DNA from: Candidatus Binatia bacterium
GTDB taxonomy: Bacteria > Desulfobacterota > Binatia > UBA12015
NCBI GenBank assembly: GCA_029248525.1
Contig: JAQWJE010000052.1
Span: 62,001-126,000 of the forward strand
DNA length: 64,000 nt
Direction of reading: 5' to 3'
Below the pieces are notes generated by a model. That model made no database searches and was not told the origin of the DNA. It saw nothing but the letters and a program-made list of their open reading frames with translations. Both the position numbers and the translations under genes were made by a program. Shown in pieces: positions 1 to 64,000 of this stretch (position 1 is its first letter; each line of letters opens with the position of its first letter).

Positions 1-381
1 CACGCCGTCTCCGTAGAGCAGGGCGGCTCCAAACAAACCGATCACCACGGACAGGCGACCGACGCCGTGGAAGGATTCGCGGTGGGCAAGTTTTGTCCCC
101 AGCGCCAGAAGCGCGAGAATGCCGCCCTCGCCTCGATTGTCGGCCCGCAGGATAAAAACGAGATATTTCAGACTGACAACAAGCAGGAGCGCCCAGGTGA
201 TCAAGGAAAGAATGCCCAGGACGTCCGCTTCGACGATCGGCTGCCCTGCTTCCTGACGAAAGCATTGCCGGAAAGCGTAGAGGGGCGAAGTGCCAATGTC
301 CCCGAAGACAACCCCGAGCGTTGCCACTGTGAGCAAGGCGAGGGTGGGGTTTTCCCGAGTTTTCGCTTTTTCGCTATCCAT
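1..381 (-). CDS. kup: Kup-type potassium transporter, N-terminal 127 residues (runs off left edge)
   Basis: Low-affinity K+ uptake permease of the inner membrane (KUP/HAK family). Reading the minus strand from an ATG at 381 gives an uninterrupted frame to base 1. It contains the family hallmark GVVFGDIGTSPLYAF near residue 22, then a hydrophobic segment (ILSLITWALLLVVSLKYLVFIL) and the conserved ADNRGEGGILALLAL stretch, which together are diagnostic for Kup. An in-frame TAG about 24 bases upstream excludes a longer N-terminus. The purine-rich AGGAG abuts the start codon, closer than usual. Only about one fifth of the usual ~620-residue protein is present. Recognition is firm; the rest of the protein cannot be assessed. 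Confidence 0.93.
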   Translation of the reverse strand, partial: MDSEKAKTRENPTLALLTVATLGVVFGDIGTSPLYAFRQCFRQEAGQPIVEADVLGILSLITWALLLVVSLKYLVFILRADNRGEGGILALLALGTKLAHRESFHGVGRLSVVIGLFGAALLYGDGV

Positions 382-535
382 CTCCTGCGTGGCCTGCGTG
401 GTCTAGACTTCCCCGGCCGGCGGAGTTTGCGCGTCGAACCACCGCACGGTGTTCACGGTCCTCATGCACTTCCTAGAGCAGGCTCGGGCGTTCGCGTCCA
501 GTGCCCGAAGGGCTGTCGTCCTCCGGAGAGGGGGA

Positions 536-1129
536 CTAGTCGGTTGCTTGGGCGACGTCGACCATATGCGCTTCGTCGCTTCGACCCTGAGCACGCAGCA
601 GATTCGCCAGCTCCCGATGAGCCGGAATAAAGGCCGGATCGAGCGAGATCGCGCGTCGTATCAGCGATTCAGCCCGATCATTATCGCCCCCGAGCATCCA
701 GGGAAGCTGCCCCAGCATGGCGCCGTGGGCGACCAGAGCATCCACGTACGTGGGCTGCAGGGCGAGTGCTTTTTGTACCGCGCGATGGGCGCGGTGCACG
801 AGAAATACCGAGCGAAGGTGGTTTTTGCTGGTTTCCAATTTGCGCCCGAGAGAGCAGAAAAGCGCGAATTGCGATCGCGGATCCTCGGGAAATCTCGCGA
901 TGGCTTTCTCCGCGGCAGCCACCGCTGACTCGATGCGCGAGGCCCGCTCCTCCGGAGGCGTCGAGTCGATGGACTCGCAAATGCGGATGGCGCGAATCGC
1001 GTCGGGGGGACCTCCCGGTGTTGCGGAGTAGAAAATGTTTTCGGCGTGGGCGGGTGAGGGGAAAACTCCCGGACTCAAGGCCAGGAAGAAGAGGGGGAAA
1101 CAGGTTGCGGCGAGACGCTTTATTTTCAT
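536..1129 (-). CDS. secreted TPR-like repeat protein
   Basis: A 197-residue protein with a clear Sec signal peptide (MKIKRLAATCFPLFFLALSPGVFPSPAHA, cleavage near residue 29), so probably periplasmic. The mature part is helical with TPR-like spacing: one unit around residues 60-95 (AAEKAIARFPEDPRSQFALFCSLGR), a second around 112-135 (RAVQKALALQPTYVDALVAHGAML), and a third around 148-180 (AESLIRRAISLDPAFIPAHRELANLL). The alternating Ala/Leu and the Pro near each helix end are typical of TPR scaffolds, which mediate protein-protein contacts rather than catalysis. Its partner is unknown. It lies 154 bases upstream of kup on the same strand with no promoter or terminator I can define between them. 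Confidence 0.8.
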   Translation of the reverse strand: MKIKRLAATCFPLFFLALSPGVFPSPAHAENIFYSATPGGPPDAIRAIRICESIDSTPPEERASRIESAVAAAEKAIARFPEDPRSQFALFCSLGRKLETSKNHLRSVFLVHRAHRAVQKALALQPTYVDALVAHGAMLGQLPWMLGGDNDRAESLIRRAISLDPAFIPAHRELANLLRAQGRSDEAHMVDVAQATD

Positions 1130-1328
1130 GGGACGCTCCGTTCGGTGACGTCCTGAAGATGCAACCCTGATGCCAGCGCGGGGCCTTCCCGCGATTCGCC
1201 AGCGAACCCGGGTGATTCTCGGAAAATCAGCGTTTTCCCGCAGGGCGGCTCAAGCGGGTCCGGGCCCCAAGCTCGTGCATTTATGCGATACCGGGGCGAT
1301 TCCGCATGATTTCGGAAGCCTTTGGGCC

Positions 1329-1700
1329 TCAGGGCGACTGGTCGGTTTTTTTTCGAAAAAGTCCCAAAATACAGGTACTTCGGCCGGGTTCGAGGGTCTG
1401 GATAAATTGCCCCCGACAAAGACGATGGATGCTCGTGTCATATGTGAACCCGCGGTTGAAGCCCAGGCCGACGCAGGCGGCCGGCAGCTGATTGGTCCAC
1501 TCCTCACCGCCATAGAGTCGGAAGACGATTTCGCGATTGCCTATCGCTCGCGTGCTATGGATCTGCGCGAGCAGGAGGCATTCGCGAGTATCGGGTGGCA
1601 AGGTTTCCCTGGCTGCGGGTCGGGCTCCAGCGCATCCCAGCAGCACCATCGATGCGAGCAGAAGACCGCCGCAGACTTGTTTATGGAAGTTCTTCGTCAT
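1329..1700 (-). CDS. small lipoprotein, DUF6491-like
   Basis: A 123-residue predicted outer-envelope lipoprotein. The signal sequence ends in the lipobox VLLGC with the lipidated Cys at residue 23. The mature domain has the pattern CLLLAQIHSTRAI...REIVFRLYGGEEWTNQLPAACVGLGF, then YDTSIHRLCRGQFI and a closing CILGLF. The paired cysteines and the R-x-I / N-x-LP-x-xC spacing match my memory of the DUF6491 family of short proteobacterial lipoproteins. No enzymatic function is known for that family. Codon use resembles the neighbours. The family assignment is by recall and should be checked with a profile search. Confidence 0.75.
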   Translation of the reverse strand: MTKNFHKQVCGGLLLASMVLLGCAGARPAARETLPPDTRECLLLAQIHSTRAIGNREIVFRLYGGEEWTNQLPAACVGLGFNRGFTYDTSIHRLCRGQFIQTLEPGRSTCILGLFRKKTDQSP

Positions 1701-1778
1701 GAATCTTTCATCCCGATTTCATTCTGGCTCATTTTGGCCTTGAAATGTAGCGTCGTGTCCCGCAGATTCGACTACGAG

Positions 1779-2117
1779 ATGGCGGAAAACGGAACAGTGT
1801 TGCGCGGACCCTGGCGAAAATCGTCAGTGGACCCGGCCTTGCAGCGTCCGACCTTGGCGGAGGGAGATGCGCCGGTGCGGGTCCTCCTGGGCTTCCTGAC
1901 CAAGGAGTGCGCGCTCGCACTCGGCCACAGCCCCGATGCGGGAGAGTTGGCGGATTGGGCCAACCATCAGCGCGACCAGCGAGGCGTGTACTGTTTGTTC
2001 GGGCGGAAAATCAGTCGCGCGGACGCAACGGTCATTCTCAAACATCCCAAGCGCGAGGTCACAGTCAGACGGGCAAGGTTTCGCCAGCGACACCCGGGGA
2101 TCCTGGGCAGCGTTTGA
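1779..2117 (+). CDS. small conserved-looking hypothetical protein
   Basis: I do not recognise this gene. An open frame continues upstream, but the stretch from the ATG at 1779 has protein-like composition: 112 residues, no low-complexity tract, with a central motif ECALALGHSPDAGELADWAN followed by GVYCLFGRKISRADATVIL and a basic tail. Opposite-strand frames over the same bases give arginine/proline-rich nonsense, so the plus-strand reading is preferred. No strong Shine-Dalgarno precedes 1779, and a GTG a few codons upstream is an alternative start. The protein looks cytosolic and soluble, with no transmembrane segment or signal peptide. Neighbours (a lipoprotein and a PuuD-like membrane protein) do not suggest a role. 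Confidence 0.5.
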   Translation: MAENGTVLRGPWRKSSVDPALQRPTLAEGDAPVRVLLGFLTKECALALGHSPDAGELADWANHQRDQRGVYCLFGRKISRADATVILKHPKREVTVRRARFRQRHPGILGSV

Positions 2118-2239
2118 CCCGAGGCGTTTCAATCTACATCATCGAATAAAGGACGGCATCGGATTCCCCGAGGATGGATCAGGGTCTCCGCATGTCCTAA
2201 GGGCCGGGTCGCAGACTCCGGCAATAGGGGGGGAGTTCC

Positions 2240-3022
2240 ATGGACGAGATTTCACCGATTTTACAGGCAATATTCCGGTGGGCACACATTATCGCAGGGA
2301 TCACTTGGATCGGTCTTCTGTATTTCTTCAACTGGGTCAACGCTCCTTTGCAGGCGCAGCTGAGCGCTGAAACCAAGAAAGCCGTCAATCCGGAGCTTCT
2401 GCCGCGAGCCTTGTTTTGGTTCCGCTGGGGCGCCGCCTGGACATGGGCAACAGGAGTTCTCCTGCTGCTTTTGGTGTATTACCACGGTGGCATCGTGACC
2501 GAATCCGGGGAGTTCTCGACCGGCGCAATTGCCATGGTCGCTGTGACGTTCCTTGCGGTTTTCGTCTACGACCAGCTCGTCGGTTTGGCCGCACTCAAGG
2601 ATATGAGGACCCTGTTTTTTGTGGGACTCATTCTCGTGGCGGGCCTGACCTATTTGTTCAGCAGTGTCGGCGGTTTCGGCTACCGGTCGATGAATATTCA
2701 TCTGGGAGCCGCCTTTGGTACCGCGATGGCGTTTAACGTCTGGTTCCGAATCTGGCCTGCGCAGCAGAAAATTATTACCTGCGTCAAGGAAGGCACGGCA
2801 CCCGATGGCGATCTGGTGGCTCTCGCCGGCACGCGGTCCAAGCATAATACCTATATGTCGATCCCGTTGGTCTGGACCATGATCGGCAGCCATTCGGTTG
2901 TGCCTTGGGCGTCTTTCCCGACAAGCCAGTTGAGCTTCCTCGGATTAACGCTGATGGTCGCCATTGGTTGGTGGTTCTGCTCGATGTTCTACCGACAAAG
3001 CGCCAAGGTGAAGGGTTTCTAG
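2240..3022 (+). CDS. PuuD-family (urate hydroxylase-like) membrane protein
   Basis: A 260-residue polytopic inner-membrane protein with about seven or eight hydrophobic helices. The N-terminal RWAHIIAGITWIGLLYFFNWVN motif is typical of the membrane domain of PuuD and related proteins, and the histidine in RWAHIIAG is a candidate haem or metal ligand. PuuD proteins oxidise urate and normally carry a C-terminal cytochrome c domain. Here no CxxCH is present and the protein ends right after the last helix, so urate oxidation cannot be assumed. A run of G (2227-2234) ending in GAG sits 5 bases before the ATG as ribosome binding site. A strong terminator follows, so it is the last gene of its transcript. 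Confidence 0.75.
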   Translation: MDEISPILQAIFRWAHIIAGITWIGLLYFFNWVNAPLQAQLSAETKKAVNPELLPRALFWFRWGAAWTWATGVLLLLLVYYHGGIVTESGEFSTGAIAMVAVTFLAVFVYDQLVGLAALKDMRTLFFVGLILVAGLTYLFSSVGGFGYRSMNIHLGAAFGTAMAFNVWFRIWPAQQKIITCVKEGTAPDGDLVALAGTRSKHNTYMSIPLVWTMIGSHSVVPWASFPTSQLSFLGLTLMVAIGWWFCSMFYRQSAKVKGF

Positions 3023-3046
3023 ACTTTTCCCTCAGCAACGAGTCAT

Positions 3047-3082
3047 GGGCCCGTTTCACTATGTGAAACGGGCCCTTTTTTT
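3047..3082 (+). terminator. rho-independent terminator after the PuuD-like gene
   Basis: A perfect 13-bp inverted repeat (arms 3047-3059 and 3063-3075, starting GGGCCCGTTTCAC) with a 3-base loop is followed by seven T residues. It begins 24 bases after the stop codon of the membrane protein. The stem is GC-rich and uninterrupted, a textbook intrinsic terminator. Confidence 0.95.
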
Positions 3083-3229
3083 ATGGCCTCGCAATGACCT
3101 CTTGCGTCATATTAGGGTCTATAACCCCTCAAGTAAGTATAAACCCCTACCGATACCCCAAGCGTATCCTGATTGGCCGGCATGGCCGCCCAGCGGGATG
3201 CAAATGGCCAAAGGCCGGAGGTAGGGACG

Positions 3230-4168
3230 ATGAGGGTTTTATTGGGGCTTTTGGCCATTTTCATGATGTTTTCCGCTGTTTCGGTGGAGGCGAAGGTCTG
3301 TGGTGGTGAGGTCGAATGTGGTTGTGGCGACGTATTGGTGGGCGAATCGACTCTTGGAGGAGATTTGCTCAGTTGCCCGGGTGACGGCCTTCGGCTCCGG
3401 CGAACGGCGGTTCTGGATTGTGATGGCCATGCTCTGACGGGCAAGGGGCGCGGGAGCGGCCTCGTTCTCGACCGAACCACCGGCGCGGAGGTTCGCAATT
3501 GCCTGATCTCGGGTTTCCGTAATGGTTTTCGTATCCGCGGGGGCTCGGGAAATCGCATTGAAGATAATGAGATTCTGGATAACTCTCGCTACGGCATCGA
3601 TCTTTCCCAGCAGACGACCGGAAACTGGATCGAAGGTAATCTGATCTCGGCCAGCGGTGACGAAGGCATCCATATCGGCAGCGGAGCGGATCTGAACTTT
3701 GTCCTCTTCAACGATATCGAGGACAGCGGCGCCGAGAATATCTATCTCCTCGATGTCCAGCATATTTTCCTGATTGCGAACAACCTTTCCGGAAGCGGTT
3801 CGGCTTCGATCTATATGAAGCATGCCCAAAAAAGCCTGATCGTTCTCAATTCCATCGAGGATCGCGTCGTCCAGGTTCGCGGCGCATCGCATGAAAATGC
3901 GTTCGTGCTGAACCATCTGACGGGAGCCGGTTATAATTTCGAGGCTTATGAGGAAAATCAGAACCGATCGCGGGCGGCACGAGGATGGACGGCTCCCACA
4001 GCTAACCGGGTCATCGGAGGGTCAATCGACGCGACGGGCACTTGTGTTCGTTTCTCGGGTGCCTCCGGCAACCGGGTCGAGGGCGTCGCAGCGACCAATT
4101 GCAACCTCTCACGCTCGGCCTCGCGGGGCGATCTCACGGCTGGTGATAATTTCCTCGAGTTCCTCTGA
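3230..4168 (+). CDS. secreted right-handed beta-helix (NosD/PbH1-like) protein
   Basis: A 312-residue exported protein. The start at 3230 is chosen because GGAGG lies 8 bases upstream and it exposes a clean signal peptide (MRVLLGLLAIFMMFSAVSVEA). The mature part opens with a cysteine-rich region (residues about 23-50: VCGGEVECGCGDVLVGE...LLSCPG). It continues with parallel beta-helix repeats of about 22-24 residues marked by G-N-x-I-x-x-N spacing: SGNRIEDNEILDN, TGNWIEGNLISAS, LNFVLFNDIEDS, IFLIANNLSGS and SLIVLNSIED. Such folds occur in polysaccharide lyases and in NosD-type surface proteins. No catalytic residues can be assigned. It is flanked by a terminator and an unrelated oxidase, so it appears to be a single transcription unit. 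Confidence 0.82.
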   Translation: MRVLLGLLAIFMMFSAVSVEAKVCGGEVECGCGDVLVGESTLGGDLLSCPGDGLRLRRTAVLDCDGHALTGKGRGSGLVLDRTTGAEVRNCLISGFRNGFRIRGGSGNRIEDNEILDNSRYGIDLSQQTTGNWIEGNLISASGDEGIHIGSGADLNFVLFNDIEDSGAENIYLLDVQHIFLIANNLSGSGSASIYMKHAQKSLIVLNSIEDRVVQVRGASHENAFVLNHLTGAGYNFEAYEENQNRSRAARGWTAPTANRVIGGSIDATGTCVRFSGASGNRVEGVAATNCNLSRSASRGDLTAGDNFLEFL

Positions 4169-4282
4169 TTGCAGGGGATTCCCGGGGATTCCCGGGCCCT
4201 CGGAGCGGATCGTCGCCCGGAATGACAGAACCTGCCTCGGGGCCGTCGACGGGAGGGCCCCGAGAGACTAAGACTGAGTAGT

Positions 4283-5701
4283 ATGGACCCGGTCGCGCAA
4301 GCTCTTCAGCAAATCCGCGCCCTTGTTGGCGACAAGGGGTGGATTGACGACCCGGTGGCGATGGAGCCTCACCTCGTGGAATGGCGCGGACGCTGGAGAG
4401 GGTCGTCGCCGGCGATCGTGTCGCCAGCCTCGACACAGGAAGTTTCGGAAGTCGTGAAACTATGTGCTTCGGCCGGGATTCCAATGGTTCCCCAAGCGGG
4501 GAACACCTCGCTCTGCGGCGGTTCGGTCCCGGATGAAGATGGTCGTTCTCTGGTGATTTCGGTCGATCGCCTCACGGCGGTGCGCGAGCTTGACCCCGGC
4601 AATGACACCATGACGGTGGAGGCCGGGCTGCTCCTTGCCGACGCGCAGCGCGCAGCGGCCGATGCGGATCGTTTGTTCCCGCTGAGTCTGGCTTCCGAGG
4701 GTAGCTGCCGGATCGGGGGAAATCTTTCGACAAATGCAGGTGGCGTCCATGTCCTCCGTTACGGAAATATGCGCGACCTTGTGCTCGGTCTCGAAGTCGT
4801 CTTGCCCGACGGGCGCATCTGGGACGGACTGCGTCGCTTGCGCAAGGATAATACCGGCTATGACCTCAAGCAATTATTCGTTGGTGCCGAGGGCACGCTG
4901 GGTTTGATTACGGCGGCAGTACTTCGTCTCTTTCCGCGCCCACGCGCGCGATGGGTGGCGATGGTTGCCGTCCCGGATGTCGCGTCCGCGCTGCAGCTGC
5001 TCGGTTGGGCACGAGAGACGGCAGCGGAACAAGTGACCAGCTTCGAATTGATTCCGCGTCGCGCTCTGGAGTTCGTCCTGGCACATATCCCGGGTGTCGC
5101 GAATCCTTTTGCGAGCTTCCACGAAAATTACGTCTTGATCGAACTCGATTCGAGCGTGCCGGGGGATCAGGCTCTCGCGGGAATCGGTGAAGATCTTCTG
5201 GCGCGCGCCACCGAGGCCTCGATCATCCGCGATGCGGTGGTGGCGGGTAGCGACCGTCAGATCGATGCGCTCTGGAAGTTGCGCGAGAGCATATCGGAGG
5301 CACAAAAGGGCGCCGGTGCGAGCGTGAAGCATGATGTCTCGGTCCCGATCGCCGCGATCGGAGATTTTCTGCACGAAGCGACGCAGCGAGTCGAGGCCGA
5401 GTGGCCCGGCGTGCGGGTATGCGCCTTCGGTCATTTGGGTGACGGGAATATCCATTTCAACCTTAGTGTGCCCGAGGGCGAACCCGACGCGCCCTTTCTC
5501 GAACATTGGATGGCCTTCAGTCGGGTCGTCCACGATGTGGTGGTCTCGCTCGATGGCAGCATCGCGGCGGAGCATGGGATCGGCCGCCTCAAGCGAGAGG
5601 AAATGGCGCACTATAAAAGCGACGTCGAAATGGATTTGATGCGCAAGATCAAAAACGTGATGGACCCGCAGGGTTTGATGAATCCGGGGCGGGTTCTTTG
5701 A
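4283..5701 (+). CDS. FAD-linked D-2-hydroxyacid dehydrogenase/oxidase (GlcD-like)
   Basis: A 472-residue enzyme of the PCMH-type FAD-binding family that oxidises D-lactate, D-2-hydroxyglutarate or glycolate. The N-terminal FAD domain carries PMVPQAGNTSLCGGSVP (residues about 70-87) and the pyrophosphate-binding SLASEGSCRIGGNLSTNAGG. The NTGYDLKQLFVGAEGTLGLIT block is typical of the GlcD/D2HGDH branch. The C-terminal FAD-linked oxidase domain ends with HLGDGNIHFN (metal/substrate histidines), SIAAEHGIGRLK and the closing DPQGLMNPGRVL. Length is normal for a single-chain member and no Fe-S domain is fused. The electron acceptor and exact substrate cannot be told from sequence. It is followed after 28 bases by the DUF423 gene and may be co-transcribed with it. 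Confidence 0.9.
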   Translation: MDPVAQALQQIRALVGDKGWIDDPVAMEPHLVEWRGRWRGSSPAIVSPASTQEVSEVVKLCASAGIPMVPQAGNTSLCGGSVPDEDGRSLVISVDRLTAVRELDPGNDTMTVEAGLLLADAQRAAADADRLFPLSLASEGSCRIGGNLSTNAGGVHVLRYGNMRDLVLGLEVVLPDGRIWDGLRRLRKDNTGYDLKQLFVGAEGTLGLITAAVLRLFPRPRARWVAMVAVPDVASALQLLGWARETAAEQVTSFELIPRRALEFVLAHIPGVANPFASFHENYVLIELDSSVPGDQALAGIGEDLLARATEASIIRDAVVAGSDRQIDALWKLRESISEAQKGAGASVKHDVSVPIAAIGDFLHEATQRVEAEWPGVRVCAFGHLGDGNIHFNLSVPEGEPDAPFLEHWMAFSRVVHDVVVSLDGSIAAEHGIGRLKREEMAHYKSDVEMDLMRKIKNVMDPQGLMNPGRVL

Positions 5702-5729
5702 AAAGAGCAGTCAGGAGTCGACAGAAATC

Positions 5730-6095
5730 ATGATCGGAATCGGAGCAATCCTCATGGCCTTGGGTGTGGTTCTCGGAGCTTTCGGAGCCCATGGGCTGGA
5801 AGGGAAAATCACTCCCGAGAAATTGGCGACCTTCAAGACGGGCGTGGATTACCACCTGATTCATGCTCTCGGGATGATCGCCGTCGGGCTTCTGGCAGCC
5901 CAACGGGGTGTTTCCGGCGGCATGCTCGGCGGGGCTTTTTGGTGCCTTTTTGCCGGGGTGATTCTTTTTTCGGGGAGCCTCTACGCGCTGTCCCTCGGGG
6001 GACCGCGGTGGCTCGGTCCCGTCACCCCACTGGGGGGCTCACTCTTTATCGTGGGGTGGGTTTTGCTGGCCTGGGTCGCGACCCGATCCGCCTGA
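5730..6095 (+). CDS. DUF423 family small membrane protein
   Basis: A 121-residue inner-membrane protein with four hydrophobic segments. It starts with the family pattern IGAILMALGVVLGAFGAHGLEGK and contains KTGVDYHLIHALGMIAVGLLA, then GPVTPLGGSLFIVGWVLLAW near the C-terminus. All are hallmarks of DUF423 (YgdD/TMEM256-like) proteins, whose function is unknown. A CAGGAG ribosome binding site precedes the ATG. Its 3' end overlaps the converging acyl-CoA synthetase gene by 57 bases. Confidence 0.9.
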   Translation: MIGIGAILMALGVVLGAFGAHGLEGKITPEKLATFKTGVDYHLIHALGMIAVGLLAAQRGVSGGMLGGAFWCLFAGVILFSGSLYALSLGGPRWLGPVTPLGGSLFIVGWVLLAWVATRSA

Positions 6096-7610
6096 GAGGC
6101 TCCGGGTGCTCGTGGGGAGCGCACCCGAGCGGATCTGTTCGCGCAGCTCCCGCTTCAAGACCTTCCGGGAAGGTCCCAGAGGCAGCGCTTCGACGATGGC
6201 CCATTCTCTGGGTAAGCGGTTTCGCGCGAGCTGCCGCGCTGCGTGGTCCTGAAGAGCCTGCATATCGAGTTCTCCGCTCTCCACGGGTTCGATTACGGCA
6301 ACAATTTCCTCGCCATGGATCGGGTGCTCGCGTCCGACGACCGCCGCGCTTGCGACGCCGTGGAATTCGACAAGAACGGCTTCGACCTCGGCCGGGTAAA
6401 TATTATTGCCGCCCCGAATGATCATATCCTTGATCCTGTCCACCACGTAAAGTCGGCCGGCCGGATCGACCCAGCCGATATCCCCGGTATGCATCCATCC
6501 CTCGCGAAGAACCTGGTCGGTGCCCGCGGGATCATCGATATAACCGGCCATCACGCCGCCACCTCGAATGCAGATTTCGCCGCGTTCCCCATCGGGAAGA
6601 ATTTCCCCCTGTTCGCCGAGGATCCGGATTTCGGAATCGCTCGCCGGGAGTCCCACACTGCCGAGGACGCGTGGGTCCGGAGGCGCGTTGATGGTTGCGA
6701 GGGTGGCTTCGGTCATTCCGTAGGCCTGGCGGACCGGCGCGCCAAGTCGCTCTTCGGCGCGCAAAACGATTTCGTCGGCGAGCGGCGCTCCAGCGGCAAG
6801 ACACGTATGCAGGCGCTCGGGCCGCTCTCCGGGGGCAAGAACTCCCCAACGTGCGAACATCGTCGGCACCGCGGGAATGAATGAAACGTCTTCTTCGATT
6901 GCAATCTGCAAGGATTCCGCAGCATCGAATCTCGGGGTCAGCACGCATTTGGCACCGCAAAGAATCGTGGTGAGCATGGCCGTGCGGCATCCGTAGGAAT
7001 GGGTGAAGGGGAGGGCACCGAGAATTGTATCGGCAGCAGAGAGTCCCAGCCCTTCGTGTGCGATCACTCGAGTATGACCCAGCAGAGTTTCCTGCGAGAT
7101 CCCCGCGCCCTTGGGCTGGCCGGTGGTGCCGGATGTGTAGAGAATCATTCCGAGGCTGTCTGGACCGACGTCTGCCGGATCGAGTTCGTCACCGGGGCCC
7201 GCCAGATCTTCGATGCGCATCAGGCCAATCGAGCCGCCAGCGATTGCAATTGCCTCGCGCATCAGCGGCTCACGGGCCTGATCCACGATCGCCAGATCGC
7301 ATTGCGCATGGCGCAGGCGAAACACCAGATCTCGCATCGAGGAGAGGATGGGCGCCGGCACAATGGTGGCTCCCGCATAAATGGCGCCCAGCCAGGCGGC
7401 CGGGAAGTCGAGTTGGTTGGCGGCGGCGAGAAGTACCCGTTGCTGATTCTGCAGGCCGTTTTTACGCAGGCGGTAGGCGCTGCGTCGCACCTGGCTCAGG
7501 AGTTGGCTGTAGGTCGCCGTATGCCGAGTTTCCGTGGTCCGATCGATAAAGGCCAGTTGATCCGCATGTCGGCGGGCGGCGTCTTCGATCAATGTCGCGA
7601 GGGGATTCAT
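6039..7610 (-). CDS. AMP-dependent acyl-CoA synthetase/ligase
   Basis: A 523-residue ANL-superfamily enzyme that would activate a carboxylic acid to acyl-AMP and acyl-CoA. The start at 7610 (MNPLATLIEDAARRHADQLAFID) is chosen because the frame further upstream runs antisense into the DUF547 gene. Motifs in order: the P-loop MILYTSGTTGQPKGAGIS, YGMTEATLA, the hinge GWMHTGDIGWVDPAGRLYVVDRIKDMIIRGGNNIYPAEVE, and the catalytic lysine region near the end (PLGPSRKVLKREL). The NxYPxExE adenylation signature is intact. The substrate is unknown, with medium- or long-chain fatty acids most likely. It diverges from the DUF547 gene with 56 bases between the start codons, so a shared promoter region is likely there. 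Confidence 0.9.
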   Translation of the reverse strand: MNPLATLIEDAARRHADQLAFIDRTTETRHTATYSQLLSQVRRSAYRLRKNGLQNQQRVLLAAANQLDFPAAWLGAIYAGATIVPAPILSSMRDLVFRLRHAQCDLAIVDQAREPLMREAIAIAGGSIGLMRIEDLAGPGDELDPADVGPDSLGMILYTSGTTGQPKGAGISQETLLGHTRVIAHEGLGLSAADTILGALPFTHSYGCRTAMLTTILCGAKCVLTPRFDAAESLQIAIEEDVSFIPAVPTMFARWGVLAPGERPERLHTCLAAGAPLADEIVLRAEERLGAPVRQAYGMTEATLATINAPPDPRVLGSVGLPASDSEIRILGEQGEILPDGERGEICIRGGGVMAGYIDDPAGTDQVLREGWMHTGDIGWVDPAGRLYVVDRIKDMIIRGGNNIYPAEVEAVLVEFHGVASAAVVGREHPIHGEEIVAVIEPVESGELDMQALQDHAARQLARNRLPREWAIVEALPLGPSRKVLKRELREQIRSGALPTSTRSLSGGSGRDPGQQNPPHDKE

Positions 7611-7666
7611 GCAATTCTCTGCGTCTGTCGAATGACAGGACACCCATAAGGGTCTAAAAGCAGAGT

Positions 7667-8479
7667 ATGTGCGCTGCAAGGAGACAATGGGCCTTTGTTG
7701 TTCTGGTGCTGGCTGCCGTGATGCTGCCCGTTGAGCACTCGGAAGCGGTCGAGGCGCCCTTTGCCGCCTACGGTCGACTTCTGGGCCGCTACGTCGCGCC
7801 GGGCGAGGTGGCTGGTTTGCAGACACATTTGGTGGACTACCAAGCCTGGGCCGCGGACCCTGACTATCCTCAGGCTATCGAGGCCCTTGCAGCGGCCAAG
7901 CCTCCGGTCGGAGTTCCCGACCGCGAGAAGATCGCTTTTTGGATCAATGCCTATAATTTTCTGGCGATCAAAACCGTATTGGATCGCTACCCGATGGAAA
8001 GTATCCGCGATGGAGGAAACTTCATTTTTCCGATCTGGAAGAAGACCGCCGGCAAGGTAGGCGGAGCCGACCGTTCTCTGGATGAGATCGAGCATGAAAT
8101 TCTTCGCGGTCAGTTTGCCGAGCCCCGGGTCCATATGGCTCTGGTCTGCGCCTCCCTGTCTTGCCCCGACCTACGCGTGGAGATCTATAGCGGCGCTCGA
8201 TTGGATGGACAGCTCGAGGATCAGTCGCAGCGGTTTCTAGCCAACCGAGGCAAGGGTTTGCGTCCTGGGAAGGCACCGGACCAGGCGGCCGTCTCCTCGA
8301 TTTTCCGCTGGTTTGAGAACGATTTTGAGGCCGCCGGCGGAGTGCCGGCGTGGATTCTTGCGCATGCGGATGCCGCAACCCGCGCCGAGGTGGTGGGCCT
8401 GCGAGACCGAGGGATCTCGTATCTGGAATACGATTGGTCGCTGAACGATCGCGCTCGAGTGAAGAGCAAGGGAGAATGA
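7667..8479 (+). CDS. exported DUF547 protein
   Basis: A 270-residue protein with a signal peptide (hydrophobic core VVLVLAAVMLPV, cleavage near residue 27) and one DUF547 domain. Its signature runs DREKIAFWINAYNFLAIKTVLDRYP, then SLDEIEHEILR and RVHMALVCASLSCPDLR. DUF547 proteins are widespread in envelopes of aquatic bacteria and distantly resemble papain/transglutaminase-fold proteins. The HMALVCASLSCP segment holds conserved His and Cys residues, but no activity is established. The next gene begins two bases after the stop codon, so the two are surely co-transcribed. Confidence 0.88.
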   Translation: MCAARRQWAFVVLVLAAVMLPVEHSEAVEAPFAAYGRLLGRYVAPGEVAGLQTHLVDYQAWAADPDYPQAIEALAAAKPPVGVPDREKIAFWINAYNFLAIKTVLDRYPMESIRDGGNFIFPIWKKTAGKVGGADRSLDEIEHEILRGQFAEPRVHMALVCASLSCPDLRVEIYSGARLDGQLEDQSQRFLANRGKGLRPGKAPDQAAVSSIFRWFENDFEAAGGVPAWILAHADAATRAEVVGLRDRGISYLEYDWSLNDRARVKSKGE

Positions 8480-8480
8480 T

Positions 8481-8747
8481 GTGCTTCCATTGGTCGCCGC
8501 AGGCATCTTGCTTTATTTCGCCCTTACCGGGTCGTCGACGCTTGCGATGCTGCTGGTGGGCGCGGGATTCGTCTGGAGTGTCGGCCTGAGCTTGCGGCTG
8601 GCCAATCAGTTGCAGAGTGGGACCGGCGGCCATGCGGAATGGGTCCGGGACGTGACGACGCGGACTGCGGCGATCCGTTCACCGGGCTGGCTGCTCTCCT
8701 TGCTTCTGGTGGTATCCGGCGTTTTGGTGCGATGGGTTTCGGGCTGA
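8481..8747 (+). CDS. small hypothetical inner-membrane protein
   Basis: An 88-residue protein, unrecognised by family. Start is GTG at 8481, with GGGAG about six bases upstream inside the end of the DUF547 gene; overlapping ATGs are in other frames. Two hydrophobic helices are visible (residues 1-40, LPLVAAGILLYFALTGSSTLAMLLVGAGFVW; and 70-85, WLLSLLLVVSGVLVRW), joined by a polar loop with an RDVTTRTAAIR segment. Tight coupling to the DUF547 gene suggests an accessory or membrane-anchor role, but that is inference only. Confidence 0.6.
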   Translation: MLPLVAAGILLYFALTGSSTLAMLLVGAGFVWSVGLSLRLANQLQSGTGGHAEWVRDVTTRTAAIRSPGWLLSLLLVVSGVLVRWVSG

Positions 8748-8791
8748 TGTTCGCGCCCCCCATTGCGGGCTGAAACTTCTGCCCTCGACTC

Positions 8792-9748
8792 TCAACTGCG
8801 TCGCGCGACGACAACCAGAGTGCCGCCGCGTCCGACGGCGGTGGAAACCAGCGTCGCGACGACGGCGAAGGGAAAGAGAAGAGAACCCAACAACAGGCTC
8901 AGTGCTGTCTCGCCGGGCCGATCGGGTGCCCTTTTACCGGTCAGTCTCTGAAAGAGCAGGTTGGGCGTCGGGAGAAGTGCGTTCAGGGTGCTTTGCATCC
9001 ATCCGAAGACATCGAACTCAATCTCCTGATGATGCACCGTTTCGACTGTGAATCCGGTTTCGCTCAGGATCTGCTGCAGAGAATGCTTGTCGAAGTGATA
9101 GAGATGTCGGGGCACGTCGAGCGCGAAACCGAAGCGTCCATGCACGCGGGCCTGCCAGCCGCCGGCATCCGGGACCGCGAGGACCAGCCGTCCCTCCGGG
9201 GCGAGTGCGCGATGCGCCTGACGCAGTTCTTCGGTCGGATCGGCGAAGTGCTCCAGCGAATGCCAGGCCGTGATGACATCGAAGGGCGGCTCGTCCACGA
9301 GAGTTTGCAGGCTTTCACTGATGTTCAGCCCGCGGCTCCGGGCGAGAGCGGCGGCTTCGCCGCGATCGGTTCCCTGCACTTCGAAACCTGCGGCCGCAGC
9401 GACGAGGAGAAACCCTCCGCTGCCACAGCCGAGGTCGAGTAGTCTCGCCGGGGATTGTTTTTCTTTCTGGACGTGGCGCAACCGCTGGCGGAAGCGAAAT
9501 TGCTCGGAAAACCCATGCCGCTTGCCGTCCTGATAATATTCCGCCCCGTAGTAGGGGTCCAGATCCCGAGGGCGCGGCGCGGTATGGCCGAGCCCGCAGC
9601 GCGGACAGACCAGAACGCGAAAGCTCTCCCGTGTTTGCGGGTCGATGACAGGCGCCCAGCGCTCTGCCAGCGTGCTTCCACAGGACACGCAGTTTTCGGG
9701 CGTGATCGCCTCTGTCTCGGAACGGTTGTCGCTCATGGCCTCGGGCAT
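8792..9748 (-). CDS. SAM-dependent methyltransferase with N-terminal zinc ribbon
   Basis: A 318-residue protein. Residues 18-52 form a zinc ribbon (CVSCGSTL...LVCPRCGLGHTAPRP). Residues about 95-240 are a class I methyltransferase: LLDLGCGSGGFLLVAAAAGFEVQGTD is the SAM-binding glycine loop with acidic post-beta2 residue, PFDVITAWHSLEHFADP is motif IV of the Methyltransf_23 type, and LAPEGRLVLAVPDAGG is post-motif. The C-terminus has a hydrophobic stretch (LLLGSLLFPFAVVATLVSTAVG), suggesting membrane association. Relatives often sit among glycan or lipid genes and methylate sugars or polyprenyl intermediates. The substrate is unknown here. A second ATG four codons downstream is an alternative start. 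It converges on the small membrane protein gene with a 44-base gap. Confidence 0.85.
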   Translation of the reverse strand: MPEAMSDNRSETEAITPENCVSCGSTLAERWAPVIDPQTRESFRVLVCPRCGLGHTAPRPRDLDPYYGAEYYQDGKRHGFSEQFRFRQRLRHVQKEKQSPARLLDLGCGSGGFLLVAAAAGFEVQGTDRGEAAALARSRGLNISESLQTLVDEPPFDVITAWHSLEHFADPTEELRQAHRALAPEGRLVLAVPDAGGWQARVHGRFGFALDVPRHLYHFDKHSLQQILSETGFTVETVHHQEIEFDVFGWMQSTLNALLPTPNLLFQRLTGKRAPDRPGETALSLLLGSLLFPFAVVATLVSTAVGRGGTLVVVARRS

Positions 9749-9844
9749 TCATGCCCTGTGCCGGAGCAGGGGGCAAGAGGGTGATTCCTTGCCGGTTTCC
9801 GCGGGTCGTTCGACGGCGCTGTCCGGAAAGGGTTAATCTCCGGT

Positions 9845-10420
9845 ATGCCGCAGCGAAATCAGGTTGTTTTGGTTCGTCATGCAGAAACCGCATGGAGCAA
9901 ATCCGGTCAGCATACCTCCTTCACCGATATCCCGCTCACGGAAAATGGTCGCCGTGCAGCCCGAGAATTGAGACCGATCCTTGCCGGTTGGGATTTTTCG
10001 CTCGCCGTATCGAGTCCCTTGCAGCGTGCTCGTGAGACTGCGGAGCTCGCGGGGATCTCGGAGGGGCTCGACCTCGATCCCGGTCTGACGGAATGGAATT
10101 ACGGAGAATACGAAGGCATCACGACCGCCGAAATTCGCAAGACCGTGCCGGAATGGACGGTTTTTTCCCATCCTTGTCCGGGAGGTGAGACTGGTGCCGA
10201 GGTCGCGACCCGGGTCGATGGCGTTCTCGAGCGTGCACGCGAGGCCCGCGGGCCGGTGGTGCTATTTGCACACGGACATGTCGGCCGTGTGGTCGTCTGT
10301 CGGTGGTTGGGGTTTGAGCCGTCTGCGGGTCGCCATTTTGTCTTGTCGACCGGGACGATCACGGTTCTCGGTTGGGAGCGGGAGACGCCGGCGATTCTGC
10401 GGATGAATACGCTTTCCTGA
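9845..10420 (+). CDS. histidine phosphatase (phosphoglycerate mutase-like)
   Basis: A 191-residue cytosolic phosphatase of the histidine phosphatase superfamily branch 1. The catalytic motif is LVRHAETAWS (Arg11, His12; the usual G of RHG is A). Further motifs are DIPLTENGRRAA, SSPLQRARETAEL (second Arg), the acid EWNYGEYEG, CPGGET, and the second catalytic histidine in FAHGHVGRVVV. This pattern fits CobC/PhoE-like broad-specificity phosphatases rather than glycolytic mutases. No cobalamin genes are nearby, so the role is not assigned. It is separated from the next gene by 108 bases. Confidence 0.9.
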   Translation: MPQRNQVVLVRHAETAWSKSGQHTSFTDIPLTENGRRAARELRPILAGWDFSLAVSSPLQRARETAELAGISEGLDLDPGLTEWNYGEYEGITTAEIRKTVPEWTVFSHPCPGGETGAEVATRVDGVLERAREARGPVVLFAHGHVGRVVVCRWLGFEPSAGRHFVLSTGTITVLGWERETPAILRMNTLS

Positions 10421-10528
10421 CCCGAGAGCCCGCGGGACTGGCAACCGCTACAGATGTTGAGCTAATCAAGGGAGAGGCCACATGGCGTTTGGTGCTTCAC
10501 CGCATGCCGGGAACGAAAGGGCAGGATC

Positions 10529-11503
10529 ATGGCGAAGGTTTTGGGAAATATCACGGCGGACGACGATTATACGCACCCTCTGGGCGTTGAAGAAAACTTC
10601 AACGAGAGCATGTACTTCAACTTTTTCGATCCGGAGCGTCAGGCCGGCGGCTTTCTGCGTCTCGGCAACCGTGCCAACGAGGGCAAGGCCGAGATGACCA
10701 CAACGCTCTATCTGCCCGACGGCCGTGTTCTGTTCATCTTCAAAAGGCCGGAAATTGCCAACAACGATGCGTTTCAGGCTGGCGGGATGCACTTTCAGGT
10801 CGAGGAGCCGTCCGAGCGTCTGCGGACGACCTACGAGGGCTCGGTTCTGGAACTCAGCGAGCCGCGACAAATGGCGGATCCCAAAAAGGCCTTTTCGGAA
10901 AACGAACTCCGCCGCGTGAAGGTCGATCTTCTGCATACCGCGGCCGGTCCGATGTATGGCAGCAAGCAGGACGATGATGAGACCGATCGCCCGGCGGAAA
11001 AGCAGTTCGGCAAGGCGCACTACGAGCAGCATATGAAGGTTGAGGGCACCATCGATCTGGGTGACGAAACCATCCAGATTGCCGGCTATGGTTTGCGCGA
11101 TCACTCCTGGGGCCCTCGCTATTGGCAAGCCATCCAGAGCTATGAGTGGCTCACGATGAATTTTGGTCCCAATGCCGGAGCGATGGTTTCGGTGATCGAG
11201 CGCGATGCCGACAATATTCGCCGCGGAGGCGTCCTTGTTCGCGACGGCAGGATGGAAGGTCTGGTCGATTGCCATATCGATGCTGAATATGAGGAGGGAA
11301 CGCCCTTTCATCGCAGCCTGACCGTCGCCGCTCGAACCACCGGCGGGGAAGACATCAAGATCGATGGAAAAGTCAAAAGTTTCATTCCGCTCCGGAACCG
11401 GCGTGGCGGACAGACGACTTTCATCGGCGAGGGAATGACCGAGTGGCAATGGGGCGATCGAGTCGGTTACGGTTTGTCTGAATTTCTCCGGACCGGCGAT
11501 TGA
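10529..11503 (+). CDS. CrtC/AttH-like lipocalin-fold protein (DUF7064/DUF7065-type)
   Basis: A 324-residue cytosolic protein without signal peptide. The sequence DYTHPLGVEENFNESMYFNFFD near the start and IAGYGLRDHSWGPRYWQ at about residues 188-204 are the pattern of the two-domain hydroxyneurosporene-synthase/AttH-like group. In that group the HSWGxR motif lines a hydrophobic pocket. Many uncharacterised relatives occur in bacteria degrading steroids and other lipids; from memory these are Pfam DUF7064/DUF7065. A hydratase, isomerase or lipid-binding role is possible and none is demonstrated. A second ATG slightly upstream lies in another frame. The 44-base gap to the MATE gene suggests they may share a transcript. 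Confidence 0.65.
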   Translation: MAKVLGNITADDDYTHPLGVEENFNESMYFNFFDPERQAGGFLRLGNRANEGKAEMTTTLYLPDGRVLFIFKRPEIANNDAFQAGGMHFQVEEPSERLRTTYEGSVLELSEPRQMADPKKAFSENELRRVKVDLLHTAAGPMYGSKQDDDETDRPAEKQFGKAHYEQHMKVEGTIDLGDETIQIAGYGLRDHSWGPRYWQAIQSYEWLTMNFGPNAGAMVSVIERDADNIRRGGVLVRDGRMEGLVDCHIDAEYEEGTPFHRSLTVAARTTGGEDIKIDGKVKSFIPLRNRRGGQTTFIGEGMTEWQWGDRVGYGLSEFLRTGD

Positions 11504-11547
11504 AAGGTCCTCTTGCTCGGGGTTGAACGCGGGCAATCTGGAGCCCC

Positions 11548-12882
11548 ATGAAGCCAAGCCTTGGCGAACATCCGTTTTTGGAACGGCCGCACCGCACACT
11601 CTTCGGGCTGGCGCTGCCGGTTCTGATTTCGCTGGTGGCGGAACCCGTTACGGGGTTGGTGGATACGGCCTTTATGGCGCGAGCGGGAGGCACCTCTCTC
11701 GCGGCGCTTGGCGTCGGTACGGTCCTTCTGTCGGGGTTATTCTGGGCCTTCAACTTTCTCGGAATCGGAACCCAGACATCGGTGGCGCGTGCGTTGGGAT
11801 CGGGCGACGATCGGGGGGCGCGACGGGCCTCGTCGACCGCTGCCCTGACGGCCTTGTTGCTCGGTGTGGCGCTGGCTCTTCTGGCCTGGCCCTGGATCGA
11901 CGCGGCGACTCGGTTTATGGGGGCCGATGCCACCATGGCGATGGAGGCGCGGATCTATCTCGAGATTCGTCTGTTTGGAGCGCCCGCAATCCTGCTCCTC
12001 CTCGCCTCTTTCGGGGCGCTGCGGGGCCTTCAGGATATGCAGACGCCGCTGCGGATCGCGGTCGGTCTGAACTTGCTGAATATTGCGCTCGATTACCTTC
12101 TGGTTTTCGGAGCAGGACCGGTTCGCCCCATGGGCCTGGCGGGCGTTGCGATTGCGTCGGTTATCAGTCAATGGGGGGGCGCCGTGCTCGCTTTCTTCGC
12201 GGCTCAAAGTCGGCTCGGGGGGCGCGCTTTGCCGGATCTGAAGTCCGTCGGGGAGCTTTTTGTTGTGGGACGGGATCTGGTCGTTCGAACGGGTTCTCTC
12301 CTCCTTTTTTTGCTCCTTGCCACGCGTGCCTCGACACAATTGGGTGAGATGGAAGGTGCGGCGCATCAGGCGATTCGGCAGTCGTGGGTTTTTGGTGCCT
12401 TTCTGCTCGATGCATGGGCCGCCAGCGCGCAGAGCCTGATCGGTTTCTTCCTGGGCGCCGGCGAGACGGGTACGGCACGGCGGGTGGCGGGGATCTCTTG
12501 TGGTTGGGCCCTGTTGACCGGTTTGCTTTTGATGTTCGCGATGCTCGGACTTGAATCCGGCGCGATATGGTTGCTGGTACCGCCCCCCGCAGAGAGTATT
12601 TTTCGGTCGGCCTGGTGGATCGCGGCGATCGCACAACCGCTGAATGCGCTTTCCTTTGTCACAGACGGCATTCATTGGGGCACCGGCGACTACCGATATC
12701 TGCGAAACGTGATGCTTCTGTCGACGGTCACGGGAGCGGTAGCCTTGATGACTCTGCCAACGGACTGGTCGGGATCTTTTGTTCTGGTTTGGTGGATCAC
12801 CGTCGCCTGGATCGGCTTACGGGCTCTTTTTGGTCTGCTGCGGATCTGGCCGGGGATTGGCGCGGCCCGTTTGCAGGTCTAG
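11548..12882 (+). CDS. MATE family efflux transporter (DinF-like)
   Basis: A 444-residue polytopic transporter with about twelve helices, exporting organic cations or drugs in exchange for Na+ or H+. The first helix carries FGLALPVLISLVAEPVTGLVDTAFMARAGGTSLAALGVG, the classic MATE opening with D and P residues. The repeat half shows LLLFLLLATRASTQLGEMEGAAHQAIRQSW and ALNPLSF-like helices at the end. Length and spacing are normal for the DinF branch. Its stop codon interlocks with that of the converging antiporter gene through a shared CTAG at 12879-12882. Confidence 0.92.
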   Translation: MKPSLGEHPFLERPHRTLFGLALPVLISLVAEPVTGLVDTAFMARAGGTSLAALGVGTVLLSGLFWAFNFLGIGTQTSVARALGSGDDRGARRASSTAALTALLLGVALALLAWPWIDAATRFMGADATMAMEARIYLEIRLFGAPAILLLLASFGALRGLQDMQTPLRIAVGLNLLNIALDYLLVFGAGPVRPMGLAGVAIASVISQWGGAVLAFFAAQSRLGGRALPDLKSVGELFVVGRDLVVRTGSLLLFLLLATRASTQLGEMEGAAHQAIRQSWVFGAFLLDAWAASAQSLIGFFLGAGETGTARRVAGISCGWALLTGLLLMFAMLGLESGAIWLLVPPPAESIFRSAWWIAAIAQPLNALSFVTDGIHWGTGDYRYLRNVMLLSTVTGAVALMTLPTDWSGSFVLVWWITVAWIGLRALFGLLRIWPGIGAARLQV

Positions 12883-14711
12883 CCCGAGGGGCCGGGTGGC
12901 TTCTTTTGGCTTCCGGAAAATAGCTCATCCAGAGGACTGATCTGACCCGTCGTTCGTGCCGTGTAGAGCATATCGCCGACGGATAGCTGCAGGTCGCCGG
13001 TGGCGAGGTTCACGGCGCCATTGCGCACCAAAGCCACAGCAAATTCCCCTGGGCCGTAGGGCAAGTCGCGGAGTGGTTTCAGAGCGTCCTTCCGGGGGGT
13101 AGCGATACGGTCCGTGATTTCGAGTTTTTCGAGACGCGTGAGGCGACTGGCTTCCTGAATCCCGGGGAAGTTCCCCGGGAAAAGAACGTTGCCCGGTCGA
13201 ATACCCTCTTCGCTCGGCAGAGCATCGGAGCCGAGACCCAGATAGCGCTCGGCCATGAAGCTCTCGCTCGCCTTTTGCAGGGCAAGATCATTCAAGGCGT
13301 TGTTGCCGGTCAGCGCCAGGATCACATCGGCGTATCGGGCGCCGGCAGCCTCCAACGTTTCCAGAGAGAGCGCATCTCCCTCGACCGCGACCAGCTTGGC
13401 CGCGCGAGCGCGTTCGCAGAGTGCCGGGTTTCTGTCGACGTGCACGACCGGACGTCCCAGATCGGTGAGCAGGCGCCCGACCTGACGAGAGAAGGCATCC
13501 GCACCAATGATGACGGTACCGAGCAGGCTGGGAAAGTCGATCTTCAGGAGCCAGGCGACGGGGCGCGCCGTGAGGCCCTGCAGGGTGACCGTGCAGGCGA
13601 CTGTGACAAAGACCAGAGCTTCGAGGGCTGCACCGCCGGGGATGCCGCTCTGCTCGAGTTGCAGGTGAAACAATCCCGCGATGGCTGCCGCCACAATCCC
13701 GCGCGGACAGATCCAGGCGGCAAATACGCGTTCCCGCAGAGGCATCTCGCTGCCGTAGGTGGCGAGGAAGACGCCCAGGGGACGTGCGATCCAGATCAGG
13801 CAGCCGACGACAATCAGGGCATTCCATCCGAGATCTTCCACGTATTCGAGCCGCAGGCCGGCGGCCAGTGTGACGAAGAGAAATGCCAGCAGAATCAGCG
13901 TGAGCGCTTCCTTGAAATTGCGCAGCTTGCCGATCCCGGGGATTTGCCGGTTGGCCATCGTGACGCCTTGTGCGACTGCGGCCATCAGACCGGCTTCGGC
14001 CGAGAGGCCGCTGGCAAATGTGGCGACCGCCAGCGTGATTCCGAGGACGGTGGGATTGATGAGGTGCTCCGGTATCCACTGGCGCTTCAGGACCGTGGCC
14101 AGCAAGACTCCGGAGCTGAAGCCTGCAGCCGCCCCGAGGCTGAGCCGCATGACTACCAGCCAGCCGGACTCGAGGAGGCCTGCATGTCCAACCACCCATT
14201 CGGCGGCAACCAGAGCAACGATGGCGCCGATAGGGTCGATCAGAACGCCCTCGCTGATGAGGAGTTCGCGCAAACGCCTCTCGATCTTCAGACGCGAGAG
14301 GAGCGGCGTGACAACGGTGGGCCCGGTGACAATCATCAGGGATCCGTAAAGCAGCGAAACAGACCAGGAGAACCCGACCGCATAGCGTGCGGCCAGGGTG
14401 CCCAGAATCATCGAGATTGCCCCGCCAAGAGTCACCAGAAGCAGAAGGCTGCGTTGCTGGCGGCGTAGTCGATCAAGATCGAGCGCCAGCCCGCCTTCGA
14501 AAAGAATAATCGTGACGGCAAGCGATACGATGGTTTCGCGGCCGCCGGCAAGCGCCGATGGGTCGAGCAGGCCGAGGAAATCCGGCCCCAGCAGGAACCC
14601 CGTGGCAAGGAGCAGAACAATGCTGGGCAGTCCCAGACGGGCAGCAAAGGCCTGAGCGAGCGTTCCGGCCATGAGAGCGAGCGCTGTGGCGCCGATGGCT
14701 GTTTGTGTCAT
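12879..14711 (-). CDS. CPA1-type sodium(potassium)/proton antiporter with RCK domain
   Basis: A 610-residue protein. The start at 14711 (MTQTAIGATALALMAGTLAQAFAARLGLP) follows the usual antiporter N-terminus; the open frame upstream is antisense to the trehalose gene and is not used. Residues about 1-395 hold some 12 hydrophobic helices, including LLISEGVLIDPIGAIVALVA, whose D-P-x-G-A is the ion-binding site of NhaP-type CPA1 exchangers. Residues about 415-600 are a TrkA-N-like regulatory part (TVIIGADAFSRQVGRLLTDLGRPVVHVDRN) followed by a TrkA-C-like domain. It probably extrudes Na+ or K+ for pH or volume control. It diverges from the trehalose-phosphate synthase gene with 73 bases between the starts, which would fit joint osmotic control. 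Confidence 0.9.
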   Translation of the reverse strand: MTQTAIGATALALMAGTLAQAFAARLGLPSIVLLLATGFLLGPDFLGLLDPSALAGGRETIVSLAVTIILFEGGLALDLDRLRRQQRSLLLLVTLGGAISMILGTLAARYAVGFSWSVSLLYGSLMIVTGPTVVTPLLSRLKIERRLRELLISEGVLIDPIGAIVALVAAEWVVGHAGLLESGWLVVMRLSLGAAAGFSSGVLLATVLKRQWIPEHLINPTVLGITLAVATFASGLSAEAGLMAAVAQGVTMANRQIPGIGKLRNFKEALTLILLAFLFVTLAAGLRLEYVEDLGWNALIVVGCLIWIARPLGVFLATYGSEMPLRERVFAAWICPRGIVAAAIAGLFHLQLEQSGIPGGAALEALVFVTVACTVTLQGLTARPVAWLLKIDFPSLLGTVIIGADAFSRQVGRLLTDLGRPVVHVDRNPALCERARAAKLVAVEGDALSLETLEAAGARYADVILALTGNNALNDLALQKASESFMAERYLGLGSDALPSEEGIRPGNVLFPGNFPGIQEASRLTRLEKLEITDRIATPRKDALKPLRDLPYGPGEFAVALVRNGAVNLATGDLQLSVGDMLYTARTTGQISPLDELFSGSQKKPPGPSG

Positions 14712-14784
14712 CGCGAATTCATCCTCTATGTTTCTGCGCCGATCACAGGTACTCTTATCATGGACTCCGGTCCTGTAACTACTG

Positions 14785-16965
14785 ATGTCGAGACTTCTCA
14801 TTGTATCCAACCGATTGCCGATCACGGTTTCTCGCGATGGGGCAGATTTGCGCGTCGAGCGGAGTGCCGGCGGTCTCGCCACCGGTCTTAGCGGACCGCA
14901 TTCGCGCTCGGATGCCCTGTGGATCGGTTGGCCCGGGGATGTGGCCGACTTTTCGCGACCTGAGCTGGAGGGGTTGCATCGGCGACTCGATGAGCTGCGG
15001 GCGGCACCCGTGTGGATCGAGTCCGAGGACGTCAAGGCGTTCTACGAAGGCTTCTCCAATGGCGTCCTCTGGCCGCTCTTCCATTACCTGCTCGACCAGT
15101 TGCCGCTCTATGTGGAACATTTCGACGTTTACGAAAGAGTGAACCGGCGCTTCGCCGACGAAGTCGGCAGGCATTATCGGCCCGGCGATCGAATCTGGGT
15201 GCACGATTATCAATTGATGCTTCTTCCGGCGATGCTTCGAGAGCGCTACCCGGACGCGCGCATCGGATTCTTCCTGCACATTCCATTCCCCTCGTCGGAA
15301 ATCTTCCGAATCCTTCCCTCTCGAGAGAAATTGCTCGAAGGCCTTTTGGGTGCGGACCTGGTCGGTTTTCATACGGCCGGATATATGCGCCAATTCGGCT
15401 CCTCGATCTTGCGTGTCCTCGGGGTGGCCGCAGACGTGGATCGCGTCCTCTATCAGGAACGAGAGGTTCGTCTGGGCGTTTTTCCGATGGGCATCGATGT
15501 CGAAAAATTCGTGGCGCTGACCGATTCGGATGAGGTCCGAACCCGCGCGTCCGAGTTGCGCGAAAAAATGGGCGAGAAGATTCTGCTCGGGATCGACAGG
15601 CTCGATTATACCAAGGGGATCCGACGCCGTTTACTGTCCTACGAGGCAATGCTGCGCCGGCACCCGGAGTATCATGGCCGGGTCCGATTGATTCAGGTAG
15701 CGGTGCCTTCGCGAGAGAGTGTCGACGCCTATCAGGAGTTTCGGCACGAAGTGGATGCCATGATTGGACGGATCAACGGACAGTTCGGGACTGCCGATTG
15801 GGTGCCGATCCATTATCTCTACCGCAGTCTGAGCGATGAAGAGTTGGTGTCGATGTACCGGGCGGCTGATGTGATGTTGATCACGCCTGTGCGGGACGGC
15901 ATGAACTTGGTGGCCAAGGAGTTTGTCGCGGCCCGTACCGACGACGACGGCGTCCTGGTGCTCAGCGAATTTGCCGGTGCGGCGAGTGAACTGGCCGAGG
16001 CCTTGATGCTCAATCCGTTCGATATCGATCGCTCTGCCGAAATTTTCGTGCGGGCCCTGGAACTTCCGGAGGAAGAGCGCCGAGCGCGCATGCGTGGCTT
16101 GCGAAGAAGGGTGCTTTCCTACGACGTGCATCGGTGGGTCGGCTCCTTTCTGGGCACCCTCGAGGAGGCAGTGGAGGGTGAGGAAGCCGTGGGGCGGATG
16201 GCGGCGGACTCTCCGGACCTCGCCAGTTTGGTCGAGAGCATGCGAGCCGCTCCGAAACTCCAATTATTACTCGGCTACGACGGCACGCTGGTCCCGGTTG
16301 CGGCCGTACCCGAACTTTCGACACCCGACGATGAGATTCTTGATCTCTTGCGGCGATTGGCTGCTCGCCCCAATACCGAGATTCATCTGATCAGTGGTGC
16401 GGCGAGAAAAACGATCGAAAATCAGTTTGGCGAGATCCCGATCGACCTGCATGCCGAATACGGATTCTGGTCGCGCGCGGCGGACAGCGACCAGTGGAAG
16501 TCGAGACCCAAGCCGGAAGATATGGATTGGTGGCAGCGAGTTCTCGACATCCTCGAGAATTTCACGGCGCGAACGCCGGGCTCTCTTGTCGAAGAAAAAA
16601 CGGTAACGCTTGCCTGGCACTACCGTTGGGCGGAAGCCGAGTTTGGTGCCTTTCAGGCCAACGAAATTCGCACCCATCTGGCGCAAATCCTGAGCAACTC
16701 TCCGGCGGAAATCGTATCGGATGCCAAGGTGATCGAGGTACGGCCCTTCGGTCTGGACAAGGGTACGGTGGTCAAGCCCTTGGTGGACGGACTTGCGAAC
16801 GGAACAATGGTAGTCGGGATGGGCGATGACCAGACCGACGAGGACCTTTTCGCCTCCTTGCCCGAGGGGGCTATCTCCATTCATGTCGGGGACGGCCGGA
16901 GTATTGCCACGACAAGAGTGCCGGATATTGAATCGGTTCGTCGGATGCTGGCCGGACTCCTTTAG
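14785..16965 (+). CDS. otsA: trehalose-6-phosphate synthase fused to a degenerate trehalose-phosphatase domain
   Basis: A 726-residue fusion. Residues 1-465 are a GT20 synthase that makes trehalose-6-phosphate from UDP-glucose and glucose-6-phosphate: [49 protein letters not shown] and [10 protein letters not shown] are all present. Residues about 490-726 are an OtsB-type HAD phosphatase, but key residues differ. The nucleophile Asp of DxDGT is Gly497 (GYDGT, codon GGC at 16273-16275), the SGR arginine position is Ala539, and AEHG reads AEYG (Tyr559). The Mg2+ motif GDDQTDED (680-687) remains. The synthase half should work while the phosphatase half is probably inactive, perhaps structural or regulatory as in many eukaryotic TPS proteins. 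No separate otsB is in the window. Confidence 0.92.
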
Positions 16966-17402
16966 GGAGCGGGCTGAAACAAGGGGGCGACCACGGTCGC
17001 CTCGACACCATCGAATTGCAGGGGTGCGAAGACAACCTGCAGGGGCATATCGATCTGGATCTCTTCAGGCTCTATTTCGACGATGCGGGTGGCGATTCTG
17101 ACCTCGGGCGCTTCGACCGGAACAACCAGCGCGGGGACAAAGGGAATCAGGTTCTGATACTGCGGAAGAAAGGCGTGCCGCACGACGACATGAGAGAAGA
17201 GGTTGGCCCGCCCGGAGAGCTTCGTCCAGATGAACTCGGCATGGGAGCAGTCCGGGCAGTCTGCCTTCGGGTACCAGACCCAGCGCCCGCAACGGGCGCA
17301 TTGCGGAATCCGCAACTCCCCTCGAGCGGCGGCCTCCCAATATTTTCGCGTAGGCTCCCAGCGGGTATCCGGGAGGGGAAAGTCCTCGCGTTGCAGGCTC
17401 AT
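16962..17402 (-). CDS. DUF35 zinc-ribbon/OB-fold protein, partner of the thiolase-like gene
   Basis: A 146-residue protein. The zinc ribbon has four cysteines at 35, 38, 49 and 52 (CARCGR...CPDC), preceded by the helix DTRWEPTRKYWEAAARGEL typical of DUF35. It is followed by an OB-fold with PFVPALVVPVEAPEVRIATRIV. DUF35 proteins bind acyl-CoA and form obligate complexes with thiolase-like partners, for example with the steroid side-chain aldolase Ltp2. The start overlaps the stop of the upstream thiolase-like gene as ATGA (17399-17402), implying translational coupling and stoichiometric expression. The 3' end interlocks with the trehalose gene stop (TTAG, 16962-16965). Confidence 0.88.
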   Translation of the reverse strand: MSLQREDFPLPDTRWEPTRKYWEAAARGELRIPQCARCGRWVWYPKADCPDCSHAEFIWTKLSGRANLFSHVVVRHAFLPQYQNLIPFVPALVVPVEAPEVRIATRIVEIEPEEIQIDMPLQVVFAPLQFDGVEATVVAPLFQPAP

Positions 17403-18604
17403 GCATCCCCCCGAACGAGAAGGAGCGTGGACGCCTGGGGCCCGGTATAACCGCCATACACGGCTACCTTTGCGTCCGGCACCTGCGCTGCGGCCTGACC
17501 GCGTAATTGTCGAACGATCTCCACCACGTGGGCGATCCCCAGAACATAGGCATGGCTCAACATTCCGCCGTGCGTGTTGGTGGGGAGACCGCCGCCATCG
17601 AAATGCAGATGCTTTCCCTCGACAAAGGCGCCGCCGGATCCTTTGGGGCAAAAGCCCATGTCTTCGAGCTGCATCAATGTGACGATGGTGAACGGATCGT
17701 AACAGCTGAAGACATCGACATCGGCAGGCGAGAGGTCTGCCATGGCAAAAGCGGCTGGTGCGGCAAAGACCTGCGGGGTCGCGGTGAAATCGCTTTGTTC
17801 GGCCCAATGCATCCCTGTATGCGAGGTGCCCAGACCGACGCCGGCCACCGTGATGGGTGTCTGTCGCAAGTCGCGGGCGCGTTCTGCGGTGGTCATCAAG
17901 TAGGCGCCGCCGCCGTCCGAGATCAGGCAGCAATCCTCCTTGCGGAAGGGGTCGGCAATTTTGGGGCTCTCGCGATACTGCTCCAGCGAAAGTGGCCGCT
18001 CGTGGAGCACGGCGGCGGGGTTATGGTTCGCATGACGACGGCCAGCGACCGCGATGGCACCCAGCTGATCTTCGGTGGTCCCGAATTCGTGCATATGTCG
18101 GCGCGCAATGGTGGCGAAATAGATGGGTTGGGGAAACCAGCCAAATGGCAATTCGAGGTTTTGCTTGAAGAGTTCGGCTGCGTGGAACTGTCCGGGTCCA
18201 CCGGTCATGTCGGCGCGTTGGGTAGCCCAGGCAACCGAGAAGATATTGAGAATATATTTCGCCTGGCCCCTGCGTAATGCTTGCGCTGCCTGATAGGGAG
18301 CGGTCCCGGCCCAGACCATGCCGCCGCCCTGGTCGGATTCCCAAATTTCCTGCTGGACGTCGAAATGATCGCGGAAGGCCTGGCCATCGAATCCGTCGAG
18401 AGTGGAGTTCCACATCAGTCCGTCCACTTGATCGGGAGGCAGGCCGGCATCCTCGAGGGCACGTTCGATGGCCTGAGCGGTGATTTCACTCGGTGTCCGG
18501 CCCGAGGCACGCGTATGTTCGGACTCGCCGACCCCGGCGATCGCGACCTCGCCGCGAATCCCGTCCAGGTTCTCGGCAAATCCCCAATCCTTGCTGCTTG
18601 TCAC
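17399..18604 (-). CDS. thiolase-fold lipid-transfer-type protein (possible acyl-CoA aldolase)
   Basis: A 401-residue thiolase-superfamily protein of the SCP-x/non-specific lipid-transfer group. Thiolase-fold blocks are seen: EVAIAGVGESEHTRASG at the start, ITAQAIERALEDAGLPPDQVDGLM, FSCYDPFTIVTLMQLEDMGFCPKG near 299-321, and THGGMLSHAYVLGIAHVVEIVRQLRG near 344-369. The region that normally carries the acylatable Cys (near DQGGGMVWAGTAPYQAAQAL, about residue 91) has none, and the usual GHP motif is replaced by SHAYVLG. This, with the coupled DUF35 partner, resembles retro-aldolases such as Ltp2 of steroid side-chain breakdown more than a true thiolase. It is divergent from an acyl-CoA dehydrogenase gene 119 bases away, consistent with a lipid-degradation unit. 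Confidence 0.85.
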   Translation of the reverse strand: MTSSKDWGFAENLDGIRGEVAIAGVGESEHTRASGRTPSEITAQAIERALEDAGLPPDQVDGLMWNSTLDGFDGQAFRDHFDVQQEIWESDQGGGMVWAGTAPYQAAQALRRGQAKYILNIFSVAWATQRADMTGGPGQFHAAELFKQNLELPFGWFPQPIYFATIARRHMHEFGTTEDQLGAIAVAGRRHANHNPAAVLHERPLSLEQYRESPKIADPFRKEDCCLISDGGGAYLMTTAERARDLRQTPITVAGVGLGTSHTGMHWAEQSDFTATPQVFAAPAAFAMADLSPADVDVFSCYDPFTIVTLMQLEDMGFCPKGSGGAFVEGKHLHFDGGGLPTNTHGGMLSHAYVLGIAHVVEIVRQLRGQAAAQVPDAKVAVYGGYTGPQASTLLLVRGDA

Positions 18605-18723
18605 GGAAGTCTTCTACCCTGTTTGGCCCCGTTTGCCGAGGAAGCCAGAGCCGCGATCCGGTGTCCTTTCCCACTGGAACAACAGGCGTTCAGCCCCTAA
18701 GGTAGAGAATTGAGGTAATTGAT

Positions 18724-19869
18724 ATGTTCGATCCGACACTGACAGATGAGCAAGAAGCGTTAATCCAGACAGCCCGCCGTTTTGCGGCCGAGAAAATCGT
18801 CCCGGTTGCGGCAAAATACGACGAGACCGGGGAGTGGCCTGCCGATGTCTTCCGCGAGGCTTGGGAGGTCGGCTTGATGAATGTCGAAATCCCCGAATCC
18901 CTCGGCGGGCTTGGTCTGTCTACCGTTGGGGGAAGCCTTGTGACCGAGGAACTGGCCTATGGTTGCTCGGGGATCGCGACCAGCATCATGGCGAACCATC
19001 TGGCGTCCCTGCCTTTGATGATTGCCGGAACCGACGCGCAGAAAGAGAAATACCTCGGTTCTCTGATTGCCGATCCGATTTTCGCTTCCTATGCCTGCAG
19101 TGAGCCGGAAGCGGGCTCGGATGTCGCCGGCATGCAAACTCGGATCGTTCAGGATGGAGACGACTGGATTCTCAATGGCCAGAAGCGGTGGATCACAAAC
19201 GCGAGCCACGCCAGTTGGTATACGGGCTTTGCCACGACCGACCCGTCGCTTCGGCATAAGGGAATCACCGCTTTTGTCGTGCCCAAAGATCATCCCGGTG
19301 TCTCTTCCGGCAAGAAGGAAGATAAACTCGGGCAGCGCGCTTCCGATACAGCCGACGTAATTTTCGAGGACGTCCGTCTGTCCGCGGATAATCTTCTCGG
19401 CGAACCCGGTCAGGGCTTTGCGATTGCGATGGAGACGTTTGATAAATCCCGCCCGATGATCGCGGCCATTTGTAGCGGCATTATCCGTCGCTGCGCCGAG
19501 GAATCGCGAGCGTATGCGCTCGAGCGTAAAACCTTTGGCGTCCCGATTGCCCAGCATCAGGCGGTGCAGTTCATGATCGCCGAGATGGTCATGGCCGAGG
19601 AAGCTGTGAAGCTTTTGTGGCTCAAGGCGGCCTGGGAAGTCGATAACGGCATCAAGCGGACGAGCACCTCGGCGATCGCCAAGGCCTATGGTGCCGATCT
19701 GGCGATGAAATGCGCGACCGACGCCGTTCAGGTTTTTGGCGGTTATGGCTATACGAAGGAATACCCGGTCGAAAAATTGATGCGGGATGCCAAGCTCCTG
19801 CAGATCTACGAGGGCACATCGCAGATCCAGCGCGTCGTGATCGCGCGTAACTATCTGATGCGCAGCTGA
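18724..19869 (+). CDS. acyl-CoA dehydrogenase
   Basis: A 381-residue flavoprotein that inserts the alpha-beta double bond in acyl-CoA and passes electrons to ETF. N-terminal helical domain: LTDEQEALIQTARRFAAEKIVPVAAKYDETGEWP. FAD/substrate motif YACSEPEAGSDVAGMQTRI (about 124-142), then LNGQKRWITNASHASWY and KLGQRASDTADVIFEDVRL. C-terminal domain holds ERKTFGVPIAQHQAVQFMIAEM, VQVFGGYGYTKEYPVEKLMRDAK and the catalytic base Glu363 in LLQIYEGTSQIQR, the position used by medium/short-chain enzymes. GAGG lies nine bases upstream of the ATG. Chain-length preference cannot be read directly. Divergence from the thiolase-like/DUF35 genes supports a shared catabolic role. Confidence 0.94.
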   Translation: MFDPTLTDEQEALIQTARRFAAEKIVPVAAKYDETGEWPADVFREAWEVGLMNVEIPESLGGLGLSTVGGSLVTEELAYGCSGIATSIMANHLASLPLMIAGTDAQKEKYLGSLIADPIFASYACSEPEAGSDVAGMQTRIVQDGDDWILNGQKRWITNASHASWYTGFATTDPSLRHKGITAFVVPKDHPGVSSGKKEDKLGQRASDTADVIFEDVRLSADNLLGEPGQGFAIAMETFDKSRPMIAAICSGIIRRCAEESRAYALERKTFGVPIAQHQAVQFMIAEMVMAEEAVKLLWLKAAWEVDNGIKRTSTSAIAKAYGADLAMKCATDAVQVFGGYGYTKEYPVEKLMRDAKLLQIYEGTSQIQRVVIARNYLMRS

Positions 19870-19916
19870 CCGACCGGCGGGTGTGGTCACCCGTTGGAGG
19901 TCCGTGGCCTGAATTG

Positions 19917-20522
19917 ATGAAGACGCTTCTCCTCGACATAGGAAATGTTCTGGTGGGTTTCGACTTCGGCCGGGCTCGGCCGAAATTCCAGGCGGCGAGC
20001 ACGGCGACAGGCGATCCCCTCGAGCGGTTGGCCGAGCTCAAATACGATCTGGAGATCGGAGCGATTGACGGAGATGCGTTTGTGTCGGCAGGCATGAAGA
20101 CTCTCGGATTCCAGAAAAGCGCCGCGGATTTTCGTCGTATCTGGGAGGAGATCTTCACCCCGATCGATGCAATGTGGGAAGTGGTGCTGAAGGCGCGTGC
20201 GACCCATCGCCTGCTCTTGCTGTCCAATACAAGCGATATCCACAAGGATCATCTTTTCCGCGATTATTCGATTTTCCGGCACTTCAGTGGCGGGATCTAT
20301 TCCTACAGCAGTCATTGCCTGAAACCCGATCCGCTCATTTTTCGCAAAGCGATCGAGGAGTACTCTCTCGTGCCGGAGGAGACGCTCTACGTGGACGATC
20401 TCGAGGATAATGTGCACGTCGCTGCCGGAGCGGGGTTTGCCGCTGTGCGCTATGATCGGGCTGCGCATGATGCCTTCCTGACCGAGGCACGTGCATTGGG
20501 GCTGAGGCTTCCCGAGGACTAG
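19917..20522 (+). CDS. HAD-IA family hydrolase (YihX/haloacid dehalogenase-like)
   Basis: A 201-residue phosphatase-type HAD enzyme. Motif I is LLLDIGNVLVGFDF, with D-x-G as in YihX-like sugar phosphatases. Motif II is LLLLSNTSDIHKDHLF, motif III KPDPLIFRKAI, and motif IV LYVDDLEDNVHVAAGAGFAAVRYD. The helical cap lies between residues 15 and 85. The ATG at 19917 is chosen because motif I follows directly; GGAGG lies 16 bases upstream, rather far, so a GTG at 19881 cannot be excluded. The substrate is unknown, with a small sugar phosphate likely. Its stop codon interlocks with that of the converging GNAT gene in CTAG at 20519-20522. Confidence 0.85.
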   Translation: MKTLLLDIGNVLVGFDFGRARPKFQAASTATGDPLERLAELKYDLEIGAIDGDAFVSAGMKTLGFQKSAADFRRIWEEIFTPIDAMWEVVLKARATHRLLLLSNTSDIHKDHLFRDYSIFRHFSGGIYSYSSHCLKPDPLIFRKAIEEYSLVPEETLYVDDLEDNVHVAAGAGFAAVRYDRAAHDAFLTEARALGLRLPED

Positions 20523-21055
20523 GCTCGGCCTGCGGGGACCGTAATCTTGTACCAGCGTTGATGGCTCCGGCTTGCCTCGCACCAACCTTCTCGGACGAGA
20601 AGGCCGCCGCCGGCTTCGATGGTTCGAGCCGAGGCCTGATTGGCGCCGTCGCAAGTCAGAGCGACTTGCTCCAGTCCGATCAGGCGTGCCTCGTCGAGCG
20701 TTCTTGCCAGCAGCGCCCCGGCGACTCCCTGACGGCGAGCAGATGGCGCAACGGCAAAGCCGATATGACCGCCAATCTCTTCCAGTGCGGGCGTCATGCG
20801 GTGGCGCAGGTTCACGACGCCCAGCAACCTGCCGCGGGCCTCCCAGAACCAGGTCGAGGCCGGTACGCGTCCGGGAAGCAGTTTGTCCTCGTCTCGCGCG
20901 GCGGACAGAAAGGCGATCGCCTCGTCGATCGATGCGGTGCGTGGGGTGAAGTAGGCGTGGAGCTGATCGGGGTGGGCGTCGAATTCGCCAAGGAAATCCT
21001 CCAGAGCCCGCCGATGCCTTTGCTGCAGAACTACCAGCTTTCCGGCCGCCGCCAT
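20519..21055 (-). CDS. GNAT family N-acetyltransferase
   Basis: A 178-residue acetyl-CoA-dependent acetyltransferase. The start at 21055 (MAAAGKLVVLQQRHRRALEDFLGEFD) gives a normal-length GNAT; the open frame upstream is arginine-rich and unlikely to be translated. Motif A is GHIGFAVAPSARRQGVAGALLARTLDEAR (residues about 105-135), with the R/Q-x-x-G-x-A acetyl-CoA pyrophosphate loop. Motif B follows with VALTCDGANQASARTIEAGGGLLV, where NxxS/A-x-x-x-xE is typical. The acceptor is unknown. The 238 bases upstream of the start (21056-21293) separate it from a divergent symporter gene and show no other feature I can support. Confidence 0.82.
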   Translation of the reverse strand: MAAAGKLVVLQQRHRRALEDFLGEFDAHPDQLHAYFTPRTASIDEAIAFLSAARDEDKLLPGRVPASTWFWEARGRLLGVVNLRHRMTPALEEIGGHIGFAVAPSARRQGVAGALLARTLDEARLIGLEQVALTCDGANQASARTIEAGGGLLVREGWCEASRSHQRWYKITVPAGRA

Positions 21056-21293
21056 CAAACCGGGATATCCGGCAGTTTGGCCGGGTGCAATGCCACTGGA
21101 TCTTGTGGCGCGAGATGCCGCTTGCGAGCCGTATCGCTTCTGAGGGGCTCGTCGCGCTTGCCGACGCGGGTCGGATAGAGTTTCCTCATGGCGTGGGTTG
21201 GCCGTCATTGCGTGAATCGGAGGTTGGGATGCGAAATAAAGCGTCCGGGGGTGATTGCGCGCGGCTCGCGACGAAGCCAACGCGAGGACGGTT

Positions 21294-23111
21294 ATGCTAG
21301 GCGGGCTCGACCTCGCGGTCTTCCTCGTTTGTCTGGCGGCCGTGATGGGCATCGGTCTTCTCGCCGGTGGCCGCGGTCAGACCTCGGACGAGTATTTTCT
21401 CGCAAGCCGTTCCATGCCGTGGTGGGGGGTGGCCGGTTCTGTTTTTGGTACGAATGTGTCGGCAAACCATCTCGTCGGCATGCTGGGGGTGGGTTTTTCG
21501 ATCGGCTTTGCGCAGAGCCATTTTGAATTGGGCGCCGTTTTTGCGCTCTTGGCGCTGGCCTATCTGCTGCTGCCGGTCTTTGCCGGCCTGCGTGTTCATA
21601 CGCTCTCGGAGTACCTGGCCCTTCGCTATGATGAGCGCGCGAGTCTGCTGTACTCGGTTACGACGCTTTTGTTGATCGCAGCCCAGATGACAGCCTTGTT
21701 CTATGTCGGCTCGCGGTCGATGTCGCTTCTGCTGCGCGACTCCATTCTCGACCCGGGATATGTGGGCGGCGTGGTCGCGCTGGCGACCATCACCGGCGTC
21801 TACACGATCATCGGTGGGATGCGGGCGGTGGTCTGGACGGATGTGATTCAGTCGGGTCTGCTTCTGGTTTCGGGAATTCTCGTGGCGATTGCGACCTTTG
21901 CGCAGCCCGAGATCGATGGTTTTTCCGGTCTGCTCGCCAACGATGCGGCAGTGCCGCGACCCGAACAACGCATGCACCTCTACCTGCCGGCGGATCATGC
22001 ATCCTTGCCATGGACCGGTGTGTTTACCGGGCTGATGGTCCTGCATCTCTCCTTCTGGTGCACCAACCAGTATATCGTCCAGAGGACGCTCGCCGCGCGC
22101 AGCCAGCAGCAGGCACGCTACGGTATTCTTGCGGGTGGGTTTCTGAAGCTTCTGGTGCCCTTTTTTTCGATCGCCGGCGGCGTGGCTGCCGCGCAATTGG
22201 TAGCCGCGCGGATGGGGGATGTGCAGGTGGCCCCTGATGAAGCCTTTCCGGTTCTGATGAGTCTGGTGCTTCCCGCTGGTCGCGGTCTGCTCGGGCTGGT
22301 GGCGGCAGGCCTGCTCGGCGCGATCCTCTCGACGATCGACTCGATGCTGAACTCGGCCGCAGCCCTGTTTTCCTTTGATATCTACCGCAAGCATTTGCAC
22401 CGCGAGGCGCAGGACGCGGATCTTGTTCGTCTGGGACGAATCGTCGTGGTGTTTCTGGTTTCACTGGCGGCTTTTCTTGCCGCGACGACCTACGACCCGA
22501 ACTCACAGGGGAATTTCTTCCTCCAGCTATCGCGCCAGCTATCTTATCTCACACCGGGGCTTCTGGTGGCCTTTCTGATGGGGATGTTTTCGCCGCGCGC
22601 AACCGCTCGTGGTGCGTCGGCAGCGATCCTGACAGCACCGATTGTCGGCGTGGCTCTGGAATGGGCCTATGCCGCGCAGGTCGCAGGCGCCTCGACGCTG
22701 CCAACGTTCGGGTATGAGCTCAATTTCATGCATCGCACGTTTTTGACGGCCTTGGCCTGCTTTACTGTTCACGCCCTGGTCAGCCGGACCACCCAGCGCG
22801 ACCCGGCAACCGACGCCTATCTTTTCACCACGGTCACCGGCACGACCACGGCCCATCTGCAGAGACTCGCTCGCTGGTGTGTGTTCTATTTGCTGGGCAA
22901 TTTGTTCCTTGCGGGGTTCCTTGCTGCGGGTTGGCTCCGGGCGGGTGTGGCAGGCGTTCTGGCGGCCGGCTTCACGCTGGCTTTGTTCGCGGCCTATCTC
23001 GGGCAGAGCCCGGATGCAGAGAACGGCGGGCCTGTCTCGTTGCGCGATGATCGCTGGCTTGCTGCGCTGCTGACGGCGGCGGTGACCTTTGTGCTCTATT
23101 ATTTCTATTGA
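21294..23111 (+). CDS. sodium:solute symporter (SSS/SGLT family)
   Basis: A 605-residue transporter with about 14-15 helices, importing a solute with Na+. The start at 21294 is favoured by GAGG six bases upstream and by the immediate helix LDLAVFLVCLAAVMGIGLLAGG. Typical SSS features: SDEYFLASRSMPWWGVAGSVFGTNVSANHLVG (first repeat, discontinuous TM1), TITGVYTIIGGMRAVVWTDVIQSGLLL (family signature) and LLGAILSTIDSMLNSAAALFSFDIYRK, where the S-S/T-I-D-S pattern forms the Na2 site. The C-terminal extension has further helices as in sugar- and inositol-type members. The substrate is unknown; sugars or organic acids are plausible. It converges with the sulfatase-like gene with a 12-base gap. Confidence 0.93.
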   Translation: MLGGLDLAVFLVCLAAVMGIGLLAGGRGQTSDEYFLASRSMPWWGVAGSVFGTNVSANHLVGMLGVGFSIGFAQSHFELGAVFALLALAYLLLPVFAGLRVHTLSEYLALRYDERASLLYSVTTLLLIAAQMTALFYVGSRSMSLLLRDSILDPGYVGGVVALATITGVYTIIGGMRAVVWTDVIQSGLLLVSGILVAIATFAQPEIDGFSGLLANDAAVPRPEQRMHLYLPADHASLPWTGVFTGLMVLHLSFWCTNQYIVQRTLAARSQQQARYGILAGGFLKLLVPFFSIAGGVAAAQLVAARMGDVQVAPDEAFPVLMSLVLPAGRGLLGLVAAGLLGAILSTIDSMLNSAAALFSFDIYRKHLHREAQDADLVRLGRIVVVFLVSLAAFLAATTYDPNSQGNFFLQLSRQLSYLTPGLLVAFLMGMFSPRATARGASAAILTAPIVGVALEWAYAAQVAGASTLPTFGYELNFMHRTFLTALACFTVHALVSRTTQRDPATDAYLFTTVTGTTTAHLQRLARWCVFYLLGNLFLAGFLAAGWLRAGVAGVLAAGFTLALFAAYLGQSPDAENGGPVSLRDDRWLAALLTAAVTFVLYYFY

Positions 23112-23123
23112 GCGGGTGCGCGG

Positions 23124-24548
23124 TTATTCGATGTAGCCCAGAGCGCGCAGCTGTTCGCGGTAGCGTGGATTTGTTGATGCCGAGTTCTTTGCTGAGGTCT
23201 CGGCGTTTTGCACTCTTTCCCATTCCTCAATGGCCATCCTCTGCCAGCGGCTGGCTTCGGGATGATCGGTTGGTGAGAGAGGTTTGGTTTCGAACGGGTC
23301 CACGGAGCGGTCGAAAAAGAGATCGGGAGCCTCTGTCCGCAGGATATAGCGCTTGTCTGCATCGTGGATGGTCATGACCTCTCCCTCCGTCCATCCCAAC
23401 TTGAGACGCTTTGTGGATGCGGGTCGTCTTTGCGCGAAATTCAGACGGACCGGATACTGCGAAGCATCACCACCCGTCAGTCCGAGCAGGGAATAGCCCT
23501 TGCCTAGGGGCCATTGCGCTCCCGCGGCCTCGGCGATCGTTGCAGGAAGGTCCACGAGGCGAACGAGTTGCGGTACGCGGGTTCCGGGGTGTTCGAGATC
23601 AGCCGCGTAGTAGATCAGCGGCACGTGGAGTTGTTCGTGGTGCAGGTAGCGCCCATGCCCCATGCGTCCGCTCGTCAGAAGCCCCTCGCCGTGATCGGAG
23701 GTGACGAACCAACGCGTTTTCTCGGGGCCACAGAACTCGGGCAGGGCGCTGTGGAGTCGCTCCAATTCGCCGTCGACGTAGCGGATGCGCGTGTCGTAGT
23801 CGGAGACAGATGCGATCAGTTGGGGCAGAATACGCGTGGCCAACCGGGGTGGGACGCCGTGGTCCCGGTTGAGGATTTGTTCCCAATCGGGAGGTGATTG
23901 GCTGTTTCTTGCCAGCGCGTTTTTAGCGGCCGCATAATGGGGATCAGGTTCCATGGTCTTGTCGGCCGGCTGCATTTCTTGAAACTCATGGACGTCAAAG
24001 AAGTGCAGCCATAGAAACTTCGCTTCGTTTTTCGGGATTTTCTTGAGCCACGCCAGCGCATCATCGACCAGCCGGTCGCCGCGAGTGTACCCGGATTCGT
24101 TGGCCGTAAAATTTTCGAAACCCTGACCGATCTGGCGCAGCCAGCCGACGCTTGAAAATGCGCCCGTGCGATAGCCGGAATTTCGCATTTCGGTGGCGAT
24201 CGTCAGTGTGGACGCGTCGAGTCTGTCGCCGTTTTTTCGAACCCCATGCTCGGAGGGCGACAACGAGGTGAACAACGAGGCATGCGAGGGTGCCGTGTGT
24301 GAAGACGCGCTGAAGGCCTTCTCGAAGACCACGCCGCGCTCGGCGAGTCTCGTCAGAAAAGGAGCCGTGGCTCTCGGGTAGCCATACATCGGGAGATGAT
24401 CGGCTCGAAGGGTGTCGATGGTCACGGCAATGATGCAGTCCGCAGAATTTGAATTGGCTGTTTTGGGCTGCTCGGGTTGGCAGGCGAGACAAGATGCGAG
24501 CAGGAATGCTCCCAGGGCGCTTGTGAATGGGTGTCGGAATGCTGGCAC
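23124..24548 (-). CDS. sulfatase/alkaline-phosphatase superfamily lipoprotein with Thr in the nucleophile position
   Basis: A 474-residue lipoprotein (lipobox LLASC, Cys20) of the sulfatase fold. Metal site: AVTIDTLRADHLPMYGYPRATAPFLTRLAERGVVF. The nucleophile region reads SHTAPSHASLFTSLSPSEHGV. In true sulfatases it is C/S-x-P-x-R and matures to formylglycine, but here it is T85-A-P-S-H89, so formylglycine formation is not possible. Distal metal ligands: WFVTSDHGEGL and MGHGRYLHHEQLHVPLIYY. Thr-nucleophile relatives include phosphatases and phospho-group transferases such as LtaS-type enzymes, so a phosphoester or phospho-transfer reaction in the periplasm is more likely than sulfate release. 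It follows the pterin operon after 135 bases without a visible terminator, so read-through is possible. Confidence 0.87.
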   Translation of the reverse strand: MPAFRHPFTSALGAFLLASCLACQPEQPKTANSNSADCIIAVTIDTLRADHLPMYGYPRATAPFLTRLAERGVVFEKAFSASSHTAPSHASLFTSLSPSEHGVRKNGDRLDASTLTIATEMRNSGYRTGAFSSVGWLRQIGQGFENFTANESGYTRGDRLVDDALAWLKKIPKNEAKFLWLHFFDVHEFQEMQPADKTMEPDPHYAAAKNALARNSQSPPDWEQILNRDHGVPPRLATRILPQLIASVSDYDTRIRYVDGELERLHSALPEFCGPEKTRWFVTSDHGEGLLTSGRMGHGRYLHHEQLHVPLIYYAADLEHPGTRVPQLVRLVDLPATIAEAAGAQWPLGKGYSLLGLTGGDASQYPVRLNFAQRRPASTKRLKLGWTEGEVMTIHDADKRYILRTEAPDLFFDRSVDPFETKPLSPTDHPEASRWQRMAIEEWERVQNAETSAKNSASTNPRYREQLRALGYIE

Positions 24549-24683
24549 GCCTCAGTATGTTGCGCTTTCTCGGGATGGAGTCCAGTCCCGTCTGCGGGGC
24601 TCACAAGCCGCAGGGGGACCGAGAGTTTTGGCGGACCTGAATCCCGCAATATCGCCGGGCACCAATCCAGGAACTAAACGCCC

Positions 24684-25418
24684 TCAGATCAGATAGCCGC
24701 CCGAAACCTTGATGTTGGTGCCGGTGGTATGGGCGGCGGCGTCGCTGCAGAGATAGAGCAGGGCACCGACCAGGTCTTCGCTGGTCCCCGGGCGGCCCGC
24801 GGGAATGCGCTCCAGAGGGACCTCTTTTTCCGAGTTCGCAAGAACGCCAGGCGAGATCGCATTGACAGTGATGCCATGCGGGGCTTCGTTTTTAGCCATG
24901 GATTTCGTCAGCACCCAGGTGGCTGTCTTGCCGATCTTGTAGGGGGTCGCAAAGATCACGGGTGCCAGCGCGTCGGCGTCGGCGTCCAGAATGTTGATGA
25001 TGCGTCCAAAGCCGCGAGCCCGCATGCCGCAGGCCGCTGCGCGCGAAGTGTTCCACGTGGAGGTCACCGTACCGTCAATGCAGCGCTGCCAATCCGCAGG
25101 TGTGATTTCGTCGAGCGTCTTCCAGACAATGACGCCGACGTTGTTCACCAGAATCTCGATCGACCCGAGTGCGGTTTCGGCGGCCTGAATTGCGTTGGCG
25201 GCTTGGTCCGCTTGTGTCAGGTCGGCCTGAACGGCGAGAGAGCGGCGTCCCATCGCTTCGATCTCCGAGACGACGTTGTGGGCGGCTTCCTCGTTGGTGT
25301 GGAAGTGAATCGCGACGTCCGCTCCCGAGCGGGCGAGGCCGAGTGCCAGATCGCGCCCGGTGCGGTGGGCGGCTCCGGTGACGAAGGCGTTTTTTCCTGA
25401 CAGCGGCGTATCGCTCAT
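24684..25418 (-). CDS. SDR oxidoreductase, candidate pteridine reductase (FolM/PTR1-like)
   Basis: A 244-residue short-chain dehydrogenase. Cofactor loop: NAFVTGAAHRTGRDLALGLARSGADVAIHFHTNEEAA, where the basic residues HRTGR and the H-x-H-T end suggest NADPH use. NNVGVIVWKTLDEIT is the structural NNxG motif. The active-site region has ILDADADALAPVIFATPYKIGKTATWVLTKSMAKN: the Y-x-x-x-K pair is present (YKIGK), while the usual catalytic Ser is replaced by Asp-rich residues, as in pteridine reductases of the PTR1/FolM type. The C-terminus ends GTNIKVSGGYLI. The start overlaps the DHPS-like stop as ATGA. This operon position supports reduction of a dihydropterin product. Confidence 0.82.
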   Translation of the reverse strand: MSDTPLSGKNAFVTGAAHRTGRDLALGLARSGADVAIHFHTNEEAAHNVVSEIEAMGRRSLAVQADLTQADQAANAIQAAETALGSIEILVNNVGVIVWKTLDEITPADWQRCIDGTVTSTWNTSRAAACGMRARGFGRIINILDADADALAPVIFATPYKIGKTATWVLTKSMAKNEAPHGITVNAISPGVLANSEKEVPLERIPAGRPGTSEDLVGALLYLCSDAAAHTTGTNIKVSGGYLI

Positions 25419-26248
25419 GAAGTCTCCGCGGCGTTGTGGCGCAGGAGTGCGCGCAAGGTGGAGGGATCGTGCGTGCGGATATAGTCGGCGCGCGCATGGA
25501 GGACAGAAGACGCCATCATGATGCGTGCCAATCTTTCGGGTTTGCGGGCGGCATAGAAAAGCAGCGGGCAGCCCAGCGCGCGGAGTCGGTCCGCTTGCCA
25601 GACGATCTCGAGTTGCCGGTGGATTTTTTCGAAGTCATCCGTCTCGGGGTGAATGATTCCCAGATTAGGGTCGATGATCACGTCTTCGATCCCGGCACGA
25701 TGGGCTTCGGCTACCCGTGGTTCGAGTGATTCCAGAATCGCCCCGACGGCATCTGTCGGCGCCGCGAGACGCGGGCGAGTGCGCATTTCATAGGCATTGC
25801 CGTAGGGCATATGCGTGAGGATCAGAGAGGCCTTGGCTCCGGCAATCGCTGCGAGCATTTCGGCCGAGGCATGTTGCCCGGTGAAGTTTATGACGTCTGC
25901 TCCCCAGTCCACGGCGGCGCAGGCGGTGTCCGGCGACCACGTGTCGATCGAGAAGGGAATTCTATTTTCGCGCAAGCGCCGGGCGGCAGGTTCCAGGCGC
26001 CGTTGCTCCTCCGGGTCGCCGATCTGCGGCGCATCGGGAGTAATCGATCGGCCACCGAGGTCGATGATGGAGGCGCCATGAGATTGAAGATCGAGAGCTC
26101 GAGCGAGGGCTTCGTCCGGGGTGTGCGCGATTGAATCCTCGACCATGGATTCCGGCGAGAGATTCACGACACATAGAAGTTTCGGGGCATAAGGTTCCGC
26201 AGCGGGGCGATTGCCGACCTCGGCCGAACGAGACTCAGCGGTTGTCAT
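25415..26248 (-). CDS. divergent dihydropteroate synthase-like protein
   Basis: A 277-residue TIM-barrel of the pterin-binding (DHPS) family. Positions that contact pterin or phosphate in E. coli FolP appear kept: Asn29 (VVNLSPES), Asp102 (SIDTWSP), Asn121 (VINFTGQ), Asp193 (IIDPNLG), Arg235-Lys236 (YAARKPE) and Arg258 (YIRTHDP). The two loops that build the p-aminobenzoate site are changed: NxTPDSF reads NLSPESM, and GGESTRPGA reads GGRSITPDA, losing the conserved Glu and Thr. DPGxGFGK also reads DPNLGIIH. It probably binds a pterin but may use another acceptor or be non-canonical. The start used (26248) overlaps the PTPS gene by 14 bases; a GTG at 26269 is an alternative. Confidence 0.82.
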   Translation of the reverse strand: MTTAESRSAEVGNRPAAEPYAPKLLCVVNLSPESMVEDSIAHTPDEALARALDLQSHGASIIDLGGRSITPDAPQIGDPEEQRRLEPAARRLRENRIPFSIDTWSPDTACAAVDWGADVINFTGQHASAEMLAAIAGAKASLILTHMPYGNAYEMRTRPRLAAPTDAVGAILESLEPRVAEAHRAGIEDVIIDPNLGIIHPETDDFEKIHRQLEIVWQADRLRALGCPLLFYAARKPERLARIMMASSVLHARADYIRTHDPSTLRALLRHNAAETS

Positions 26249-26738
26249 CACTCCGGTACTCGCAGACACCGCTTTGCCCGCTGGTCTCCGAAATCGCGAC
26301 GCGAAGGCGACGAACCTGCGTCGCGCCGAATTTTTCCACCAAGCGTCCCCTCAGAGTATCGCTGAACCAGGTCGCCAGGTTTTCGACAGAGGTATTATTG
26401 ATCGGGAGGTGCACGACCTCGGGACTTGGGACGAGGTAGCGACAGTCTCGATAGACCACGCTCGTATGATTATCTTCCAACTCGGTAATCTCGAGTTCGG
26501 GATGCTCGGACGGCAACAGCCAATGTTCATCGAGAGAGTCGCAGAGCTCGCGGATGACCGGCTTGGCATCAATGAAGTCGATGACCAGCCCCTTCTCGCT
26601 GAGGTCGCCCTCGATCTCGACGCTTACATGGTAATTATGACCATGCAGTCGCTCCTTGGAGCCATCCGGAAAGATCAGGAAATGTGCGCAGGAGAACTTG
26701 AAGTACTCCTTGCTCAAGGTGATTGCCCAGTTGTTCAT
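26235..26738 (-). CDS. 6-pyruvoyltetrahydropterin synthase family protein, PTPS-III-like
   Basis: A 167-residue T-fold enzyme acting on dihydroneopterin triphosphate. Zinc ligands are His19 (FKFSCAHFL) and His32/His34 (LHGHNYHVSVEIEG). The residue before HGH differs from QueD and mammalian PTPS: no Cys at the C-x-x-x-HGH position, and Glu29 in E-R-L-HGH instead. That E-x-x-HGH form defines PTPS-III, known to cleave dihydroneopterin triphosphate directly to 6-hydroxymethyl-dihydropterin and so bypass FolB. VIDFIDAKPVIRELCDSLDEHWLLP and NNTSVENLATWF are normal family blocks with the catalytic Asp/His and pterin-anchoring Glu regions. First gene of the minus-strand operon PTPS-DHPS-SDR; divergent from the glycosyltransferase 178 bases away. 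Confidence 0.85.
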   Translation of the reverse strand: MNNWAITLSKEYFKFSCAHFLIFPDGSKERLHGHNYHVSVEIEGDLSEKGLVIDFIDAKPVIRELCDSLDEHWLLPSEHPELEITELEDNHTSVVYRDCRYLVPSPEVVHLPINNTSVENLATWFSDTLRGRLVEKFGATQVRRLRVAISETSGQSGVCEYRSDDNR

Positions 26739-26916
26739 TTTGGTCTGACGCTTCGATTCCGAGCTTGGCGGGACGTAGTTTCAAGGTCCTGACAGCGATT
26801 CCCTGCTCAACGGCAAAACTACTCCGAGCCATACGGATCCGCAAGCCGCACCTTCGGGGCTGGCCTTGCCTGCCTCACAAGCGCGGGTTTTTATTTTGCG
26901 GTAGAGTTTTTCCGGC

Positions 26917-28125
26917 ATGTCCGATTTTCACCAGAATGGCGCCGTCACGACCCTGCACGATCTGGGCGGCGGGAATCGTGCGGCCCTCGAGGGACTCCTT
27001 GCCGAAGCAGCTCTCGACTACAAGATGGGCTTGGTCCTGCCCGTGACTGCTTCCGATTTGCGGGCCGAGCCCTTTGCGCGAATTGTCGAATCCCTGCGTG
27101 GGGTCAACTACATCGATCAGATTTGTGTCGTGCTGGGGCAGGCTCCGGCCGAGCAGGACTATCTCGATGCGCAGAAGTTGGTAAGTCCCCTCGGGCCGCG
27201 GGCGCGAGTCCTCTGGAGCAGCGGCCCTGTCGTTCAGGCTGTCTACCGGGAACTCACCGAAGCCGGTTTCCCGCTGGATGTGCCGGGCAAGGGGAGATCG
27301 GTCTGGACCGCGTTTGGCTACCTGATGGCAGATCCGCGGCTGAAGGCCTTTGTTCTGCACGATTGCGATATCGTGGACTACGACCGCATTTTGCTGGCTC
27401 GCTTATGCTTGCCCATGGCGCATCCCAATCTGGATTTTGAATTCACCAAAGCGTTTTACCACCGCAGTTCGGACCGCATGTATGGTCGCGTGGCGCGCCT
27501 TCTGGTTTCGCCGCTTTTACAAAGTTTGATTTCCGTATTGGGTAGCGATCCGTTCCTGCTCTTTCTCGAGAGCTTTCGCTATCCGCTCTCCGGTGAATTC
27601 GCGATATCTTCGGCTCTCGCCCGTTCCAATCGGATCCCCGGTGATTGGGGGCTGGAAATCGGCACGCTGGCCGAGGTCTTCCGCAACACCGCAGCCAAGC
27701 GCGTCTGTCAGGTCGACCTGGGCATTACCTACGACCACAAGCATCAGGATTTGTCGCTGGCAGACCCGGGACGAGGTCTGATGAAAATGGCTGCAGATAT
27801 CGTGGGCACGGTATTTCGCACGTTGGCGAGTCGCGGTCAGGTGATCGATGCCACTCTCGTCTCCACGTTGCGGGCCGCCTATCTGCGCTGCGCGCAGGAT
27901 CGAATCCGACAGTATCATGCCGATGCTGTGGTCAACGGGCTTGTCTATGACCGTCAGGCAGAGGAGCAGATCGTCGACGGCTTCGCTCGCCAGATGGCCA
28001 CAGCCGGAGAGGCCTTTCGGGCGGACCCCCAGGGTGGGGCGGCGATCCCCAACTGGGCGCGTGTGCTGACCGCCTTCCCGGATCTGCCGGCCCGGCTACG
28101 AGCCGCGGCGTCCGATCCGGCTTGA
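26917..28125 (+). CDS. GT81-like glycosyltransferase, candidate glucosyl-3-phosphoglycerate synthase
   Basis: A 402-residue GT-A fold enzyme. MGLVLPVTASDLRAEPFARIVESLRGVNYIDQICVVLG is the nucleotide-sugar entry strand, GKGRSVWTAFGYLM the GKG loop of GpgS/MpgS enzymes, and FVLHDCDIVDYDR contains the metal-binding D-x-D. Later FRYPLSGEFAISSALARSNRIPGDWGLEIGTLAEVF resembles the GEYA...GYGVEIGLL acceptor/metal region of glucosyl-3-phosphoglycerate synthases, and DLGITYDHKHQDL carries the late metal His. GpgS links glucose to 3-phosphoglycerate for the osmolyte glucosylglycerate or for methylglucose polysaccharides. The assignment is by motif only, and mannosyl transfer is an alternative. No dedicated GpgP is adjacent. 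Confidence 0.75.
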   Translation: MSDFHQNGAVTTLHDLGGGNRAALEGLLAEAALDYKMGLVLPVTASDLRAEPFARIVESLRGVNYIDQICVVLGQAPAEQDYLDAQKLVSPLGPRARVLWSSGPVVQAVYRELTEAGFPLDVPGKGRSVWTAFGYLMADPRLKAFVLHDCDIVDYDRILLARLCLPMAHPNLDFEFTKAFYHRSSDRMYGRVARLLVSPLLQSLISVLGSDPFLLFLESFRYPLSGEFAISSALARSNRIPGDWGLEIGTLAEVFRNTAAKRVCQVDLGITYDHKHQDLSLADPGRGLMKMAADIVGTVFRTLASRGQVIDATLVSTLRAAYLRCAQDRIRQYHADAVVNGLVYDRQAEEQIVDGFARQMATAGEAFRADPQGGAAIPNWARVLTAFPDLPARLRAAASDPA

Positions 28126-28206
28126 TTCTCGCGGGTCTCCACTAGAGTGGAGGATTCTCCTGAATGCCGGAAAATCTATTGAATTCATTGGATTAAAATA
28201 GTTTCC

Positions 28207-28234
28207 TTGATAATTTCCATGGAAAGTATATAAA
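28207..28234 (+). promoter_or_regulatory. sigma70-like promoter with a palindrome in its spacer, in front of the MarR gene
   Basis: TTGATA (28207-28212) and TATAAA (28229-28234) are separated by 16 bases. The spacer contains the perfect 12-base palindrome TTTCCATGGAAA (28214-28225). The local AT-richness contrasts with the surroundings. A repressor bound to the palindrome would block RNA polymerase, and the adjacent MarR protein is the obvious candidate. Predicted initiation lies only a few bases from the start codon. Confidence 0.6.
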
Positions 28235-28242
28235 AGTGGAGG

Positions 28243-28842
28243 ATGAAGTCGTTTCGAGAAATCGGGAAGTATTGGCGCTCGGAGTACCCGGACCGAAAGT
28301 TCGAGAGGGTGAGGCCTTTGCTGCTTCTGTCGCGGCTTTCGTTTTTGATGCCTGCTTTTCAGAAGGACGTGCTTGCCCCGCACGGTTTGTCCCCCAGCGA
28401 TTACAGCATTCTCGGCGCGCTGCGCCGAGCCGGTCGCCCACGCCAGTTGCAACCCGAAGATCTCTATAATGCTCTGGGCTGTACCCCGGGGGGCCTGACC
28501 AAGATGATCAACCGGTTGGAAGGACGGGGTTTGGTGCAGCGCACCAATGATCTCGAAGATGGACGTCGGGCGAGAATCCGACTGACCCCCAAGGGTGCGG
28601 CGCTCGAGCGCAAAGCCTTTGCCGATTATAGCGAGAGCGCCGAGCAGGTAATGTCGAATCTCTCCGATGATGAAATCCAGAAGGTCGATTTTGCGCTGGG
28701 CCTTCTGACCGCAATTTTCGATGCCCCGGATGCGGGAGGCGCCGCGGCTCAGGCGAGATCGGCAAGTCTTGCCGAAGCCAGAGCAGCCTTGCGCGATACC
28801 CCCTCCACCAACGAGGGCGATGACAGGATGGAAGCCAGATGA
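28243..28842 (+). CDS. MarR family transcriptional regulator
   Basis: A 199-residue winged-helix regulator. Dimerisation helix near residues 30-50 (LSRLSFLMPAFQKDVLAPHGLSPSDYSILGAL), recognition helix around 68-85 (YNALGCTPGGLTKMINRLEGRGLVQRT) and wing NDLEDGRRARIRLTPKGAAL with the conserved D-x-R. The N-terminal 30 residues are basic and longer than in most MarR proteins. GGAGG abuts the ATG directly. It overlaps the following amidohydrolase gene by ATGA and is preceded by a promoter with an internal palindrome, so autoregulation together with control of the downstream deacylase is likely. The ligand is unknown but may be the amidohydrolase substrate or product. Confidence 0.9.
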   Translation: MKSFREIGKYWRSEYPDRKFERVRPLLLLSRLSFLMPAFQKDVLAPHGLSPSDYSILGALRRAGRPRQLQPEDLYNALGCTPGGLTKMINRLEGRGLVQRTNDLEDGRRARIRLTPKGAALERKAFADYSESAEQVMSNLSDDEIQKVDFALGLLTAIFDAPDAGGAAAQARSASLAEARAALRDTPSTNEGDDRMEAR

Positions 28843-30572
28843 GATATGATTTGCTCATTACCAATGGATTGGTAGTTGACGGAACCGGTTTGCCGCGTCG
28901 CCGTGCCGATGTCGCGATTCGCGATGGCAAAATTGCCGGGATCGGTCAGTTCGACGAGTCGCTCGCCGACAAGGTGATGGATGCCAAAGGCAGGATAGTC
29001 GCGCCGGGCATCATCGACCCGCACACCCATTATGACCCGCAGCTCACCTTTGATCCCTACGCGACGTCGTCCTGTTACCATGGGGTGACGACCGTCCTCG
29101 CGGGGAACTGCGGTTTCTCGATCGCGCCGGTCAAGGCCGAGGATCGCGGCTTCATGTCGCAGATCTTTACGCGGGTCGAGGATATGGCCCCGGGTGCTCT
29201 GGAAGGAATTCCATGGAATTTCGAGAGCTTTCCGGAATTCCTGAAGAGTCGCGAGGGCCACCTCGGGGTCAATGCTGCTTTCTATGTGGGGCATTGCAAC
29301 GTCCGTCGCTGGGTGATGGGCGAGGACAGCAATGCTCGGGAAGCAACGCCGCAAGAAATTGCCGATATGCGCGTTTTGGTTCGTGAGGCGATGGAAGCCG
29401 GTGCGGCGGGGTTGTCCTCGACGCATGCCCCGACACACCTGGATGCCGCAGATCGCCCCGTACCCAGTCGGATGGCTTCCAAGGATGAACTGCAGGCTCT
29501 CGTCAACGAAGTTGGACTTTGTAATCGCGGTTCGATCTCTTATTTGCCGTATAGCTCGATCGGTGGACTGGACGAGGCCGATGGGGACTATCTGATCGAC
29601 CTCGCCTTGAGCAGTCGCCTGCCGGTGATCATTCAGGGGTTGGGCGCCCGCAGCAAGGTGGATGCACCGACAGCGACGTGGGAGAACTCTCGAAAGTATC
29701 TGGAGAGCGCGCGGCACCAGGGGGCCGGCGTCTATTCGATGCTGATGGCGCGTCCCTTTAACCGTCGATTCAGTTTTGCCGAGGGAACCGGCCTTTACGA
29801 TGGTGTGCCCGCTCTGGCACGGTTGTTCGGAGAAGCGGATACCGTGGCGGCACGCACGGCCATGTTGCGAGATCCCGAATACCGGGAGACGATCCGCGAG
29901 GCCGTGGAAAATCCGAACGCGGATCCGGATAAAGGCTCCACGTTACCACCGCCACATTTCGATGCAGTGCATATTTATGCTGCTGCGACGCCTGAGAATC
30001 AGGAATTGATCGGACGTTCACTGGCCGAGATCGCCCGGGAAAAAGGCATCAAGCCGATGGACCTGATGGCCGACGTGGCGTTGTCGGAAGACCTCGCCAT
30101 CGAATTTATCTGGCGGACCGAAACCGAGGAGTGGAAAGACGGCACTCATGTCGCTTCCATGCACCCGAATATGATTATCGGGACATCCGACGGCGGTGCG
30201 CATCTGGGGCGGGATGACGGCGCTGAATTCACCTCCTATTTCCTGCAATATTGGGTGCGGGAGTGGGGTAAATGGGAGCTGGAGGAGGCCATTCGGCAAC
30301 TGACGCAGCAGCCGGCGGCGCTGCTCGGATTGACCGGCCGCGGAATGCTTTTGCCGGGCTACGCGGCTGATATCATGATCTTTGACCCTGACCGGATCGG
30401 TCCGGGGAAAAAAGAATTCGTGAATGATTTCCCCAACGGAGTTGGTCGCTGGTCGAGCCGTCCCGAAGGGGTTCATGCGACGATCGTCAATGGCGTGCCC
30501 ATCGTTATCGATGGGGAACTGGTCGAGGGATGCGGTTACCCCGGACACGTCGCTAGTCCGGCCACGGCCTGA
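28839..30572 (+). CDS. N-acyl-D-amino-acid deacylase/D-aminoacylase-like amidohydrolase
   Basis: A 577-residue metal-dependent amidohydrolase. N-terminal beta-sandwich plus GIIDPHTHYDPQLTFDP, whose HxH binds zinc. GVTTVLAGNCGFSIAP holds the Cys ligand typical of the D-aminoacylase group, and NAAFYVGHCNVRRWVMG a further ligand-containing strand. MIIGTSDGGAHLGRDDGAEFTSYFLQ has the catalytic Asp and late motifs. The C-terminal sandwich has GYAADIMIFDPDRI and VHATIVNGVPIVIDGELV. Family members hydrolyse N-acyl-D-amino acids, but this sub-branch, common beside CoA genes, often has unknown amide or lactam substrates. It is translationally coupled to the MarR gene and followed by a second amidohydrolase after 95 bases. 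Confidence 0.88.
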   Translation: MRYDLLITNGLVVDGTGLPRRRADVAIRDGKIAGIGQFDESLADKVMDAKGRIVAPGIIDPHTHYDPQLTFDPYATSSCYHGVTTVLAGNCGFSIAPVKAEDRGFMSQIFTRVEDMAPGALEGIPWNFESFPEFLKSREGHLGVNAAFYVGHCNVRRWVMGEDSNAREATPQEIADMRVLVREAMEAGAAGLSSTHAPTHLDAADRPVPSRMASKDELQALVNEVGLCNRGSISYLPYSSIGGLDEADGDYLIDLALSSRLPVIIQGLGARSKVDAPTATWENSRKYLESARHQGAGVYSMLMARPFNRRFSFAEGTGLYDGVPALARLFGEADTVAARTAMLRDPEYRETIREAVENPNADPDKGSTLPPPHFDAVHIYAAATPENQELIGRSLAEIAREKGIKPMDLMADVALSEDLAIEFIWRTETEEWKDGTHVASMHPNMIIGTSDGGAHLGRDDGAEFTSYFLQYWVREWGKWELEEAIRQLTQQPAALLGLTGRGMLLPGYAADIMIFDPDRIGPGKKEFVNDFPNGVGRWSSRPEGVHATIVNGVPIVIDGELVEGCGYPGHVASPATA

Positions 30573-30667
30573 AAATAAACGATGTGGTCCTTCCGAGGAC
30601 GGAGTGGGGAGCCCCCCGCAGAGTGTCGACGGAGAGTCGATACGGTGAGATTTGAGGAGTGTGAGCA

Positions 30668-31891
30668 ATGAGTACTGTGACGCCAGAAGAGCATGAACTG
30701 CCTGATATCATTTCGGTCGATGATCACGTGATGGAACCCAAGACTCTATGGCAGGACCAGTTGCCGCCGAGTATGCGGGCGGCAGGGCCTCGCGTATCAA
30801 GGGAAAAAGTCAAACTTGATTTTGTTGGCGGCCATTACGGGTTGGAGCGTAATGCCGACGACGGAGATTGGTGCGATGTCTGGCTCTTCGAGGATCTGGC
30901 GACGCCGACCGGCCTGCTGCACGCACCGGCGGGGATCCCGCGCAGCGAGCAGCGCAACGTGCCGGCGATTTACGAAGATCTTCGTCTCGGGACATACGAC
31001 CGGGATGCTCGCCTGGAAGATATGACCCTGAACCATGTGGACGTGGCGATCAACTTCCCGAATATATTCCCGCGCTTCGCAGGCCAGGGTTTTGCCGAAC
31101 GCGCCGACAAGGAACTCGGCCTTCTATGTTTGCAGATCTACAATGATTGGATGATTGACGACTGGTGTGGTGGGGCGGCCAAGGGACGTCTGATTCCCCT
31201 GACGCTGGTGCCCCTCTGGGATCCGCAGCTGGCGGCAGCGGAAGTGCGACGCTGTGCGGCCAAGGGCAGCCACGCGATTGCCTTCAGCGAAAACCCGTCC
31301 AAGCTCGGATTCCCGAGTCTCTATACAGGGGAGTGGGATGTCCTCTGGGAGGCTTGCCAGGAGACCGAGACGACAGTCTCGATGCATATCGGATCGTCGT
31401 CCTCGATGCCCAGCACCTCGCCGGACGCGCCTCTCGCGACGAGTATGTGCCTCTACGCACAGAATGCTCAGGCCTCGTTGGCTGACTGGATCTTCTCGCA
31501 GACCTTGACGCGTTTCCCGAAGATCAAGATTTCCTATGCGGAAAGTCAGGCGGGATGGGTCCCCTTCCAGCTCGAGCGGATGGATGCGGTTTGGCGCGAC
31601 GGCGTGGGTGGTGTGGAATTCCCGGTCGCCCCGAGCGAGCAAGTCAAAGGACGTGTCTGGTCGTGTATCTTTGATGATCTGACGGGACTCAAGAATCGGG
31701 ATGAGATCGGCATCGATATGATCGTATTCGAGACAGACTATCCACATTCGGATGGGACGTTCCCCGACTCACGGAGGATTGCGCGAGATCTGTTCGCGCA
31801 GGCCGGCATGAATGCCGAGGAGTGCCAGAAGGTCCTGCGCAGCAATGCAATCGAATGCTACGGGCTGGACCGTTTCGGCGTAAAACCCTGA
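30668..31891 (+). CDS. amidohydrolase_2 family metal-dependent hydrolase/decarboxylase
   Basis: A 407-residue TIM-barrel. ISVDDHVMEPKTLWQDQLPP is the D-x-H-x-x-E/P opening of the ACMS-decarboxylase-like amidohydrolase_2 family. Further blocks are NVPAIYEDLRLGTYDRDARLEDMTLNHVDVAINFPN, TTVSMHIGSSSSMP with the metal histidine, KIKISYAESQAGWVPFQLERMD, and the closing metal Asp in IVFETDYPHSDGTFPDS. Relatives are abundant in bacteria degrading lipids or aromatics, and many act as decarboxylases or hydrolases of cyclic intermediates. The substrate is unknown. A GAGG precedes the ATG by about a dozen bases. Same direction as the deacylase, so probably one operon under the MarR promoter. Confidence 0.88.
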   Translation: MSTVTPEEHELPDIISVDDHVMEPKTLWQDQLPPSMRAAGPRVSREKVKLDFVGGHYGLERNADDGDWCDVWLFEDLATPTGLLHAPAGIPRSEQRNVPAIYEDLRLGTYDRDARLEDMTLNHVDVAINFPNIFPRFAGQGFAERADKELGLLCLQIYNDWMIDDWCGGAAKGRLIPLTLVPLWDPQLAAAEVRRCAAKGSHAIAFSENPSKLGFPSLYTGEWDVLWEACQETETTVSMHIGSSSSMPSTSPDAPLATSMCLYAQNAQASLADWIFSQTLTRFPKIKISYAESQAGWVPFQLERMDAVWRDGVGGVEFPVAPSEQVKGRVWSCIFDDLTGLKNRDEIGIDMIVFETDYPHSDGTFPDSRRIARDLFAQAGMNAEECQKVLRSNAIECYGLDRFGVKP

Positions 31892-32002
31892 GCGTTTGCG
31901 CGACCGGGGCGCTCTCGTTTGGCACGATCCAATCGAGAGCCGCCCCTCTTTGCGCGTTTGGGATTGCGGTTTGGTTGGAGGCTGGGTAAGACGCGCCCTC
32001 CG

Positions 32003-32650
32003 ATGGGTTTTCTCTCTGCAAGTTCTACAATCGTTCGGCTGCACGCCGCTCCTCCCGCAAAGGTCGACCGTGAGACGGTTCTTGCCGGAGTCTCGCGCCG
32101 CGCATTCCGTGAAGAATCCGATACAGGTCTCCCACACGAGGAGGTCTTTGGCTGGGTCGATATCCATGACCCCATGGAGACCCGATTCGACACAACGGAC
32201 CTGTTTTTTCAGCAATATCTCCTGCTCGGGTTCCGTTATGACCGGCGCACGATCCCGACCAAGCTCGCGTGGATGGAGCGCCGGCAGGCGGAGCGAGAGC
32301 GCCGGGAAAAAGACGGTCTCGATCGACTCTCATTGTCGATCCGGAGAGAAATTCGAGACGAGGTGGATGCGCGCTTGCTCCAGAAAGCTCTCCCGACGCC
32401 TCGGCTCTTTGAATGCGCATGGAATCTCGATACCGGAGTGATTTATTTCACCACCCGCACAGGACCGGTCATGGAAGCTTTTTCGACGACTTTCCGGGAA
32501 ACCTTCGGTCTCACGCCGACTCCGATGATTCCCTACCTCACCGCGGAGCATATCGGGCTCGATGCGTCCGTTCTGGCAAGTTTCCGCGCGAGTGCCGAGA
32601 CGGAATTGACCGGAAACCAGGCTGGGGCCGACGCAGGAGAAGATTCATGA
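32003..32650 (+). CDS. rdgC: RdgC family protein, N-terminal part
   Basis: A 215-residue protein matching the first two thirds of the recombination-associated protein RdgC, a ring-shaped DNA-binding protein that modulates RecA. The start MGFLSASSTIVRLHAA is the usual one for the deltaproteobacterial type; the open frame before it is Arg-rich. Family blocks: EEVFGWVDIHDPMETRFD, YLLLGFRYDRRTIPTKLAWMERRQAERE, SLSIRREIRDEVDARLLQKALPTPRLFECAWNLDTGVIYF and FRETFGLTPTPMIPYLTAEHIGLD. It ends where E. coli RdgC goes on for about another 90 residues. The downstream gene, overlapping by ATGA, seems to supply that region. Confidence 0.8.
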   Translation: MGFLSASSTIVRLHAAPPAKVDRETVLAGVSRRAFREESDTGLPHEEVFGWVDIHDPMETRFDTTDLFFQQYLLLGFRYDRRTIPTKLAWMERRQAERERREKDGLDRLSLSIRREIRDEVDARLLQKALPTPRLFECAWNLDTGVIYFTTRTGPVMEAFSTTFRETFGLTPTPMIPYLTAEHIGLDASVLASFRASAETELTGNQAGADAGEDS

Positions 32651-33195
32651 AAGAGGAATTTCTTGCGGTCGTGGAGACCAAGCGCCATCTCGGGCGGGAG
32701 TTCCTCACCTGGCTGGTCCACCGGATCGAGGAGGAGGGAACCAAGCTTGATGTCGACGGGGAAGTTATCGAAATCACGCTGGGCGATCGCGTTCTTCTGG
32801 CGGGTGGCGGCGAGAGTCCTGCTCGACTCACCATCTTCGACGAGGGAGACCTCCGGTTGGAACTTGGGGCAGGTTTGCAGCGAGGCAAGCTGATCGACCG
32901 CGCGCAATTGGCGGTTGCCCGCGGGGAGCGTCGCTTCGAGCTGACTTTCGATGGGGGCCTCTTTACGTTTGATGCGCTGCGCCCCCCGAAGCTTGGTCCC
33001 CGCGATGACTCGTTAAAAGACGACCCCCGTGCGGCTCAGGAAAACGATCTTTTTTTGCGGCTCGCCGATATCGATGAGGTTGCCGGTGTTTTTGACCGCC
33101 TCTTTGCGGAGTTCGCCCGGCTGCGGGTGTCGCCCGCGTGGGGTGAGGCTGCGTTGCCGGAACTGCGCCGGTGGGTGGCTGAACTGGGCGTGTGA
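32647..33195 (+). CDS. RdgC-associated protein, probable C-terminal half of a split RdgC
   Basis: A 182-residue protein starting on an ATG that overlaps the rdgC stop (ATGA, 32647-32650). VVETKRHLGREFLTWLVHRIEEEG and LAVARGERRFELTFDGGLFTFDALRPPKL, then ENDLFLRLADIDEVAGVFDRLFAEFARLRVSP, resemble by eye the C-terminal part of single-chain RdgC of other Desulfobacterota. There an LGREFLTWL motif, a beta hairpin and a closing helix occur in one polypeptide. If correct, RdgC is made here as two coupled chains. There is no transmembrane segment or signal. Alternatively it is an independent partner protein of unknown role. Confidence 0.6.
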   Translation: MKEEFLAVVETKRHLGREFLTWLVHRIEEEGTKLDVDGEVIEITLGDRVLLAGGGESPARLTIFDEGDLRLELGAGLQRGKLIDRAQLAVARGERRFELTFDGGLFTFDALRPPKLGPRDDSLKDDPRAAQENDLFLRLADIDEVAGVFDRLFAEFARLRVSPAWGEAALPELRRWVAELGV

Positions 33196-33199
33196 TGCC

Positions 33200-33838
33200 A
33201 TGAAGCATTCGCGGCTTTCGGGTGGCGTTATGGCGCTGTGCTCGGCCTTGGCAAGCCTGCTCGTGCTCGGTTGCGCCGGTGCTCCGCCGCGAGAGCCGAA
33301 AGACGTATGCGCCATTTTTCGGGAACGCCCGGATTGGTACGAAGCTGCGCGAGACTCCTATCGGAAGTGGGGTGTTTCGGTGCCCCTCCAGATGGCGGTG
33401 ATCCAGAGGGAGTCGTCGTTTCGCTCGGATGCACGTCCGCCCCGTAAATGGTTTTTGGGGTTCATTCCGGGCCCTCGTGCCTCGACCGCCTACGGATACG
33501 GGCAGGTTCTCGATGGCACCTGGGATCGCTACCAGAGGGCGACGGGCAATGGTGGTGGCGATCGCAATGACTTCGAGGACGTGACCGATTTTATCGGTTG
33601 GTATGGCAGCGTCGGGCAGGCAGGTCATGGGATTTCCGCGCGCAGCCCGGAAGCTTTTTATGCCTCCTACCATGTCGGCCACGCCGGCTATAAGCGAGGC
33701 CTGCACCGGAATAATGCGACCGCCCAGCGAGCGATTCGCGATGTTCGTCGTCTCTCCGGAATCTATGCCGACCAATACAAGCGTTGCCGCGTCGAACTCG
33801 ACGAACTGATCGACAGCCCCTGGTGGTGGCCCTTCTAG
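33200..33838 (+). CDS. lytic-transglycosylase-like lipoprotein
   Basis: A 212-residue outer-envelope lipoprotein (lipobox LVLGC, Cys25). After a CAIFRERPDWYEAARDSYRKWGVSVPLQMAVIQRESSF segment, Glu71 in the IQRESSF motif takes the place of the catalytic Glu of SLT domains. STAYGYGQVLDGTWDRYQRATG corresponds to the SxAxGxxQ peptidoglycan-binding part. ASYHVGHAGYKRG is close to the NxGxGR-type late motif but diverged. It probably cleaves peptidoglycan strands or is a structural relative. It starts five bases after the RdgC partner gene, so it is in the same transcript, an unexpected combination. It converges with the P450 gene with a four-base gap. Confidence 0.82.
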   Translation: MKHSRLSGGVMALCSALASLLVLGCAGAPPREPKDVCAIFRERPDWYEAARDSYRKWGVSVPLQMAVIQRESSFRSDARPPRKWFLGFIPGPRASTAYGYGQVLDGTWDRYQRATGNGGGDRNDFEDVTDFIGWYGSVGQAGHGISARSPEAFYASYHVGHAGYKRGLHRNNATAQRAIRDVRRLSGIYADQYKRCRVELDELIDSPWWWPF

Positions 33839-33842
33839 GTTC

Positions 33843-35045
33843 TCACGCCAACTCGACCGGCATATGCTCGATGCCGGTGATGAAATTGGAATTCCTCCAG
33901 GGGAGTTCGGCATCCGGGACCAGATTCAGCTGAGGTGCGCGGCGCAGGACTTCTTCGAACATGACGCGGATCTCCAATCGGGCGAGGCTGGCCCCGAGAC
34001 AGAAGTGAGCGCCATAACCGCCGAAGGCGAGATGGTCGTTCGGCTTCCGCGTGACATCAAAGTCGAACGGATTGTCGAAAACTTCTTCGTCGCGGTTCGC
34101 GGATGGGTAGAGCAGCATGACCTTCTCGCCCTTGCGAATGGTCTCGCCGCGCAGCACCGTATCCTCGGTCGCGGTTCGTGCCATATTCTTGATTGGCGTA
34201 ACCCAGCGCAGCATTTCTTCGACCGCGGTCGGGATCTTTGAAGGATCGTCGGCCAGCAGCGCGCGCTGTTCCGGGTGCAAGAGCAGCTGGTGCATCCCGC
34301 CGGTAATGACGTGCCGCGTGGTCTCGTCCCCGCCCACCAGAATGAGCAGGGTTTCGTGCAGCAGGGCCTCAGCGTCAAGACCTTCGCCGTTGAGACGACC
34401 ATGCACGAGAATGCTGATCAGATCATCCTGCTCGGGTTTGCTGCGTCGATCCGCAACGGTTTTCTCGTTGAAGGACTGAAACTCGGCGAATGAGATCGCG
34501 GCTCGCTCCAGTACTTCCGGCGGTGCGGTGAACGAAGTCCCTGTCACCATATCGTCCGACCAGCGCAGGAGCATGTCACGGTCTTCGGGTTCGACGCCGA
34601 GCATATCGCCGATCATGATCATGGGGAGTGGGGCGGCGACATCCATTACGAAATCACAGCTTCCCTCGTTGCGGACCTTGACGAGCGCACGATCGACGAG
34701 GTCCGCACAGATTTCCCGAACCTTGTCTTCATGGTTGGCAATGCGCCGAGGCGTAAAGCCCTTGTTCACGAGCGCACGCCGCTGGCGATGTTCCGGGTCG
34801 TCCATATTGATCATCGATGGCAGTGGCGGGGAGTCGGGCCGCATCCCATCGCTGTTGCCAAAGATTTTGGGACTCTTGGAGATGTTCTGGACATCCTCAT
34901 GTTTGCTGATGCCCCAGAGCTGACTGGCCTCATCCCAGAAGACCGGCGCTTCTTTGCGCATCCACGTCAGGTGAGGGTGGGGGTCGTTGGCCCAGAAGAG
35001 GCCGTCGAGCATATGGATGGATTCGTTTTTTGGGTGGTTTGGCAC
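33843..35045 (-). CDS. cytochrome P450 monooxygenase
   Basis: A 400-residue soluble class I bacterial P450. I-helix oxygen motif LLILVGGDETTRHV (about 234-246), K-helix E277-x-x-R280 in VEEMLRWVTPIKNMAR, and the haem loop FGGYGAHFCLGASLAR with axial Cys349. The substrate-recognition opening and the sequence MINMDDPEHRQRRALVNKGFTPRRI are like those of CYP125/CYP142-type and related steroid or terpenoid hydroxylases. The substrate itself is not deducible. No ferredoxin or reductase is adjacent. The upstream DUF3604 gene, 26 bases away on the same strand, probably shares its operon. Confidence 0.92.
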   Translation of the reverse strand: MPNHPKNESIHMLDGLFWANDPHPHLTWMRKEAPVFWDEASQLWGISKHEDVQNISKSPKIFGNSDGMRPDSPPLPSMINMDDPEHRQRRALVNKGFTPRRIANHEDKVREICADLVDRALVKVRNEGSCDFVMDVAAPLPMIMIGDMLGVEPEDRDMLLRWSDDMVTGTSFTAPPEVLERAAISFAEFQSFNEKTVADRRSKPEQDDLISILVHGRLNGEGLDAEALLHETLLILVGGDETTRHVITGGMHQLLLHPEQRALLADDPSKIPTAVEEMLRWVTPIKNMARTATEDTVLRGETIRKGEKVMLLYPSANRDEEVFDNPFDFDVTRKPNDHLAFGGYGAHFCLGASLARLEIRVMFEEVLRRAPQLNLVPDAELPWRNSNFITGIEHMPVELA

Positions 35046-35071
35046 GGCGCGGGTCCTTCTTCCTGTGATTG

Positions 35072-36973
35072 TCAGCTGTTGCTGGTGGGTTTATACCAGA
35101 CCGGGGAAGTATACGCGCGCTCCTGCAGCCACCATGGGTAGCGTTGCTCCGGCGCGTCGACGCCGAGAGCGATAAAGTCGAACATCGAGTGTCGTGGCGT
35201 CGGGATTTCGAGGACGCGCACGTAATAGAAGGCTTTCTGGGTGGGGTCGAAATCCGGATCGGTCCAGGTGGCTTCAAGTTCGGGCGCACCGATCTCGTTG
35301 CTGTATGTGCCGCGTTTCGGGTCGACGGTATTTCCCACCGGAGGGAGTTCGCCCGCCGCATCAAGTTCTCGATCCCCTGACCAGGCGATGTCGTAAATAC
35401 GTTCATGAGCTTCGCCACCCGCGGTCCAACCCTTGATGATCTGCACGCGATCGAGGTTGGCACTTTTGGGGTCCTTGAGCACGTGGACGGCAAAGCGCGG
35501 TTGGGCCCCGGTTGGGGCATCATGGAGTTCGCCGCCCATGGGGACCGAGAGGCTGTCGGGGATGGCTTCTGCGTGGACCTCCGCGTTCTCGTTTACCGCG
35601 CCCGCGGTCGTTGACCAGTCGGCCTGCAGGCGGACGACCATTCGCGGCCCGGTGGTCGCATAGACCTCCCGCCGGCGGAACGCTTCCAGAATCGCGGTGC
35701 GACTATTATCCTCGGCCCAAACGGCAGCGAGTCCGGCTGCGGACATGACCCAGCCATTTGGTCCGGGCGTGCCGTCCGGGCCTCCTCGGGTGCTCCATCC
35801 CGAGTCCTTTGTCTCTGGTGTGGAGTCACGGGCCATTTTGCCCCAGAAATTCGGTTCCTCGGCAGAGGAGACGCCGGAATGGGAGTCCGTCGAGCCGATG
35901 ACGCCGAATTGATAGGGATTGAAGCCGATCTTTTCCTCGATCATCAGGCCTCGCTTCAAGGCGCTCCGAATATAGTCGCCCTTATGGGCTTTGTAGGGCG
36001 GCGGGTTCTGCTGGATATAATGAGGATAGGTCTCGAAGTCGGCGAATGGATCCTCTGGCGACAGGTTGGAATGGGTTTCCGAGTCGCCCTTGATTTGGGT
36101 GATCTCGACAACGGGTTCGTGGCGCAGGCGTTTCTCGGCCAGTTCCCGGGTATAGGCGCCGGACTTCAGCATGGTGTCGCCGAACATATAGCCCTTGGAA
36201 ATATTGGAATTGTGAGGGATCGCGACAAACTCCGCGCCGGTCGCCGCGTTGGTTTCGTCAAGAAAGGTCCAGAGGTCTTCGGCATACATGCTTTGGCCGG
36301 AGCTGAAGGGAAGAAACTTCGCCGCCACTGACGCATCCACGTCGGTAAACACAACGCGATGCAGGTTGGCCCCCGCGGGAATCGAGCTCCACTCCCACCC
36401 GATCAAAGTCGTGAAGGTGCCGGGGTCATTGTGCCGATCAGCGGTGGCGATCGCGTCGAGCCAGGTGTTGCGGACAATCAAGGCGCCGTTGGGAACAGGC
36501 GGAATTTGCTGCTCCTTGGCGGCCTCTTCCACATTTTGGGTATCCGGGAGGAAGGAGGCGAAGGTCTCCATGCCGGTATCGTCTTCAATCACCCCGCGGA
36601 TCCACCACTCGCCGATATAGGCAGTGATCTTGTCGACGACGCCGAGGCCTTCGGTGGGCGTTCCCTTCTCCACGATGGTTCGAATCACACCGAGGAGTTC
36701 GGCATGGTCAGCGATGACCAGAAAGTCCAGCGGCGTCTGAATCTGGACGCGTGCCCGGTGGTAGGGATGAATGACGGGAAGTCCTTTGGCGAAGTTATAG
36801 GCCGTCTCGGGATCGGCGGTATTATTGCGGTTCAGATAGGCGTCAAACGAGTTGGCGGTATGAAGGTGGGTGTCACCCCATAGAAGTTTCTTTTCCTCGG
36901 CCCTGGCGCTCGGAGAAAGCATGAAAATTGCTGCGAGCAGCAGCATTCCGCAATAGAAATTTTTACGACTCAT
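35072..36973 (-). CDS. exported DUF3604 family (PHP-like) protein
   Basis: A 633-residue protein with a signal peptide (MSRKNFYCGMLLLAAIFMLSPSARA). KLLWGDTHLHTANSFDAYL is the D-x-H-x-H metal motif of PHP-type metallohydrolases, followed by FLVIADHAELLGVI. TLIGWEWSS, VAIPHNSNISKGYMF and FGVIGSTDSHSGVSS provide further His/Asp ligands. The C-terminal part holds DPKSANLDRVQIIKGW and AFYYVRVLEIPTPR. Members are common in marine and soil bacteria degrading steroids, but the reaction is unknown; a periplasmic metal-dependent hydrolase is the best guess. It precedes the P450 gene by 26 bases. Confidence 0.9.
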   Translation of the reverse strand: MSRKNFYCGMLLLAAIFMLSPSARAEEKKLLWGDTHLHTANSFDAYLNRNNTADPETAYNFAKGLPVIHPYHRARVQIQTPLDFLVIADHAELLGVIRTIVEKGTPTEGLGVVDKITAYIGEWWIRGVIEDDTGMETFASFLPDTQNVEEAAKEQQIPPVPNGALIVRNTWLDAIATADRHNDPGTFTTLIGWEWSSIPAGANLHRVVFTDVDASVAAKFLPFSSGQSMYAEDLWTFLDETNAATGAEFVAIPHNSNISKGYMFGDTMLKSGAYTRELAEKRLRHEPVVEITQIKGDSETHSNLSPEDPFADFETYPHYIQQNPPPYKAHKGDYIRSALKRGLMIEEKIGFNPYQFGVIGSTDSHSGVSSAEEPNFWGKMARDSTPETKDSGWSTRGGPDGTPGPNGWVMSAAGLAAVWAEDNSRTAILEAFRRREVYATTGPRMVVRLQADWSTTAGAVNENAEVHAEAIPDSLSVPMGGELHDAPTGAQPRFAVHVLKDPKSANLDRVQIIKGWTAGGEAHERIYDIAWSGDRELDAAGELPPVGNTVDPKRGTYSNEIGAPELEATWTDPDFDPTQKAFYYVRVLEIPTPRHSMFDFIALGVDAPEQRYPWWLQERAYTSPVWYKPTSNS

Positions 36974-37114
36974 CCTTCGTGTTTCATCGAACTCTGGCCG
37001 GAAAGTAAATCCCCAGCCTCGATCTTGATGAAATTGGCCTTGAACAGGGCTGGAATCGACGCCCCGCAGCGCTCCGGGGTGAAGTCACGGCCCTCCGTCC
37101 GTTAGAGTAAGGAA

Positions 37115-38035
37115 ATGACAAGGCGATATACGGTTGTGGGCACGGGCGCCCTCGGGGGCTATTACGGAGCGCGCCTTCATCACGCCGGCCTGGCAGTGCG
37201 CTTTCTGCTGAATTCCGACTACGAATACGTGCGCGAGCGAGGTTTGCGGGTCGAGTCGCCAGAGGGCGATTTTTCCATTCCTCGGCCGGAGGCTTTTGGG
37301 TCGGCATTGGAACTGCCCCAGACCGATGTGGTGCTGCTCTGTCTCAAGACGACGGGTAACGATCAGTTGGTCGATCTCCTGCCTCCGGCGGTGGGCTCGG
37401 GGGCGGCTGTCGTGGTCATGCAGAACGGTCTCGGCGTGGAGGCCGAGGTCGCGGCGCTGGTGCCGGGCAATCCGGTCCTCGGGGGCTTGTCGTTTCTGTG
37501 TTCCAATAAAATAGGCCCCGGACATATCCGCCACATCGATTATGGCCAAGTTCGGTTCGGCGCATTTTCTACCACGGGTGCTTCGGCCGGAGTGACGGCT
37601 GAAATGAAGGCGATCGGCGCTGACTTCGAGGCGGCAGGAATTCCTGTTGTCCTGGAGGAAGATCTGAATACCGCCCGATGGAAGAAGCTCGTCTGGAATA
37701 TTCCTTATAACGGGCTCTGTACCGCGTTCGATTTGCCTACCGACGGCATCATGGGGCGTCCTGACCTCGCCGACGAAGTTGCCGTTTTGATGGCCGAAGT
37801 TCTTCGGGCGGCGGAGGCCTGCGGGGCCGAGATCGCGCCTGAATTCGCGGCGAGCATGCGCGCGGATACCATCCGGATGGGAGCCTACTTGCCCAGCATG
37901 CTGATCGACCGTCGTGAGAGCCGGCCTCTCGAACTCGAGGCGATCTACCGACGGCCCCTGGCTGCGGCTCGGCAAGCAGGCGTAGCATGCCCCCGGATCG
38001 AAGCGCTGGCGACTCGCCTGCAAGACCTGGTTTAG
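37115..38035 (+). CDS. ketopantoate reductase family protein
   Basis: A 306-residue NADPH-dependent dehydrogenase of the PanE/ApbA fold. The Rossmann loop YTVVGTGALGGYYGARLHHAGLAV is at the N-terminus. VLLCLKTTGNDQL carries the Lys used for substrate, VVVMQNGLGVEAEVAALV is the conserved QNG motif, and RWKKLVWNIPYNGLCTAF the Lys/Asn catalytic helix. The end has SMLIDRRESRPLELEAIYRRPLAAARQAGVACPRI with the conserved D-x-x-x-x-R-P-x-E-x-E. PanE makes pantoate for coenzyme A; paralogs reduce other 2-keto acids, and since no pantothenate gene is near, the exact role is open. It is 129 bases upstream of the tRNA gene. Confidence 0.9.
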   Translation: MTRRYTVVGTGALGGYYGARLHHAGLAVRFLLNSDYEYVRERGLRVESPEGDFSIPRPEAFGSALELPQTDVVLLCLKTTGNDQLVDLLPPAVGSGAAVVVMQNGLGVEAEVAALVPGNPVLGGLSFLCSNKIGPGHIRHIDYGQVRFGAFSTTGASAGVTAEMKAIGADFEAAGIPVVLEEDLNTARWKKLVWNIPYNGLCTAFDLPTDGIMGRPDLADEVAVLMAEVLRAAEACGAEIAPEFAASMRADTIRMGAYLPSMLIDRRESRPLELEAIYRRPLAAARQAGVACPRIEALATRLQDLV

Positions 38036-38164
38036 GAGGCGTTGCTGGCCCCGGAGGTTACCGGAGATTGACGGTGAGGTGCGGGTGCGCTTCGCGTAGA
38101 GGTTGAAGCAGGGGCTACCCGTTGGTAGATCCAACCATTGCGGCTCTTTTTGGGGCCGTTTTCC

Positions 38165-38237
38165 GGGGCAGTAGCTCAGTTGGGAGAGCACCACGTTCGC
38201 AACGTGGGGGTCGTGGGTTCAAATCCCATCTGCTCCA
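38165..38237 (+). tRNA. tRNA-Ala (anticodon CGC)
   Basis: A 73-base cloverleaf. The acceptor stem is GGGGCAG paired with CTGCTCC and includes the G3-U70 pair that identifies alanine tRNAs. The D stem is GCTC/GAGC, the anticodon stem CCACG/CGTGG with loop TTCGCAA (anticodon CGC), and the T stem GTGGG/CCCAT with loop TTCAAAT. A73 is present and CCA is not encoded. It reads GCG codons, fitting the GC-rich codon use. Confidence 0.97.
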
Positions 38238-38244
38238 TTCGGGA

Positions 38245-38279
38245 AAGCGGAAGGCGCCTTTGGCGTCTTCCGCTTTTTT
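38245..38279 (+). terminator. rho-independent terminator after tRNA-Ala
   Basis: Arms 38245-38258 (AAGCGGAAGGCGCC) and 38262-38275 pair fully except for one G-U, with a 3-base loop, followed by a T run to 38279. It starts seven bases after the tRNA 3' end. Confidence 0.92.
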
Positions 38280-38321
38280 GGGCCTTTTTCGCTTGAGGGT
38301 CGGCGCCCGGAACGGTTGTAT

Positions 38322-39953
38322 ATGGCCATGCAAATGAATCTGGCGGATCTGTTCGAAAACGCGGTCGACCACTTTGGGGACAGGGAATATCTTCTCTGCG
38401 AGGGCAAGTCCCGCACCTACGCCGAGATGGAAGCTCGGGCCAATCGATTGGCGCATGTGTTGCAGAAAGCCGGCATCAAGCCCGGCGACCATGTCGGCAT
38501 CTATGGCTACAACTCGGTGGAATGGATCGAATCCTTGTGGGCGATCTTCAAGATCCGGGCGGTCTGGATCAATATCAACTACCGCTACGTCGAGGACGAA
38601 CTGCGCTATATTGTGGGCAACGCCGACCTCAAGGGTCTTATCTATGCCCGAGAGTTCGCGCCCTTGGTCGCCAGCGTACAGGATTCCATGCCGGATGTCG
38701 GCCCTCTGATTTGTATCGAAGACGGGTCCGCCGCAGACCCCTCGGGTCTGGAAGCGCAGGATTTTGAGGCCGCGATGGAGAGCAGCCACCCTGAGAGGGA
38801 CTTCGAAACGCGCTCGCCCGATGATCGCTACATTCTCTACACCGGCGGCACGACCGGCATGCCGAAGGGCGTCGTCTGGCGTCACGAAGATGTAATCTTC
38901 GCGCTCGGCGGCGGGATCGACCCCAACACAGGGGAACGTATCGAGAAGCCCGAAGATATGGTGGCGAAAGCCGGCGATACCCCGATGGTCTTTCTGCCGA
39001 TCGCGCCCTTGATGCACGGGGCGACCCAATGGGCCTGCATGAGCCAGAGTTTTGTCGGCAATAAAGTAATCCTGATCCCGAAATTTTCACCGGATCTGGT
39101 CTGGGATCTCGTCGAGTCCGAGGGGATCAATTCCATGATGATTACCGGAGACGCGATGGGGCGCCCGATGGTCGAGGCGTTGGCGGCCGATCACAACCGG
39201 GATCTTTCGAGCTTCTTTTTGTTGACCAGCAGCGCGGCCACGTTCTCCCCGTCGGTGAAAGACGAGTTCTTCGAGCATTTTCCAAATCTGATGATGATCG
39301 ATGCCATCGGCTCCTCCGAGAGCGGCAACAACGGGATGATCTTTGTCGAAAAGGGAAAGACCGCGATGCAGGGCGGGCCCCGGGTGCGAAAGCTCGGTGC
39401 CACAGAGGTGCTCAACGAAGAGGGCCACCCCGTAAAGCCGGGGTCGGGCGAAATCGGCAAATTGGCACGCGGCGGCGATATCCCGGTCGGTTACTACAAC
39501 GATCCTGTGAAAACGGCCGAGACTTTCAAGATTTTCCACGGCAAGCGCTACGCGATGCCAGGCGATTTTGCGCAGGTGGAGGCCGACGAGAGCATCACAC
39601 TTCTGGGACGAGGATCGGTTTCGATCAACTCGGGTGGCGAGAAAATCTTTCCCGAGGAGGTCGAATCCGCGGTCAAAAGTCATCCCGAAGTCTTTGATTG
39701 CACCATCGTAGGGGTGCCCGATGAGCGTTGGGGCGAGCGAGTTTGCGCAGTCGTGCAGCCTCGCGAGGGTTGCCAACCGGAATTGACGTCCGTCCAGGAG
39801 GCCTGTCGGACCAAGATCGCGGGCTACAAGGTCCCGCGCGAGATTCATTTTGTGGCACAAATCGTGCGCTCGCCCAGCGGCAAGCCCGACTACCGTTGGG
39901 CTAAGGCGACAGCGTTGGAGATGGGTGGGGCGACCGGAGCCTCGACCACCTGA
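38322..39953 (+). CDS. acyl-CoA synthetase (FadD-like AMP-binding enzyme)
   Basis: A 543-residue ANL enzyme. The ATG at 38322 is preferred over a TTG two codons earlier. Motifs: the P-loop YILYTGGTTGMPKGVVWRHEDV, LPIAPLMHGATQWACM, DAIGSSESGNNGMIF, and the hinge region PGDFAQVEADESITLLGRGSVSINSGGEKIFPEEVESAVKSHPEV, with PSGKPDYRWAK near the catalytic Lys. The Y/S-I-N-S-G-G-E-K-I-F-P-E-E signature matches acyl-CoA synthetases that activate steroid side chains or fatty acids (FadD17/FadD19-like branch). The substrate is inferred only in class. The SRAP gene begins on its stop codon (TGATG), so they are coupled. Confidence 0.92.
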   Translation: MAMQMNLADLFENAVDHFGDREYLLCEGKSRTYAEMEARANRLAHVLQKAGIKPGDHVGIYGYNSVEWIESLWAIFKIRAVWININYRYVEDELRYIVGNADLKGLIYAREFAPLVASVQDSMPDVGPLICIEDGSAADPSGLEAQDFEAAMESSHPERDFETRSPDDRYILYTGGTTGMPKGVVWRHEDVIFALGGGIDPNTGERIEKPEDMVAKAGDTPMVFLPIAPLMHGATQWACMSQSFVGNKVILIPKFSPDLVWDLVESEGINSMMITGDAMGRPMVEALAADHNRDLSSFFLLTSSAATFSPSVKDEFFEHFPNLMMIDAIGSSESGNNGMIFVEKGKTAMQGGPRVRKLGATEVLNEEGHPVKPGSGEIGKLARGGDIPVGYYNDPVKTAETFKIFHGKRYAMPGDFAQVEADESITLLGRGSVSINSGGEKIFPEEVESAVKSHPEVFDCTIVGVPDERWGERVCAVVQPREGCQPELTSVQEACRTKIAGYKVPREIHFVAQIVRSPSGKPDYRWAKATALEMGGATGASTT

Positions 39954-40663
39954 TGTGTGGCCGCTATCTGCTTACTTCGCCGGGCGATATTCTGGCGCAG
40001 GCTTTTGGGGTCATGATCCCAGAAGTATCGTGGACAGCCCGTTATAATATCGCACCGGGAACTCAGGTTCCCGCTGTTTGGCAGAGTCCGTCTTCGGGGC
40101 GCTCGGTCGATTCCATGCTGTGGGGCCTGCTTCCCCGATGGCGTCCGACCGAAGACAGCTCTGCGCGCCTGATCAATGCGCGTTCGGAAACGGTAGCGGA
40201 AAAGCCCTCCTTCCGGGCTGCGTTTCGGGAGCATCGGTGTCTGTTTCCAGCCGACGGGTTTTATGAGTGGCAGAAGGCCGCTGGCGCAAAGGTTCCGCAG
40301 TTGATGCGGCGCCCGGACCGACAGCCATTTGCCATGGCCGGCATCTTCGAGTCGAGGGTGTCGCCTGCAGGCGAGGTGATGATGTCGGGTGCGATACTCA
40401 CGACTCGGGCCAATGATGCGCTGCAGGAGATCCACGCCCGAATGCCTGTCGTATTGGAGCCGGAAATCTGGGAAGAATGGCTCGATCCGGAGAGTTCCGT
40501 CGAGACGCTTGCCCAGCGATGCGGACCCGTCAGCGATGACTACTTCGAGATCACGGCGGTGAGTGATCGGGTCAACCAGACGCGCAATGACGATGTCTTT
40601 TGTCTGGAACCGGCAGGTTCTTTGCGGGGTTCTGCTTCGGGCACGCAAGGCGGCTTGTTCTAG
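39953..40663 (+). CDS. SRAP/HMCES family protein (YedK-like)
   Basis: A 236-residue DNA-repair protein that cross-links to abasic sites in single-stranded DNA. Catalytic Cys2 follows the initiator Met (MCGRYLL, exposed after Met removal). RYNIAPGTQVPAV, INARSETVAEKPSFRAAFREHRCLFPADGFYEW (Asn, Glu and Arg of the active site), and the late His in ALQEIHARMPVVLEPEIWEEWL complete the family set. Length is normal. The start codon overlaps the stop of the acyl-CoA synthetase gene, a placement unrelated in function. Its stop interlocks with the converging glycosyltransferase through CTAG at 40660-40663. Confidence 0.93.
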   Translation: MCGRYLLTSPGDILAQAFGVMIPEVSWTARYNIAPGTQVPAVWQSPSSGRSVDSMLWGLLPRWRPTEDSSARLINARSETVAEKPSFRAAFREHRCLFPADGFYEWQKAAGAKVPQLMRRPDRQPFAMAGIFESRVSPAGEVMMSGAILTTRANDALQEIHARMPVVLEPEIWEEWLDPESSVETLAQRCGPVSDDYFEITAVSDRVNQTRNDDVFCLEPAGSLRGSASGTQGGLF

Positions 40664-42717
40664 TCGCGCTCGAGCTTTTCATAGACCCGGAGCAGACGTG
40701 CCTTCTCGGCCGCATCGAATTGCGGGTGATCGGCGGCCGATCGATGCAGCACATGGAAGGCATTCGCCGCTGTTGCTGACTGTGGTTCCACGGCGGAGGC
40801 TACTTTCCGGGCAATCGCGACTCCTCCGCGGACCGGGCCGCGCACCAGCCCGACGAGGCCTTCGCCGAGCCCGCGGGCGAGTCCAAGTGCACCGCCTTCA
40901 TGTGCCCCATCGATCGGGCTGCGCACTGCGTCTCGCGCAGCTCGGAATAGCTCGCCAGCCGCATGGCCCAGGCCTTGCTCAAGTCCCTCCGCGAGGTTTT
41001 GCGGGGGACGAATCCCCCAGTCGACCCATCGCCATGGTGTTCGATCGTGCCCTTGCCGCTCCTCCGATTCATGAACCAGGGCGTCACAGCTGAGGCATAA
41101 GGCGATCCGACAATCTTCGCAGTAGCGTCGTGCCAAATGTCCAGCATCCAGCTGGCAAGCCATGGGCTCGAGCGGCAGGTGGCGGTGGAAAGCATCTACA
41201 GCTGCCTGAACCCCGTTCTCCTGTTGGATGCCGACCGAAATTTCCTCGGCTCGTTGATGAGCTTCGTCCGATTGGCAGAAGCGAAAAGCGTCGGCGAGTT
41301 TTTCCGGTCGGAGGTCGGTGAAGGGGATTGGCTCAGGCCCGGCACCTGCGCGCGCGACGCAGGAGCCCCAAAAATACTGATCGCCAAAGAAGGGAATCAC
41401 AACGGTCGGAAGGCCTGCGCGAAGGCCCGCGGCTACTGTGCCTGCGCCGCCATGGTGACAGATCCCGGCGAGGTGCGGGAACAGCCAGTCGTGCGGGAGA
41501 TCGCCGACGACGAGCACATCTTTTTCGACAAGGCCTTCTCCGAGGCCGGCCCATCCTTGCGAAAGAATGGCTCGAATTCCCGCGAGGTGAATCGCTTCTC
41601 GGAGGATAGCGGTTGCTTCGGCCGGGTTCTCGATCATGCAGGACCCGAATCCGATATAAAAAGGCGGGGGTCCCTCTTCGAGGAAGTCGGTCAGTTCGCT
41701 GGGTGGATCGAAACTGGCGGCCTGCTCCAGAAAGCAGAATCCGGCAATGTCGACAGCATCGCCCCAGTCGGCCGGTTTCCCGACGAAGGCAGGGCTCCAA
41801 AGATAGGTGGTCGGGACCTCGTTGTCCTGAAGGAGGCTGGCGCCTCCTTCCCCCAGAAGAATCGGCTCGATTCCGAGGGTGTTCTCGCGAAAGCGATTGA
41901 TCAGATCTGCGGATCCCGCCCAGGTGAGAAAGTCGATGGTGAGAAACGAAAGCCAATTTTCCACAGGGCCATGAGCGCCTTGTCCCATGTTCGCGAGTGG
42001 ATGACTGAAGGCGGTGGTGGGCGTCCAGGGCATGGTGAAGATGATTTGCAGGGGAGCGTGCAAGGCTTCCGCAACGTGAATGTGGCCAAAGCACGGCGGG
42101 TTGGCGATGATGGCATCGGCCACAAAGGGCGCGCGATCGGGGTGGGTGGGGTCCGTGGCAATCGCGGCTTGCCACGTCGATTCGAGAATCTCGGTGATCA
42201 TCTCGCGCTTCCGCGGAACATCCTCGCGAAATTGTTCGACGTTGGTCGGCAAAACGCTGCCGCCCGTGCGCACCATATAGGCAATCAACTCTCGCGGGTC
42301 TGCGGCCAGCGGGAAAAACTCGATGCCGGAGGCTTCGACAAGCTCCCGAAACTCTTCGTGCGTGGCGAGTCGAACGCGGTGGCCGCATGCCATTAATTCT
42401 TTGCCGATCGGAATAAAGGGCTGGACGTCGCCGCGGGTGCCGACGACCAGAATCAGAATGGCGAGATCGGGGACGGTTTCGGGTATCGGTCGTTGCTCCG
42501 GATCGACCAGAGTTGCCTCGTGCTCGCGCAGCCAGGAGGCGGCCGCTTCTTGTTGTGGGTCGATATCGGTCTGGAAATCGAGATCAACTCGCCCCGTGGT
42601 CTGCCTCTGGGCGGCGGACAATGCATGGCGGAGATAGGCGCGCATGCGAGCTTGCGTCCAACGCCTCGTCCACCAGCCACGATCCCGTTGGGGCCTGTTG
42701 ATTTCCGGTGGTTCCAT
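40660..42717 (-). CDS. sterol 3-beta-glucosyltransferase-like GT1 enzyme with B-box-like zinc finger and fungal-type C-terminal tail
   Basis: A 685-residue protein. Residues 85-515 are a GT1/GT28-fold UDP-sugar transferase close to eukaryotic sterol glucosyltransferases: ILILVVGTRGDVQPFIPIGKELMACGHRVRLATH, FFPLAADPRELIAYMV, FYIGFGSCMIENPAEAT and the nucleotide-sugar site GICHHGGAGTVAAGLRAGLPTVVIPFFGDQYFWG. Residues 521-557 carry a B-box-like zinc finger: C521, C533-x2-C536, C541-x2-C544, then D545, H549 and H557 (ALCLSCDALVHE, like plant B-boxes). Residues 600-640 (PIDGAHEGGALGLARGLGEGLVGLVRGPVRGG, in pieces) resemble the tail of fungal sterol glucosyltransferases. It may glucosylate a sterol or hopanoid lipid at membranes. 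A PadR regulator gene lies 101 bases upstream. Confidence 0.85.
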   Translation of the reverse strand: MEPPEINRPQRDRGWWTRRWTQARMRAYLRHALSAAQRQTTGRVDLDFQTDIDPQQEAAASWLREHEATLVDPEQRPIPETVPDLAILILVVGTRGDVQPFIPIGKELMACGHRVRLATHEEFRELVEASGIEFFPLAADPRELIAYMVRTGGSVLPTNVEQFREDVPRKREMITEILESTWQAAIATDPTHPDRAPFVADAIIANPPCFGHIHVAEALHAPLQIIFTMPWTPTTAFSHPLANMGQGAHGPVENWLSFLTIDFLTWAGSADLINRFRENTLGIEPILLGEGGASLLQDNEVPTTYLWSPAFVGKPADWGDAVDIAGFCFLEQAASFDPPSELTDFLEEGPPPFYIGFGSCMIENPAEATAILREAIHLAGIRAILSQGWAGLGEGLVEKDVLVVGDLPHDWLFPHLAGICHHGGAGTVAAGLRAGLPTVVIPFFGDQYFWGSCVARAGAGPEPIPFTDLRPEKLADAFRFCQSDEAHQRAEEISVGIQQENGVQAAVDAFHRHLPLEPMACQLDAGHLARRYCEDCRIALCLSCDALVHESEERQGHDRTPWRWVDWGIRPPQNLAEGLEQGLGHAAGELFRAARDAVRSPIDGAHEGGALGLARGLGEGLVGLVRGPVRGGVAIARKVASAVEPQSATAANAFHVLHRSAADHPQFDAAEKARLLRVYEKLERD

Positions 42718-42818
42718 GGGAAGGCCTTTTAATCAGAACGTCGCGGGAAAGAGAACCGTGAATTCACACGATCTCGACGCGTTTTCGGGGCTTTTCACGG
42801 AGTCGTGGGCGCGGGAAT

Positions 42819-43316
42819 TCATGGAACCGGGGCGACCTCCTCCAGCCAGTCGCGTTCAATCTCGATCTCCGCGATGGCCATCTGCCAGAGCCAGATGGGC
42901 GCTGTGTGTTGGGGTTTTTCTGGTCGCCGCGATAGCAGAAGGCGTTTCCGGTGTCGGAGGTGCGCGACGTCGTTCCGGCAAATAATTCCAAGGGTATGGG
43001 CTGTCGGCTGTTCGGTAGCGCAGAGCACTCGTGCCCGGCGAACATCCAGCGCCCGGGCACGCGCTGGAGGCAGTCGGAGCCATTTGTCGAGCGCGCGCCG
43101 ACCCGCCGGCGTTATGATCAGACCCGGCCGGTGCTCATTGCTTTGGAGCAACTCCATCGCCAGGCCTTCGACTTTCAGCCGGCAGAGAGTGTTGCGGATC
43201 TGGCCTGCTGCCAGCGGGCGGAAAAGCGCAATCAGCGGAGCTACCGCTCGGTAGATCTCGGCGATACTGCGCGGATCGTTTTCCAGGGCGGCCAAGGTGG
43301 CATAGCGAATCATCAT
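42819..43316 (-). CDS. PadR-like winged-helix transcriptional regulator
   Basis: A 165-residue regulator. The N-terminal winged helix runs MIRYATLAALENDPRSIAEIYRAV, then LAAGQIRNTLCRLKVEGLAMELLQ, and ITPAGRRALDKWLRLPPARAR as wing and linker. These are the PadR spacings, although the usual GYEI segment is diverged. The C-terminal half is Arg-rich with a helix EIEIERDWLEEV, compatible with the PadR dimerisation domain. It sits between aat (101 bases upstream) and the glycosyltransferase (101 bases downstream), all on the same strand, and may control the latter. The ligand is unknown. Confidence 0.7.
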   Translation of the reverse strand: MMIRYATLAALENDPRSIAEIYRAVAPLIALFRPLAAGQIRNTLCRLKVEGLAMELLQSNEHRPGLIITPAGRRALDKWLRLPPARARALDVRRARVLCATEQPTAHTLGIICRNDVAHLRHRKRLLLSRRPEKPQHTAPIWLWQMAIAEIEIERDWLEEVAPVP

Positions 43317-43417
43317 GCCGAGAGAGTGGACTTGATTCGCCTCGACAACGAGTTTGTATCGTTACGCGTGGTGCTGCCGGACAAAGGGCGAAAGCGAAAG
43401 TTGCGTTCGCTCTCGTG

Positions 43418-44044
43418 CTAGGGAAAGAGCTTGCGGTCGGCCGCCAGAGCGGTCGCGAGCTCCTGTAAAAAGGAATCCCGCGGGATTTCCTCGGCACCCA
43501 TTCGCTCGAAATGAGGTGTCATCACCTGACAGTCGATCCACGTGCAGCCCCGTTCCTTGAGATGATCCACCAGATACAAAAGGGCGAGGCGCGATGCATC
43601 TGGTTCCAGATGAAACATGCTTTCGCCCGAGAATGAGCCACCGCAATCGACCCCGTAGAGGCCGCCGACCAGATCCTGGCCCTGCCAGGCCTCGACGCTA
43701 TGGGCCATTCCGAGATGGTGCAGCCTCCGGTAGGCGTCGATCATCTCGGGATTGATCCAGGTGGCGTCCTGCTCCGGCCGCGGGATGGCCGCGCACTGCT
43801 TGATGACGCTTTCGAAATCATGGTCGATGGTGAAGCGCAGGCTCGATTTTCTCCGGGCCCGCGTCAGATTCCGTCCAATATGCAGATTCTTGAAACGCAG
43901 GATGGCTCGATCCAAGGGACAGTACCAGAGCAGGGGCAGCCCCTCGGCGGGCCAGGGGAAGATTCCCTGCCGATAGGCCTGCAGCAGGCTCGTTTCGTCG
44001 AGCGAGCCCCCTACGGCCACGATATCATCTTCCATCGAGATCAT
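43418..44044 (-). CDS. aat: leucyl/phenylalanyl-tRNA--protein transferase
   Basis: A 208-residue N-end-rule enzyme that adds Leu or Phe to N-terminal Arg/Lys of substrates for ClpAP degradation. Diagnostic blocks: DDIVAVGGSLDETSLLQAYRQGIFPWPAEGLPLLWYCPLDRAILRF, ATWINPEMIDAYRRLHHLGMAHSVEAWQGQDLVGGLYGV, GGSFSGESMFH and TWIDCQVMTPHFERMGAEEIPRDSFL. The N-terminus is shorter than in E. coli, beginning right before the AVGG block. GGAG lies very close to the ATG at 44044, so the ATG three codons later is an alternative start. It is divergent from leuC with 79 bases between. Confidence 0.95.
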   Translation of the reverse strand: MISMEDDIVAVGGSLDETSLLQAYRQGIFPWPAEGLPLLWYCPLDRAILRFKNLHIGRNLTRARRKSSLRFTIDHDFESVIKQCAAIPRPEQDATWINPEMIDAYRRLHHLGMAHSVEAWQGQDLVGGLYGVDCGGSFSGESMFHLEPDASRLALLYLVDHLKERGCTWIDCQVMTPHFERMGAEEIPRDSFLQELATALAADRKLFP

Positions 44045-44123
44045 TTCTCCGGTAAATCCTAGCGGATTCTGGCCTCGAAGGCTCTTTTTTGCGCCCTTCG
44101 CGGTGGATGGCTATCGATAGGGC

Positions 44124-45533
44124 ATGGGTAGAAGTCTTCTCGATAAAGTATGGGATCTGCATACCGTCCGCGAAATGGAATCCGGACAGACGCAATTATT
44201 CGTCGGACTCCATTTGATCCATGAAGTCACCAGTCCCCAAGCCTTCGCGATGATCCGTGAAGCGGGTTTGCCGGTCGCCTTCCCGGAGCGCACGTTTGCA
44301 ACAGTCGATCATATTATTCCGACAGATGATCAGACCAGGCCGCTTCGCCACGGACAGGCCGAAACCATGATGGCTGCTCTGGAGAACAATACAAAAGAAT
44401 ACGGCATCGAGTTTTTCGGTCCCGATTCCGGGGCGCAGGGCGTGGTTCACGTGATTGGCCCGGAAATGGGTCTGACCCAGCCGGGCATGACAATCGCGTG
44501 TGGGGATAGCCACACGAGCACGCACGGGGCCTTCGGCGCCGTGGCCTTCGGGATCGGTACCAGCCAGGTCCGGGATATTCTGGCGACGCAATGTCTCGCG
44601 ATGGAACGCCCCAAGACCCGCCGCATCGAAGTGCAGGGTGAATTGCGCCAGGGTGTTTATCCCAAGGACGTGGCCTTGCACATCATCCGGAAGCTGGGCG
44701 TGAAGCATGGAGTGGGCTACGCCTACGAATACGCGGGCGATGTCTTTGACGCCATGAGCATGGAAGGGCGGATGACCGTCTGCAATATGTCGATCGAGGG
44801 TGGCGCGCGTTGTGGTTACGTCAATCCGGATGAAAAGACTTTTGCCTACCTCAAGGGGCGTCGCTTCGTCCCGTCGGGCGAGGATTTTGAAAAGGCCGTA
44901 GCGTGGTGGCGCGAGATCGCCTCGGATGCAGATGCCGCCTATGATGATGTGGTTTCGATCGATGCCGCCGAAATTTCTCCGACCGTAACCTGGGGAATCA
45001 ACCCCGGACAGGCGATCGGGGTAGGCGAGCATATTCCCGAAGCCAACGATTTCTCCGAAGATGAAAAGGCTGTGGTGGTCGACGCCTACGACTACATGCA
45101 CTGGACTTCGGGCGATGCCATCCATGGCACGCCGATCGATGTTGCCTTCATCGGATCCTGTACGAATGGTCGCATCGAAGATCTCCGGGCAGCAGCGGCG
45201 ATCGCTCGGACCGGCAAGGTTGCGCCGGGCGTCAAGGCTCTGGTGGTGCCGGGCTCGCAAGAGGTGGCTCGTCAGGCGGAATCCGAAGGGCTGCACGAGA
45301 TCTTCAAAGCCGCTGGGTTTGAATGGCGCCTCGCCGGATGTTCGATGTGTCTGGCAATGAATCCGGATAAACTGCAGGGCGATCAGGTCTGCGCTTCCTC
45401 GAGCAATCGTAATTTCAAGGGTCGCCAGGGCAGTGCGACCGGTCGGACTCTTTTGATGAGCCCGGCGATGGTCGCAGCAGCGGCGATTTCCGGTCGAGTA
45501 GCCGACGTCCGGCAGGTCCTTTCGGAGGGATGA
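44124..45533 (+). CDS. leuC: 3-isopropylmalate dehydratase large subunit
   Basis: A 469-residue aconitase-family subunit carrying the [4Fe-4S] cluster; with LeuD it isomerises 2-isopropylmalate to 3-isopropylmalate in leucine synthesis. Signature segments: [45 protein letters not shown], and the cluster cysteines in [14 protein letters not shown] and [14 protein letters not shown]. Normal length. A 10-base palindrome CTATCGATAG (44111-44120) lies immediately upstream of the start; its meaning is unknown. The stop overlaps the leuD start as ATGA. Confidence 0.97.
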
Positions 45534-46174
45534 GTTCAATGACGGAAACAGAGAAATCCGGATTGCGTCCGGTCACTGGCGTCACAGGACACCCGGTGCC
45601 CCTGCGCGGCAACGATATAGATACCGACAGGATCATCCCGGCACGCTTCATGACGGCGATTACGTTTGATGGAATGGGGGAACTCGCTTTCTACGATGTT
45701 CGTTTCGATGCCGACGGCAACGAGGTCGAACATCCGATGAATGATCCGAAGCATCGTGCCAAAGGCCCGCAGGTGGCGGTGGTGAACAAGAATTTCGGCT
45801 GCGGTTCATCCCGAGAGCATGCGCCTCAGGCAATGCATCGCTGGGGCGTTCATGCGATCGTCGGCGAATCCTTTGCCGATATTTTCTTCGGGAATTGTGT
45901 CGCACTAGGGATCCCCTGTCTGACTCTGGACACAGCCGATATCGAAAAGCTGATGGCCGCTGTCGAGCAGGAGCCTGCTCAATCGTTGGCTGTCGACGTT
46001 GAGAAAAATGAGGTCCGGCACGGAGAAACCGTGTATTCCGGAACGATGCCGGCTTCTGCGCGCGAACAATTCCTCAGCGGGAATTGGGACGCTACCGGTG
46101 CCTTGCTGTCGGCCCTGCCCGAGGTGCGATCGACGGCTGCCAAATTGCCTTATACGAGAGGGTTCGCGGGCTGA
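45530..46174 (+). CDS. leuD: 3-isopropylmalate dehydratase small subunit
   Basis: A 214-residue swivelling domain subunit of isopropylmalate isomerase. Hallmarks: [65 protein letters not shown], followed by the C-terminal extension typical of the proteobacterial type. Translation is probably coupled to leuC by the overlapping ATGA; an internal ATG three codons later (SSMTETE) is an alternative. No leuB or leuA is adjacent in the window. Confidence 0.97.
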
Positions 46175-46215
46175 CACGGTTTGGTGTCACGAAGCGTGCA
46201 TAGTACGACTCGGAT

Positions 46216-47358
46216 ATGATCCGAACGAATATACGCGCGTTTCTCTGGCTCTCAATTCTCTTGCTTGTGGGGGCCTGCGGGGCCAAGCAGCGACTCCCGG
46301 GCCCGAACTTTCCGGCAAGCGGCGCGCCCTTTATCCGAGCCTCGCTGCTCGACGATCCCGCCGTTCTGAAGCCGGAGGGATTGCGTTACCGAATGATTTT
46401 GATCGGCGATACGGGAGACCCTGCCGAAGTCGAGCCCTCCCATGAGGCCCTGCGAGTTTGGGGTGATGCGGTCGCGGACCGGACGACGGTCTTTTTTCTC
46501 GGAGACAACCTTTATTTCAGCGGATTGGAAGATGATGACCGTGAGCGGGGCGAGGGCATTCTCCGCCAGCAACTTGAGGCCACCGCGGCGCAAAAAGTAT
46601 TCGTGCCGGGGAACCACGACTGGGGTGGCTTGAACCCGACGCGTGCTTCAGTGCTCTATAATCAGGAGGAGTTTATCGAGGAGGCTGGCGCAATGTTTCG
46701 ACCGCGCGGCGGTTGTCCCGGCCCTGCCGTGGTCGAGTTGGCTCCGGGGAGCGGCTCCGCAGGCGCCGGCGCGGTGGTCGCTATCTTGCTGGATACGCAA
46801 TGGTGGTGGGTTCCGGAAGAAAAGCGCTCGGACTGCCCGGGCCGAAATACGCCTGCGGAAGTTGTCGCCGCGCTGGATCAGGCTCTGGAGGCTCACGCCG
46901 ATGATATCGTTCTCGTGGCCGCGCATCATCCGATGGCTTCGGGCAGTTCTCACGGCGGTATGAGCCGAGGGATGGCCGCCGATCTGGTCGAGAATGCCGT
47001 TATCTCGCTGGGTTTGTATCTGCAGGATATCCAGGACCCCGATTATCAGACGATGATACGGAATCTTTCCAGCGCTTTGCGGCAACACCCACCGACGGTT
47101 TACGCGGCCGGCCACGATCATGCGCTGCAGATTCTTGACGGCGGGGAGCTCGCCGAAGTTCAGGTCGTCAGTGGCGCAGGGTCCGAGGCCAAAGTCAGCC
47201 CGGTGACCCATTTGTCGGAGACCATTTTTGCTCACGCGCATACGGGCTTTGTGTTGGTCGATATCCTGGGCGCGGCGGATGCCCCCAAGGTTCTTCTTCA
47301 CGTGATCGAGCCGGGGCAGCAAAACCCTGTTTTTACTTGGGAAATTCCCCAGGAATAG
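46216..47358 (+). CDS. metallophosphoesterase lipoprotein
   Basis: A 380-residue calcineurin-like phosphoesterase anchored as a lipoprotein (lipobox LLVGAC, Cys21). The five metal motifs are in order: LIGDTGDP, FFLGDNLYFSG, VPGNHDWGG, LVAAHHPM and AAGHDHALQ. The G-D-N-L-Y and G-N-H-D-W-G forms resemble purple-acid-phosphatase/TRAP-like enzymes. It probably hydrolyses phosphate esters in the periplasm. The substrate is not known. It starts 41 bases after leuD, so may be read from the leu transcript. The 157 bases after it hold the hopanoid operon promoter and operators. Confidence 0.9.
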   Translation: MIRTNIRAFLWLSILLLVGACGAKQRLPGPNFPASGAPFIRASLLDDPAVLKPEGLRYRMILIGDTGDPAEVEPSHEALRVWGDAVADRTTVFFLGDNLYFSGLEDDDRERGEGILRQQLEATAAQKVFVPGNHDWGGLNPTRASVLYNQEEFIEEAGAMFRPRGGCPGPAVVELAPGSGSAGAGAVVAILLDTQWWWVPEEKRSDCPGRNTPAEVVAALDQALEAHADDIVLVAAHHPMASGSSHGGMSRGMAADLVENAVISLGLYLQDIQDPDYQTMIRNLSSALRQHPPTVYAAGHDHALQILDGGELAEVQVVSGAGSEAKVSPVTHLSETIFAHAHTGFVLVDILGAADAPKVLLHVIEPGQQNPVFTWEIPQE

Positions 47359-47410
47359 CTCTGGATCGAGCCTCGTCTCGAGCCGGCTCCGTCTCTCGGC
47401 CCCGAGATGA

Positions 47411-47430
47411 TCCTGACCGATCGGTCGGGG
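47411..47430 (+). promoter_or_regulatory. TetR-type operator copy 1 upstream of shc
   Basis: The dyad CTGACC-GATC-GGTCGG lies inside a 20-base segment repeated identically at 47466-47485. Its core GACCGATCGGTC is a perfect 12-base palindrome. It sits just upstream of a TTGACA element. Length and symmetry are typical of TetR-family binding sites. Confidence 0.7.
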
Positions 47431-47432
47431 AT

Positions 47433-47459
47433 TTGACATGCTTTCTCGTGGGCTGTAAT
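47433..47459 (+). promoter_or_regulatory. candidate promoter of the hopanoid operon
   Basis: TTGACA (47433-47438) is a perfect -35 element. TGTAAT (47454-47459) matches five of six -10 positions at a short spacing of 15. It is bracketed by the two identical operator copies, so a bound repressor would occlude both ends. The next start codon, of shc, is 57 bases downstream. Confidence 0.5.
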
Positions 47460-47465
47460 TCGCCT

Positions 47466-47485
47466 TCCTGACCGATCGGTCGGGG
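47466..47485 (+). promoter_or_regulatory. TetR-type operator copy 2 upstream of shc
   Basis: Second identical 20-base copy of the segment with core GACCGATCGGTC. The copies are 55 bases apart, about five helical turns, so both face nearly the same side of the DNA. It lies between the candidate -10 element and the shc ribosome binding site. Confidence 0.7.
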
Positions 47486-47515
47486 CAGCGCCTCGGTTCG
47501 TGGCGGGGGGGGATC

Positions 47516-49477
47516 ATGGCGTTTGCGGTTGCAGGACATTCACAGGCAAAAATTTCGCCGGGGCTTCTCGCTCGGGCGCGCGAGGCGGTGGAAAAGTCTC
47601 GAGAATTCTTGCTGCGCCGGCAGGCCGTCGAGGGGCATTGGCATTTTTCGATGGAAGCCAATGCGACGATGGATGCGCAATATATCTTCTTCAACCGCCT
47701 GCACGGCAGAGAGAAGCCAGCCGAGGAAAAACGTCTCGGCCTTCATTTGCTTGCCACGCAGGGGGCCGACGGCGGTTGGCCGCTTTTCCACGGTGGCCCC
47801 GGACACCTATCGGCCAGCATCGAGGCCTATTTTGCCCTGAAGCTTCTGGGGTATTCCCCCGAGGATGAACCTCTGCGGCGGGCGTGCGAGTTCATCCACG
47901 GACAAGGGGGGCTTGCGCAGGCTCAGGTCTTCACACGCTTCTTTCTGGCTTTCTTCGGCCAATTCCCATGGGAGGGTGTGCCCGCTCTCCCGCCCGAGAT
48001 CATGCTCTTGCCGGATCGGTTTCGGTTCTCGATTTACAATATGTCGAGCTGGGCGCGTTCGACGGTGGTGCCCTTGCTCATTCTCGGCCAACACCGTCCC
48101 CGTGTCGTGATCCCGGCCGAGCAAGGCTGCGCGGAATTATGGGTTGGCTCCGAAGTAGCTGACGATTTTTCGTTTCCACCGGCGGAAGAGACAATTTCGT
48201 GGAAGAATTTTTTCGTGCAGGCAGACAAGGTTTTCCGCTTGCTCGACCGCCTGCCGACCTCGTGGCGTCGAGCCGGGCTGGAGCGGGCCCTGCATTGGGT
48301 TCTGGAGCGCCAGGATTGCAACGGAGGTTGGGCCGGGATTCAGCCGGCCATGATCAACTCGGTCCTCGCGCTGCGGGCCATGGGATGCGCCGCAAATCAC
48401 CCGGCGGTCGTCGCGGGTCTTGAGGCCATCGATGATTTTCTCGTGGAACGAGACGGACACCTGCTTTTCCAGCCCTGTGTTTCGCCCACCTGGGATACCG
48501 CATTGATCGTGCGGGGATTGCTTGACGCGGGCGAAAGTCCCGACTCGGAGGCGGTCACTTCGGCGGTGCGCTGGCTTGAAAAGGCACAGATCCGACGGGA
48601 GGGGGATTGGGCGGTGAAAAGGCCCGATCTGCCCGCGGCGGGTTGGGCCTTTGAGTACGCCAACGATTTCTACCCGGACGTGGATGATTCAGCAGTCATT
48701 CTGATGTCGCTGCACCTCGCCGGTCGCGCCGACACGGATTGCTTCCGGGATGGCTATGCCTGGACTGTCGGGATGCAGAGTCGGGATGGCGGTTATGGTG
48801 CGTTCGACGTCGACAACGACAACCACGCATTCAACGAACTACCTTTCGCTGACATGAAGGCCCAGATCGATCCGCCGACCGAAGATCTGGCCGGACGCCT
48901 TCTGGAATTGATGGGGCAAACAGGATCCTCGGCGGAGGAACCCCGACTCGTCGCTGCCCGGCGATTTCTTCGCAAAACACAGCAGCCGGACGGTTCCTGG
49001 TGGGGGCGCTGGGGCGTTAATTATATTTACGGAACCTGGTCGGCTTTGCTCGGTTTGCGCGCGGTGAATGCGCCCGAGGACGAGGATATGCTGGCCCGCG
49101 GTACCTCGTGGCTCAAATCCGTGCAGAACGAGGACGGCGGCTTTGGCGAAACTTGCGCCTCCTACAAGGACCCCGATCTGCGATCGGAGGGCGCAAGCAC
49201 GGCCTCGCAGACGGCATGGGCGCTGATGGGAATTCTGGCCGGAGAACAGCAGTCGGGCAAAGCGGTCGAGGATGGCATCGATTTCCTCTGCCGCTCCCAG
49301 GCTGACGACGGAAGTTGGCCGGAACCTGAATTTACCGGGACGGGTTTCCCGAATCATTTCTACCTTCGTTACGACGGCTACCGTTGTTTTTTCCCCTTGA
49401 TGGCTCTGGGGCGGTTTGTCGCGATGGCTGAGGACAAAACTCCCTCTGCGTATGCAGGGGCGGAGCAAGCACAATGA
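47516..49477 (+). CDS. shc: squalene-hopene cyclase
   Basis: A 653-residue class II triterpene cyclase (HpnF) that folds squalene into hopene/hopanol. The catalytic acid motif D-x-D-D is DVDD at 388-391 (NDFYPDVDDSAVIL). QW-type repeats stabilising the alpha-barrel are seen, for example QDCNGGWAGIQ, QSRDGGYGAFDVDN, QQPDGSWWGRWGVNYIYGTW, QNEDGGFGETCASY and QADDGSWPEPEFTGTGFPNHFYLRY. Length is usual. A G-run ending GGATC precedes the ATG. It is the first gene of a plus-strand operon shc-mvaS-hpnC-hpnD-hpnE-hpnB, all joined by overlaps or gaps of a few bases, under a promoter with two TetR-type operators. Confidence 0.97.
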   Translation: MAFAVAGHSQAKISPGLLARAREAVEKSREFLLRRQAVEGHWHFSMEANATMDAQYIFFNRLHGREKPAEEKRLGLHLLATQGADGGWPLFHGGPGHLSASIEAYFALKLLGYSPEDEPLRRACEFIHGQGGLAQAQVFTRFFLAFFGQFPWEGVPALPPEIMLLPDRFRFSIYNMSSWARSTVVPLLILGQHRPRVVIPAEQGCAELWVGSEVADDFSFPPAEETISWKNFFVQADKVFRLLDRLPTSWRRAGLERALHWVLERQDCNGGWAGIQPAMINSVLALRAMGCAANHPAVVAGLEAIDDFLVERDGHLLFQPCVSPTWDTALIVRGLLDAGESPDSEAVTSAVRWLEKAQIRREGDWAVKRPDLPAAGWAFEYANDFYPDVDDSAVILMSLHLAGRADTDCFRDGYAWTVGMQSRDGGYGAFDVDNDNHAFNELPFADMKAQIDPPTEDLAGRLLELMGQTGSSAEEPRLVAARRFLRKTQQPDGSWWGRWGVNYIYGTWSALLGLRAVNAPEDEDMLARGTSWLKSVQNEDGGFGETCASYKDPDLRSEGASTASQTAWALMGILAGEQQSGKAVEDGIDFLCRSQADDGSWPEPEFTGTGFPNHFYLRYDGYRCFFPLMALGRFVAMAEDKTPSAYAGAEQAQ

Positions 49478-50739
49478 AGATTGGTATTGATAGAATTGGG
49501 GCCTATGTGCCTTCCGAAGTTTTGCGAGCCGAGGTTCTTGCCGAAGCGCGGGATATTCCGCTCGGGAAGCTCAAGGATGGCCTTGGCGTCCATGCGATGG
49601 CCGTCGTCCCGCCCTGGGAAGACACCGTCTCGCTCGCAGCCAATGCGGGCCTTCGCGCGCTCGGCGACGACGTCGCCGCTGAGGAAATCGGGTTGTGCAT
49701 TGTTGGCACCGAATCGGGGGTCGATCACTCCAAGCCTACTGCAATTTTCGTTCACGAATTATTGGGGCTTCCTTCGAATTGTCGGACCTACGAGGTCAAA
49801 CACGCCTGTTTCGGAGGGACTGCGGCTCTGCTCACCGCGATGGACTGGATCGCTTCGGGATCGGCACGGGGGCGCAAGGCTTTGGTGATCGCGAGCGATA
49901 TCGCAAAATATCCTCCGGGGTCGGCGGGCGAACCTACGCAGGGGGCCGGTGCTGTGGCGCTGGTTGTCTCCGAGAATCCGGCGCTGGTCGAAATGGACCG
50001 AAGCACGACCGGCGTGTTCGCAGGGCAGGTCCATGATTTTTGGCGGCCTCTCGACCAGACTCAGGCGATTGTTGACGGCAAGTACTCGGTCGACTGCTAC
50101 CTCGAGGCGCTGGAGCATGCGTTTGCCGACTATGCCCGTCAGCAGGAAAGTGAGGATAACGGAGAGCCGCTGTCCGATCGATTCGCGCGTCTCATTTTTC
50201 ATGCTCCGTTCCCGCGAATGGCATCGAAGGCGCATACCCGAATGGTTGTGGATGATTGGCAGTCTAATTCGGCTCGGTCCGCCCAGCTCCCGGAAGATCT
50301 GACCGAACTGGTGGAGAAGGATGCCGGGGAGCGTGTGGACCCAACTTTATGGGCCACCCGTTTGATCGGGAACACCTACACCGCATCGATGTATTTTGGT
50401 CTCGCCGCAATATTGGAGCGAGAGGCGGCCGAGCTGGAAGGCAAAACTCTCGGATTCTTTTCCTATGGCAGCGGGTGTTGTTCGGAATTTTTTGCGGGCC
50501 AAATTGTTGAGGGTGCCTCCCGCGTTGCCGAGAAAATTGGTCTCGGCGAATTGCTGGAGAGGCGCAAGGAAGTATCGATGGCCGAATATGAGCGGCATCA
50601 TGCGAAGTCGGATTTGCGTGCGACGGAAAACCCCGAGAAGCCGGGCAGCCATTTCGCCGGACCAATTTATTTCGCCGGAACCATCGACGAGAAAAGAACA
50701 TACGCTTCGCACGGTCGTGGGGCCTCGGTGGCGCGGTGA
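49474..50739 (+). CDS. mvaS: hydroxymethylglutaryl-CoA synthase
   Basis: A 421-residue thiolase-fold enzyme condensing acetyl-CoA and acetoacetyl-CoA to HMG-CoA, the committed carbon-skeleton step of the mevalonate route. The catalytic triad of MvaS is present: Glu80 (IVGTESGVDHSK), Cys112 (EVKHACFGGTAAL) and His243 (LIFHAPFPRMASKAH). The start GIDRIGAYVPSEVL and the late NTYTASMYFGLAAIL and GKTLGFFSYGSGCCSEFF blocks are typical of the bacterial type. It overlaps shc as ATGA and is four bases from hpnC, so it is an integral member of the hopanoid operon. That placement is unusual, since mevalonate genes are normally elsewhere and most hopanoid producers use the MEP route. Confidence 0.93.
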   Translation: MKIGIDRIGAYVPSEVLRAEVLAEARDIPLGKLKDGLGVHAMAVVPPWEDTVSLAANAGLRALGDDVAAEEIGLCIVGTESGVDHSKPTAIFVHELLGLPSNCRTYEVKHACFGGTAALLTAMDWIASGSARGRKALVIASDIAKYPPGSAGEPTQGAGAVALVVSENPALVEMDRSTTGVFAGQVHDFWRPLDQTQAIVDGKYSVDCYLEALEHAFADYARQQESEDNGEPLSDRFARLIFHAPFPRMASKAHTRMVVDDWQSNSARSAQLPEDLTELVEKDAGERVDPTLWATRLIGNTYTASMYFGLAAILEREAAELEGKTLGFFSYGSGCCSEFFAGQIVEGASRVAEKIGLGELLERRKEVSMAEYERHHAKSDLRATENPEKPGSHFAGPIYFAGTIDEKRTYASHGRGASVAR

Positions 50740-50742
50740 TTT

Positions 50743-51636
50743 GTGGATGAGCTAGGCAAGGCCTACGCCCGCTGCGAAACCATCGCTGCGGCGCACTATG
50801 AGAATTTCCGGATTGGGTCATGGCTGATGCCCCGCGGAAATCGTCGTCATCTCGCGGCTCTCTATGCGTTCGCTCGCGGAGCTGACGACCTGGCAGATGA
50901 GCCGGATGCCCCGGTGGACCGCCTTGGTGCCCTGAATCGATGGGAAGATGAGTTGGATCGAGCAATCGCAGGGGAGAGCGACGAACCCGTGTTCGTGGCG
51001 ACCGCCCATACCTTGCAGGTGAAGGATCTGGATATTTCCCACCTGCGCGATTTGTTGCGCGCCTTCCGCTACGATGCGGCCTTCGTCCCTTACGCGGATT
51101 ATCAGGCCCTTCGTGCTTACTGCGGGAACTCGGCCAATCCGGTCGGCCGACTCGTCTTGCGATTATTTGATGTCCGCGATTCAACAGCTGATGCTCTGTC
51201 CGACGAAGTTTGTACCGGCTTGCAGTTGGCGAACTTCTGGCAGGATCTTTCGGTGGATCTGCCCCGCGGTCGAAGCACACTCCCCCTCGCCGATCTGGAT
51301 GCCTATCCGGGAGCCAGGCTTGCCTTGCAATCGGGAGAGGCCAATCCTGCGTTTCGGGAGTTGATGGAACTGGAGATCGGTCGCACCCGGCGTTCTCTTT
51401 TGTGCGGCTACGAACTCGCGTCCATTTTGCCGCGGAGGGCGGCTTTTGAAATTCGATGTTTCACGGGTGCCGGCCTTGCGATTCTGGACAGTATCGCGGC
51501 GGGAGTTGAGGATTTATTGAAGCATCGCCCGATTGTTCGGAGTTGGGATCAAATCCGGATTTTCACGGGAGCCTTGTGGCCGCCGCGTGAAATTCGTTCG
51601 GCAAAAATTGCCCTCGCAGAGGTAGAAAGATGTTGA
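50743..51636 (+). CDS. hpnC: hydroxysqualene synthase HpnC
   Basis: A 297-residue trans-isoprenyl synthase that converts presqualene diphosphate to hydroxysqualene. Start is GTG at 50743, four bases after mvaS. The first Asp-rich motif is ALYAFARGADDLADEPD; the second lies in GLQLANFWQDLSVDLPRGRSTLPL, where the usual DVGEDxxRGRxY is changed to D-L-S-V-D-L as in other HpnC. ENFRIGSWLMPRGNRRHLAALY is the opening block. It overlaps hpnD by seven bases. Confidence 0.95.
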   Translation: MDELGKAYARCETIAAAHYENFRIGSWLMPRGNRRHLAALYAFARGADDLADEPDAPVDRLGALNRWEDELDRAIAGESDEPVFVATAHTLQVKDLDISHLRDLLRAFRYDAAFVPYADYQALRAYCGNSANPVGRLVLRLFDVRDSTADALSDEVCTGLQLANFWQDLSVDLPRGRSTLPLADLDAYPGARLALQSGEANPAFRELMELEIGRTRRSLLCGYELASILPRRAAFEIRCFTGAGLAILDSIAAGVEDLLKHRPIVRSWDQIRIFTGALWPPREIRSAKIALAEVERC

Positions 51637-52532
51637 GTGAAACAGTAGCAGTCGCGTCTCGAACAGGACTGGAACAGCTGGAATCTGATCTTGCGGTTTG
51701 TCGGGATGTTCTCAAGCGGAGTCAATCCAGCTTTCGCTTCGCTTTCCTCTTGCTCCCTCGCACGGAAAGAGATGCCCTGTCCGCGGTTTACGCCTTTTGC
51801 CGCGCGGCTGACGATATTGCGGATGAAGCTGGCGCGACCAGCTCGCAAGATCGCCTCGATGCGTGGCGGCGCGAGGTTGACCGGGCCTTCAACGGCCAGC
51901 CGGCCCATGCAATCGGCCGAGCTCTCTCATGGGCGATCGCCACATTCGCGCTGCCCCGGCAGCCTTTTGATGATTTGATCGATGGTGTCGTGACGGATCT
52001 CACCGTCGATCGCTACGAAACCATCGAGGACCTCGAGCTCTATTGCTACCAAGTGGCGTCGACCGTCGGTCTTCTCTGCGTGCGGATCTTTGGAGTCCCT
52101 CTCGGGCAAGCAGACCCCTACGCGATCGCGTTGGGGAAGGCTTTTCAAATAACAAATATTCTCCGCGATATCGGAGAAGATGCAGAACGTGGGCGTATCT
52201 ATCTGCCGCTCGCAGATCTGCGCGTGCACGGCTGCTCCGAGGAATCAATTCTGGAAAGGCGTCGCACGCCGGAACTCGAAGCCGTGATCCGGATGGAAGT
52301 CGCTCGAGCTCGAGAATTTTACGCTCTGGCCGAATCACTGAAGCCGCGCGACCCTCGCTTCCGTCAGGCTCTGAAGCCGGCGGAAGCCATGCGTGCCGTA
52401 TACAGCGCGCTGCTCGATCGGGTCGAGGCCGCAGGAACAGGTGTTCTGGACCGTGAAGTGAGAATCTCGAAGCCGGGTCGTGCCTGGCGGGCCGCACGGA
52501 CCTGGTGGGCGGCGGCTCCCAGGGAGAATTGA
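51630..52532 (+). CDS. hpnD: presqualene diphosphate synthase HpnD
   Basis: A 300-residue enzyme joining two farnesyl diphosphates into presqualene diphosphate. Asp-rich motifs: AVYAFCRAADDIADE and ITNILRDIGEDAERGRIYLPLADL, both intact as in the SQS/PSY family. YCYQVASTVGLLCVRIFG is the helix lining the active site. HpnD acts before HpnC and HpnE in the three-enzyme bacterial squalene route. Its start lies inside the hpnC end, and the hpnE start overlaps its stop (TGATG). Confidence 0.96.
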   Translation: MLSETVAVASRTGLEQLESDLAVCRDVLKRSQSSFRFAFLLLPRTERDALSAVYAFCRAADDIADEAGATSSQDRLDAWRREVDRAFNGQPAHAIGRALSWAIATFALPRQPFDDLIDGVVTDLTVDRYETIEDLELYCYQVASTVGLLCVRIFGVPLGQADPYAIALGKAFQITNILRDIGEDAERGRIYLPLADLRVHGCSEESILERRRTPELEAVIRMEVARAREFYALAESLKPRDPRFRQALKPAEAMRAVYSALLDRVEAAGTGVLDREVRISKPGRAWRAARTWWAAAPREN

Positions 52533-53908
52533 TGCGCGACGATCCCATCCTGATTGTGGGCGGCGGCCTCGCGGGATCTTCCAGTGCGCTTTTTCTGGCC
52601 GACGCGGGTTATCCCGTGACCTTGATCGAGAAGCGTCCGTTCCTCGGTGGGCGAGCTTTTTCCTTTGTGGAAAAGGGGGGCGCCGTGATCGATAACGGGC
52701 AGCACGCTCTGCTCGGCTGTTATCATGAGACACTTGGCTTGCTGGAGCGAGTCGGGGTGGGCGATCGGCTCTATCGACAAAAAGGAATCGAGCTCGAAAT
52801 GCGCGAAGTCGGGCGACGTTCGATGCTCACCGCAGGCGGGATGCCGGCACCCTTTCATCTGCTGCGAGCATTGGGTCCTTTTTCGATGCTGACCTTGCGC
52901 GAGCGGGTTCAGGCGGCACGTGGTGCAATCGCTTTTGTCCTTCGTGCTCGTATGAGGCCCGAGGCGGTCGCTCGGGAGACTGTGGAGCAGGCTTTGATCC
53001 GGGCCGGGCAATCGGAACGGGTCCGCGAGGTTCTTTGGTATCCGGTAGCCCTCGCCGCTCTCAATGATGATCCCGCTGTGGCCTCGGCGACCCTTTTTGC
53101 CGAAGTCGTGAAGCGGGCTTTTCTGGGTCGGGCGGGCGATGCGGCAATCGTTTTGCCCGGTGTTCCGCTTTCGGACCTTTTTGGTGCGCCCGTGACAGCG
53201 GCGTTGGCGGAGGCGGGGGTCGAGGTGCTGACGGGGGCGACGGCGAAAAATATCCTTCTCCGAGCCGACGGGCGGGTGGCCGGTCTGACCTTGAATAGCG
53301 GTGAAGAGCGGCGGGGCCGCGGGGTGATTCTGGCAACGACGCCGGGCGCGCTGGGCCGTCTGGAAATCGACGACCGTCCCTTGACCGAGGTGCTTGGGGG
53401 GATCCCGGAAAGCCTTGAGGCGACAGCGCCGATTGTATCGACCCATGTGTCGCTGCCGGCTCCGGTGGACCTGCCCGCGGTAGTCGGGTTGATCGGGACG
53501 ACGACCCAATGGGTATTCAATTCGGACCGGATCCGGCAGGACCGCACGGATGGCACCGGTCTTCTTTCGTGCGTCACCAGCGGTGCTCGCGAATTGGACG
53601 GCGTGCCGGACGCAGAAGTGAAGGCAATCGTGGCACGAGAACTGGGAGAACTTCTCCCCGAAGTGCACGGTATGTCCGTGGAGCATATGCATGTGGTTCG
53701 AGAGAGACATGCGACGATGGCGCCCACGCCGGTTGCCCATGCGGAGAGACCTTCGGTGCGGACGACCGTTCCCGGGCTCTTCCTCTGCGGAGACTGGGTT
53801 CAGACCGGGCTTCCAGCCACGTTGGAGAGTGCGACGATGAGCGGCCGTATGGCGGCGGAAGCCATGGTGGCGGAAGCACCGAAGGCAGCGTCCGGGGCCG
53901 CTGCGTGA
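52532..53908 (+). CDS. hpnE: hydroxysqualene dehydroxylase HpnE
   Basis: A 458-residue FAD-dependent amine-oxidase-like protein that reduces hydroxysqualene to squalene. The dinucleotide motif is ILIVGGGLAGSSSALFLADAGYPVTLIEKRPFLGGRAFSF at residues 6-45. VIDNGQHALLGCYHETLGLLERVG is the HpnE-type second motif. The C-terminal FAD motif is VPGLFLCGDWVQTGLPATLESATMSGRMAAEAM. The ATG at 52532 is preferred over one 27 bases upstream because GGGAG lies five bases before it. It overlaps the next gene as GTGA. Confidence 0.95.
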   Translation: MRDDPILIVGGGLAGSSSALFLADAGYPVTLIEKRPFLGGRAFSFVEKGGAVIDNGQHALLGCYHETLGLLERVGVGDRLYRQKGIELEMREVGRRSMLTAGGMPAPFHLLRALGPFSMLTLRERVQAARGAIAFVLRARMRPEAVARETVEQALIRAGQSERVREVLWYPVALAALNDDPAVASATLFAEVVKRAFLGRAGDAAIVLPGVPLSDLFGAPVTAALAEAGVEVLTGATAKNILLRADGRVAGLTLNSGEERRGRGVILATTPGALGRLEIDDRPLTEVLGGIPESLEATAPIVSTHVSLPAPVDLPAVVGLIGTTTQWVFNSDRIRQDRTDGTGLLSCVTSGARELDGVPDAEVKAIVARELGELLPEVHGMSVEHMHVVRERHATMAPTPVAHAERPSVRTTVPGLFLCGDWVQTGLPATLESATMSGRMAAEAMVAEAPKAASGAAA

Positions 53909-55089
53909 TCTCGCTTGCCTCTTTGGCCGCAATTTCTTTTGTGGCCTGGGTTTATCTCGCCTTCGCTCATGGGCGATTCTGGTGTGGGGATCAGCGTTTG
54001 GAGGGCGGCGAAAGGGCACCGGCGAAGTGGCCGGATGTCATCGCGATCGTGCCGGCCCGAAACGAGTCTGCCGTGATTGAGCGCTCGCTGCGCTCACTCC
54101 TCCAGCAGGATTATCCCGGACAATTCTCGGTGATTTTAGTCGACGACGAGAGTAGCGACGATACGGCTGGGGTGGCGCGAGCGTGTGCCTCGACAGTCGT
54201 GAGTGATGTGCCGCTGCAGATCCTGTCGACGTCCCCGAGGCCGACGGGTTGGGTTGGCAAGATGTGGGCCCTGGAAACAGGCGTTTCCGCAGCGGGTCGG
54301 CCTGCAGGCGAAAAACAAGCGAGTTGGTTCCTGCTGACGGATGCGGACATCGAGCATTCGCCGGGGAATCTTCGGCGCCTCGTGGCGCGGGGCGAGTCGC
54401 AGAAACTTTCACTGGTCTCTCTGATGGTGCGACTCGAGGCGGAGCAGGGCTGGGGGCGGTTATTGATCCCCGCGTTCGTCTATTTCTTTCAAAAGCTCTA
54501 CCCCTTTCCGAAAGTCAACGATCCAGCAGATTCTGTCGCGGCGGCCGCGGGTGGCTGTATGTTGGTCCGACAGGCGGCCCTGGAAGCGGCAGGCGGCGTC
54601 TCTCCGCTGCGTTCGGAAATTATCGATGATTGTGCCTTTGGTCGCGCGCTCAAGGCGCAGGGGCCCATCTGGCTCGGATTGACCGAGAGTGAGCGCAGCA
54701 TTCGTCCCTACGTCGGCCTCCGTGAGGTCTGGGATATGGTCGCGCGCAGTGCATTTACCCAATTGAACTATTCATGGGGACTGCTTGCCGGAACCTTGCT
54801 CGGTCTCTCGCTGCTCTATTTGGTTCCGCCCCTGGCTCTCGTCGCAGGGGTTCTTGCCGGCGACGGCGTGTGGGCACTTTGGGGTTTGGGGGCCTGGTTG
54901 CTCATGGCAGCAACTTTTCTGCCGACGCTCGTCCTCTACGGACGCAGCGCATGGCTGTCATTGGCCCTGCCTTTGGCCGGAGTCCTCTACGCGTCGATGA
55001 CCTTTGATTCCGCCTGGCGCCATTTCCGGGGACGGGGTGCCTATTGGAAGGGACGCGCTGGTGCCGGTTCCGACACCGTGACGGGCTAG
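53905..55089 (+). CDS. hpnB: hopene-associated glycosyltransferase HpnB
   Basis: A 394-residue membrane-bound GT2. Start is GTG at 53905, overlapping the hpnE stop. An N-terminal helix (LASLAAISFVAWVYLAFA) is followed by the GT-A domain with VIAIVPARNESAVIERSLRSLLQQDYPGQFSVILVDDESSDDT (nucleotide binding), FLLTDADIEHSP (DxD), AAAAGGCMLVRQAALEAAGG and ALKAQGPIWLGL. C-terminal helices YSWGLLAGTLLGLSLLYLVPP and LSLALPLAGVLYASM complete it. HpnB occurs in most hopanoid clusters, but its sugar and acceptor are not settled. Last gene of the shc operon; it converges with hpnH across 56 bases with no obvious terminator. Confidence 0.93.
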   Translation: MISLASLAAISFVAWVYLAFAHGRFWCGDQRLEGGERAPAKWPDVIAIVPARNESAVIERSLRSLLQQDYPGQFSVILVDDESSDDTAGVARACASTVVSDVPLQILSTSPRPTGWVGKMWALETGVSAAGRPAGEKQASWFLLTDADIEHSPGNLRRLVARGESQKLSLVSLMVRLEAEQGWGRLLIPAFVYFFQKLYPFPKVNDPADSVAAAAGGCMLVRQAALEAAGGVSPLRSEIIDDCAFGRALKAQGPIWLGLTESERSIRPYVGLREVWDMVARSAFTQLNYSWGLLAGTLLGLSLLYLVPPLALVAGVLAGDGVWALWGLGAWLLMAATFLPTLVLYGRSAWLSLALPLAGVLYASMTFDSAWRHFRGRGAYWKGRAGAGSDTVTG

Positions 55090-55145
55090 TTGGTCCGGAA
55101 ACGCGGTACCTGCTCTGCAGGCGATGACCTGTGGCCAGCTCTGGT

Positions 55146-56183
55146 TCAGACCGGCACGGCGTCGGGCTTGCCGCCCGGGCGCGGCCCGAACTGATAGCGA
55201 GCCATCTTCCACATATCCGACGGGCTGGAACCGAGATGACGGACCACGCTGGGCTCGAATCCGGAGTGCATCTTGCAATTCAGGCAGCGCTCGTCCTTGC
55301 GGCTTGCCCAGTAGTCCCAATCGACATCGTTCCAGAAAGATTCCCAAGTCGGGTAGAAGCGTTCGCCGACAAGATAGCAGGGGCCTTTCCATCCGCGTGG
55401 CGTCCGTGTCGGGTTGCCCCAGGGGGTACAGGGGTAATCACGAAGCCCGGCCGCAAACTCCAGAAAGAGCGGGGTCGAGGAAATCGCATAGGATTTCGAC
55501 AGCTGCAGGACGCGTTTGAATTTCTTCTCGATCTCTTCGCGGAACATGAAATGTTCTTCGCCGCCGGTGATCTTTTCGTAGTGGTATCCCGGTGAGACGA
55601 GGATGCCCTGCACACCCATCGGGCTCAGCATCGCGGCGAGTTCTTCGAGTTCTTCCAGACTGGTTTCGCGATAGACGGTGGTGTTGGTCGAGACAGAGTA
55701 CCCCCGGCGGAGTCCTTCCTTGATGCCCTCGATGGCGGCATCAAAAACGCCCTCTTTGGCGCAGACCATATCGTGAGTCTCGCGCATGCCGTCCAGATGG
55801 ACGTTCACCAGGAGACGCTTATGGGGCTTCGCTTTTGCGTAGAAGTCATCGAGCTCGAGCCCGTTGGTGCAGAGAATGACCTGTTTCTTGCGGGCGATGC
55901 AGCCTTCGATCAACTCGACGATCTCAGGATAGAGCGTCGGTTCGCCGCCGCAGATCGAAACTACAGGGGCTCCGCATTCGTCCACCGACTTGAGGCATTC
56001 TTCCAGAGAGAGGCGATCGGCCAGTTTTCCTGTGTGGCGCTCGGGCAGGCAGCCAATACAAGCGAGATTGCAGGTGTAGAGAGGCTCCAGCATCAGCACG
56101 ATCGGGTAGCGTTCATTCCCCGCAACCTTGTTCTGAAACTGCCATTTGGCCATGTCGGTCGCGATATGGAGTGGGAACCTCAT
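55146..56183 (-). CDS. hpnH: adenosylhopane synthase HpnH (radical SAM)
   Basis: A 345-residue radical SAM enzyme that adds the 5'-deoxyadenosyl group to diploptene, giving adenosylhopane, the first step of side-chain extension. Start 56183 (MRFPLHIATDMAKWQFQNKVAG) is the canonical one, with AGGAGG eight bases upstream. The cluster motif is C38-x3-C42-x2-C45 (LYTCNLACIGCLPE); SICGGEPTLYPEI and LCTNGLELDD follow. The C-terminal C-x2-C region (DERCLNCKMHSGFEPSVVRHL) is typical of HpnH. A CTGACC-N4-GGTCAG dyad lies 61 bases upstream. Third gene of the minus-strand operon with hpnG. Confidence 0.97.
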   Translation of the reverse strand: MRFPLHIATDMAKWQFQNKVAGNERYPIVLMLEPLYTCNLACIGCLPERHTGKLADRLSLEECLKSVDECGAPVVSICGGEPTLYPEIVELIEGCIARKKQVILCTNGLELDDFYAKAKPHKRLLVNVHLDGMRETHDMVCAKEGVFDAAIEGIKEGLRRGYSVSTNTTVYRETSLEELEELAAMLSPMGVQGILVSPGYHYEKITGGEEHFMFREEIEKKFKRVLQLSKSYAISSTPLFLEFAAGLRDYPCTPWGNPTRTPRGWKGPCYLVGERFYPTWESFWNDVDWDYWASRKDERCLNCKMHSGFEPSVVRHLGSSPSDMWKMARYQFGPRPGGKPDAVPV

Positions 56184-56243
56184 TTTTACATCCTCCTCAG
56201 AAAGTCCAGAACAGCGCTGCAATCGGCTTGGTTTGAAGCAACT

Positions 56244-56259
56244 CTGACCGTCAGGTCAG
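56244..56259 (-). promoter_or_regulatory. candidate TetR-type operator upstream of hpnH
   Basis: CTGACC-GTCA-GGTCAG: the six-base arms are the same half-sites, at the same spacing, as in the two operators in front of shc. The centre is not symmetrical here. It overlaps the hpnG stop codon and lies 61 bases before the hpnH start. No clear -35/-10 pair was found between it and hpnH. Confidence 0.5.
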
Positions 56260-57026
56260 TAGCCCTCACGCAGCGTTCTGGCAAGCGCGGGGATCAGAGC
56301 CGCGTGAGCAAATCCCATGGTTTTGAAGGCGCGACGTGTGCCTCGTGCGATCGAAAGCAGATTCCGCAGTTTTCGGGGACTGCCGAGGGCTTCGGCGGCG
56401 ATCCCCAATTGCCCCCGCAGCGAGGCAGGATCCCTGTTGCCGAAATCGGGCAGGCTGTCGCGCGCCCCGTCGGAGATGCCGCGCAGGACCAGCGCAGGGA
56501 CCTGATTTGCGGCGGCGACCCGCAGAATCTCGGCACTTTCCATATCAACGGCGATCGCTCCGGTGGTCTTCGCCAGGCTGGATTTGTCGCGCGGGCGATG
56601 GATGGGTTGGTCTACCGTCAACAGAATTCCGGTGCTGGTGGAAATCCGGCTTCCACCCACCGCAGCGCGGGCGGTTGCCAGGAGCGTGGGCGCGGGGTGG
56701 AGGCCGGGGCCGGCGGGCTGCTCGGGAGAGCGTACCTCGTGGGGAAGAATCAGGCTTCCGGGGCGAATGGCGGAGGACAAAGCGCCTGCGAGGCCGGTGG
56801 CAATGATCGCTCTGGGTCCACACTTCACGATTCTTTCGGCGGCCTTGCGAGCCGGGGTCGGGCCCACGCCGGTCTGGACAATCCAGGTGGCCACGCCGGC
56901 GACATCACCTGCGAGCCCGAAGAGTCCTTCGTGGTCGAGGCGCTGGCGATTCTCGAGGATATCTTGCAGGCCTCGAGTTTCCACCGGCATCGCGACCGTG
57001 AGAACGATGGTTGGCTGGTTCATCAT
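56256..57026 (-). CDS. hpnG: adenosylhopane nucleosidase/phosphorylase HpnG
   Basis: A 256-residue protein of the nucleoside phosphorylase/MTA nucleosidase fold that removes adenine from adenosylhopane to give ribosylhopane. Blocks: IVLTVAMPVETRGLQDIL, WIVQTGVGPTPARKAAERIV, RAIIATGLAGALSSAIRPGSLILP and the purine/ribose site TTGAIAVDMESAEILRVAAANQVPALVLRGISDGARDSLPDF. The M-E-S and the D of ISDGA are the catalytic elements. It overlaps the upstream epimerase gene by ATGA and is 72 bases from hpnH, whose product it uses. Confidence 0.95.
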   Translation of the reverse strand: MMNQPTIVLTVAMPVETRGLQDILENRQRLDHEGLFGLAGDVAGVATWIVQTGVGPTPARKAAERIVKCGPRAIIATGLAGALSSAIRPGSLILPHEVRSPEQPAGPGLHPAPTLLATARAAVGGSRISTSTGILLTVDQPIHRPRDKSSLAKTTGAIAVDMESAEILRVAAANQVPALVLRGISDGARDSLPDFGNRDPASLRGQLGIAAEALGSPRKLRNLLSIARGTRRAFKTMGFAHAALIPALARTLREGY

Positions 57027-57922
57027 AATCGGAACCGGAAGCCGGCGACGAGAGCCTCATCGCTTTGCAGAACTTTCACCCCGGCATCGGTGAGGCCCTT
57101 GGCGAGGAGGTTGAAGCCATTATTGGCGTTGCTCACCGGCTCGAGTGCAAAGAAAGGCTCTGCGGGTGGGGTGAACAAGATGATATGTCCCAATGAGGCG
57201 TCGCTCTCGATCTCCCCGGTGACCTCACTTTTGGGCCAGCGGAGCTTCGCTCGATGGTTCCAGCCGGCAAAACAAGTGTCGAACCCTCGGTCGGGAAGCG
57301 GGCGCATCGGATGGAATTTCTGCTCGGAGCGCAGCTCCTGCGCGGCTTCCTCGGGGCTGAGGTCGCGATAGGCACCGGTTGCCGAGAATTCCAGTTCGAC
57401 TCGCTCTGTCGGGTCGAAAAGGGCGCGCTGAAAGTAGGGATGAAAGCCCGCTCCAGCGGGCATCGGTTTGTCTCCGGTGTTGGTTACGGTCAACTCTGCC
57501 GTGAGGGTGTCGTTGCTGAGGCCGTAGATGATTTGGGCGCGAAAGGGGAAGGGGAAATCGAGGTCGGCGAAGTCGGTGCTGCGGAACGATAGCTGCAAGT
57601 GGTCCGACGTCTGCTTCTCCAGAGTCCAGGGTCGCTTTCGTACACAACCATGAATCGCGTAGCCGCCGTCGGCGTTGGCCTGAAGCTGATAGTGCTCCCC
57701 CTGAAAGGAGAACTGGGCTCCCGTGAGCCGATTGGAGAAAGGCACCAGGAGGAATGAGGACATGGCAGAGGAGTTTCCGGCCCGGATTGCCTCGGGCGGG
57801 GTGGGCCGCAGGACGGGTATCCATTCCCCGCCGTGCCGGAGTGCGAAGGCGGAGATGCTGGCACCGGCTTCCGGCTCGATCGCAAGTTGGAGTCGGGAGT
57901 TTTCCAGATGGAGAGTTTGCAT
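57023..57922 (-). CDS. aldose 1-epimerase family protein in the hpnG operon
   Basis: A 299-residue galactose-mutarotase-fold protein. The start at 57922 (MQTLHLENSRLQLAIEPEAGASISAF) is the normal one; the frame upstream is Pro-rich. FLLVPFSNRLTGAQFSFQGEHYQL carries the conserved N-R pair, GYAIHGCVRKRPW the first catalytic-site His, PAGAGFHPYFQRA the GxGxHPYF catalytic His, and FDTCFAGWNHRAKL the D-x-x-F motif. HIILFTPPAEPFFALEPVSNANNGFNL ends with the catalytic Glu in LEPVSN. Mutarotases interconvert sugar anomers. Coupling to hpnG by an ATGA overlap suggests action on the ribosyl group of ribosylhopane, which is inference; general sugar metabolism is the alternative. Confidence 0.88.
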   Translation of the reverse strand: MQTLHLENSRLQLAIEPEAGASISAFALRHGGEWIPVLRPTPPEAIRAGNSSAMSSFLLVPFSNRLTGAQFSFQGEHYQLQANADGGYAIHGCVRKRPWTLEKQTSDHLQLSFRSTDFADLDFPFPFRAQIIYGLSNDTLTAELTVTNTGDKPMPAGAGFHPYFQRALFDPTERVELEFSATGAYRDLSPEEAAQELRSEQKFHPMRPLPDRGFDTCFAGWNHRAKLRWPKSEVTGEIESDASLGHIILFTPPAEPFFALEPVSNANNGFNLLAKGLTDAGVKVLQSDEALVAGFRFRL

Positions 57923-58056
57923 GAAATCCGTTTGCCCCGGTTGAGGAAAGCGAGTGGGGTACACGGGCCGGTTGGCTGGGGAGCCTTTCGGCAGGTGCCG
58001 CCTTCAGTCCTTAGCGTGTAATTGCATGTGGTCTGCAATAAATCTAGAAAACAGGG

Positions 58057-60018
58057 ATGGAACTTCGCGATGTCGTCCTGCTGCTCGCGGCTTCCATTCC
58101 GATTGTCTTCGTATGCCATCGGGTAGGTGTGCCGAGTCTGGTCGGTTTTCTGCTGACCGGCATCCTGCTGGGCCCGGAGGGAACTGGATGGGTCCAGGAT
58201 GCAGAGGTCGTCGAGCGCCTCGGGCAGGCAGGCGCCATTCTCCTTCTTTTTGCAATTGGTCTGGAGCTTTCGGTGGCCGAATTGGCCCGCCTCGGCTGGC
58301 GGGTTCTGTTGGCGGGCGTTGGCCAGATTCTGTTGATGGGGTGCCTTGCCTTCGGTTTTGCTCGAATTGCCGGCTGGGCTGGTCCCTCGGCCGTATTGCT
58401 GTCTTTTATTCTGGTGCATTCCAGCACCGTGGTCGCTCTGAAGCTCTTTGCGGATCGTGGCCAACTCGACGCCCCACAAGGTCGCGTCGCGACCGGCATT
58501 CTGGTGCTGCAGGATCTGTCGGTTGTCCCGATTGTGTTGCTGATTCCGCTGCTGGGCAAACCGGAGGGCATTGATCTTTCGGAGATTGCACGCGCCCTGG
58601 GCACGGCCTGCGTCGTGGTTGTAGGTATCGTCGCGCTGGCGAGGGTCGTCTTGCCAGCCCTGCTGCGCGAGGCTGCCGGGCTGGGACTTCGCGAACTCTT
58701 TACGGTCACGGTCGTTCTGATCTGCCTCGGTACGGCCTGGCTCGCGGAAAGTATGTCTCTCTCACTGGAGGTGGGAGCGCTGATCGCCGGGCTGGTTCTT
58801 TCCGACTCCGACTATTCACACCAGGTCTTTGCCGATATGGCGCCGCTTCGGGATGTCTTTGCGAGCCTGTTTTTCATCTCCATCGGAATGCACCTCGGCT
58901 ACGAGTTCCTGATGACGCATGCTGTGGAAGTTCTGCTCGGCGCCGCCGGGTTGATGCTTGGCAAGATCCTCATTTTTCTGGTGCTTCTCTTGCCCGTCCT
59001 CGGTTCGCTGCGTCTGGCGCTCGTCGTGGCCGTGGGCCTGTCTCAGTTGGGCGAGTTGGCCATCATCCTTCTCCAGATAGCCGGGCCGACGGGCCTTTTT
59101 CCGCCCGGCGCACAGGAACTTCTGGTCGGCATTGCCGTGATCACATTCGGGGTCTCGCCCCTGCTGCTGGGGCCGGCCGAGAGGTTGGGTTTGTGGTGGC
59201 AGCGTCGGCGCGGGACGACTCTGGATTCTCTGGCGGACGAGCCGCCGGTCGACGGACATGTCGTGATTCTGGGTTATGGGTTGAACGGACGCAATCTGGC
59301 AAAAGTTTTGCGCGAGACGGGCGTTCCCTACCGCGTCGCTGCTCTGAACCCTGCCCGCGTCGCAGAGGCGCGCTCGCGCGGAGAGCATGTCGTCTTCGGG
59401 GATGCGACGAGTCGCGAGGTTTTGGAAACTCTGGCAGTTTCGCGGGCGTCGATCGTGGTCATCGCGATCTCCGACGCGGTGGCCAGTCAGCGGGCAACCG
59501 GACTGGTTCGGGAGCTGAACGCCTCGGCCGCTATTTTGGTCCGCACGCGCTATGTCACGGAGATGGAGCCGTTGCGGGCTCTGGGTGCGGATGAGGTGAT
59601 TCCCGAGGAGTTCGAGACCTCGGTCGAGATTTTTGCCCGAGTTTTGCGCCGTCTCCATATCCCGCGCAATGTGATCGATTTGCAGATCTCCTTGATTCGC
59701 CAGGACGGCTACGAGATGCTGCGTGGTTTGGACTTGCCCGGTCAAGGCCTTCGCGATGTGCAGAAACTTCTCGTGGCAGCGATGACCGAGACCTACCTCG
59801 TCGAGCCTGCCTCGGCGGGTATCGGTCGCACGATTCGCGATCTGCAATTACGGGAGCAGACCGGCGTTACCTTGATTGCGGTCGTTCGCGGGGGACTGCC
59901 GTCGGCCAACCCCGACCCGGATTTTCGAATCGAGGAAGAGGATGTCCTCGTCCTGCTGGGGGATCATGCGGGTTTGGAAAGGGCGTTTCAGGTTTTGGGC
60001 GGAAACCCCGAGAACTGA
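58057..60018 (+). CDS. CPA2 family cation/proton antiporter (KefB/YbaL-like)
   Basis: A 653-residue protein. Residues 1-385 hold about 12-13 helices, including VGVPSLVGFLLTGILLGPEGTGW and LLFAIGLELSVAELARLGWRV (typical Kef opening), the LQDLSVVPIVLLIP motif with the proton-binding Asp, and LFFISIGMHLGYEFL. A TrkA-N domain follows (HVVILGYGLNGRNLAKVLRETGVPYRVAALNP), then an A-x-x-x-GADEVIPEEFETSVEIFARVL segment. The C-terminal TrkA-C domain (about 565-650) includes RDLQLREQTGVTLIAVVRGG. It probably exports K+ or Na+ for protons under nucleotide control. It is divergent from the epimerase-hpnGH operon with 134 bases between starts and converges with the nucleoside hydrolase across 18 bases. Confidence 0.94.
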   Translation: MELRDVVLLLAASIPIVFVCHRVGVPSLVGFLLTGILLGPEGTGWVQDAEVVERLGQAGAILLLFAIGLELSVAELARLGWRVLLAGVGQILLMGCLAFGFARIAGWAGPSAVLLSFILVHSSTVVALKLFADRGQLDAPQGRVATGILVLQDLSVVPIVLLIPLLGKPEGIDLSEIARALGTACVVVVGIVALARVVLPALLREAAGLGLRELFTVTVVLICLGTAWLAESMSLSLEVGALIAGLVLSDSDYSHQVFADMAPLRDVFASLFFISIGMHLGYEFLMTHAVEVLLGAAGLMLGKILIFLVLLLPVLGSLRLALVVAVGLSQLGELAIILLQIAGPTGLFPPGAQELLVGIAVITFGVSPLLLGPAERLGLWWQRRRGTTLDSLADEPPVDGHVVILGYGLNGRNLAKVLRETGVPYRVAALNPARVAEARSRGEHVVFGDATSREVLETLAVSRASIVVIAISDAVASQRATGLVRELNASAAILVRTRYVTEMEPLRALGADEVIPEEFETSVEIFARVLRRLHIPRNVIDLQISLIRQDGYEMLRGLDLPGQGLRDVQKLLVAAMTETYLVEPASAGIGRTIRDLQLREQTGVTLIAVVRGGLPSANPDPDFRIEEEDVLVLLGDHAGLERAFQVLGGNPEN

Positions 60019-60036
60019 GTTTCGCGCAGTCCTTCG

Positions 60037-60966
60037 TCAGAGAGCCCTCAGGGCGCGGACGAAGAACTTGGCAAAGCGTGGACCGTCGATTGCCGTGGCA
60101 CAGCGGATTTTCCGTCCCTTGGGGTCTTCGTAGGTTCGGAAGACATCGCCATCCCAGCCCGTGCTGATTCCAAGATCTTCAAACTCGCAATGAGATTCAT
60201 CGAGTGCGCAGGCAAGTGCCAGCGGGTCGTGCAGAAAGGCTGCATTGCCGGAAAGATCACCCACGAAGCCCTCGAAAAGGGATCGCTGTATGGGGGTCCA
60301 GCGGTCGAGAGCCCGCAGGATGGCGGCACGTGCCGGACCGGCGCCATCGGCGAGACGATCGCGGTCGTCCGGCGTAAGCCATGTCTGCAAGGTAACGTCG
60401 GCGGTCACCAATCGGGTCGGAATTTGCGCCTCGAGAACGATCGTCGCGGCGGCTGGATCGGAGCAGATATTATAGTCGATGCCGAAGGGAAAGCTTTTTT
60501 GACCGAATGTAATCTCGCGCAGGTGGCCGCCCATGATCGTCAGTTGCGGGATTTTCGCGGCCGTCTGAGGTGCCTCGAGAATGAGTCGGGCGATATTGGT
60601 CAGCGGGCCCACGGCAACCACTTCCGCTTGGGGATGCGTTTCGATCATCCGTGCGAGTGCCGCGACGCCCGTCTCTGTCGGCAGCGCGTCCCGATCGCTT
60701 TCGTCGAGAATACCGTCCCCTTCCTGGCCGTGCCAGAAAAACCGCTTTTCGTCATCTACGGGATCGACGGTACCCGCAAACACGGGAATTCCGGATTGTC
60801 CGGCGAGGCGTGCCAACTTCCGTGCGATCCGGGCACGGCATGCGGTATCCCCCGAGACTGTCGTGATGCCGATCAATTCGATCGACGGCTCCGCCAGTGC
60901 CAGTCCCAGGCAAAGAGCGTCGTCCACATCGCTGCCGATATCTGTGTCGAGAATGATTTGCTTCAT
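60037..60966 (-). CDS. inosine-uridine-type nucleoside hydrolase
   Basis: A 309-residue enzyme cleaving the N-glycosidic bond of nucleosides. The Ca2+-binding DTDIGSDVDDALCLGLAL cluster is at residues 7-24. VVAVGPLTNIARLI, LTIMGGHLREITF, and the substrate block FGIDYNICSDPAAATIVLEA are all family marks. The late active-site Asp is in AAFLHDPLALACAL; the His-Asp pair HDP is intact. The start at 60966 overlaps the stop of the kinase-like gene as ATGA. It probably belongs to nucleoside or methylthioadenosine salvage, given its partner. Confidence 0.93.
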   Translation of the reverse strand: MKQIILDTDIGSDVDDALCLGLALAEPSIELIGITTVSGDTACRARIARKLARLAGQSGIPVFAGTVDPVDDEKRFFWHGQEGDGILDESDRDALPTETGVAALARMIETHPQAEVVAVGPLTNIARLILEAPQTAAKIPQLTIMGGHLREITFGQKSFPFGIDYNICSDPAAATIVLEAQIPTRLVTADVTLQTWLTPDDRDRLADGAGPARAAILRALDRWTPIQRSLFEGFVGDLSGNAAFLHDPLALACALDESHCEFEDLGISTGWDGDVFRTYEDPKGRKIRCATAIDGPRFAKFFVRALRAL

Positions 60967-62018
60967 CGAATTTCCAGTTCCTCGATGGTGGCCGCGGGCT
61001 CGGAAATCCACGAGCATCCGGTGTCGATGGCCGTCAGAGACGCCGTGACTTCACCAACAGCGGCGACTCGGGCCGCACCGATCGTGCGTCGCAAGATTTC
61101 CACACCCGCGATTTGTACCGTGGTCTCCCATGCGGCCAGGTCGCGTGCTCCTTCGCTATAACCACGCCAGAGCGCGGCGGCGCGACGACGCAGAGAGGAT
61201 TCGTCCTTGAGTGCAATGGCGGCGAGCCCGAGGTGGCCGAGCAGCAAGCCGGGGTCCAGCGCCGCACAGCCCATATGGGCGATCTCTGCATCGAGCAGCT
61301 TTGTGCCCTGCGCGGAAAGGAGAATATTTCCCGGCTGCGGGTCGGCGTGCACCAGCACGAGCTCCTCGTCCCGGCACTGCTGATGGAGAGCGGTGATGCG
61401 ACGCTGTAGCGGCTCGTCGTCACGGAGATTGCCTGCGCCCTCGCGGACGGGTTGGGGCAGGGGGAAGTCATTATCGCCAAAGGGCAGCTCGAAAATATGC
61501 GCGAAGTGAAGCTGGCGCATATCCTCGTTCCGAAACTTCGATCGCAGAACCGCTTGGTCCTGTGTGCTTTGGTGGACGCGCCCGAGCAGACCCCCGATGG
61601 TCTCGAGTGCCGAGGTGAGGTCGCGTGTCGACAGTAGCTCGTGGTCGAGGCGGGGGCAGGTGCCGAGGTCTTCCAGAACGAGAACGCGCTGGTCGGGGTC
61701 GAAGTCGAGGATTGTCGGACAGCAGTGGTCCGGATCGACTGTGGCGGCATGGCGGATCCACGATGCTTCGATGAGGATTCTTCGGGTATCTGCCCGGTAT
61801 TGGGGGAATTTCTCCAATTGCTCGCGTGCTTGCTTGATGATCCAGCTCTGACCGTCGGGCGCTCGCACGCGCCGAACCCAATTGATATTCCCGTCGCCGG
61901 CGGACTCGACCGCACAGGGGGTTCCCGGTGGGATCAGCCCTCGCTGGCATAGGAAGTCCACAACGGAATCCTCATTCAGCGCTATCGTTGGAGAATCCTC
62001 CCGCAAGTTTTCCACCAT
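60963..62018 (-). CDS. aminoglycoside phosphotransferase-fold kinase, methylthioribose-kinase-like
   Basis: A 351-residue kinase. The start at 62018 (MVENLREDSPTIALNEDSVVDFLCQRG) is preferred; the frame upstream is Pro/Arg-rich and antisense to the glycosyltransferase. ESAGDGNINWVRRVRAPDGQSWIIKQAREQLEKFPQ resembles the nucleotide-binding GxGNxNxV...IVKQA block of MtnK. RILIEASWIRHAA holds the alphaC Glu and LVLEDLGTCPRLD the hinge. LVLVHADPQPGNILLSAQGTKLLDAEIAHMG is the catalytic H-x-D-x-x-x-x-N and D-x-E pair. MtnK phosphorylates 5-methylthioribose. With a hydrolase that could release the ribose from a nucleoside next to it, a two-step salvage of methylthioadenosine or a related nucleoside is plausible. 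The specificity is not proven. Confidence 0.78.
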   Translation of the reverse strand: MVENLREDSPTIALNEDSVVDFLCQRGLIPPGTPCAVESAGDGNINWVRRVRAPDGQSWIIKQAREQLEKFPQYRADTRRILIEASWIRHAATVDPDHCCPTILDFDPDQRVLVLEDLGTCPRLDHELLSTRDLTSALETIGGLLGRVHQSTQDQAVLRSKFRNEDMRQLHFAHIFELPFGDNDFPLPQPVREGAGNLRDDEPLQRRITALHQQCRDEELVLVHADPQPGNILLSAQGTKLLDAEIAHMGCAALDPGLLLGHLGLAAIALKDESSLRRRAAALWRGYSEGARDLAAWETTVQIAGVEILRRTIGAARVAAVGEVTASLTAIDTGCSWISEPAATIEELEIR

Positions 62019-62062
62019 CGGAGCTTCGCGTGCCGCTCCGATGGATGCAACAGTGAGACCCA

Positions 62063-64000
62063 GTGGGTCGCGATAATGACAATCCCCCCCGAACCCCGGC
62101 GGTCGCGGTTTTGGGGCCCCTGGACCCGGATTCGCAGGGCTTGCGGGACCAGACCCTACAGCCCGCGGAGGTAATTTCACTTCGGGACTCGGATTTTGCC
62201 GAGAAAATCGCTTCCTGCGCATCTGACCTCCTGATCTTTTTGAGCGAAGGTGACTCTCTTGCGCCCGAGGCTCTGGTCCGCTCTTCGCGAGCGATGGCCG
62301 GAACGGCCGCGGCGGTCGTGATGCGAGCCGAAGGCGTGGATTCGTTCGGTACACCTGATCAGAATGTTGGTTCCAGACCGATCGACGAGAGCGAATTTCT
62401 GCTTCGCTGGGTCAGCGGCGTGCCTTTGGTCACCAGTCAGGTGATGCTGCGACGCAGTCGCGTCCAATCAGCATTGCGTCTGCCGGGCGTCTCGCGGCCC
62501 CGGGAGGTGATCGCGGCGGTCATCGCGCGCCACGAAACACGATTCCTCGACGAGATTCTGGTGCGCTGCGATGGTACTTCTCGCGGCGCGGAATTCCCCG
62601 CGAATCTCCTCGCGACAGATTTGTTGGAGGACTTTTGTTTTCGGTTAGGTGGGGGGCGCTGGGCGGATCCTCGTGCACGAGCGCAAGTCCGCTGTCGGCT
62701 CGCGGATGCGTTAGGGGAGGGCGCCGGAGACGAAGGAGTCGTTCGGGTCCTGCGTGATGCCGCAGATCAGCTTGCCGGCGGAGAGGCAACGAGAGTTTCA
62801 CCGCCAAATGCCCGACGATCCTTCGCCGGGATTCCGCGGGGAACACTGCCCATGCCCCCGGCAGCCGTTGCGCAAGATTGGGACCGGCGAGCGGATCAGA
62901 ACATCAGCCGCGAGGAACTCATGGCCGCGATGAATGCGCGCGCAGACTTGCGCGAAGATATCTGCCCCACGGCGCGGACGGTTGAAGGACTTCGGCGAGG
63001 TCTCGCGGGCCTGGCGTCGGGTGCGGTGCGGGCGGATCGATCGGACGCACCCACCCAAATGCTCATGCCGGAACCCGACCGCTCAGCAGAGGACGGCCTG
63101 GAGCGCCAGCCGTGTGTGGCCTTGCAGGTGCCCTCGCTCGGATCGGGCGGTTTGGAAAATATTGTCGCGATTCTCGCGCGTCGACTCTCAGCGCAGGGAT
63201 TTCGCGTGCTGGTGATCTGCGACAAGGCCGGAGGCATCCTGGCCGAAGAACTCGTGGCCGAAGGCCTGGAGGTTTTCGTTCTCGGGGAGCAGGACCCGGA
63301 GGGCGAGTTGGCGGTTCTTTTTGCGGATCAAAATGTGGATGTTCTCTCGGCACACTATTCGTGGTTGGGGGTTCCGGCTGCGGCCGCGCAGGACATTCCG
63401 GTCGTGATGACGGTGCACAATGAATACGGATGGATGGGTGCCGCAGCTCATGAAACCGTTTGTGCGCTGGACTCTCTGGTCCACGGTTATATCGCCGTGA
63501 GCCAGACCGTTGCGGATTTTCACGCAGCACGCTTTTCGATTGATCCGGGTCGGATTGCCGTTGTCCGGAATGCGGCAAGCGACCGCTTGCGGGTTTTGGG
63601 CACAACCCACCGCGAGGCGAAACGAGCCGAACTGAACCTCGACCCCGAGGCCTGCGTCCTGCTGTTGGTTGGCCGTCTGGAACCGGTCAAAGGACAGCTC
63701 TTGCTAGCCGAGGCCGTGGCTCGATGCGCCCGGCAGGGGCTTTTCTGTCAGGTGTTACTGGCTGGCGAGGTGGGCGACTCTCTTTACGCGGCGCAGTTGG
63801 AGAAACGTCTCGAGGCATTGGACCTGACGAAGCATTTCCGGATCCTGGGGGAGCGCTCCGATGTCCCCGAGTTGCTTGCAGCGGCCGACTTTTTTGTGCA
63901 GCCCTCGCTCTTTGAGGGCTTGAGTTTGGCCGCTGTCGAGGCCTTGCAGGCCGGGGTTCCGGCGGTTCTGGCCCCAACAGGCGACGCGGGCTTTCTCCTC
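62063..64000 (+). CDS. glycosyltransferase (GT4) with a long N-terminal domain, runs off right edge
   Basis: An uninterrupted plus-strand frame from 62057 to the window end, at least 646 codons from a GTG at 62063. The last about 340 residues are a GT-B glycosyltransferase: VALQVPSLGSGGLENIVAILARRLSAQGFRV, VVMTVHNEYGWMG, VLLLVGRLEPVKGQLLLAEAV (GT4 phosphate-binding Arg/Lys), ILGERSDVPELLAAADFFVQPSLFEGLSLAAVEALQAGVP (E-x7-E). The first about 300 residues have no firm family; SDLLIFLSEGDSLAPEALVRSSRAM weakly recalls GT2 domains. The start is uncertain: an ATG at 62076 is out of frame by one base because of a C7 run at 62084-62090. Acceptor unknown. Confidence 0.8.
   Translation, partial: MGRDNDNPPRTPAVAVLGPLDPDSQGLRDQTLQPAEVISLRDSDFAEKIASCASDLLIFLSEGDSLAPEALVRSSRAMAGTAAAVVMRAEGVDSFGTPDQNVGSRPIDESEFLLRWVSGVPLVTSQVMLRRSRVQSALRLPGVSRPREVIAAVIARHETRFLDEILVRCDGTSRGAEFPANLLATDLLEDFCFRLGGGRWADPRARAQVRCRLADALGEGAGDEGVVRVLRDAADQLAGGEATRVSPPNARRSFAGIPRGTLPMPPAAVAQDWDRRADQNISREELMAAMNARADLREDICPTARTVEGLRRGLAGLASGAVRADRSDAPTQMLMPEPDRSAEDGLERQPCVALQVPSLGSGGLENIVAILARRLSAQGFRVLVICDKAGGILAEELVAEGLEVFVLGEQDPEGELAVLFADQNVDVLSAHYSWLGVPAAAAQDIPVVMTVHNEYGWMGAAAHETVCALDSLVHGYIAVSQTVADFHAARFSIDPGRIAVVRNAASDRLRVLGTTHREAKRAELNLDPEACVLLLVGRLEPVKGQLLLAEAVARCARQGLFCQVLLAGEVGDSLYAAQLEKRLEALDLTKHFRILGERSDVPELLAAADFFVQPSLFEGLSLAAVEALQAGVPAVLAPTGDAGFLL

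Follow-up and report, generated by a model that had tools for sequence, protein, structure and literature searches.

A pterin operon of Candidatus Binatia links a PTPS-III enzyme, probably a FolB bypass, to a DHPS-like protein with a divergent second-substrate side

DHPS is the target of the sulfa drugs, and p-aminobenzoate (pABA) and its close analogues are, to our knowledge, the only familiar second substrates of this enzyme. In tetrahydromethanopterin biosynthesis, there is already a condensation of the DHPS type that uses an arylamine different from pABA. Besides their canonical folP, mycobacteria carry a second, non-complementing one, folP2, that lies near a gpgS gene. Among the PTPS proteins of COG0720, PTPS-III, which includes the Plasmodium PTPS and the bacterial enzymes that bypass FolB, is recognized by the signature ExxHGH (PMC5041015). 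Reductases of the PTR1/FolM type are marked by TGX3RXG, and FolM usually reduces dihydropterins, not dihydrofolate, where FolA is present (PMC1971073). In the literature searched, no paper describing an operon of PTPS, DHPS and pteridine reductase was found. The trio of genes analyzed here is a variant of these known pterin enzymes, not a new kind of system.

The window (the whole stretch of 64,000 nucleotides that was analyzed) encodes proteins 99–100% identical to those of the matching contig in "Deltaproteobacteria bacterium UBA12015", a draft genome that belongs to the same species or to a close relative. The preliminary description reported a serially overlapping trio of PTPS-III-like, DHPS-like and pteridine-reductase-like genes, and the three minus-strand ORFs were indeed all recovered (Table 1). 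The PTPS gene and the DHPS-like gene (hereafter DHPSl, as is its product) overlap by 14 nt with the ATG at 26248, and the DHPSl/SDR junction is an ATGA with a 4-nt overlap. A GTG at 26269 is an alternative start for DHPSl, with a 35-nt overlap, but the ATG is favored by the "MTxA" N-terminus conserved in the same-family orthologues. Since the gene set, the gene order and purifying selection across the trio (dN/dS 0.06–0.20) are all conserved, this arrangement goes far beyond chance. When the operon was scanned for promoters and terminators, none was found, and the region between the operon and the divergent gene showed no sigma-70-type site.

Table 1. Coordinates of the operon genes and of their immediate neighbors in the window.
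Feature	Position	Strand	Basis or context
Sulfatase-family gene, lipoprotein-like start	23124–24548		Between SDR and sodium-solute symporter gene
SDR, FolM/PTR1/TmpR type	24684–25418	-	adh_short; NF012208 217.7 bits
DHPSl	25415–26248	-	PF00809 (Pterin_bind) 107.6 bits; TIGR01496 126 bits
PTPS-III family enzyme, first gene of the operon	26235–26738	-	PF01242 84.9 bits; ExxHGH; Plasmodium PTPS relatives
Intergenic region, PTPS operon/divergent GpgS-like gene	26739–26916	.	Flanking ORF coordinates
Glucosyl-3-phosphoglycerate synthase-like (GpgS-like) gene, divergent	26917–28125	+	NF040724 329 bits (cut-off 700); synteny

The genes that flank the trio do not seem to take part in the same pathway. 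The sulfatase-family gene, previously suspected of being read through from the trio, is missing from the three same-family orthologous loci, which rules it out as the fourth gene of the operon. The GpgS-like gene has no Pfam match and scores far under the cut-off of its model. It is conserved at the same-family trio loci but not at the Myxococcota ones; this loss of neighborhood led us to reject it as a pathway member, and it is probably outside the pathway. Its position beside DHPSl recalls the mycobacterial folP2-gpgS pair. Elsewhere in the window, a fused OtsA-OtsB trehalose synthase/phosphatase (14785–16965) suggests, together with the GpgS-like gene, compatible-solute synthesis, and genes for a squalene-hopene cyclase, an HMG-CoA synthase-like protein and a squalene/phytoene synthase lie in series as a hopanoid/isoprenoid cluster (47516–51636). 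A leuC and leuD-like pair, named from the sequence by eye, is located about 18 kb from the trio (44124–46174); leuCD-like genes are also found near DHPSl/SDR at several Myxococcota trio loci (L187, L191, L193 and L194).

The inventory of folate genes was made on a genome that is 98.9% complete in 59 contigs and, as are all the genomes compared here, is an unannotated draft. It contains three Pterin_bind genes: metH, DHPSl and a canonical folP, located in the order tilS-ftsH-folP-cdaA-ybbR-glmM and whose product reaches 300 bits with the DHPS model TIGR01496 (cut-off 162.6). DHPSl is therefore not the only folP-like gene of the genome; its being the only one was one half of the case that the preliminary description had set against its own interpretation. 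FolK and FolA are encoded elsewhere in the genome, FolB was not found in it, and the trio gene is its only PTPS. The preliminary description had suggested that the operon may make a pterin cofactor other than folate, or a folate analogue, because no FolK, FolE, FolC or FolA is nearby and the DHPS is atypical. None of FolB, FolK, FolA and canonical FolP is indeed encoded beside the trio; however, since FolK and FolA are present elsewhere and the fol genes are scattered in this genome, their absence next door says little.

The PTPS protein carries the motif E29-R-L-H32-G-H34, i.e., ExxHGH, with three His at the zinc-site positions, and lacks the Cys that is found in QueD and PTPS-II; its closest solved structures are those of Plasmodium PTPS. 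These features agree with its earlier assignment to PTPS-III, and KERLHGH is present in the PTPS proteins of all 12 trios. Because FolK, FolA and canonical FolP are present but neither FolB nor a second PTPS is found, this protein is most likely the FolB bypass of the cell, feeding folate. A PTPS dedicated to an exotic product was ruled out by the single PTPS gene and the absence of FolB, so the term "dedicated" that had been applied to the operon does not hold for its first gene, which probably serves folate. Across the 39 genomes searched, which comprise this one and others of its family and class, FolB is missing from 35 and a PTPS is present in 38, so that the bypass appears to be used by the group as a whole.

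Unlike other PTPS-III proteins of COG0720, the trio PTPS belongs to a clade of its own, is tied to DHPSl and replaces the native PTPS-III of the family: it clusters, with 98/98 support, with the PTPS of a second set of bacteria and separately from the native type of its own family. One genome, G011, has both native PTPS-III and trio PTPS (L168, L006). The presence of this clade across groups and of both types in G011 suggests that the trio PTPS was acquired by transfer and then displaced the native one. The two types in G011 may correspond to a displacement intermediate or to contamination of the draft (4%).

In each of the 12 intact loci, which span two bacterial groups, the PTPS and DHPSl genes are neighbors. 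Four of these DHPSl come from the own family, where the genes form an operon, and eight from a group that includes SP3084, a genome classified in Myxococcota, where they are divergent. Among 20 genomes around SP3084, FolB is found in none of the eight Myxococcota-group genomes in which PTPS and DHPSl are intact versus nine of the 12 others (hypergeometric 0.0013, relatedness ignored). Conversely, G172 has FolB, has lost PTPS and keeps DHPSl and SDR only as fragments. Since FolB is lacking where the pair is intact and present in this relic-only genome, the first gene of the trio behaves as a FolB substitute. In G172, the one case seen, DHPSl did not outlive PTPS; the relics of DHPSl and SDR (L195, 7500–8200) show a trio caught in decay. 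The PTPS and DHPSl genes would move and survive as one unit. In the SP3084 genome (G148), canonical FolP (L176) resembles Sul2, reaching 302 bits on the Sul2 model (cut-off 575), and is a chromosomal relative of the sulfonamide-resistance DHPS.

The 12 full DHPSl orthologues form a single clade with 100/100 support and a long branch. They do not reach the TIGR01496 equivalog cut-off of 162.6 (126, 129 and 100 bits), and the DHPS of the trio, already described as atypical, is a diverged second paralogue beside canonical FolP. Its dN/dS of 0.15–0.19 indicates an intact, selected protein. The AF2 model has a confident DHPS TIM-barrel fold (pLDDT 91.8) and superimposes on 7s2k (Sul2) with a Z of 29.4 and an rmsd of 2.2 over 248 residues; the structures nearest to it include Sul2/Sul3.

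Residues were compared between the 12 DHPSl and 77 canonical FolPs (E. coli numbering). All nine pterin/pyrophosphate-site positions (N22, S27, D56, D96, N115, D185, K221, R255 and H257) are kept in the 12 DHPSl. By contrast, the 12 proteins all differ from 76–77 of the 77 FolPs at seven positions, through the substitutions T24S, D26E, F28M, G31D/E, D116F/Y, G187N and S219A. All 12 also carry T62I and R63T in loop 2 as well as F190I, and have a Ser at position 32 versus a Gly in 74 of the 77 FolPs. A Pro adjoins K221 in the 12 DHPSl where FolP has S222, in a region in which, as near M139, the alignment may be off by one or two columns; the T/S62, R/N/H63, F190 and S222 states of FolP are all missing from the 12 proteins. 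DHPSl retains S61, P64 and the R220-K221 pair. In published complexes, the kept residues correspond to pterin and Mg/pyrophosphate contacts and the changed positions to loops 1 and 2 and to the pABA side (PMC3098144, PMC10328974). The set of loop 1, loop 2 and pABA-contact residues that marks FolP is not retained as such in any of the 12 DHPSl. Taken as a whole, DHPSl resembles FolP and Sul1-4 by its TIM-barrel fold, its pterin and pyrophosphate residues and its R-x-H and RK motifs, but differs from them by: (i) loop 1 (NLSPESM versus N[VI]TxDSF), (ii) loop 2 (GGRSITPD versus GGESTRPG-type), (iii) N[FY]TG versus ND[IV], (iv) DPNLGI followed by an insert versus DPG.GFGK, and (v) ARKP versus SRKS. 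We infer from these sequences that DHPSl acts on a pterin diphosphate and has an altered second-substrate side. It stays far under the cut-offs of the curated Sul models and was consequently rejected as a Sul-type resistance gene.

The best NCBIfam model for the SDR is NF012208 (TmpR, dihydropteridine/dihydrofolate reductase), far ahead of the next one (158 bits). The protein contains TGAAHRTG, an Asp where most SDRs have a Ser, and YKIGK, matching the Tyr-x-x-x-Lys of FolM/PTR1/TmpR, and TGX3RXG is found in all the intact orthologues checked (7/7), which supports its description as pteridine reductase-like. Unlike FolM, PTR1 and TmpR, it is under the TmpR cut-off (217.7 and 246 bits for two SDRs versus 325) and only 23% identical to E. 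coli FolM. A role as sole DHFR was ruled out for the own genome, where FolA is present. The SDR gene is intact in G150, in G153 and at all four loci of the own family. It is truncated at a contig end in G151 and broken in G149 and G222, while G148, G155 and G160 have no SDR gene next to DHPSl. In G222 (L192, 9161–9350), a large internal deletion joins in frame the first ~28 and the last ~33 codons. Since it is broken or absent in several lineages that keep DHPSl, the SDR is an optional and the least tightly linked member of the trio, and tetrahydro reduction by this protein is not essential to the role of DHPSl.

We propose, with a confidence that falls just short of even, a two-purpose operon centered on PTPS-III, in which folate supply is combined with a side branch where DHPSl uses a non-pABA acceptor and the SDR is optional. 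PTPS-III would convert 7,8-dihydroneopterin triphosphate to 6-hydroxymethyl-7,8-dihydropterin in place of FolB, a step well supported by the gene content, and FolK, canonical FolP and FolA encoded elsewhere in the genome would then carry this compound to folate. DHPSl would take 6-hydroxymethyldihydropterin diphosphate from the shared FolK, ionize it as DHPS does and attach the pterin to a nucleophile that is not pABA. Such a nucleophile is proposed because a different, invariant set of residues has replaced both loops and the pABA side, whereas the pterin/pyrophosphate contacts have been left untouched. Where present, the SDR of FolM/PTR1 type would reduce the dihydropterin or the conjugate to its tetrahydro form. 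In the specific form that we put forward more tentatively, DHPSl makes 7,8-dihydropterin-CH2-NH-X instead of dihydropteroate and the SDR reduces it to a tetrahydropterin cofactor, an undescribed folate analogue that branches off the PTPS-III folate pathway. Since PTPS is shared with folate, the operon alone is no proof of a new product: the non-folate end product suggested in the preliminary description is not supported for PTPS and is retained as a possibility for DHPSl only.

The nature of the acceptor has to be weighed against a second folate line, in which DHPSl uses pABA to produce dihydropteroate in a remodeled pocket that may resist sulfonamides and the SDR serves as an additional dihydrofolate/dihydropteroate reductase, insensitive to compounds of the trimethoprim type, giving a backup or antifolate-tolerant route. 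The association of PTPS-III with folP-like and folM-like genes is a folate-pathway-like set, and several folM-like genes cluster with pterin-branch folate genes (PMC1971073). TmpR is the best model of the SDR, Sul2/Sul3 are among the structures nearest to DHPSl, and the DPxxG motif of DHPSl is followed by an insertion, in the region of the Phe-Gly insertion of Sul enzymes (PMC10328974). By analogy with sulfa-insensitive DHPSs, which change the pABA side yet use pABA, DHPSl, where S61, P64 and R220-K221 are kept, could still use this substrate. However, the Sul enzymes keep the Mg/pyrophosphate and pterin residues of FolP (PMC10328974), whereas DHPSl exchanges near-fixed residues of loops 1 and 2. 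A second line is also unneeded where canonical FolP and FolA are present, and the SDR was lost in several lineages that retain DHPSl. We therefore regard this second line as unlikely, albeit the most serious competitor of a non-pABA acceptor.

Rather improbable in our opinion is a non-enzymatic DHPSl that acts as a pterin-binding partner, such as a sensor or chaperone for PTPS-III or for the flux of pterins. Such a role would be comparable to mycobacterial FolP2, another second DHPS-like protein in genomes with canonical folP, and an E. coli folP mutant is not complemented by folP2 of M. leprae (PMC1971073). It would also fit the persistence of DHPSl with PTPS where the SDR is lost and its relic state in G172, where PTPS is gone. 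However, the residues of catalytic geometry and pyrophosphate binding (N22, S27, R255, H257, D96, D185 and K221) are fixed in the 12 DHPSl, and the changed loops are invariant too, which fits a specific second substrate better than a lost function. Moreover, FolP2 is less similar to DHPSl (2vp8, 36 bits) than many catalytic FolPs: unlike FolP2, DHPSl is nearer to ordinary FolPs and has PTPS-III and SDR as partners. As 2vp8 scores under many FolP1-type chains, DHPSl was not retained as a FolP2 orthologue. Finally, the DHPS fold and the PTPS-III partner are compatible with a DHPSl that condenses the pterin with ribofuranosylaminobenzene phosphate on the way to a one-carbon cofactor of the methanopterin type, and some archaeal PTPS-III act in tetrahydromethanopterin synthesis (PMC5041015). 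Unlike in that pathway, no RFAP synthase was found over the cut-off in the 20 genomes searched, including the 12 with the pair, although the controls were positive in four archaea, and the DHPS-like model TIGR00284 gives only 23 bits on DHPSl (cut-off 257). A methanopterin-type product is very improbable, since RFAP synthase was not found.

Overall, the preferred reading, i.e., folate supply by PTPS-III with a side branch through DHPSl, makes this locus of interest in several respects. A monophyletic DHPS clade that has kept the pterin half and exchanged the pABA half, and that is linked to a pterin-making enzyme, is a clean test case for a change of acceptor. DHPSl gives a tangible starting point in the search for a possible folate analogue and, judging from its sequence, the operon may build a folate-like compound so far undescribed. 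Furthermore, the exchange between PTPS and FolB shows how a housekeeping step can be taken over by a transferred bypass enzyme.
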